Shown here: positions 1-11,170 of the stretch, piece by piece
How the letters are laid out: each line of letters begins with the position of its first letter
Numbering within the stretch: the first letter of the stretch is position 1
Source: a bacterium
Lineage (GTDB): Bacteria > UBA9089 > JASEGY01
NCBI GenBank assembly: GCA_030019105.1
Contig: JASEGY010000078.1
Location: 1-11,170, forward strand
Direction of reading: 5' to 3'
DNA length: 11,170 bases
The notes under the pieces: generated by a model
What the model was told of the DNA's origin: nothing
What the model saw: only the letters and a program-made list of their open reading frames with translations
The model's database searches: none
Program-made: the position numbers and the translations under genes

Positions 1-48
1 TTGTAGGTTGTAGGTTGTAGAAGTAACTTACAACCTACAACTTACAAC
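1..48. repeat. Hairpin-forming inverted repeat of TTGTAGG units
   Basis: Tandem TTGTAGG units at 1-20 face their reverse complement (CTTACAACC and related units) at 28-48, leaving a loop of about 7 nt. The arms differ at only two or three positions. The left arm starts at the window edge, so the full element may be longer. It lies about 90 bp upstream of the giant ATPase gene. It has no T tract, so I do not call it a terminator. It matches the style of the iterated inverted repeats in the other spacers of this window. Confidence 0.7.
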
Positions 49-56
49 CAAATTGT

Positions 57-77
57 CCTGAGTTATTGAGAAGATAC
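57..77 (+). repeat. Short dispersed repeat, copy A (TATTGAGAAGATAC)
   Basis: The 14-mer TATTGAGAAGATAC at 64-77 recurs exactly at 6352-6365. The match extends leftward to 18 of 21 bases (57-77 against 6345-6365). Both copies are intergenic and on the same strand. Function is unknown; it may be a remnant of a dispersed spacer element. Confidence 0.6.
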
Positions 78-107
78 AAAATCGCAGATTATGCCCGTGT
101 TGAGTAT

Positions 108-140
108 AGATTGATTTGGTTGTGGCAGGAGACCGCGCTA
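108..140 (+). promoter_or_regulatory. SD-in-loop hairpin leader, copy 1 (of the giant ATPase gene)
   Basis: This is one of three copies of a 33-bp repeat; it is 30/33 identical to copy 3 at 7711-7743 and 27/33 to copy 2. The segment GTGGC-AGGAG-ACCGC (122-136) can form a short hairpin with the Shine-Dalgarno AGGAG (127-131) in the loop. The ATG at 140 follows 8 nt after the SD. Relative to copy 3, the stem change C to T keeps pairing as U-G, while G to A breaks the loop-closing pair. The repeat ends on the A of the start codon, so it is a candidate translation-initiation module. Confidence 0.6.
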
Positions 141-3100
141 TGAAACTGCAAGAACTAATCCATGTCCCTCCTATTAAAACGGTTATCCAGTTAGCCGATG
201 CTTCCTCCTCAGATCAGGCTAAACTGAGCGAACTGCTCACCAGCTTTGTCGTTACCGAAGAGATCAAGTTCAACCTCCGGATCTTCTTAGAGACAATAGC
301 CGGAAGGCAAGGGATGGGCTTCTTTCTCATGGGCCATTATGGCACGGGCAAGTCTCATTTCTTAGCCGTCCTCTCCATCCTCCTCAAACATAACTGGAGC
401 TGGCCGCTCTTAAAGGACGAGATATTTACCCACTTCAACTACCTTAAAGAGCGTAAATTCTTAGTCGTTAAGACCCCGCTTCATCTTTATGCCGCTGATT
501 CCACCTTAGAGGAGATCATCCTCTCTTGCCTCGAAGCCCAGCTCCGGCAGGACACCCAAAAGGAAGTAGTTCTTGCCCGGGAAAGCAGCTTGCTCAGTAA
601 TTTCAACCGCTACATCCTGCCCCACCATCCTGATTTCTACCGGCAAGCAGAATCGGATGAAGCCCGCTGGCCGGGCATGGTCAGAGAAAAGCCCACCCTG
701 TCAGCCTCCTTAGTCTTAAAGTATCTCCAGACCCTGGAATCTACTCCCATCCGCATCCATTATGAGCGGCAGGATGCCTTTGAAAAAGTAGAAAAATACC
801 GGCAGACTTACGGTTATGATGGGGTGCTGCTCTTTATTGACGAGCTTTCTGAATTTTTGAGGTCCAAACCAGACCCGTCTTCCTTTAATGAAGACATCCG
901 CTTTCTTCAGTATTTAGGCGAACTCTCGGCCGGCACCCCCCTCTGGATAGTGGCCTCCCTTCAGGAAAGGATAGAAGAGACCGGCCATATCCACCAGGAC
1001 CTCTTTAACCGCATCAAAGACCGTTATCCCAAACGGCTTACCCTCTCCTCCAGTCATATCACCAGTCTGATCAGTAAGCGGCTTATTTTAAAAAAGCCGG
1101 GCGCAGAGGCAACCATCCAAAAGATATACAAACAGTTGACAGAGAACTTCCCCGGCCTCAAAGTCTCACGTGAGGATTTTATTAGCATCTATCCGGTACA
1201 TCCTTACACCTTAAAAATGCTGGAAGGACTAATGAAACTTTTCTCCCAGCACCGGGGGGTGGTTGACTACATCCATCACCAGATCAGGGGTGACCCGGAC
1301 CGAAAGATTCCCGGCATGTTAGAAGAAGAGGCCGATCATCTCCTTAGCCCTGACACCATCTTTGACCATTTTCAGACCAGGATGCGGGAAATGGTGGAGA
1401 CTGAAAGCTATTACAATATTGGCTACAAGTACTTTTCTCAGCAAATTCCCCGGATATTTGAAGACCGGAAGGCTAAAGACCTGGCCCTGCGCCTGATCAA
1501 GATAATGATCCTCACCGAGGTCTCCCCTTTAGAAAACCGGCACACCGTGCGGGAATTAACCGATATGCTCCTTTACCGGGTCAGCTCCTTAGAGGCCGGG
1601 ATTAATTATGACTACATTCGGGAGACAATCTTAGAGCCTTTATTGGCAGAGGCCGGCTACATTAAATCCGTTCCGGCAGAGGACGTGCTTGACACGGTTT
1701 ACTATTTGGACTTAGAGGCCAATGCCGCCCAGATAATTGCCCAGGAGACCAAGGGGATACTTAAATCTTTAGATGACATAAATGCCTGGCCGGAGATCCT
1801 TAAGTTGGTCAATCCCCCTTATCTGCCCCTCTCCGACCTCCTCTCTTCAAAGGTAAACAAATCCTACATAAAATGGCAGAACACTACCCGGCAGGGGAGG
1901 ATATATCTGCTGGACCTGCGTGCTCTAAGCCTTCAGGAACTTCAATCACTTTATGACAGTTTGGGGGTGGAAGAGGTGGATTTTGGCCTCATCATCGGCT
2001 TGCCCGGAGAGGTCAAAGAGCAGAGGGATTATATCCGGCGCATCCTTGAGTTCAGCCCTGAGAACCGGCTGAGTTCACTGGCTATGGTCTGGCTCCCCAC
2101 AGAGATTCAAGATAAAGAGTCAATAATGACCACATACTCCCATCTTATTTTAAAGAGGCGGCTTGAATCCAACCCGGAAACCAGGGACCTCCTCAAACTC
2201 CTGAATGGGATCCTGGAAAAGGAGCTGGCCCGGGTGCGGGAGATAGTGGTGGAATCATATTTTGCCGGCGAGATATTCAACCTGAAGGGCCAGGTGAAGA
2301 CTAATTTCAAGGAATTAGGTTATTTGCCCTTAGAAAAGATGCTCGGCGATATCCTGAATGAGCCGCTTTCCGAGGTCTATCCCAAACACAGAGAGATTAT
2401 GCCCTATACCGATACTATTTCCCAGCACCTTGTGGAAATGCTCTGGGAGGGATTTATACTTGCGGGTAAAATAAGCATCAAGCAGGCTAAAGAAGGCGGG
2501 TTGCCAACACCGATTGAAGGGGTGATGCTCCCCTTAGGAGTGGCTAAACGGTCAGGGAATAACTATCTCCTCCTGGTTGATCCCGGTAAAAATGAATTCC
2601 TGGCTAATTATCTGGCTTACATCCTTCCGGGGCAGTGCATTTCCTATCCTGAGCTTTACCTTAAATTGCGAAAAGGGCCTTACGGATTGACCCGGCATCT
2701 CTTCATCTTAGTTTCAAGTCTCCTTATCCATACCGGTTATCTAACCCCCTACCGGGAAGGCCGGCTGGTTTCTTTCAATTCTCCGGCCAGGCTTTACACC
2801 GGCGGGGTGGATGAATTTGGCGAGGGGAAGCTGATTGAGACAGATTACCAGCAGTTATTACCCCATGCTGAATTCATCTTTGGAGATATCCCGGCCCCCT
2901 TCAATCTGTCTATTCAAAAGGCGCTCGGGGAGATGTGCCACAAATTTAAGCAGGAAACCACCGGCCGGATCGAGGAGACCAAGCGGCTAATTGACCGGTA
3001 TCAGGGATATTCCTCCTTCCAGCGGCTTCCTCTGGCAGAGCTTAAGACCCAAATGGATGAGATATCAGCCCTGTGTGATGAAATCAAAACCTCCTACGAC

Positions 3101-4639
3101 TCGAAACAGGGTTTAGAAAGGATGCTGGGATTTTTAAAGAACCACCCCCAATTGCCCATTCAATTCAGAAGTTTTGGCCACTTCACCCATTTTCTTCAGG
3201 TAGAAGTCACGGAATACAACCGGATTTGTAATTATCTTACCCATCCCAAACTATTTATTCCCGCCTCTTCCGGCCTGAAACAAAGGCACGCTCTCTTGTT
3301 AGATGGCCTTAAAGATGTAGGCGGGGCCATCCTGAGCGGGGAATTCGAGGCATTTAAGGCCGGGGCGTATCAGTTCTTTGACCAATTCCAGGAGGAATAT
3401 CTGGCCAGCCACGATAATTTCTATAGCCAGGATTACTTTGATCGAATCAAGACCATCAAGGAGACCTTTGAATACGGCCTTCTCCAGAAGCTCTCCCGGA
3501 TTTCTTTAGTTTCCGTAGAGAATGATGTGGTGAAGATAGAGATGATGCTTCACTCCGGGCCGTCCCGGTGCCGGCATAATCCCGGGGCAGAATTAAGTTT
3601 TCTCCCGATGTGCGGCTGCGGATATAAACTGGAGCAGAAATTGGAGGCCCCGACGCCGGAAGAGATAATCAACTGTATCCGGAAGGGTATAGCCGAATAT
3701 GCCCGGGCATTTGCTTCTGGGGAATACCGAGAGAAGTTGGAGCCCTACATGCATGCCTTGAGCAAATTGGGCCGGCAGGAAGAGCTGGCTAACTTAAATA
3801 AACTCTTAGAGCTGCCCGCTGACGACCCACCGCGGCTAATGACTGATCTCAGATACCTGCTCACCAGCGATTTAACCGCCGAGGTGAATAAGGCCCTCAG
3901 TGGCCAGGTGCTGGTGATAGAAAGAGACCTGGATGAGTTAATCGAGCGTCTCGCTTTCAGGAAATTCTCCAGGACAGACTTGATTTCAGAGGTGCAGGGA
4001 TGGATAGATAAAGGGGAGAAGGTGAAGGATGGGGTTTACATTCAGATCAAAAGGGGAGGTCTCGAGGAGCAAGGGGCAAATCTGGAGCGCTACGGCCAGG
4101 TAAGGGATGCCATTGCGGAAGAAGGCAGCCGGTTTGAGGAGGCCTTCTGGCTTACCTGCTGCCTCCATCAGCATCAAATGTGGCACAGGCGTCTCGCCTG
4201 TGATCCTATTCACAGCCGGGACGGCGGTGCTGCTCAAAAGGCCGAGGAGAGCCTGCTCTTAAAGACGGGCTACCGCATCAATTTCTCCAGACTTGACGAA
4301 ATCGCTGCCCTGGGGGAACAGCTCCTTAAATCAGGCGCTGAGGAAGAGATAAAGAGGGTGGAGCAGCAATTGAATCAGGAGATGGTGCTTTCCGAGTTAA
4401 AGATATCCTCATTGGAACCGGCTGAATTGCTGACTATGTTGGAGCAAGAGTCTGTATTCAGGTTTGTCTCCAAAGCGGCCGGCCGGAATTTAATCAGGCA
4501 TCTTATTTCTGAGGCAGGACTTATTAAAGATGCCTCTCTAAAGGAATCTTTTAAGAGGCTGCAAAAGAGGGACGATTGGCCCCATCTTTCGATAGTCGTG
4601 GATGTTTACCGGATATTGACTCTGCTGGCCAGGCATTAA
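140..4639 (+). CDS. Giant P-loop ATPase, DUF6079 / BrxC-PglY-like
   Basis: This 1499-residue protein is probably a cytoplasmic nucleotide-driven motor or scaffold. Seen in the sequence: Walker A GHYGTGKS at residues 65-72, Walker B VLLFIDELSEF near 229-239, a sensor-1-like strand PLWIVASLQE near 267-276, and a candidate arginine finger in DLFNRIKDRYPKR. A possible zinc site uses C1144, H1146, C1158 and C1160. The N-terminus (xLIxxxPIxTVIQLxDA, then GxYGTGKSH) matches what I know of DUF6079 proteins, which resemble BrxC/PglY ATPases of BREX phage defence. The ATG at 140 is chosen because AGGAG sits 8 nt upstream; an in-frame TTG at 116 lies inside the leader repeat. No BREX methyltransferase, phosphatase or helicase is in the window, so a defence role is inference. 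Residues near 1349-1364 are encoded by a double hairpin that looks inserted. The length exceeds the roughly 1200 residues I associate with the family. ATPase: confident; pathway: unknown. Confidence 0.85.
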   Translation: MKLQELIHVPPIKTVIQLADASSSDQAKLSELLTSFVVTEEIKFNLRIFLETIAGRQGMGFFLMGHYGTGKSHFLAVLSILLKHNWSWPLLKDEIFTHFNYLKERKFLVVKTPLHLYAADSTLEEIILSCLEAQLRQDTQKEVVLARESSLLSNFNRYILPHHPDFYRQAESDEARWPGMVREKPTLSASLVLKYLQTLESTPIRIHYERQDAFEKVEKYRQTYGYDGVLLFIDELSEFLRSKPDPSSFNEDIRFLQYLGELSAGTPLWIVASLQERIEETGHIHQDLFNRIKDRYPKRLTLSSSHITSLISKRLILKKPGAEATIQKIYKQLTENFPGLKVSREDFISIYPVHPYTLKMLEGLMKLFSQHRGVVDYIHHQIRGDPDRKIPGMLEEEADHLLSPDTIFDHFQTRMREMVETESYYNIGYKYFSQQIPRIFEDRKAKDLALRLIKIMILTEVSPLENRHTVRELTDMLLYRVSSLEAGINYDYIRETILEPLLAEAGYIKSVPAEDVLDTVYYLDLEANAAQIIAQETKGILKSLDDINAWPEILKLVNPPYLPLSDLLSSKVNKSYIKWQNTTRQGRIYLLDLRALSLQELQSLYDSLGVEEVDFGLIIGLPGEVKEQRDYIRRILEFSPENRLSSLAMVWLPTEIQDKESIMTTYSHLILKRRLESNPETRDLLKLLNGILEKELARVREIVVESYFAGEIFNLKGQVKTNFKELGYLPLEKMLGDILNEPLSEVYPKHREIMPYTDTISQHLVEMLWEGFILAGKISIKQAKEGGLPTPIEGVMLPLGVAKRSGNNYLLLVDPGKNEFLANYLAYILPGQCISYPELYLKLRKGPYGLTRHLFILVSSLLIHTGYLTPYREGRLVSFNSPARLYTGGVDEFGEGKLIETDYQQLLPHAEFIFGDIPAPFNLSIQKALGEMCHKFKQETTGRIEETKRLIDRYQGYSSFQRLPLAELKTQMDEISALCDEIKTSYDSKQGLERMLGFLKNHPQLPIQFRSFGHFTHFLQVEVTEYNRICNYLTHPKLFIPASSGLKQRHALLLDGLKDVGGAILSGEFEAFKAGAYQFFDQFQEEYLASHDNFYSQDYFDRIKTIKETFEYGLLQKLSRISLVSVENDVVKIEMMLHSGPSRCRHNPGAELSFLPMCGCGYKLEQKLEAPTPEEIINCIRKGIAEYARAFASGEYREKLEPYMHALSKLGRQEELANLNKLLELPADDPPRLMTDLRYLLTSDLTAEVNKALSGQVLVIERDLDELIERLAFRKFSRTDLISEVQGWIDKGEKVKDGVYIQIKRGGLEEQGANLERYGQVRDAIAEEGSRFEEAFWLTCCLHQHQMWHRRLACDPIHSRDGGAAQKAEESLLLKTGYRINFSRLDEIAALGEQLLKSGAEEEIKRVEQQLNQEMVLSELKISSLEPAELLTMLEQESVFRFVSKAAGRNLIRHLISEAGLIKDASLKESFKRLQKRDDWPHLSIVVDVYRILTLLARH
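4184..4229 (+). repeat. In-frame double hairpin inside the giant ATPase gene
   Basis: Two adjacent hairpins lie in coding sequence. The first is CACAGGCG-TCT-CGCCTGTG (4184-4202), a perfect 8-bp stem. The second is CACAGCCG-GGA-CGGCGGTG (4211-4229), with one mismatched pair. Eight bases separate them. They read through in frame as a basic, low-complexity stretch around WHRRLACDPIHSRDGGAA. Similar paired GC-rich hairpins are usually intergenic repeats, so this looks like a palindromic element captured in an open reading frame, comparable in principle to Rickettsia palindromic elements. Confidence 0.65.
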
Positions 4640-4691
4640 GAGGGTGTCTGAGAAGTCCCCACCGGAGATTGCTGATTGCGGGTAATTTTAG

Positions 4692-4720
4692 TTGACAAAT
4701 TACGGTTTTTATGTTACAGT
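4692..4720 (+). promoter_or_regulatory. Candidate sigma70 promoter
   Basis: A perfect TTGACA (-35, 4692-4697) is followed after 17 bp by TACAGT (-10, 4715-4720; 4 of 6 consensus bases, including the key second and last positions). Expected transcription start is near 4727. The nearest downstream + strand gene starts at 5138, giving a leader of about 410 nt, or this promoter may drive a short RNA. Confidence 0.5.
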
Positions 4721-4771
4721 TCAGCCGTAACGAATAGGCTGTAAATTTAAGGGAAGGTAACTACACAGCCT
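4700..4771 (+). promoter_or_regulatory. Overlapping inverted repeats around the 4692 promoter
   Basis: Several mutually exclusive pairings are visible: TTACGG (4700-4705) with CCGTAA (4725-4730), TTACAG (4714-4719) with CTGTAA (4739-4744), CAGCC (4722-4726) with GGCTG (4737-4741), and AGGCTGT (4736-4742) with ACAGCCT (4765-4771). The TTACAG/CTGTAA dyad overlaps the -10 box, as an operator would. The last pairing falls inside the predicted transcript and is followed by CTTTATT, a weak T-rich tail. It could be an operator plus attenuator, or a small RNA with its own stem. No known riboswitch is recognised. Confidence 0.4.
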
Positions 4772-4813
4772 CTTTATTAACCACGAATGAACACGAATTA
4801 TCACGAATTTTTA

Positions 4814-4967
4814 TATAGTGGTTAAGAAAAAGATTTTGGGGTTGGCTATCCTTTGGAGTTCAGGCTTTAGCCTTTCATAAGTAATGAAATCCTAAAGGAT
4901 TAACTCCGAAAGCTACATAGTCTATCTTGAATTCGCTTACCCCAAAATATTTATCTTAAGAGCTATA
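4814..4967. repeat. 154-bp MITE-like imperfect inverted repeat
   Basis: The ends TATAG (4814-4818) and CTATA (4963-4967) are followed inward by TTAAG and by ATTTTGGGG, facing CCCCAAAAT and CTTAA. Further inward, CTTTGGAGTTCAGGCTTTAG faces the related reverse-complement segment TCCTAAAGGATTAACTCCG, leaving a short loop near 4878-4885. The right arm is about 15 nt longer, so the fold has bulges. Size and terminal symmetry fit a MITE. No target-site duplication could be identified. Confidence 0.55.
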
Positions 4968-4971
4968 GCAC

Positions 4972-5046
4972 ACGGATGATACGGATTCGACGGATTTTTA
5001 CTGATTTTTATTATCCGTGTCTATCCCTCTCATCCGTACAATCCGT
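4972..5046. repeat. ACGGAT / ATCCGT iterated inverted repeat
   Basis: ACGGAT occurs at 4972, 4981 and 4990 (9-bp spacing). It faces ATCCGT at 5013, 5032 and 5041, with a degenerate ATCCCT at 5023. The centre is AT-rich. The architecture, three direct iterons facing their inverse, is the same as that of the surrounding CACGAAT repeat with a different word. Confidence 0.7.
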
Positions 5047-5123
5047 CTTCTATTTGCCTCATCGGCTAAATTCAGGTATTGTTTTTATTCGTGTATATTC
5101 GTGTTAATTCGTGGCTGAGTTAC

Positions 5124-5131
5124 AAGGGGAG
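5124..5131 (+). promoter_or_regulatory. Shine-Dalgarno of the AAA ATPase gene
   Basis: AAGGGGAG lies 6 nt before the ATG at 5138 and decides that start. The in-frame GTG at 5111 is rejected because it lies in the right arm of the CACGAAT inverted repeat and has no SD. Confidence 0.7.
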
Positions 5132-5137
5132 AAGAGA

Positions 5138-6256
5138 ATGGCAAATCCATTTAAGTTAAGAGGAGAGGTTGATCTGCGGAGTTTCTGTAATCGGGCGGAT
5201 GAAAGAAGACAGTTGTTCCTTGATATGAAAAGCAGTCAGAGCGTTGTTCTTTACTCTCCACGCAGATACGGTAAGACCTGGTTAATTAAAGCAGTTTTGA
5301 AGGATCTTAAGAAAGAGGGACTTTCTACAGTCTATCTTGATTTATTCGCTATCTACTCAAGACAACATTTTGCAGAAAAATACGCCAGAGAGATTCTGAC
5401 CTCTCTGGCGTTGTCAGCCCGGGAAATGGAAGCTTTCTGTTCAGAAATCTTCATTGGAAGAAACTATCGGATATTCCTGTCTGTCCAAAACAAATATAGT
5501 GTAGAGTTTTCTGTGCTTCCGACTGATCTGAATCGTTTTGAAGAGATAATCTACAATCTCCCTCAGATAGCCGCCGAAAGATTCGGAAAGGAACTGACGG
5601 TCGTCTTTGACGAGTTTCAGGACATAAATAGGCTTAATGGAGAGCAAATGGAAAAAGTGATCAGGGCTTACACCCAGAATCATACCCGGGTTGGTTATCT
5701 TTTTGCAGGAAGTAAGCGTCGTCTTTTGGTTAATATGTTCACGGACGAAAGACACCCTTTTTATCGCTCGGCAAGACTTATGCCTGTTGCGAAGATAGCT
5801 GATACTCATTGGAAAGATTTTGTTAAAAGACTGTTTACTCAAGATAAATTGGAGATCGAGGATTGCTTCATTAAAGACGTCTTAAGGATAACTCAAGGAC
5901 ATCCTTATTACACCCAGTTGGCTTTTTATCTTATCTGGAATCTATCCTCAGAGAAAAAAGAATGTTCCCTTTCTATCTTAGAAGAAGAGATGCTTTCCTA
6001 TCAAAACGATGACTTTATTAACATCTGGGATAATTTAACTTTATCCCGGCAATTACTACTTATTGCCCTGGCCAGGGAAGAGACTGCCCATCCATACGCC
6101 GGAGATTATCTTCTTTCCCATAGGTTGGGCAGCGCTTCCAATGTTCAGGAAGCAGTAAGGTATTTAGAAAGAGAAGACATCATTGAAAGATCTGAGAATA
6201 TCTACCGAATAGTGGATCCACTCTTTCGCCAGTGGATTTTAAAAAGGGTGCTTTAA
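5138..6256 (+). CDS. Archaeal-type AAA ATPase with C-terminal winged helix
   Basis: A 372-residue cytoplasmic ATPase of the STAND-like archaeal-ATPase group (PF01637-type). Order seen: an N-terminal FCNRADERRQL segment (a variant of the family's FxNRxxE), a degenerate Walker A SPRRYGKTW at residues 40-48, Walker B LTVVFDEFQ at 153-161, the sensor strand YLFAGSKRRLL near 187-197 with the following HPFYRSARL, then QGHPYYTQLA near 253-262. A winged-helix-like tail ends in YRIVDPLFRQWI. The family's first glycine is commonly replaced as here, so SPRRYGKT does not imply loss of activity. These proteins occur in many paralogues and are often linked to mobile or repeat-rich DNA; most have no assigned function. 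By eye the gene is more AT-rich than the giant ATPase gene. Between them lie almost 500 bp of repeats, so shared transcription is doubtful. It converges with amrS. Family assignment is firm, role unknown. Confidence 0.88.
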   Translation: MANPFKLRGEVDLRSFCNRADERRQLFLDMKSSQSVVLYSPRRYGKTWLIKAVLKDLKKEGLSTVYLDLFAIYSRQHFAEKYAREILTSLALSAREMEAFCSEIFIGRNYRIFLSVQNKYSVEFSVLPTDLNRFEEIIYNLPQIAAERFGKELTVVFDEFQDINRLNGEQMEKVIRAYTQNHTRVGYLFAGSKRRLLVNMFTDERHPFYRSARLMPVAKIADTHWKDFVKRLFTQDKLEIEDCFIKDVLRITQGHPYYTQLAFYLIWNLSSEKKECSLSILEEEMLSYQNDDFINIWDNLTLSRQLLLIALAREETAHPYAGDYLLSHRLGSASNVQEAVRYLEREDIIERSENIYRIVDPLFRQWILKRVL

Positions 6257-6423
6257 TCTGAAGGTAACCGTTCAACCAGGTGAAAAAAGGAACCAGAGTA
6301 TACAGGTTGAAGACTTTTTCTAACCGCACAGGTCGCAAAGTTGCCCCGAAATATTGAGAAGATACGCATTTGGCACATTCCGCAATCCGCAATCCGCAAT
6401 CCGCATTCGGCAATCCGCAATTG
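6257..6423. other. Convergent spacer with TCCGCAA tandem array
   Basis: This 167-bp gap separates two converging genes. It holds copy B of the TATTGAGAAGATAC repeat (6352-6365). It also has an array of 7-bp TCCGCAA units with one variant (about 6379-6420) that abuts the amrS stop codon. A weak GGTTGAA/TTCTAACC stem near 6305-6322 is the only terminator-like structure, and it lacks a T tract. I see no gene here. Confidence 0.6.
6345..6365 (+). repeat. Short dispersed repeat, copy B (TATTGAGAAGATAC)
   Basis: The 14-mer at 6352-6365 is identical to 64-77, with similarity extending left to 6345. It sits just before the TCCGCAA array in the convergent spacer. Confidence 0.6.
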
Positions 6424-7437
6424 TTACATCCCAATGCCATCGATAGTCGCTCCACAGGAGGGACACCGCCTCTCGCTCAGTTCGTTTTTTAAAACCGCAA
6501 AACCATATCGCTGAATGAGTAATCGACCGCAGTCAAAGCAAAAGGTTGATTCGCTTTCTTCGCCAGGGACATTTCCGACATAAATATACCGAAGTCCTGC
6601 TTGTTTGCCTATATCTATGGCAAGTTTGAGGGTATCCACCGGCGTAGAGCGAAGATGCGTCATCTTGTAGTCAGGATGAAACCGGCTGATATGCCACGGG
6701 ATTTCTACCCCTACGTCCGCGATAAAACCGGCTATCTGAGTAAGTTCTTCCTTAGAGTCATTCTGCCCGGGTAAAACCAGGGTAGTTACCTCAACCCAGA
6801 TGTCGAGTTCCCTCATTAATCTAATAGAAGAAAGAACCGGCTCTAATCCGGCCTTGCAAATCCTCCGATAAAAGTCCTCCCGAAAGGATTTAAGATCAAC
6901 ATTAGCCCCATCAAGGTAAGGGGCAATAGTTTTCAGGGCTCCGGCAGTCATATAGCCGTTAGTGACAAAAATATTAGCCATGCCCTCCGCATGGGCCAGC
7001 CGGGCGATATCGCAGGCATATTCAAAGAAGATAGTCGGTTCAGTGTAAGTGTAAGAAATACTTTGGCAACCATGCTCTTTAGCTGAATCAACAATCTGTT
7101 GGGGCTCAACAAACTGTCCTCTGCCTTCGGAAACCGAAGCCTGAGATATGTTCCAGTTCTGGCAGAACCCGCACCTGAAATTGCAGCCAACCGTGGCAAT
7201 GGAAAAAGAGGTGGAACCCGGATATAGATGAAAGATGGGCTTTTTTTCAATAGGATCGATATTTAAGGCTACCGGCTTCCCATAGACTAAGCTGTAAAGC
7301 CTCCCCCCACGATTCTGTCTGACCTGGCAGATGCCTAATGAACCTTCACATATTTTACACCTGTGAGCACAAAGGTTACATCTGACCTGGTTGTCTTCTA
7401 ATTTCTCGTAAAGCATCGCCTCTTTAGACATATCCAT
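6424..7437 (-). CDS. amrS: AmmeMemoRadiSam system radical SAM enzyme
   Basis: A 337-residue cytoplasmic iron-sulfur enzyme of the PflA-like COG1180 group. Seen: an N-terminal cysteine cluster CNLCAHRCKIC with a further cysteine (C20, C23, C27, C30, C37); the radical SAM motif CNFRCGFC (C85, C89, C92), which binds the 4Fe-4S cluster used to cleave S-adenosylmethionine; SYTYTEPTIFFEY near 128-140; VDLKSF near 180-185; PWHISRFHPDY near 247-257; and a C-terminal zinc-ribbon-like pair C300/C303 and C325/C328. This layout and length are typical of AmrS, which co-occurs with AMMECR1 and Memo proteins; the substrate is not settled to my knowledge. Neither partner is in this window. The ATG at 7437 is chosen because GGGAGG (7445-7450) lies 7 nt upstream; the in-frame TTG at 7461 lies within the leader repeat. 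It does not obviously belong to the kinase operon, as a 309-bp repeat-rich spacer intervenes. Confidence 0.92.
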   Translation of the reverse strand: MDMSKEAMLYEKLEDNQVRCNLCAHRCKICEGSLGICQVRQNRGGRLYSLVYGKPVALNIDPIEKKPIFHLYPGSTSFSIATVGCNFRCGFCQNWNISQASVSEGRGQFVEPQQIVDSAKEHGCQSISYTYTEPTIFFEYACDIARLAHAEGMANIFVTNGYMTAGALKTIAPYLDGANVDLKSFREDFYRRICKAGLEPVLSSIRLMRELDIWVEVTTLVLPGQNDSKEELTQIAGFIADVGVEIPWHISRFHPDYKMTHLRSTPVDTLKLAIDIGKQAGLRYIYVGNVPGEESESTFCFDCGRLLIQRYGFAVLKNELSERRCPSCGATIDGIGM

Positions 7438-7469
7438 AGCGCGGCCTCCCACCGCAACCAAACCAAACT
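7437..7469 (-). promoter_or_regulatory. SD-in-loop hairpin leader, copy 2 (of amrS)
   Basis: Read on the minus strand this matches copy 3 at 30 of 33 positions. The stem is GCGGT/GCCGC with the SD-bearing loop GGGAG. The C to T change in the stem keeps pairing as U-G. As in copy 1, the repeat ends on the A of the ATG. Genes with unrelated products therefore share the same initiation region. Confidence 0.62.
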
Positions 7470-7519
7470 TATCACAAGGAACATAAAAGACACAAGGGAC
7501 ACAAAGGACACGAAAAACC

Positions 7520-7561
7520 GATTACCGATCACCTGATTATGATTACCGATCACCTGATTAT
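7520..7561 (+). repeat. 21-bp tandem duplication starting GATTACCGATCACC
   Basis: Two perfect adjacent 21-bp units (7520-7540, 7541-7561). A third, shortened copy, GATTACCGATCACCGATTAT, lies at 7745-7764, partly inside the 3' end of the kinase gene. Confidence 0.85.
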
Positions 7562-7614
7562 AATATTACCCCGCAACATTTGCGTTGTCCGCGAGAATGT
7601 TACGATTGCGGATT

Positions 7615-7673
7615 GAAATTGGAAATTAGAAATTAGGCTTTCACGCTTTTCCTAATTTCCAATTTCCAATTTC
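7615..7673. repeat. 23-bp-stem hairpin built from GAAATTG units
   Basis: The left arm at 7615-7637 and right arm at 7651-7673 are reverse complements with one mismatch, around a 13-nt loop. The right side continues with one more unit to 7680. It is downstream of the kinase gene on the minus strand and might slow or end its transcription, but it is AT-rich and no T tract follows. Confidence 0.75.
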
Positions 7674-7710
7674 CAATTTCAGCGTTCCATAATCCGCAAT
7701 CTGCAATCCA

Positions 7711-7743
7711 AGATTGGTTTGGTTGCGGCAGGAGGCCGCGCTA
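7711..7743 (+). repeat. Orphan SD-in-loop hairpin leader, copy 3
   Basis: This has the best stem of the three, GCGGC-AGGAG-GCCGC (7725-7739), and the full 33-bp repeat. It is followed by CTAAG where copies 1 and 2 have CTATG, so no ATG is present. The frame leading from it is only the antisense of the kinase 3' end. Its orientation is opposite to copy 2, so the two copies form an inverted repeat around the 7470-7710 spacer. Confidence 0.6.
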
Positions 7744-7744
7744 A

Positions 7745-7764
7745 GATTACCGATCACCGATTAT
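7745..7764 (+). repeat. Third GATTACCGATCACC copy, overlapping the kinase stop
   Basis: A single diverged copy of the 7520-7561 unit abuts the orphan leader repeat. On the minus strand it encodes the last residues and stop codon of the kinase, suggesting the repeat supplied the present C-terminus. Confidence 0.6.
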
Positions 7765-9876
7765 CACCCGATGCAATATCTGACTCAACTCCGTGATCTT
7801 ATATGGTTTAACTACCACACCACTAAATCCGTATTCTCTAAACCCAGCCATTATCGGATCAGTGGAATAGCCGCTGGAAACAATGGCCTTAACTTCAGGA
7901 TCAAATTCGATAAGTTCCCGAATAGCTACCCTACCCCCTACACTGCCAGGAACGGTTAAATCCAAGATAACTGCCTTAAAGGGTTGCGCCGATTCCTTTG
8001 CTTTTTTATATATTTCAATCGCTTCAGCTCCATCTTTAGCGAAATCTACTTCATAACCAACCGCCTTAAGCAGCCCACTCGTAACTTTCCGGATATCTTC
8101 CTCATCATCCATCAGGAGTATCTTCCCTTCTCCTCTAACTATTTCATCTGTTTCTTTCTCCTTAATGGTAATCCCCACTTCAGTAGCAGGCAAATAAATA
8201 TCGAAGGTTGTCCCAATTCCGACCTTAGATGTTACATAAATATATCCCTGATGTCTTTTGATTACGGCAAAACTGACCGCCAGCCCCAGACCGCTTCTTT
8301 TGTGTTTGGTACTGAAAAAAGGATCAAAAATCTTGGGGAGAATTTCTTTTGATATGCCGGACCCTTGATCCTGGATGGAAATCTTTAGGTAGTTTCCCTC
8401 TTGAAGGGGCAAGGCGCTTTGTGCCTCTACAATTATATTTTCCGCCTTAACCTTTATTATCCCACCTTCCGGCATAGCATCCCTGGCATTAAGGATAAGA
8501 TTATTAATCACCTGACTGATCTGCCTGACATCACATTCGATCGGCCAGAGGCTATCTGATATTGAAAATTGATATTTGACATTGGAGCCACTTAGGATAA
8601 ATCCGGCTGTATCCTTTAGTAATTCTGCAATAGAAGCAGGTCTCTTAATGGGTGCTCCCCCTCTGGCAAAAGCAAGCAACTGGCCCGTTAAATCCTTCGC
8701 CCTCAAAGATGCGTTCTCTGCCAGGGTTAATTTATCAAAACCTTTATCTTCAGGTTTTCCATACATCTTTGCCAGAGAAATATTACCTAAAATGGCCGTT
8801 AAGATGTTGTTGAAATCGTGGGCTATCCCGCCGGCCAGGATACCGATCGATTCCAGTTTTTGTATTTTTACGAGTTCCTCTTCCATTTTCCGCTTTTCAG
8901 TGATGTCGCGGAATACCAGGACCACCCCGATAATATTACTGTCTTTACGAATAGGCGCACCACTGTTCGCCAGCGCCCGTTCTGTCCCATCTCTGGCAAT
9001 AAGCGCCGTATTGTTAATCAGCCCAACGGCTTTACCGGCTTCAAGCACTTTTCTTACCGGGTCTTCGCCCCGCTCACGTGTTTGTTCATTGATGATATGA
9101 AAGACTTCGGCTAAAGGTTTGCCCACGGCTTCTTTCTGTCTCCAGCCGGTTAAACCTTCCGCCACTTTATTGATCAAACCTATCTTCCCTTTTGTATCAG
9201 TCGCAATGACACCATCCCCAATGCTGGCGAGGGTGACGGCTAAGCGTTCTTTTTCGACCTCCAGGGCTTCTGTGCGCTCTTTGACCAACTCCTCAAGGTG
9301 CCGGCGATATTTCACCAGATCTTCCTCTGCCTGCTTGCGCTCGGTAATTTCTCTTATCACCCTCTTATGCAAAAGACACCCTTCTAAGGAGATGGTGAAC
9401 TTGGAAACCACATCTCTGAGTTGATTAAGCTCTCTCTCTTCAAATGAAGTTTTCCTTGTCACAGAAAAGATCTTTAGCAGACCTATGTTTCCCAGGGTAA
9501 ATATGGTAAAAACGCCTTTATCTATTCCCTTCTCAGTGATGAGCCCTGAAAAATCATCATCCGAAGAGGCCAGAGAAAGGAACTCTTTATCTTTTAGCTT
9601 AGTAAAAAGCGGGTGGCTAAGAGGAATACAGGTATTTTTTATCCGGAACTCGGGGTTGGCATAAACTAAGGTCGCATACCCTTTATCCTCTTCATCAGGC
9701 AGGTATTCGTTCTTTATCCAGACGGAGGAATAAGCCAGGTCTTTGCGGGCCATAAGCGTTTTCAGGAAAACATCACATTCCGTCCTCAAATTCAATGACC
9801 TTCCGACCGAAAGGGATAATTCGTAAAGCAATGAAATATCTTTTATTACCTCGACAGGATTTCTCTTATCACTCAT
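7747..9876 (-). CDS. Hybrid sensor histidine kinase (GAF-PAS-HisKA-HATPase-REC)
   Basis: A 709-residue signalling kinase with no visible membrane segment, so probably cytoplasmic. Domains seen: a GAF-like sensor at about 10-170, coiled coil 175-212, PAS at about 210-327, HisKA with H-box LAGGIAHDFNNIL (phosphoacceptor H353), and HATPase with N-box NLILNARDAM (N463), G1 DQGSGI (503-508), F-box FDPFFSTK (517-524) and G2 SGLGLA. A receiver domain runs from about 584-706, with acidic pair D590/D591, phosphoacceptor D639 in LDLTVPG, S667 and K690. All catalytic residues are present. The PAS and HisKA/REC style resembles NtrB-type hybrid kinases. Its ATG overlaps the end of the FIST gene by 8 nt (9869-9876) and has only a weak SD, indicating translational coupling. 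It probably receives a signal through FIST. No DNA-binding output regulator is in the window. Its last codons (VIIGDR) fall within a spacer repeat. Confidence 0.93.
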   Translation of the reverse strand: MSDKRNPVEVIKDISLLYELSLSVGRSLNLRTECDVFLKTLMARKDLAYSSVWIKNEYLPDEEDKGYATLVYANPEFRIKNTCIPLSHPLFTKLKDKEFLSLASSDDDFSGLITEKGIDKGVFTIFTLGNIGLLKIFSVTRKTSFEERELNQLRDVVSKFTISLEGCLLHKRVIREITERKQAEEDLVKYRRHLEELVKERTEALEVEKERLAVTLASIGDGVIATDTKGKIGLINKVAEGLTGWRQKEAVGKPLAEVFHIINEQTRERGEDPVRKVLEAGKAVGLINNTALIARDGTERALANSGAPIRKDSNIIGVVLVFRDITEKRKMEEELVKIQKLESIGILAGGIAHDFNNILTAILGNISLAKMYGKPEDKGFDKLTLAENASLRAKDLTGQLLAFARGGAPIKRPASIAELLKDTAGFILSGSNVKYQFSISDSLWPIECDVRQISQVINNLILNARDAMPEGGIIKVKAENIIVEAQSALPLQEGNYLKISIQDQGSGISKEILPKIFDPFFSTKHKRSGLGLAVSFAVIKRHQGYIYVTSKVGIGTTFDIYLPATEVGITIKEKETDEIVRGEGKILLMDDEEDIRKVTSGLLKAVGYEVDFAKDGAEAIEIYKKAKESAQPFKAVILDLTVPGSVGGRVAIRELIEFDPEVKAIVSSGYSTDPIMAGFREYGFSGVVVKPYKITELSQILHRVIIGDR

Positions 9877-11026
9877 ACAATACCCCGACTACAATAGTTT
9901 TGTTAAATAATTCAAGGAATCCCTCACCATAAGAGGAAATCTCTCCAATGGTCAAAATGCCCTCGGGAACACACTCTTCATCTATCGCCCGAATCTTCTT
10001 CCTCACTGTTTCTAATTCCCTGGCGAAATCCTCTCCCAGAAAAAGAACCCTGGAAATACAATCAGCCACTAAAGTACAGCATATTTTCTTTCCCTCAAGT
10101 CCCTGGGAATCAGCCGCAGCCTGACCGGCCGCCTGGATCAGGGAAGGCTTCGTTCCTTTTAAAATGCCCAGAACCGTGTTCTCAGGCACTTCACCGACAC
10201 AGATCAGTTCTCCCTTTTCATTTGCGGCAAAAGGGTCGCGGACAATATCCTCGGCCCCTTCTTTGTATATCCCAAAGGGATATTCCATGGCGAGATTATA
10301 AAATTTTTCCGTAGTTAGCTTCCTGCCTGAATCACCTTCCACTGTTTCCTTGTAAACCTCAAAGGCATTCTCCCAATTCAATTCAGCCACAATATTTTTA
10401 TGTGTTTTGGTGGCCACAATCGGCCCGCCAGGCCGGCTCGGCCCGCCAGGCCGGCTCGGCCCCATTATTCTTTCCCAACCATGACGGACTCCGAGGCTGC
10501 TTTCCAATTTGACAAAGGTAACCACGGCCGCATCCTGGACAAATCCTTCCGGGGAAAAAATGCACGGTGACTGCTTTAAACTGAGCGAGCCGGCCCCCCC
10601 TCCAAAATAGTGGACAGAATTACCCAACTGGTTAAACATTCCGGCAAGAAATAAGGCAATGTTGGCCGTCAGCCCATCCACTAAAATAATGGCCGTATAC
10701 TTTTTGTCTGAGTCCCCGGGGACATTTTCTCCGAAATCAGGGAGGGCAATCCTTTCCGTATCGAGTCCTTTTATCAAAAATGGCTTTTCCAGAGCAGGCA
10801 GAACAGTAATAATGGCCCCTTCCTCATACTTCCTATCATCGTAAATAATACCCGGAAATATCCCGCCAAAGAAATTGATCCTATCCCGGTTAAGCCCTGA
10901 AATCATCCGGGAGATATCCGGCTTATTCTTCTCACCGAGCAGAATCAAGACCACCTCGTCATCCTTGACCTCCATCTTCCTGATTGCCTCTATTATCTCT
11001 TTTGAATCAGTTTTAGATAGATACAT
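9869..11026 (-). CDS. FIST domain sensory protein (FIST N + FIST C)
   Basis: A 385-residue soluble protein. FIST domains are proposed to bind small ligands such as amino acids and are found upstream of, or fused to, signalling proteins. Seen: an N-terminal FIST region of about 20-210 with NFFGGIFPGI near 51-60, HYFGGGAGS near 139-147 and the HGWERI segment before the VATKT strand; then a FIST C region of about 215-385 with NWENAFEVYKE, FCAxG-like spacing replaced by ADCISRVLFLG near 321-331, GEISS at 361-365 and the family-typical FNKTIVVGVLYE terminus. The ATG at 11026 has AAGGAGGG (11037-11044) 10 nt upstream, a slightly long spacing. The gene is followed at once by the hybrid kinase with an 8-nt overlap, so the two are very likely one sensory unit. 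Residues 189-202 (GPSRPGGPSRPGGP) come from an 18-bp tandem repeat and probably form an enlarged loop. Confidence 0.88.
   Translation of the reverse strand: MYLSKTDSKEIIEAIRKMEVKDDEVVLILLGEKNKPDISRMISGLNRDRINFFGGIFPGIIYDDRKYEEGAIITVLPALEKPFLIKGLDTERIALPDFGENVPGDSDKKYTAIILVDGLTANIALFLAGMFNQLGNSVHYFGGGAGSLSLKQSPCIFSPEGFVQDAAVVTFVKLESSLGVRHGWERIMGPSRPGGPSRPGGPIVATKTHKNIVAELNWENAFEVYKETVEGDSGRKLTTEKFYNLAMEYPFGIYKEGAEDIVRDPFAANEKGELICVGEVPENTVLGILKGTKPSLIQAAGQAAADSQGLEGKKICCTLVADCISRVLFLGEDFARELETVRKKIRAIDEECVPEGILTIGEISSYGEGFLELFNKTIVVGVLYE
10421..10456 (-). repeat. In-frame 18-bp tandem repeat in the FIST gene
   Basis: Two perfect 18-bp units (10421-10438, 10439-10456) plus a partial third unit to about 10461. 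The units are very GC-rich and contain GGCC and CCGG palindromes, unlike the surrounding coding DNA. They encode GPSRPG twice. The length is a multiple of three, so the frame is kept. Likely slippage or duplication of an inserted hairpin element. Confidence 0.85.
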
Positions 11027-11032
11027 CTTGTC

Positions 11033-11170
11033 TTATCCCTCCTTGAATGTAGTCAGAAAGACGGCCTTGTTCATCGTTTCGGCCATTGGAGCAATTTTGT
11101 AGTGGTCGAGCTTGATCGACATTACGGCAGAGCAAGCTCTGCAACTACAAAAAAGCTCGTAAGTGGCCGA
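11033..11170 (-). CDS. Small or partial ORF just upstream of FIST
   Basis: An open frame ends at TAA (11035-11033), 6 nt before the FIST start, and contains the FIST SD in its last codons. From the ATG at 11122 it would be a 29-residue peptide beginning MSIKLDHYK and ending FLTTFKEG. Without a start it stays open to the window edge, so it may instead be the C-terminal end of a larger protein. The codons upstream of 11122 pass through a hairpin and a T run and read as a cysteine-rich stretch, which favours a non-coding spacer there. I do not recognise a family. It may act as a coupling leader peptide for FIST. Confidence 0.3.
   Translation of the reverse strand, partial: SATYELFCSCRACSAVMSIKLDHYKIAPMAETMNKAVFLTTFKEG
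11105..11142. repeat. Paired hairpins upstream of FIST
   Basis: GTCGA-GCTTGA-TCGAC (11105-11120) and GCAGAG-CAAG-CTCTGC (11127-11142) are two small perfect hairpins 6 bp apart. This spacing and size resemble the double hairpin inside the giant ATPase gene. On the minus strand the second hairpin lies just before the ATG at 11122, reminiscent of the hairpin leaders though without an SD in the loop. Confidence 0.65.

Follow-up and report, generated by a model that had tools for sequence, protein, structure and literature searches.

A dispersed 33-bp hairpin repeat as the probable right end of a short non-autonomous mobile element with a TA[A/T]G target site

Correia and RUP elements are MITEs of the IS630 type, which carry terminal inverted repeats and duplicate a TA. 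Both are mentioned in PMC3049150, which also describes the pneumococcal BOX elements as two fixed end modules around a variable middle that can contribute a start codon. Members of the IS200/IS605 group have subterminal hairpins, no clear terminal inverted repeat and a fixed tetranucleotide at one end (PMC6006769). REP sequences carry GTAG or CGTC tags according to PMC3733652, and TnpA-REP cuts at a C^T dinucleotide (PMC8266576; carets mark junctions throughout). The element described here shares with IS200/IS605 the subterminal hairpins at both ends, the absence of a clear terminal inverted repeat and the fixed tetranucleotide at one end, but differs in having no linked Y1 gene, no strand bias seen in a local test, no recognised guide-sequence pairing and a long, variable palindromic middle. 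With BOX it shares the modular architecture and the capacity to contribute a start codon; however, according to PMC3049150, BOX elements are confined to streptococci, have terminal inverted repeats and start ORFs that lack a good Shine-Dalgarno (SD) sequence.

A short element with two fixed ends and a defined insertion site

The original prediction concerned a 33-bp sequence in our window, by which we mean the whole analysed stretch of 11,170 nucleotides. The three copies, at 108-140 (+), 7437-7469 (-) and 7711-7743 (+), were recovered with pairwise identities of 27, 30 and 30 of 33, within the 27-30 originally given, and are reported by a repeat search of the window as inverted repeats I1 and I2. 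As predicted, the last base of two copies is the A of an ATG with which an ORF begins, one at position 140 (a DUF6079 protein) and the other at 7437 on the minus strand (a radical SAM protein). AAG follows the third, which adjoins a converging histidine kinase gene at that gene's 3' end. The 5-bp stem and 5-nt loop were likewise found as described at all three copies, and two of the three stem substitutions leave a wobble pair, the remaining one leaving C.A. The features of the window are as follows.

115..138, plus strand: right (hairpin) end of copy 1, with stem 122-126/132-136 and loop AGGAG at 127-131
139..142, plus strand: target TATG of copy 1, whose ATG (140-142) opens a DUF6079-family gene (140-4639)
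7435..7438, minus strand: target TATG of copy 2, whose ATG opens the radical SAM gene (6424-7437)
7439..7464, minus strand: right end of copy 2, with loop GGGAG
7559..7741, plus strand: complete element of 183 nt, with left end TATAATATTACCCCGCAACATTTGCG, palindromic middle and right-end hairpin GCGGC-AGGAG-GCCGC
7576..7600, plus strand: left subterminal hairpin, at columns 18-42 of alignment A1; its sequence is conserved, with no covariation
7615..7673, plus strand: main part of the central palindrome, with arms 7615-7637 and 7651-7673 that are 96% complementary
7725..7739, plus strand: right-end hairpin of copy 3, with stem 7725-7729/7735-7739 and loop AGGAG at 7730-7734
7742..7745, plus strand: target TAAG of copy 3, a few nucleotides past the stop codon of the converging histidine kinase gene

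No left end was recognised upstream of copy 1 in the 114 nt that the window offers there, nor upstream of copy 2 on the minus strand in 420 nt.

The window holds other repeats as well. The 1499-aa protein encoded at 140-4639 matches DUF6079 (PF19557) and has a P-loop-like start; two small palindromes lying within its frame, at 4184-4202 (cacaggcgtctcgcctgtg) and 4211-4229 (cacagccgggacggcggtg), leave that frame unbroken and resemble a palindrome inserted into a coding region. A palindromic stretch at 4855-4907 (ggagttcaggctttagcctttcat...gaaatcctaaaggattaactcc) can also be seen by eye in the flanks of loci L023, L174, L206 and L209, and may represent another dispersed repeat family. Positions 4965-5054 match, at 78%, the dispersed repeat that hosts the L207 element discussed below. 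Short degenerate tandem and inverted repeats, with units ttgtaggttgtagg, cacgaat, ccgcaat, gacacaaagg and gattaccgatcacctgatt, occur in the intergenic stretches 1-50, 4781-5114, 6381-6422 and 7475-7560, and the middles of the mobile elements are built of stretches resembling them.

The source genome (G000; 4.34 Mb in 1053 contigs) contains 135 places that match the right-end core pattern with up to three mismatches, against none for the reversed pattern, and thus the window repeat is not a chance occurrence; the left-end core finds 137 places, again with none for its reversed control. Our detailed sample consists of 100 distinct copies, taken from the window and from the retrieved loci and having as many as four mismatches in some cases; it draws on 100 listed of the 135 places, leaving out the listed C642, C708, C720 and C742. 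In this sample, GCGCT is followed by AAG in 76 copies, ATG in 18, AGG in 3 and other triplets in 3, and since the sequence is mixed from the fourth base after GCGCT onward, the right boundary is sharp. TA[A/T]G adjoins the right end in 94 copies, and in 97 a G stands two positions after the TA. The loop reads CAGAG in 76 copies, AGGAG in 17 and GGGAG in 3, with four singletons, while in ten copies outside this sample it is only 3 nt long and reads TTC; the proposal that the SD core is kept in all copies thus fails genome-wide.

The sequence upstream, read for the 45 copies where enough of it was available, showed a second conserved end. It was found by pattern in 37 copies (starting TATACT in 30 and TATAAT in 5) and has the form TATA.TATTACC...ACATTTGC..., with a start that reads TATA[C/A]TATTACCCCGCAACATTTGCGTTGTCCGCGAGAAT, the right end being GGTTGCGGC-loop-GCCGCGC. 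The elements are mainly 127, 176, 183-190 and 244 nt long, and their palindromic middles differ. The 33-mer is therefore the right end of a larger, though still short, element in which a palindromic middle that varies lies between the fixed left end and the fixed right-end hairpin. A subterminal CCGCAAC occurs in opposite orientation at the two ends, which otherwise differ, and there is no proper terminal inverted repeat. As DNA, the complete window element folds into two hairpins, one at either end, with a long stem in the centre; the fold lies far below those of shuffles, with z-scores of -6.8 and -6.4 for the two strands. Both hairpins are subterminal, and covariation does not back their pairing: it is absent from the left hairpin, and the score of the right one (19 sequences chosen from pattern hits) was reached by 34 of 500 shuffles, so that pairing changes lend it weak support at most. 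Sixteen stretches surround a left end for which no right end was listed. None of them revealed an autonomous copy: nine have right ends with the TTC loop, two (L267 and L276) have no right end, and the rest are cut by runs of N or contig ends.

The element sits directly 5' of TA[A/T]G (on the other strand, 3' of C[T/A]TA), and where an ATG follows a copy, it is part of the target site and not of the repeat. Head-to-tail copies (L211 of the source genome and the public L066, L067, L071 and L133) join GCGC^TATA, that is, GCGC runs straight into the next left end, and hence the A[A/T]G that follows a copy is not the element's own; in the betaproteobacterial L097 the junction is GCGC^TATG with a left end. 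Empty sites lead to the same conclusion. Another dispersed repeat hosts the L207 element. Six empty copies of this host repeat, in the same genome, are 95-98% identical to the filled one over 123-129 nt spanning the junction: they read GGATAC^TACGGATTACC, and L207 reads GGATAC[127 nt]TAGGGATTACC. This insertion is precise; the base after TA is C in the empty copies (TAC) and G in L207 (TAG), which may reflect an older variant or a change on insertion. Between the source genome and the same-genus genome G001, gatB is filled in the former, where it starts right after the right end, and empty in the orthologue of the latter (81% identical; ...GGTAAGGATATGGATTAC), whereas nadC is filled in G001 and empty in the source genome (77% identical; ...GCTTATGAGACTT). 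In both empty genes the native start codon is a TATG. Together with the tandem junctions, these sites rule out the ATG as a part of the repeat. A scheme in which a target TATA is left behind and the element brings TAAG or TATG was also rejected, as it would rob gatB and nadC of their native start codon.

Further empty sites were sought with L206 in G001, which gave distant matches only, and with TrpA of G001 in the source genome, which gave no match; MurC was left out of this evidence, its two versions sharing 35% identity. Coding sequence on both flanks was scored for 35 copies and is confident on both sides in three, among which the flanks of L030 and L156 join in frame and those of L178 do not.

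The right end, at up to two mismatches, was found in 4 of 41 genomes (the source genome and 40 relatives), with 133 places in the source genome, 17 in G001 and one in each of two others. At least 102 stretches of a public genome collection contain the exact right end with ATG behind it; as the search pattern demanded the ATG and only listed matches were retrieved, these copies are uninformative on how often an ATG follows. Titles among the listed matches name Chloroflexi, Planctomycetota, Alpha-, Beta- and Deltaproteobacteria, Nitrospirae, Nitrospinota, Auribacterota, Zipacnadia and Bacillota, and some of these phylum labels may stem from binning errors. Related left ends precede the same right end in Chloroflexi and Betaproteobacteria, where the span from ATTACC to ATG runs from 73 to about 340 nt, with one longer tandem reading; under several other phylum labels the right end recurs alone. 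The listed matches include the isolate Skermanella aerolata, in which a TnpB-like (OrfB_IS605) frame at L053:6039-6662 (-) starts at the ATG behind a right end with the loop CACAG. A Bacillota contig with a right end also carries a HEARO RNA (RF02033, 100.9 bits) at L101:1997-2293. Carriage by plasmids or viruses is not supported, the plasmids searched giving no match and the viral contigs one right end and no left end. Many listed copies in the source genome lie within about 60 nt of a contig end (e.g. L006, L015 and L018), and the element seems to break the assembly.

Start codons and Shine-Dalgarno loops

In the source genome, 7 of the 18 ATG copies open genes at their start, namely both window genes, a DUF488-like gene (L026), L162, GatB (L174), L175 and L202; the genes at the last two we take by eye to be MurC and CobA, respectively. 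The start codons that carry copies include those of housekeeping genes. One copy (L030) lies within a gene, with the same frame on both sides, and another (L028) appears by eye to split a DUF4160-like gene at an internal methionine codon. In G001, for which loci were available at 14 of 17 places, 5 of 11 ATG copies open ORFs of at least 250 codons. For both genomes together, gene starts make up 12 of 29 ATG copies; in the background, taken from loci of the source genome, 92 of 673 TATG sites open a frame of at least 100 codons (p 2e-4). The loops differ in this respect: gene starts account for 12 of the 23 ATG copies whose loop has a GGAG or GGGG core and for none of the 10 with CAGAG or TTC (p 0.004); counting L030 as a start instead of an in-gene copy gives 13/29 overall and 1/10 for the non-SD loops (p 0.026). 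Open frames were scored for 98 of our 100 copies, two with N downstream being left out. Among these, the 74 AAG copies have frames of at least 60 codons in numbers of 14, 4 and 15 (forward) and 17, 9 and 10 (reverse); they show no preference for gene starts, and some lie inside genes.

Among the public copies, 32 of 101 have an ORF of at least 80 codons in the ATG frame, versus 8 and 14 in the other two forward frames. Thirty of these 32 ORFs were compared with Pfam (L134 and L139 were outside the test and are counted as no hit). Behind SD-core loops, 10 of 15 ORFs have a domain over cut-off (HypF, DnaB, alcohol dehydrogenase, glycosyltransferase and others) and five have none; near-SD loops precede four ORFs, one over the cut-off (L128) and one below it (L057), and non-SD loops precede 13, of which 11 were tested, with one hit (L053). 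Per public copy, Pfam hits over cut-off number 10 of 41 with an SD core versus 2 of 60 without (p 0.002), a contrast confounded with phylum, given that the SD loops are mostly from Chloroflexi. Copies with an SD loop thus sit on real start codons much more often than others, and a cassette effect exists, though confounded with lineage.

The four ATG copies of the source genome that have no left end despite enough upstream sequence (the minus-strand window copy, L026, L162 and L174) are all gene starts. Nine have a left end: L175 is a gene start, L028 and L030 are within genes, and six (L009, L014, L031, L167, L188 and L211) are neither. This pattern would fit random insertion, followed by retention at those start codons where the loop offers an SD core. 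The proposed translation-initiation cassette accordingly holds for a minority of copies, those with SD loops on start codons, but not for the 76 of 100 followed by AAG. A genome-wide pattern scan did find many copies (135), yet those examined do not mostly end on start codons, and stem covariation is weak at most. Copies that ignore start codons had been named in advance as evidence against the cassette, and the 76 AAG copies, with no preference for gene starts, are of this kind.

A cis-regulatory leader (a thermosensor or protein-binding hairpin) copied as the signal of a regulon could explain why some copies, including those of both window genes, carry an SD core in the loop and lie directly against a start codon. 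It is hardly credible, given that most copies precede AAG and show no preference for gene starts, some of them lying inside genes, that the loops CAGAG and TTC lack a full SD core, that the genes involved look unrelated, that the SD is exposed in the loop, and that two of the three window hairpin regions fold as RNA no better than shuffles (z of 0.62, -0.17 and -2.03). A search of 17 sources also gave no Rfam match on the element.

Candidate mobilising enzymes

Our preferred reading, to which we assign a probability of roughly 0.7, takes the repeat for the right end of a short mobile element that is non-autonomous and has a TA[A/T]G target site. Its description as mobile or copied is borne out by the genome-wide copies, the two fixed ends and the precise empty sites. 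An enzyme supplied in trans would recognise both ends, and would most likely be a Y1/HUH (IS200/IS605-like) transposase acting on single strands; this identification is a guess with little direct support, and we put it somewhat below even odds. New copies would land at many TAAG and TATG sites. Those on TATG start codons would persist mainly when the right-end loop holds GGAG(G), since such an insertion leaves the start codon unharmed and supplies a ribosome-binding site 7 nt before it. Both window copies on start codons would be such survivors, and the "leader cassette" copies in general look like insertions tolerated at start codons.

The source genome has one Y1 gene, which is RAYT-like, and no copy of the element lies beside it in the 2142 bases read; linkage to this gene is thus not supported. 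Y1_Tnp has no match in 3 of 29 host genomes, G001 among them, and a scan of 31 Y1 loci for the ends gave one weak right-like match (4 mismatches) and one weak left-like match (2 mismatches). Linkage to Chloroflexi Y1_Tnp proteins of 496-572 aa, which by eye resemble a receiver domain with a Y1-like part at the C terminus, was likewise not supported. In the Chloroflexi proteins of 533-563 codons found with Y1_Tnp at L228, L229, L230 and L233, the N-terminal part resembles, as we judge by eye, a response-regulator receiver domain. HUH elements favour one strand at the replication fork. The orientation of our copies shows no bias relative to local GC skew (49/96 and 47/99 positive), which as a local proxy is a weak test.

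The same mobile element might instead be moved by an IS630/Tc1-like DDE transposase that duplicates TA. The junctions read X-TA^TAC...GCGC^TA-[A/T]G, which fits a 2-bp TA duplication as well as no duplication at all, and the CCGCAAC common to both ends in opposite orientation is also compatible with such an enzyme. The element further resembles Correia and RUP in being small and non-autonomous with TA at its junction, but those have terminal inverted repeats where ours has unlike ends, and the nearly invariant G two positions after TA exceeds what a TA target needs. We consider this origin unlikely.

Still less probable is that a RAYT (TnpA-REP) moves the repeat as a REP sequence and that the left part is a passenger. 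Like REP, our element is a dispersed, high-copy hairpin of similar size, its right boundary falls at C^T as does the TnpA-REP cut reported in PMC8266576, and a RAYT-like Y1 gene is present in the source genome. However, the consensus around the 100 copies has neither a GTAG nor a CGTC tag, the RAYT-like gene has no neighbouring copy, G001 carries copies and has no PF01797 match, and the element has two different fixed ends.

Implications for genomes that carry the element

Searches of the literature by topic and by sequence string, with most subscription journals outside their coverage, found no description of the element, which is weak evidence of novelty. We tentatively suggest, at clearly less than even odds, that an element family common to several phyla has evolved a harmless way of landing on start codons, in which TATG keeps the ATG and the SD of the loop, suitably spaced from it, replaces the host's ribosome-binding site; old copies would keep the right end only, so that gatB and other genes would start from a domesticated transposon end.

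If our preferred reading of the repeat as a mobile-element end is true, it defines a mobile element present under several bacterial phylum labels and explains one class of the intergenic palindromes and contig breaks seen in metagenome-assembled genomes. It would also be a clear case of ribosome-binding sites donated by transposition, and the defined ends and empty sites allow direct tests of the mobilising enzyme as well as of the donated ribosome-binding site.
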